Source: Clostridiales bacterium (GTDB lineage: Bacteria > Bacillota > Clostridia > Saccharofermentanales > UBA5734). Taken from it: DNA of 8,766 nt. The DNA is taken from NCBI GenBank assembly GCA_007135995.1, contig SLHU01000359.1, forward strand, positions 1 to 8,766, written 5' to 3'. The number at the start of each line of letters is the position of its first letter. Positions within the stretch are counted from its first letter, which is position 1. Under the pieces are notes generated by a model. It ran no database searches. It was not told the origin of the DNA and saw only the letters and a list, made by a program, of their open reading frames with translations. Positions 1-8,766 of this stretch are shown here, in pieces. A program made the position numbers and the translations under genes.

Positions 1-335
1 AGATCGTCGCCAACCACACGGTCAGAATCATCATCTATGGAAACAATCTTCATCTCATCATCAGCGATATCGATGTCGTCGCCAACCACTCGGTCAGAAT
101 CATCATCTATGGAAACAATCTTCATTTCATCATCAGCGATATCGATGTCGTCGCCAACCACACGGTCAGTATCATCATCTATGGAAACAATTTTCATTTC
201 ATCATCAGCAATATCGATGTCGTCGCCAACCACACGGTCTTCTCCATCACCTGCAGCCGCTTCTTCGGCCATAGCAACCCCGGATAAACTTAATACAACG
301 GCAAATGCCAAAACAAACATAAATAGCTTTTTCAT
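1..335 (-). CDS. Acidic exported repeat protein, N-terminal part (runs off left edge)
   Basis: I do not recognise this protein as a member of a named family. The start at 335 is well supported: AAGGAG (345-350 on the complement) lies ten bases upstream. Residues 1-23 form a classic type I signal peptide: MKKLFMF, then a hydrophobic core (VLAFAVVLSLSGV), then AMA before EE as the likely cleavage site. No lipobox cysteine is visible. After a short linker (residues 24-32) come three 24-residue units (33-56, 57-80, 81-104), each starting DRVVGDD and ending IDDD plus Ser or Thr. A fourth unit starts at 105 (DRVVGDD) but then reads Leu instead of Ile at the window edge, so the array may end there. 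The units are rich in Asp and Glu with one Lys and one Arg each, giving a strongly acidic mature protein. No cysteines or further membrane segments are seen. It is read away from nfeD, with a terminator and a repeat array between, so it is probably its own transcript. Export is confident; a cation-binding or surface role is only a guess. Confidence 0.8.
   Translation of the reverse strand, partial: MKKLFMFVLAFAVVLSLSGVAMAEEAAAGDGEDRVVGDDIDIADDEMKIVSIDDDTDRVVGDDIDIADDEMKIVSIDDDSDRVVGDDIDIADDEMKIVSIDDDSDRVVGDD
3..239 (-). repeat. 72-bp in-frame tandem repeat, three units plus partial
   Basis: Three complete 72-bp units (168-239, 96-167, 24-95 in reading order on the complement) are followed by a 21-bp start of a fourth (3-23). 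Each unit encodes 24 residues of the acidic exported protein. The units differ at about six base positions in total; five of the changes are synonymous and one swaps Ser for Thr. The period is exactly divisible by three, so copy-number change would lengthen or shorten the protein without a frameshift. Confidence 0.93.
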
Positions 336-446
336 TTTAACTATCTCCTTTTAATTAATAATTGATTTTTGTTTTGTTATAAGTTTCGGGCCCTTACATT
401 ACATTAGACGTATAACTTTTTATTTTGTTCGGAAGAGTTTGTGCCC

Positions 447-475
447 TTTGTATGACATGATGTTAACTGGCTCAA
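447..475 (-). promoter_or_regulatory. Candidate sigma-A promoter for the acidic repeat protein gene
   Basis: On the complement, TTGAGC (470-475) and TACAAA (447-452) are separated by 17 bp. Each matches four of six positions of the vegetative consensus. Transcription from here would give an untranslated leader of about 105 bases before the start at 335. The match is weak and rests on spacing and position only. Confidence 0.25.
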
Positions 476-540
476 ACGTTCCGTTCAATATGTAAAAATC
501 ATGTCTGAAAATGCCGGTCATGGGCTTAAATCTGTTCGTG

Positions 541-659
541 CTGTTCATTCAGGCTTTCTGCTCATTCAGGCTTTCTGTTCATTCAGGCTTTCTGTTCATT
601 CAGGCTTTCTGTTCATTCAGGCTTTCTGTTCATTCAGGCTTTCTGTTCATTCAGGCTTT
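541..659. repeat. Seven tandem copies of a 17-bp unit
   Basis: The unit CTGTTCATTCAGGCTTT is repeated head to tail seven times (541, 558, 575, 592, 609, 626, 643), followed by a broken start of an eighth (CTGTTCA, 660-666). Only the second copy differs, by one T-to-C change at its fourth base, so the array looks recently expanded. CTGTTC at 532-537 may be a decayed edge copy. On the complement, the direction of the flanking genes, every frame meets TGA, so the array is not coding there. It lies just after the nfeD terminator and upstream of the acidic repeat protein gene. There are no spacers, so this is not a CRISPR array. Confidence 0.96.
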
Positions 660-668
660 CTGTTCAAC

Positions 669-703
669 AAAAAAGATCCGGCTCCCAAAGGTGCCGGATC
701 TTT
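669..703 (-). terminator. Rho-independent terminator of nfeD
   Basis: A perfect 11-bp stem, AAAGATCCGGC (672-682) with GCCGGATCTTT (693-703), encloses a 10-base loop. On the complement the stem is followed by a run of six T residues (669-674). It begins 42 bp after the nfeD stop codon, as expected for the end of that transcript. In the plus direction only three T residues follow, so termination is best assigned to the minus strand. Confidence 0.9.
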
Positions 704-745
704 CGCGTTATTTGCTCACTATAGTTGGTGTCGCCTGCGTTTTGG

Positions 746-2128
746 TTATGTCTCTTCCTCTTCATTCTGATCACTGACCGATATAACAACAATTTTGGCG
801 CCTACCACTTGGATCACTTTAACTTTCTCACCGCTGGCAATAAAGCTGCCCTCAGCAATTGCGTCAAGCCGCTCATCGTCAATCAGTACTTTTCCTGAAG
901 GGCGCAAGGTTGAAACAGCGGTACCTGTTTTGCCCAGCAGATTTTTTTCAGGCAGCGTCGCGTCTCTGTGCACATAGCCCATGTCGACTGTTTCCGCATT
1001 AGCCAGTATCAGCCGCTGGAACAATTTGCGTTTGCCGAACAGTTTAATCAGAATCGGGATCGTGATAATGCCTGCTACCAAGGCAATCAAAAGAGAAAAA
1101 ACGCCCTGGCGCACATCAGGCGCCGCGAAGACAATACCGATGAACATGGCGATCAGGCCTGAAATGCCAAAGATGCCGAATTCTGGTATGGTCAGCTCTA
1201 TCACCAGCAGCACAACACCGATAAAGAAAATCACCACCGACCAGAGTGCTGTATAGCCGGCAATAAAGCCGCTGGAAAAGTAAAGCACAATACAGGCGAT
1301 TCCGATAATGCCCGAAATGCCAAAGCCCTGGGTATAGAATTCAGCTATCAGCGCGATCATGCCAATTGACAGCAGCAAAGAAGCGACTTCATAACTGGTC
1401 AAAAACTGTGCGATACGGTATCTGAAATCGGGCTCTTCTTCGATAATCGTCGCGTTATCCCAGCCAAGAACCTGCAGTGCTTCCTCTCGGTTTTCAACAA
1501 TATAGTCAGCATACCCGTACTCACTTGCCTGACTCGCGGTCAGATCGAGAATCTCACCTTCGCGTACCAGACCTTCAATTTCAATATCAACATCAACCAT
1601 TGCTTTCGCAACCTCCGGATCCCGCCCGGTTCGTTCAGCGGTCGTCGCGAATTCTCCTCTGACAAACGCGACTGTTTTCGGGTCGTCCGGAATAGGCTGA
1701 GCAGATCCAATGTGACTGCCGGGTGTCATGATAATCGTTTCAGAAGCGATTGAAATCAGCGCACCGGCAGAAATGGCCCTTGTGCCGATATAAACAGCGA
1801 CAGGTACTCTGGAATCAATCATCGCGTCACGCATGTTGAGCGCTGAATCAACCCGGCCGCCCAGCGTTCGAATATCAATTAAAATACCTTCTGCGCCAGC
1901 TTCATTGGCATCATCGATTTTCTCCATCAGAAAAGCAGCCATTGCCGGCGTTATCTCACCGTCAATTGAAATAACATAAACAGTTGACTGTGCTTCCTGG
2001 GCTAAAATAAATGACGGTACGACCAGCAGAAAAACCACCACCAGCAGTGTCAGCCTGATCAGGATCAGGCTGGCGCGTGATCTGTGCCGCTTTCTGTTAT
2101 TTTTATTAATATGTTGTATGTTTTTCAT
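746..2128 (-). CDS. nfeD: Long-form NfeD membrane serine protease
   Basis: This is a 460-residue membrane protein of the long NfeD type: an extracytoplasmic ClpP-class protease domain, a membrane block, then a C-terminal OB-fold. Residues 20-43 are a hydrophobic signal or anchor after a basic N-terminus. The protease domain spans about 48-225, with the nucleophile motif RAISAGA (Ser120) and a likely general-base Lys151 in DDPKT, the position of the lysine in the Ser/Lys dyad known from archaeal NfeD. Five hydrophobic segments follow at about 246-264, 270-290, 292-312, 317-336 and 343-363. The OB-fold is at about 396-452, with the family pattern GKTGTAVSTLRPSGKV. Length and order match the long form. 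The start is supported by GAAAGGAT (2134-2141 on the complement). NfeD usually works with an SPFH/flotillin protein in membrane organisation or quality control. No such gene lies beside it here. Monocistronic transcription is likely, given the terminator just downstream. Confidence 0.93.
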   Translation of the reverse strand: MKNIQHINKNNRKRHRSRASLILIRLTLLVVVFLLVVPSFILAQEAQSTVYVISIDGEITPAMAAFLMEKIDDANEAGAEGILIDIRTLGGRVDSALNMRDAMIDSRVPVAVYIGTRAISAGALISIASETIIMTPGSHIGSAQPIPDDPKTVAFVRGEFATTAERTGRDPEVAKAMVDVDIEIEGLVREGEILDLTASQASEYGYADYIVENREEALQVLGWDNATIIEEEPDFRYRIAQFLTSYEVASLLLSIGMIALIAEFYTQGFGISGIIGIACIVLYFSSGFIAGYTALWSVVIFFIGVVLLVIELTIPEFGIFGISGLIAMFIGIVFAAPDVRQGVFSLLIALVAGIITIPILIKLFGKRKLFQRLILANAETVDMGYVHRDATLPEKNLLGKTGTAVSTLRPSGKVLIDDERLDAIAEGSFIASGEKVKVIQVVGAKIVVISVSDQNEEEET

Positions 2129-2211
2129 AGCAGGATCCTTTCAAGGCAGGTGATGCAGTCAATCGCGAACCTATACGATCATAACAACCTTGCAGCACTC
2201 ATATTCTTGCC

Positions 2212-2241
2212 TTTATAGATTTATTTTACCATATGCGTCAT
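2212..2241 (-). promoter_or_regulatory. Candidate promoter for nfeD
   Basis: On the complement, ATGACG (2236-2241) and TATAAA (2212-2217) are 18 bp apart, matching four and five of six consensus positions. The start of transcription would lie about 75 bases before the nfeD start codon. A TGGTAAAAT extended -10 just upstream is an alternative. The assignment is by inspection only. Confidence 0.3.
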
Positions 2242-2269
2242 TATTAGATGTGACCATAATGTGGATAAT

Positions 2270-2299
2270 TTATCAGATGAAAGTCGGCTATGTTAAAAT
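2270..2299 (+). promoter_or_regulatory. Candidate promoter of the glycyl radical operon
   Basis: TTATCA (2270-2275) is followed after 18 bp by TAAAAT (2294-2299). The latter is preceded by TGT, giving an extended -10 (TGTTAAAAT) that matches five of six core positions. It is the best promoter-like sequence upstream of the activase gene and would leave a leader of about 165 bases. Confidence 0.4.
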
Positions 2300-2429
2300 G
2301 AAGGTGGTTTTCGAGCTTGTTTGGCTTTCTTGCCCTTTGGGTCAACTATATCCTCCGGGCAATCGCTGATCATACCTGATCCTCAGAGCAATCATTAATT
2401 GACCCTGCTTGAAGACGCCGATCAACGAC

Positions 2430-2439
2430 TGACGCGTCA
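2430..2439. promoter_or_regulatory. 10-bp perfect palindrome in the operon leader, possible operator
   Basis: TGACGCGTCA reads the same on both strands and sits ten bases before the duplicated ribosome binding site. GCGTCAT within it recurs at 2235-2241, overlapping the candidate -35 of nfeD on the other strand. It has no loop, so it would act as a protein site on DNA rather than as a hairpin. No regulator gene is present in the window. Confidence 0.25.
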
Positions 2440-2448
2440 TAAGCGATA

Positions 2449-2472
2449 TAAAGGATACAATAAAGGATACAA
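2449..2472 (+). repeat. Exact 12-bp tandem duplication carrying the ribosome binding site
   Basis: TAAAGGATACAA occurs twice in direct succession (2449-2460 and 2461-2472), and the start codon follows immediately at 2473. The second copy places AAAGGA (2462-2467) five bases before ATG, which is a usable spacing and fixes the start. The first copy places it 17 bases away, too far for normal initiation. Confidence 0.9.
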
Positions 2473-3372
2473 ATGGACGGTTTTATTTTTGATATTGATC
2501 ACTTCGCGACACATGACGGGCCGGGTATCAGAACAGTTATCTTTCTTAAGGGCTGTCCCTTAAACTGTGTCTGGTGTCACAGTCCAGAGTCGCAAGGCTT
2601 TATGCCTGAACTGCTTTATACAGCATCAAAATGTGCCGGATGCGGCGCATGCGTTGAGGCCTGCCCGCAACAGGCGCATGTGGTCAGCCAGAACACACAT
2701 AAACTGAATCGCAGCCGCTGCGAACAGTGCGGGGCTTGTGCAGCCGCCTGCACGCGTTCAGCACTGAAAATGTCGGGAACACTTCGGGATGCCAGTTCTA
2801 TTGTTTCACAGGCTGCTGCCTACCGCGTCTTTTACGAGCAGTCTGGCGGCGGTGTGACCATCAGCGGCGGTGAACCGCTGGCTCAGCCCGCCTTTGCTTT
2901 GGAGATAGCGAAGAATTTGCATCTGGAAGGTATTCATACAATTCTTGAGACATCCGGCATGGGCATATGGGCTGACCTTAAAAAGTTTTTGCCGTATGTT
3001 GATCTTTTCTATTATGATCTGAAAATTTTCGACGCCTGCCGCCACCTGCAATATACGGGTGTGCTGCCTGACATTATTCAGAGTAATCTTGAAAACCTGT
3101 CAAGGCAAACGCGGCAGATTGTCATCCGCATGCCGCTGATACCGGGCTATACAGATCACGAAGAGAACGTTGAGGAAGTCTATCGTTTCATGCGTAAACT
3201 TGACCTGAGGCAGATCCATCTTCTGCCTTATAATGCCAGTTCGCAGGCAAAGTATGCCTGGGTGGGTCGGGATTATTCACCAGGACATCTGGAACAACAA
3301 ACACAAAAAGCCCTTCAGTCACTGGTATTGCTGGCGCCAAAAGGCATTGAAGCCAGCGTCATAACAGGTTAA
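2473..3372 (+). CDS. Glycyl radical enzyme activating enzyme (radical SAM)
   Basis: This 299-residue enzyme is predicted to use S-adenosylmethionine and a [4Fe-4S] cluster to abstract hydrogen from the radical glycine of its partner, encoded next. The radical-SAM cluster motif is C28-x3-C32-x2-C35 within KGCPLNCVWCHSPES, preceded by the family signature HDGPGIRT (14-21). Two ferredoxin-like four-cysteine motifs follow: C54, C57, C60, C64 and C83, C86, C89, C93. This insert is typical of activases for dehydratase, decarboxylase and lyase glycyl radical enzymes and is absent from short PFL activases. SGGEP (131-135) is the SAM-contact motif, and YYDLK (180-184) matches the conserved DxK region. 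Full length, no disruption. ATG 2473 follows the duplicated AAAGGA. The stop is 31 bp before the partner gene, indicating one operon. The specific partner chemistry, and so a gene symbol, cannot be assigned. Confidence 0.95.
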   Translation: MDGFIFDIDHFATHDGPGIRTVIFLKGCPLNCVWCHSPESQGFMPELLYTASKCAGCGACVEACPQQAHVVSQNTHKLNRSRCEQCGACAAACTRSALKMSGTLRDASSIVSQAAAYRVFYEQSGGGVTISGGEPLAQPAFALEIAKNLHLEGIHTILETSGMGIWADLKKFLPYVDLFYYDLKIFDACRHLQYTGVLPDIIQSNLENLSRQTRQIVIRMPLIPGYTDHEENVEEVYRFMRKLDLRQIHLLPYNASSQAKYAWVGRDYSPGHLEQQTQKALQSLVLLAPKGIEASVITG

Positions 3373-3403
3373 CCACAGGCAAAGAAATTTTCAGGAGGCC
3401 GAT

Positions 3404-5734
3404 ATGATCATTAAAAACATCTCTTTTCAGCAGTCACACCGAGCATACGATGAGACAGTTGATGCCACCTCACCGGCAATCGCTGCTATTAAAGAAAGCA
3501 TCACAAACAGTATGCAGCGGCCTAAGAGCACCTGGGAGCCTGAAGGATCGGTTGTAAATGAAAATACAAGGTATGAGCCGGTTATTATCCGCAAAGCGAT
3601 GGCCATCCGCCATAAATTTTCTCTTGTACCGCTTTTCATCTGGCCGGGGCAGCTGATCGGGGGCAGCCTGGCAGACCCTGAAAAAGATATTCTGATCTCA
3701 GGCAGTCTGCCTGAATATGCAACAGAGGAAGAAATCACAGCAGCAAAGGCGGAAGGCCTGAATATTAACTCAATTGTCGGACATATTGTGCCTTCCTATG
3801 AAAGGCTTCTTTTTCACGGCACTTCCGGCATCAGAGTCGAAGCTCACCAGGCACTGGACGAAAGCCGGGGAAACGCAGCCTTCTACCAGGCGGTTCTGAT
3901 TGTCATGGAGGGACTGGAGCTGCTGGCCAGAAGATATTCAGATGCATACAAAAAGCTAAGCCAGGCCGCAGCATGCGCGCAAGACAGCAAGCGTCTGCTG
4001 CGGATATCCAAGGCACTTCGCCGTTCGCCTGAAAGACCGCCTCGTACATTCATGGAAGCCGTTCAAACGGTCTGGCTGACACACATGGCTTTTCAGATGA
4101 CGGGGAACAACCTGGCAATGGGCCGGCTCGACCAGTATCTGTATCCCTACCTTGATCAGGACCTTTTTTTAGGACGCCTCAATCAGGATCAGGCACAGAA
4201 AATAACTGACTGCCTGTATCTGAAGTACAATGAACGGTCAATCGCGAATCATGTGATGGAAGAGATGATTGATATCGTCAAGGCTCAGGAGAGAAATGAG
4301 CAGGTCTGGCAGAAAAGATCGCCGTTCGATCATGCGACACAAAAATATAATGTGCGCGACTCAATTGACGCAACAAACCACTGGCTGCAGAATGTGATTA
4401 TCGGAGGTGTTGAACCGATTACAGGTGATGACGCTTCTAACCTGCTCAGTCTGATGATTCTCAGTTCTCTGCGGCGGCTTAAAATGACGAACCCCTGTAT
4501 CACGGTCCGGCTTCACAGCCAGACACCCGATCTGCTGATGCAGTCTGTTGCCGGCACATTGCTTGAAGGTGGCGGTCAGCCGGCGCTCTTTAATGATGAT
4601 GTAATTGTCCCTTCATTGACATCTCATGGATTTTCGCTGGAGGACGCCCGAAACTATACAAATGACGGCTGCTGGGAAGTAATTGTGCCTGGAGCAACCG
4701 ACTTTTATTTTGATCGCTTCAATATTCTTAAATGCCTGGAATGGCTTTTGAATCACGGCCGAAGCCGGATTGATGGCAGACAGGAAGCGCCGGACCCCGG
4801 CAGTGCTGAACAGTATCAGCGATTTGATGACCTGATGGCTGGTTTTTATCAGATGCTTGATTATGAGCTCAGCGGCATCATGCATAAAATCGACAGCGCC
4901 TATGGCAAAAGAGCAAAAATTGCCCCGACACCTTTACTGTCCGCTCTGCTTGAAGGACCAATGGAAAAAGGACAGGATATGACGGCCGGCGGCGCAAGAT
5001 ATCAGACTTACGGGCTCATTGCCGAAGGCTTTTCGCATCTGATTGATTCACTCGCGGCGATCAAGAAAGTCGTGTATGAAGATCAGTCTTTTTCCATGCA
5101 GGAACTGCTGGCAGCCCTGGACGCAAATTTCAGCGGTTATGAACAGATTCAAAATGCGGTGCGCCAGGCACCCAAATATGGTAATCATGACGCTTTTGCC
5201 GACCAGATTGGCCAGGACATCATCGATGCCTTCGCCAGGAAGACAAAGGCACTGAATCAAGCGCTTCCCCGGATTAAATACCTGCCGGGCGCAGGCACTT
5301 TTTCCTGGTATCTGGCAATTGGAGAAGGCATAGGCCCCACGCCTGACGGTCGTCTGCGGGCATCCGGTGTCAGCAGCAACTTCAGTCCTTCAGAAGGCGC
5401 TTCAGCGCATGGAGCCGCTGCGGCTGTTTTATCACATGCATCTATGGATCTGTCAAGGCTGCCCACCGGTGCGCCGCTTGACCTGCGCATTGAAAAACGG
5501 AATTTCGAGGGCGATGGAGGATCTGGCCGCCTGATCGGCTTGCTGCGCTCTTTTGTGGCCTTGAAGAGCAACATGCTGACGCTGACCATCGAGGATACCG
5601 CGCTTTTACGAGAAGCGCAGCAGCATCCGGAAAAACATCCTGATCTGCGTGTGCGGATGGGCGGATGGTCTGCTTATTTCACCATGCTGTCAAAAGAACA
5701 GCAGGATTACCATATTGGCAAAGCATCAGAGTGA
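3404..5734 (+). CDS. Glycyl radical enzyme of unassigned substrate (PFL/diol dehydratase superfamily)
   Basis: This 776-residue cytoplasmic enzyme is complete: an N-terminal PFL-like barrel, then a C-terminal glycine radical domain. Seen directly: the finger-loop cysteine Cys423 with Glu425 in DGCWE, and radical glycine Gly754 in RMGGWSAYF near the C-terminus, where RVxGY is usual. There is one active-site cysteine, not the Cys-Cys pair of pyruvate formate-lyase, so ordinary PFL activity is unlikely. Cys, then Glu at +2 and Asp437 at +14, matches the layout I recall for glycerol/diol dehydratase. GHIVPSYE (His127) matches a conserved substrate-region histidine. However, the segment before GRLDQYLYP reads TGNNLAM, where I recall NGHSVSF in the dehydratases. 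Other family blocks: NVIIGGVEPITGDDASN (330-346) and PTPDGR (645-650). A perfect AGGAGG (3393-3398) sits five bases before ATG. It is likely co-transcribed with its activase. No transporter, shell protein or dehydrogenase gene points to a substrate. Family assignment is firm; the reaction is unknown. Confidence 0.95.
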   Translation: MIIKNISFQQSHRAYDETVDATSPAIAAIKESITNSMQRPKSTWEPEGSVVNENTRYEPVIIRKAMAIRHKFSLVPLFIWPGQLIGGSLADPEKDILISGSLPEYATEEEITAAKAEGLNINSIVGHIVPSYERLLFHGTSGIRVEAHQALDESRGNAAFYQAVLIVMEGLELLARRYSDAYKKLSQAAACAQDSKRLLRISKALRRSPERPPRTFMEAVQTVWLTHMAFQMTGNNLAMGRLDQYLYPYLDQDLFLGRLNQDQAQKITDCLYLKYNERSIANHVMEEMIDIVKAQERNEQVWQKRSPFDHATQKYNVRDSIDATNHWLQNVIIGGVEPITGDDASNLLSLMILSSLRRLKMTNPCITVRLHSQTPDLLMQSVAGTLLEGGGQPALFNDDVIVPSLTSHGFSLEDARNYTNDGCWEVIVPGATDFYFDRFNILKCLEWLLNHGRSRIDGRQEAPDPGSAEQYQRFDDLMAGFYQMLDYELSGIMHKIDSAYGKRAKIAPTPLLSALLEGPMEKGQDMTAGGARYQTYGLIAEGFSHLIDSLAAIKKVVYEDQSFSMQELLAALDANFSGYEQIQNAVRQAPKYGNHDAFADQIGQDIIDAFARKTKALNQALPRIKYLPGAGTFSWYLAIGEGIGPTPDGRLRASGVSSNFSPSEGASAHGAAAAVLSHASMDLSRLPTGAPLDLRIEKRNFEGDGGSGRLIGLLRSFVALKSNMLTLTIEDTALLREAQQHPEKHPDLRVRMGGWSAYFTMLSKEQQDYHIGKASE

Positions 5735-5740
5735 GCTTTG

Positions 5741-5864
5741 CTGCAGCGGGGCAACCGCAGGTCTGTTTCCAACAGCCAGGAGCGGGTGAGCAAATCACAG
5801 CAGCAGCCGTAAGGTAAGCATATATGATTTTATTATAAGCCTGTCCTATCTGTACCCGCTGCAG
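5741..5864. repeat. Widely spaced 10-bp inverted repeat in the convergent gap
   Basis: CTGCAGCGGG (5741-5750) is a perfect reverse complement of CCCGCTGCAG (5855-5864), with 104 bp between the arms. The left arm begins seven bases after the stop codon of the glycyl radical enzyme gene. Paired, the arms would close most of the 3' untranslated region of that gene. Whether this forms is unknown. Confidence 0.5.
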
Positions 5865-5880
5865 TTTGATAGGGCTTGCT
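5837..5880. terminator. Possible imperfect terminator between convergent genes
   Basis: AAGCCTGTCCTATC (5837-5850) can pair with GATAGGGCTTGCTT (5868-5881) through CCTATC/GATAGG, a wobble and one more pair, two mismatches, and AAGC/GCTT. The loop is 17 bases. Neither side has a good U-tract (TTTAACGC on the plus strand, ATAATAAAATC on the complement). It is the only stem-like element between the ends of the radical enzyme gene and fbp, so it is a weak candidate for ending either transcript. Confidence 0.3.
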
Positions 5881-5893
5881 TTAACGCGTTTTC

Positions 5894-7888
5894 TTAATCT
5901 TTTTCTTTGATCAGACCTTGTCTGTATGCGCTGATCAGTTCTGTCAGGTCGCTGATTTCCTGTGCGATCAGGGCGCCTTCATCTGTGTCGGAAACGGTAA
6001 CCCGCCCGGGCATCGTTTCTACTATTTGCAGTTTTGGCGAAAAGTCTATCGGCCGCTCCTGCTCATCGACATGGAAAGGTGAATGCTCTGCCAAAGCAAG
6101 GTATCGGGAATTATAAACCAGTGTATAGCCGCCGATACCGGTTTTTTTCTGGTAGGCTTTAGAAATGCCGCCATCAATCACGAAAAGCTTGCCGCCGCCT
6201 TTGACCGGGCTCTCACCAGATTTAAGCTTAACCGGTATATGTCCGTTTATGATATGGGCTTTTAATGGATCAAGGCCGAACTCGCTCAGAATTTTCTCAC
6301 AGACTTTTTTGTCATCGAGCAGCTGATAATAGGCGTTCATTTTTTCTTTATGTGTTTTCTTGTCCTCGATCAGATAGCGTTCAAACGTTGTCATGCGGTC
6401 TTTGCCGTATAAAGGTGAATGAGGCCCGCACCACAAAAACCAGAGAAAATCCCTGGCATGATACTGCTGGCTGCTGTGAGGAGGCGAAAAATAGGCTTTG
6501 CGAACTTCCTTGTCGATATAGTCAAAGTAAGCTTTTCCGGAATAGTCTTCCCCGTCAAAGTGAATCTGCTCAAAATCACCTTCAGGGGTCATCAGAATGC
6601 AGCCATGGTATAAAAGATTCTGATTCACAGCCTTATACATGCTGCCATGCGCATACAAGAACTGCATGTGCTGCTGCAGTTTTTCGCTATGTCTGAACGA
6701 AGTGGCAATCGTTCTGATCAGCTCTTCTTCCTCAGGAATCAGTTTCAGCGGATCATCAGGATCAACCGTTGGAAACAGCTGATCTTTCAGCGGATACATC
6801 TGGCCATTGATGTCAATTGTCCCTTCAGCGAAGTTTATTTTCTCCAAAAGCAGCCGGTCCTGCATCTTGTATTCCGGATGTCGCTTGATCAGCTGGCTTT
6901 CCAGCTTAAACTGTATGACCGCAATGGCCTTATGCATTTTCGCCGCCAGCCGGCTGTCAACCGGATCGTATTTGTTCTCATCCAGAATATGCGGCTCGAA
7001 TATGGTACAGGGATCATCCTTATAGACATGCGCCGCAAATACCGATAGTGATCTGAGGTTAATGTTATAACCATCTTCCAGCAGATCAAAGTTATTATAG
7101 CTGATACCCATACGAACGACGTTGGCAACACACGCATGGCTGCCGGCTGCCGCGCCCATCCACAGTACATCGTGATTGCCCCACTGGATATCGACATCAT
7201 GAAAATCGATCAGCGCCTGCATAATCGCGTCAGCTCTGGGACCGCGATCAAAAATATCGCCAATAACATGAAGCTTATCAATGGCCAGTTTCTGGATCAT
7301 CGCACATAAACTGGTGATAAATTCATCCATCATACCCGTTTCAGAGATCGACTTAACCGTTGCTTCATAAAACTGGTCCTTGCTGTCAGAATTAACATGC
7401 AAAAGCTCATCAATGATCGGCGCAAAGTGTCCCGGCAGCTTTTTGCGCACCTGCCGCCGGGTATATTTGGCCGACACGCTGTTGCTGATCTCGAGCAGGC
7501 GAAACAAGGTCACTTTGTACCAGTCGTTTTTTTCCTGATCTGTAAGACTCAGTCGAGCCAGTTCTTTTTCCGGATAGTAGATCAAGTTTGACAAAGCAAT
7601 TCTGTCAGCCTTGCTGACTGAGCGGGAAAACAAATTATCTATTTTTTCTCGAATAAAGCCAGAAGCGCTGCGCAGCAAATGAATAAACGCCTCGTGCTCA
7701 CCATGCAGATCGCTGAAAAAGTACTCTGTTCCTTTTGGCAGGCTCATGATCGCATTCAGCCGAATGGCTTCGGCAGCAGCAACCTGTATAGCAGGGTATT
7801 CACGGGAAAGCAGTTTCAAGTATTTCAGATCCAAAAGAACCACCTCATTTCGTCTGAAATCATATGTTTCATGATAACTTTTAGACAT
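5894..7888 (-). CDS. fbp: Class III fructose-1,6-bisphosphatase
   Basis: This 664-residue enzyme hydrolyses fructose 1,6-bisphosphate to fructose 6-phosphate in gluconeogenesis, in the cytoplasm. It belongs to the class III family typified by Bacillus subtilis Fbp (about 670 residues), a calcineurin-type metallophosphatase. Metal-binding motifs are in order: FFSDLHGE (57-64), VIGDIFDRGPRAD (208-220), WGNHDVLWMGA (236-246) and INGHIPVK (547-554), with VIDGG (570-574) and KAYQKKTGI after it. Family blocks such as MTTFERY (499-505) and THKEKMNAYY are intact, with no frameshift. The ATG at 7888 has no recognisable ribosome binding site. A TTG at 7834 (residue 19) has GAGGTGG five bases upstream and could be the real start, giving 646 residues. 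The gene is convergent with the radical enzyme operon and stands alone, since the upstream gene has its own terminator. Confidence 0.96.
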   Translation of the reverse strand: MSKSYHETYDFRRNEVVLLDLKYLKLLSREYPAIQVAAAEAIRLNAIMSLPKGTEYFFSDLHGEHEAFIHLLRSASGFIREKIDNLFSRSVSKADRIALSNLIYYPEKELARLSLTDQEKNDWYKVTLFRLLEISNSVSAKYTRRQVRKKLPGHFAPIIDELLHVNSDSKDQFYEATVKSISETGMMDEFITSLCAMIQKLAIDKLHVIGDIFDRGPRADAIMQALIDFHDVDIQWGNHDVLWMGAAAGSHACVANVVRMGISYNNFDLLEDGYNINLRSLSVFAAHVYKDDPCTIFEPHILDENKYDPVDSRLAAKMHKAIAVIQFKLESQLIKRHPEYKMQDRLLLEKINFAEGTIDINGQMYPLKDQLFPTVDPDDPLKLIPEEEELIRTIATSFRHSEKLQQHMQFLYAHGSMYKAVNQNLLYHGCILMTPEGDFEQIHFDGEDYSGKAYFDYIDKEVRKAYFSPPHSSQQYHARDFLWFLWCGPHSPLYGKDRMTTFERYLIEDKKTHKEKMNAYYQLLDDKKVCEKILSEFGLDPLKAHIINGHIPVKLKSGESPVKGGGKLFVIDGGISKAYQKKTGIGGYTLVYNSRYLALAEHSPFHVDEQERPIDFSPKLQIVETMPGRVTVSDTDEGALIAQEISDLTELISAYRQGLIKEKD

Positions 7889-7951
7889 TAATCAAAAATT
7901 CACTCTGTGAACAACTCGGTTTGATTTAGCCAATTATCCTGCTAATACAAG

Positions 7952-7960
7952 ATTATCACA
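7952..7960 (-). promoter_or_regulatory. Candidate extended -10 promoter of fbp
   Basis: On the complement, TGTGATAAT has the TGn extension and five of six bases of the -10 consensus. It lies about 65 bases before the annotated fbp start and downstream of the terminator of the preceding gene. No good -35 is present at normal spacing, although CTGACA overlaps just upstream. Confidence 0.35.
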
Positions 7961-8031
7961 TTGTCAGGTGAAATAGATTTGATTCATGTAAATTCCCTGA
8001 GTCTTTCGTGTGTGTGCGTGTTTCAGACAAC

Positions 8032-8061
8032 AAAAACCGTGCCGGTTTCCCAGCACGGTTT
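8032..8061 (-). terminator. Rho-independent terminator of the GH95-like gene
   Basis: A perfect 9-bp stem, AAACCGTGC (8034-8042) with GCACGGTTT (8053-8061), has a 10-base loop. On the complement it is followed by TTTTTGTTGT. It lies about 65 bp after the stop codon of the GH95-like gene and so separates that transcript from fbp. Confidence 0.9.
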
Positions 8062-8126
8062 CGCTGTCTTCCTGAAGTAATCCGGCAAATCGTTCTGGTG
8101 ACAGAATTATCTGCCGGTCCGGGAAG

Positions 8127-8766
8127 CTATGACAATGACCCAATTGGAAAAATAACATGCAGCTGCTGATCTTTTTTCACCTCGATGACACGTTTTTCGT
8201 GCCCATGGCGCACCCTCACCCTGTCATCCTGTTTTGCATGAATAGTGGCCTGAACCTGACTGGAATCCCATTGAACATCCACCCTGTGCCCGCCTTTTGC
8301 CACCAGCCCTGTGTATTGTCCATGGGTCCACGCTTTGGGGACAGCCGGTAAAACATGAATGTCTGACTCATAGCTTTGCAAAAGCATTTCCGCGATACCT
8401 GCTGTCAAACCGGTATTGCCATCCAGTTCATAAATACCCCCTGTTACTGACGATGTGGGACCTTCATGGGTAATCATCAAATTCTCCCTGCTTAGAAAAG
8501 TAATCATGGGCTTTATAAACGCGCCTGCCGCTTCCCCGTCCAGCAGTCTCGCATGATACAAGATCAGAAGCGCACCCGCCCAGTTAGCCAGGATGATATC
8601 TTTTGCATTTTCTCCAAGCCTGCGGTCCAGTGTGGTTCTGATCGCGGCCTTAAGTGCCGGCGCCTCTTCAGGCAAAATCAAATCGAAAGGATGTGTGGCC
8701 AGAAGATGGCTCGTATGCCTGTGATCAGGCTGCACTTCTTCATAATCCTTGTTCCATTCCATAAGC
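8127..8766 (-). CDS. GH95-family glycosidase (alpha-L-fucosidase-like), C-terminal part (runs off right edge)
   Basis: The reading frame is open to the right edge; the first ATG (8762) is preceded in frame by a Leu codon and lies inside a conserved block, so it is not the true start. About 213 residues are visible of a protein usually 700-800 long. Family signatures seen: MEWNKDYEE followed by HRHTSHL, which is the (E)W-x-xDyeE...HRHxSHL region of the GH95 catalytic barrel; then YELDGNTGLTAGIAEMLLQS, matching the conserved DGNxG...IxEMLLQS block that carries a catalytic aspartate; then LPAVPKAWTHGQYTGLVAKGG, the LPALPxxWxxGxxxGLxARGG block leading into the C-terminal beta domain. GH95 enzymes invert alpha-1,2-L-fucosyl or related alpha-L-galactosyl linkages of plant or host glycans. 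Whether this one is secreted cannot be seen. A terminator follows, so it is the last gene of its transcript. Exact substrate is uncertain. Confidence 0.88.
   Translation of the reverse strand, partial: LMEWNKDYEEVQPDHRHTSHLLATHPFDLILPEEAPALKAAIRTTLDRRLGENAKDIILANWAGALLILYHARLLDGEAAGAFIKPMITFLSRENLMITHEGPTSSVTGGIYELDGNTGLTAGIAEMLLQSYESDIHVLPAVPKAWTHGQYTGLVAKGGHRVDVQWDSSQVQATIHAKQDDRVRVRHGHEKRVIEVKKDQQLHVIFPIGSLS

Follow-up and report, generated by a model that had tools for sequence, protein, structure and literature searches.

A glycyl radical enzyme of a tryptophan-marked branch, encoded beside a radical-SAM activase in a Clostridiales genome

An activase gene and a glycyl radical enzyme gene, head to tail

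The window (the whole stretch of 8,766 nucleotides analyzed here, from a Clostridiales bacterium) carries a two-gene unit on its + strand, in which a gene for a radical-SAM activating enzyme (activase) and a gene for a glycyl radical enzyme (GRE) lie head to tail with a gap of 31 nt. The genes and the likely translation signal are as follows:

746-2128, - strand: NfeD-type gene (domain scan)
2473-3372, + strand: radical-SAM glycyl-radical activating enzyme (activase), 299 aa; TIGR02494, 313 bits (cut-off 174), with Radical_SAM and Fer4 domains
3393-3398, + strand: AGGAGG, likely ribosome-binding site for the GRE gene (sequence reading)
3404-5734, + strand: GRE, 776 aa, GCWE / Trp-pair branch; PFL-like and Gly_radical domains
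5894-7888, - strand: class III-type fructose-1,6-bisphosphatase (FBPase) gene (domain scan)
8127-8765, - strand: GH95 gene, end portion only (domain scan)

GREs carry out key anaerobic reactions, and much of GRE sequence space is without a known reaction. The features expected of the superfamily are found here: a PFL-like barrel (E=2.3e-131) with a C-terminal Gly radical domain (E=1.8e-11) that includes the Gly loop, and a dedicated radical-SAM activase scoring over the TIGR02494 cut-off. From the adjacency of the two genes, we infer that this activase acts on the window GRE. The source genome is 59% complete and split into 432 contigs, which leaves some room for a functionless relic or a mis-assembled gene. 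We regard this as very improbable, since the frame at 3404-5734 is uninterrupted over 776 aa, a Shine-Dalgarno-like site and the activase gene adjoin it, and the NfeD-activase-GRE order is identical in a genome of the same genus, with 75% identity across GRE residues 2-274.

Besides the activase, no partner gene was seen in the window or in the same-genus relative. A link between the GRE and the GH95 fragment was dropped, because the fragment lies on the opposite strand, past the FBPase gene. Promoter-like sites in the window are at chance level (5 observed, 4.5 expected); terminator-like sites number 8 (3.9 expected), none of them directly 3' of the GRE gene. Elsewhere in the source genome, GRE-family matches occur on 8 contigs.

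The tryptophan pair and the branch that carries it

The residues that define the two radical loops are as follows:

4664-4678, + strand: Cys loop D421-G-C423-W424-E425, with the CXE motif (codon reading, homologues)
4712-4714, + strand: Asp437, GAT codon; Asp in the 40 top-ranked homologues (codon reading, alignment)
5645-5680, + strand: Gly loop LRVRMGGWSAYF, with the predicted radical Gly754 (5663-5665) followed by Trp755 (5666-5668) (translation, homologues)

In the Cys loop, GGC (4667-4669) is followed by TGC (Cys423, 4670-4672), TGG (Trp424, 4673-4675), and GAA (Glu425, 4676-4678), so the codons spell the DGCWE loop that the original prediction had read at Cys423. Conservation gives the same answer. 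When about 5.8 billion proteins were searched, with 7999 candidates scored, 512 matches were obtained at E<=0.001; the figures that follow concern the 120 of these 512 that were listed, the window GRE included. Among the matches listed, the nearest one to the query shares 57% identity with it, C-W-E is present in 120/120, the Gly loop reads R-M-G-G-W in 120/120, and His127, Asp322, and Trp327 are each invariant (120/120). Because C-W-E recurs in all of the listed relatives, GCWE is, as far as sequence comparison goes, the signature of a sizeable GRE subfamily, and its reading as a rarity or a sequencing error is ruled out.

Asp437 fared differently. It does lie at +14 from Cys423, as originally stated, but its reading as a family-wide, diol-dehydratase-like mark is ruled out by the 120 listed homologues, of which only 40 (P0001-P0040) have Asp at this position and 64 have Gln. 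The counterpart in glycerol dehydratase (GDH) is presumably Asp447, at +14 from Cys. The match to it depends on the aligner: Asp at +14 is present by count and in the phmmer alignment, where the Asp residues at +10 and +14 both match the propanediol dehydratase loop, and is displaced in the MAFFT alignment.

A second Trp, absent from the original prediction, directly follows the predicted radical Gly754. This residue, Trp755, stands where all seven reference GREs have Tyr. The relationship between the two aromatic positions was read from a panel of 109 sequences. It comprises 34 GCWE, 14 NCWE, and 10 GCYE members, 44 other GREs taken from the genomes fetched, and 7 reference enzymes (E. coli YbiW, PflD, and PflB; annotated CutC and HypD; a propanediol-type GRE adjacent to pduA/pduB; and an Enterococcus GRE). 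The panel was hand-picked from 23 of the 120 listed homologues and from fetched loci, with sequences of the "other" class kept only when longer than 550 aa, and it leaves out several GCWE, NCWE, and GCYE loci, including L076 and L088; among the "other" GREs, L004 turned out to be NCWE, and L096 and L099 are ACWE. Trp or Tyr after the Cys goes with Trp after the Gly in 60/60 scorable sequences (50 W/W and 10 Y/W, the incomplete L004 being unscorable), and Val, Ile, or Met after the Cys goes with Tyr or Phe after the Gly in 48/48. All Trp-pair sequences may go back to a single evolutionary event, so these are not 108 independent observations. Since the branch may have such a single origin, the pairing suggests, short of proof, that the Cys and Gly loops are in contact. 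The strictness of the Trp424/Trp755 pairing points at least equally to the interface between the two loops as to the substrate pocket.

In each of the three trees, the GCWE, NCWE, and GCYE sequences group together as a single branch. Its supports are 0.469 (FastTree, all columns), 0.985 (FastTree without the loop columns), and 99.3 (IQ-TREE SH-aLRT, all columns), although supports close to the root may have been displaced by re-rooting. NCWE is nested within GCWE (FastTree, all columns). The ACWE pair (L096, L099) joins the Trp-pair branch unstably (0.998, 0.355 in FastTree without the loop columns, and 85.1), which may mean that the Trp pair arose twice or just that the trees lack resolution here. 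The NCWE and GCYE sister groups resemble the window GRE in their LRVRMGGW Gly loop, their aromatic residue after the Cys, and an equally short beta-1 tip; three NCWE/GCYE examples are 28.7-34.8% identical to it. The hosts of the branch belong to Bacillota, Chloroflexota, Planctomycetota, Armatimonadota, and Spirochaetes, with one archaeal metagenome-assembled genome (MAG); the GCYE form comes from mostly aerobic bacteria. The branch can be recognised by a two-residue signature, in which an aromatic residue follows the radical Cys and Trp follows the radical Gly.

We met no characterised member of the Trp-pair branch among the collections searched, and likewise none of the NCWE or GCYE groups. 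In the open-access literature, no paper was found joining GCWE with glycyl radical, nor one joining glycyl radical enzyme with anhydroglucitol. A GRE network paper reportedly appeared in 2017. The enzyme class is familiar; what is added here is the Trp-marked branch and its sister group linked to dye-decolorizing (DyP-type) peroxidases.

Comparison with characterised glycyl radical enzymes

Every listed NCBIfam equivalog was missed by at least 2.9-fold in bits, no equivalog for glycerol/propanediol dehydratase itself being among the matches. The scores, against the respective cut-offs, were 336.3 versus 1050 for CutC (TIGR04394), 325.9 versus 1100 for HypD, the trans-4-hydroxy-L-proline dehydratase (NF043068), 340.3 and 293.5 versus 1000 for the (2S)-3-sulfopropanediol dehydratase models (NF048011 and NF048009), 57.8 versus 994.2 for PFL (TIGR01255), 169.9 versus 1150 for HPAD (NF033715), and 248.2 versus 1100 for indoleacetate decarboxylase (NF033718). 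The broader subfamily model TIGR01774 was also under its cut-off (388.8 versus 678.2 bits). The window GRE shares 20.5-30.8% identity with the seven references. Together with its own branch in the trees, these distances uphold the proposed subfamily apart from the characterised ones compared here. None of the characterised GREs tested came close to the 60% identity that would have undermined the proposal, the best of them being at about 31%.

The predicted structure (pLDDT 89, pTM 0.90) has the fold of the GRE eliminases, with lower confidence at the loops (ten-residue blocks: pLDDT 78 for the Cys loop and 72 for the Gly loop); the best PDB relatives are at most 30% identical. Cys423, the predicted radical Cys, is part of a CXE motif in the Cys loop (C423-W-E425). 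The CXE motif is common to GRE eliminases, in which, according to two papers (PMC8473560, PMC7077986), the Glu forms a bond to a substrate hydroxyl, and deprotonation of this hydroxyl by the Glu has been proposed. A non-eliminase, such as an X-succinate synthase, an aryl-acetate decarboxylase, or a PFL-type acyltransferase, is improbable: the PFL, HPAD, and indoleacetate decarboxylase models score far below their cut-offs, a single Cys is followed by X-Glu (two Cys in PFL), and no accessory subunit gene was recognised within the window.

Four stretches of the GRE bear on the substrate side:

3782-3784, + strand: His127, aligned with the His of propanediol dehydratase 5i2a (alignment)
4100-4123, + strand: beta-1 tip, residues 233-240 (TGNNLAMG), shorter than in the reference eliminases (panel alignment)
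4367-4369, + strand: Asp322, aligned with CutC Phe389 and HypD Ser334; the references have Phe or Ser (alignment)
4382-4387, + strand: Trp327-Leu328, with Leu328 aligned with the pocket aromatic (CutC Phe395, HypD Phe340, IslA Trp374) (alignment)

The span from W224 to R241 is 18 residues long in 58/58 GCWE, NCWE, and GCYE panel sequences, versus 20-21 in the 7 references, the window tip being 2 residues shorter than in six of these and 3 shorter than in the seventh. Among the 44 other GREs, it measures 20-21 residues in 38, 19 in four (L003, L095, and the ACWE sequences L096 and L099), 18 in L004, and 15 in the short L007. Asp322 is present in all of the listed homologues and in 0/10 GCYE panel sequences. 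At the pocket-aromatic position, a shift by one residue may have occurred, Trp327 taking the place instead of Leu328, since Trp327 is one residue off and PflD is without an aromatic there too. The shorter tip and the additional Asp would mean a roomier, more polar pocket. The altered substrate geometry that had been suggested from the bulky Trp424 is better supported, at the level of sequence, by the shortened beta-1 tip, Leu328, and Asp322.

The B12-independent glycerol/1,2-propanediol dehydratases (PDB 1r8w, 5i2g, and 9rco) share with the window GRE the fold (TM 0.81-0.82), the CXE motif, the equivalent of His127, and an activase partner. They differ in sequence (25-29% identity), in having V/Y in place of W/W, and in their longer beta-1 tip and the aromatic at position 328. 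The window GRE could in principle be an ordinary enzyme of this type, or a CutC or HypD, with a drifted Cys loop: the best fold matches are these enzymes, and the agreement of Asp +10 and +14 in the phmmer alignment points the same way. We find this unlikely, given the missed equivalogs, W/W in 120/120 listed homologues, the shortened tip throughout the GCWE, NCWE, and GCYE panel sequences, and the lack of any microcompartment gene in a scan of six window proteins. The His-Ser pair of the GDH beta-1 tip (His281/Ser282) has no counterpart in the window GRE, which is gapped there in the MAFFT alignment; its absence also counts against the dehydratase-type elimination proposed below. CutC, the choline TMA-lyase (PDB 5fau and 5a0z; 23-30% identity), has Asp where the window GRE has His127.

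The 1,5-anhydrohexitol-6-phosphate GREs YbiW and PflD (PDB 8id7 and 8id0) also have the eliminase fold and the CXE motif, but they differ in their GC[VI]E and G-Y loops and are 23-29% identical. They bring in an eliminase with a leaving group other than water, such as a YbiW/PflD-like ring-opening lyase or a lyase that cleaves a C-N, C-S, or ether bond of a sugar derivative. This is a possible reading, to which we give roughly one chance in five. No close relationship to the E. coli proteins appears: identity is only 25.9% to YbiW and 29.2% to PflD, which fall in a separate clade, and the PflD-type model PRK09983 gives 292 of the 1109 bits required. Furthermore, the E. coli genes are located close to fsaA/fsaB, whereas the window showed no recognisable aldolase of this kind.

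The nearest functional precedent for a Trp near both the radical Cys and the radical Gly is the isethionate sulfite-lyase IslA (PDB 7kq3; 23-26% identity by structure comparison), although its Trp374 sits outside both loops, at the usual pocket-Phe position. As described in PMC8473560, Trp374 contacts the Gly loop, at 3.5 A from the Gly carbonyl and likewise from the Cys thiol, the W374F and W374Y variants hold more radical and have lower activity, and the sulfonate is bound by Arg189, Gln193, and Arg678.

Gene neighborhoods, the proposed reaction, and the DyP-linked sister group

Across 80 named-genome loci, an activase gene was counted when it lay within 1.5 kb of the GRE. It is beside the GRE in 38/47 GCWE loci (of the 9 without it, 4 lie close to a contig end), 18/19 NCWE loci, 0/11 GCYE loci, and 3/3 loci without a readable Cys loop. 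Flanking genes were clustered over 100 loci, namely these 80 and 20 further ones. In a subgroup with NNGCWE, 45-48% identical and found in Ruminiclostridium cellobioparum (two strains), one Hungatella, Eisenbergiella, and two more MAGs, DhaL occurs in 6 loci and DhaK in 5, in varying gene orders. Some of these loci add an MMSDH-type aldehyde dehydrogenase, an aldo/keto reductase, an NAD-dependent epimerase, a GH1 beta-glucosidase, a ROK kinase, a lactonase-type protein, or transport genes, the last assigned from sequence beginnings only. In addition, an enolase-superfamily cluster is present in 10 of the 100 loci (family checked on 4), its gene overlapping by 4 nt the activase gene in L010 and the GRE reading frame in L063. 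As raw counts, read with no background rate, the neighbors of these relatives point to sugar or sugar-acid catabolism.

Closer to the window, the loci L009-L012 and L101 share with it no common partner beyond the activase, which was itself not found beside the GRE at L009 and L011; most of the sugar context is therefore drawn from relatives with about 35-48% identity. Searches at class and phylum level gave close relatives in 2/391 genomes at E<=1e-120 and in 1/398 at E<=1e-150, the source genome counted, so the context of the nearest subgroup is thin. In the Chloroflexota/Armatimonadota-type GCWE subgroup (25 loci, 100 of 112 neighbors scanned with Pfam), no dominant partner emerged, URO-D being found in 5/100 and every other family in at most 2.

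Because some relatives adjoin DhaKL, GH1, aldo/keto reductase, and enolase-type genes, our best guess is that the window GRE is a radical eliminase of the dehydratase type acting on a sugar-derived polyhydroxy compound, with a probability of about 0.58. In such an enzyme, the activase would use SAM and its iron-sulfur cluster to place a radical on Gly754, which would abstract an H atom from Cys423 to give a thiyl radical. The Cys423 thiyl radical would in turn abstract H from a substrate carbon, Glu425 would deprotonate the neighboring hydroxyl (ketyl formation), and the adjacent hydroxyl would be expelled as water, perhaps with the assistance of His127. Handing back the H atom and returning the radical would close the cycle. 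Trp424 and Trp755 would pack at the interface of the two loops, setting both the opening of the Gly loop for activation and the passage of the radical. Since IslA Trp374 gives a precedent, we propose that the two residues tune loop opening and radical transfer, instead of or besides substrate fit; the two-residue signature offers a testable handle on radical exchange between the Gly and Cys loops.

The GCYE group, unlike the window GRE, lacks an adjacent activase and has a DyP peroxidase. Its 11 loci come from Psychroserpens, Aureisphaera, Flavobacterium (2), Hellea, Paracidovorax, Amazonocrinis, Polyangium, Anabaena, Chromobacterium, and Archangium, genera that we take to be aerobic or mainly so, and they retain GCYE, plus RMGGW wherever the Gly loop was read. 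By tblastn, a DyP-type heme peroxidase is present in 11/11 of these loci and was not found in the other 69 of the 80; direct Pfam runs covered 7 of the 11 and L145. It is fused N-terminally to the GRE in six loci (L082, L083, L084, L085, L086, and L088) and lies immediately downstream in five (L074, L075, L076, L077, and L081). Moreover, when whole genomes were searched for the activase family, the cut-off was exceeded in 1/11 GCYE genomes (Chromobacterium, 182.5 bits, pieces summed) and in 5/5 GCWE/NCWE genomes.

These loci raise the question of whether a GRE fold could function in the presence of air and independently of a radical-SAM activase. We speculate that the two aromatics clamp the Cys/Gly radical relay, that this clamp let the GCYE part of the branch leave anaerobic life, with DyP replacing the radical-SAM activase in radical installation, and that the window GRE would be the anaerobic, SAM-activated form, carrying out a new sugar elimination; the combined scenario is doubtful, at odds of about one in eight. 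Our pattern for the DyP GxxDG motif matched only 1/10 GCYE-linked proteins (L081); alterations may thus have affected many of the peroxidase domains, and the rarity of the match counts against a simple reading in which the peroxidase activates the GRE. In the open-access literature, no paper was found on a fusion of DyP-type peroxidase and pyruvate formate lyase, and dye-decolorizing peroxidase and glycyl radical were met together only in a fungal genome paper, which we judged unrelated. The GCYE GRE also occurs on plasmids, in Asticcacaulis (L145) and in Hymenobacter (L146), in the latter with the gene as two annotated pieces.

GCYE homologues and DyP-type peroxidases

Among the homologues of the glycyl radical enzyme (GRE), those with a GCYE Cys loop, whose hosts are mostly aerobic bacteria, carry a dye-decolorizing-type (DyP-type) haem peroxidase fused to or directly downstream of the GRE at all 11 genome loci (L074-L077, L081-L086, L088). 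The same search found this peroxidase at none of the remaining 69 genome loci. A radical-SAM activase adjoins the GCYE GRE at 0 of the 11 loci, and a genome-wide search placed the activase family above cut-off in one of the 11 genomes. Two plasmids show the same arrangement as the genome loci:

L145:4225-8205, GCYE GRE with DyP-type peroxidase, Asticcacaulis plasmid
L146:5875-9214, GCYE GRE with DyP-type peroxidase, Hymenobacter plasmid

GREs with a Trp after the radical Cys

GCWE GREs cluster with dihydroxyacetone-kinase-like DhaK/DhaL genes at six loci (L013-L017, L024), some of which also hold an aldehyde dehydrogenase, an aldo/keto reductase and a GH1 beta-glucosidase; these clusters may represent an undescribed anaerobic sugar pathway.

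The window's genome encodes another Trp-pair GRE, of the NCWE type, 30% identical to the window GRE and accompanied by its own activase (locus L004, contig C255). Its reading frame is still open where the fetched stretch ends, upstream of the Gly loop. The same genome holds:

C75:4-192, Gly-loop fragment, at the contig start

Chloroflexota (SAR202 among them), Spirochaetes, Clostridia and one Bathyarchaeota MAG encode further NCWE GREs (L050-L073). Oxic water is a possible source of some of the marine MAGs, an origin that, if true, would be odd for a GRE.

Two further GREs (L096, L099) combine an ACWE Cys loop with a G-W Gly loop (RIWGWSAYF, RVWGWSGYF), and their Trp pair possibly arose separately.

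Small repeat protein and tandem DNA repeat

Small repeat proteins are encoded in the window and in a same-genus relative, with differing repeat variants:

window 3-335, minus strand, near-perfect DRVVGDDIDIADDEMKIVSIDDD repeats in a small protein that apparently has a signal peptide
L101:1498-2055, minus strand, same-genus copy

A short tandem DNA repeat (511-777), probably non-coding, lies between the NfeD gene and the window's copy of the small-protein gene; it translates to repeats such as FIQAFCSFRLSVHSG in two plus-strand frames.
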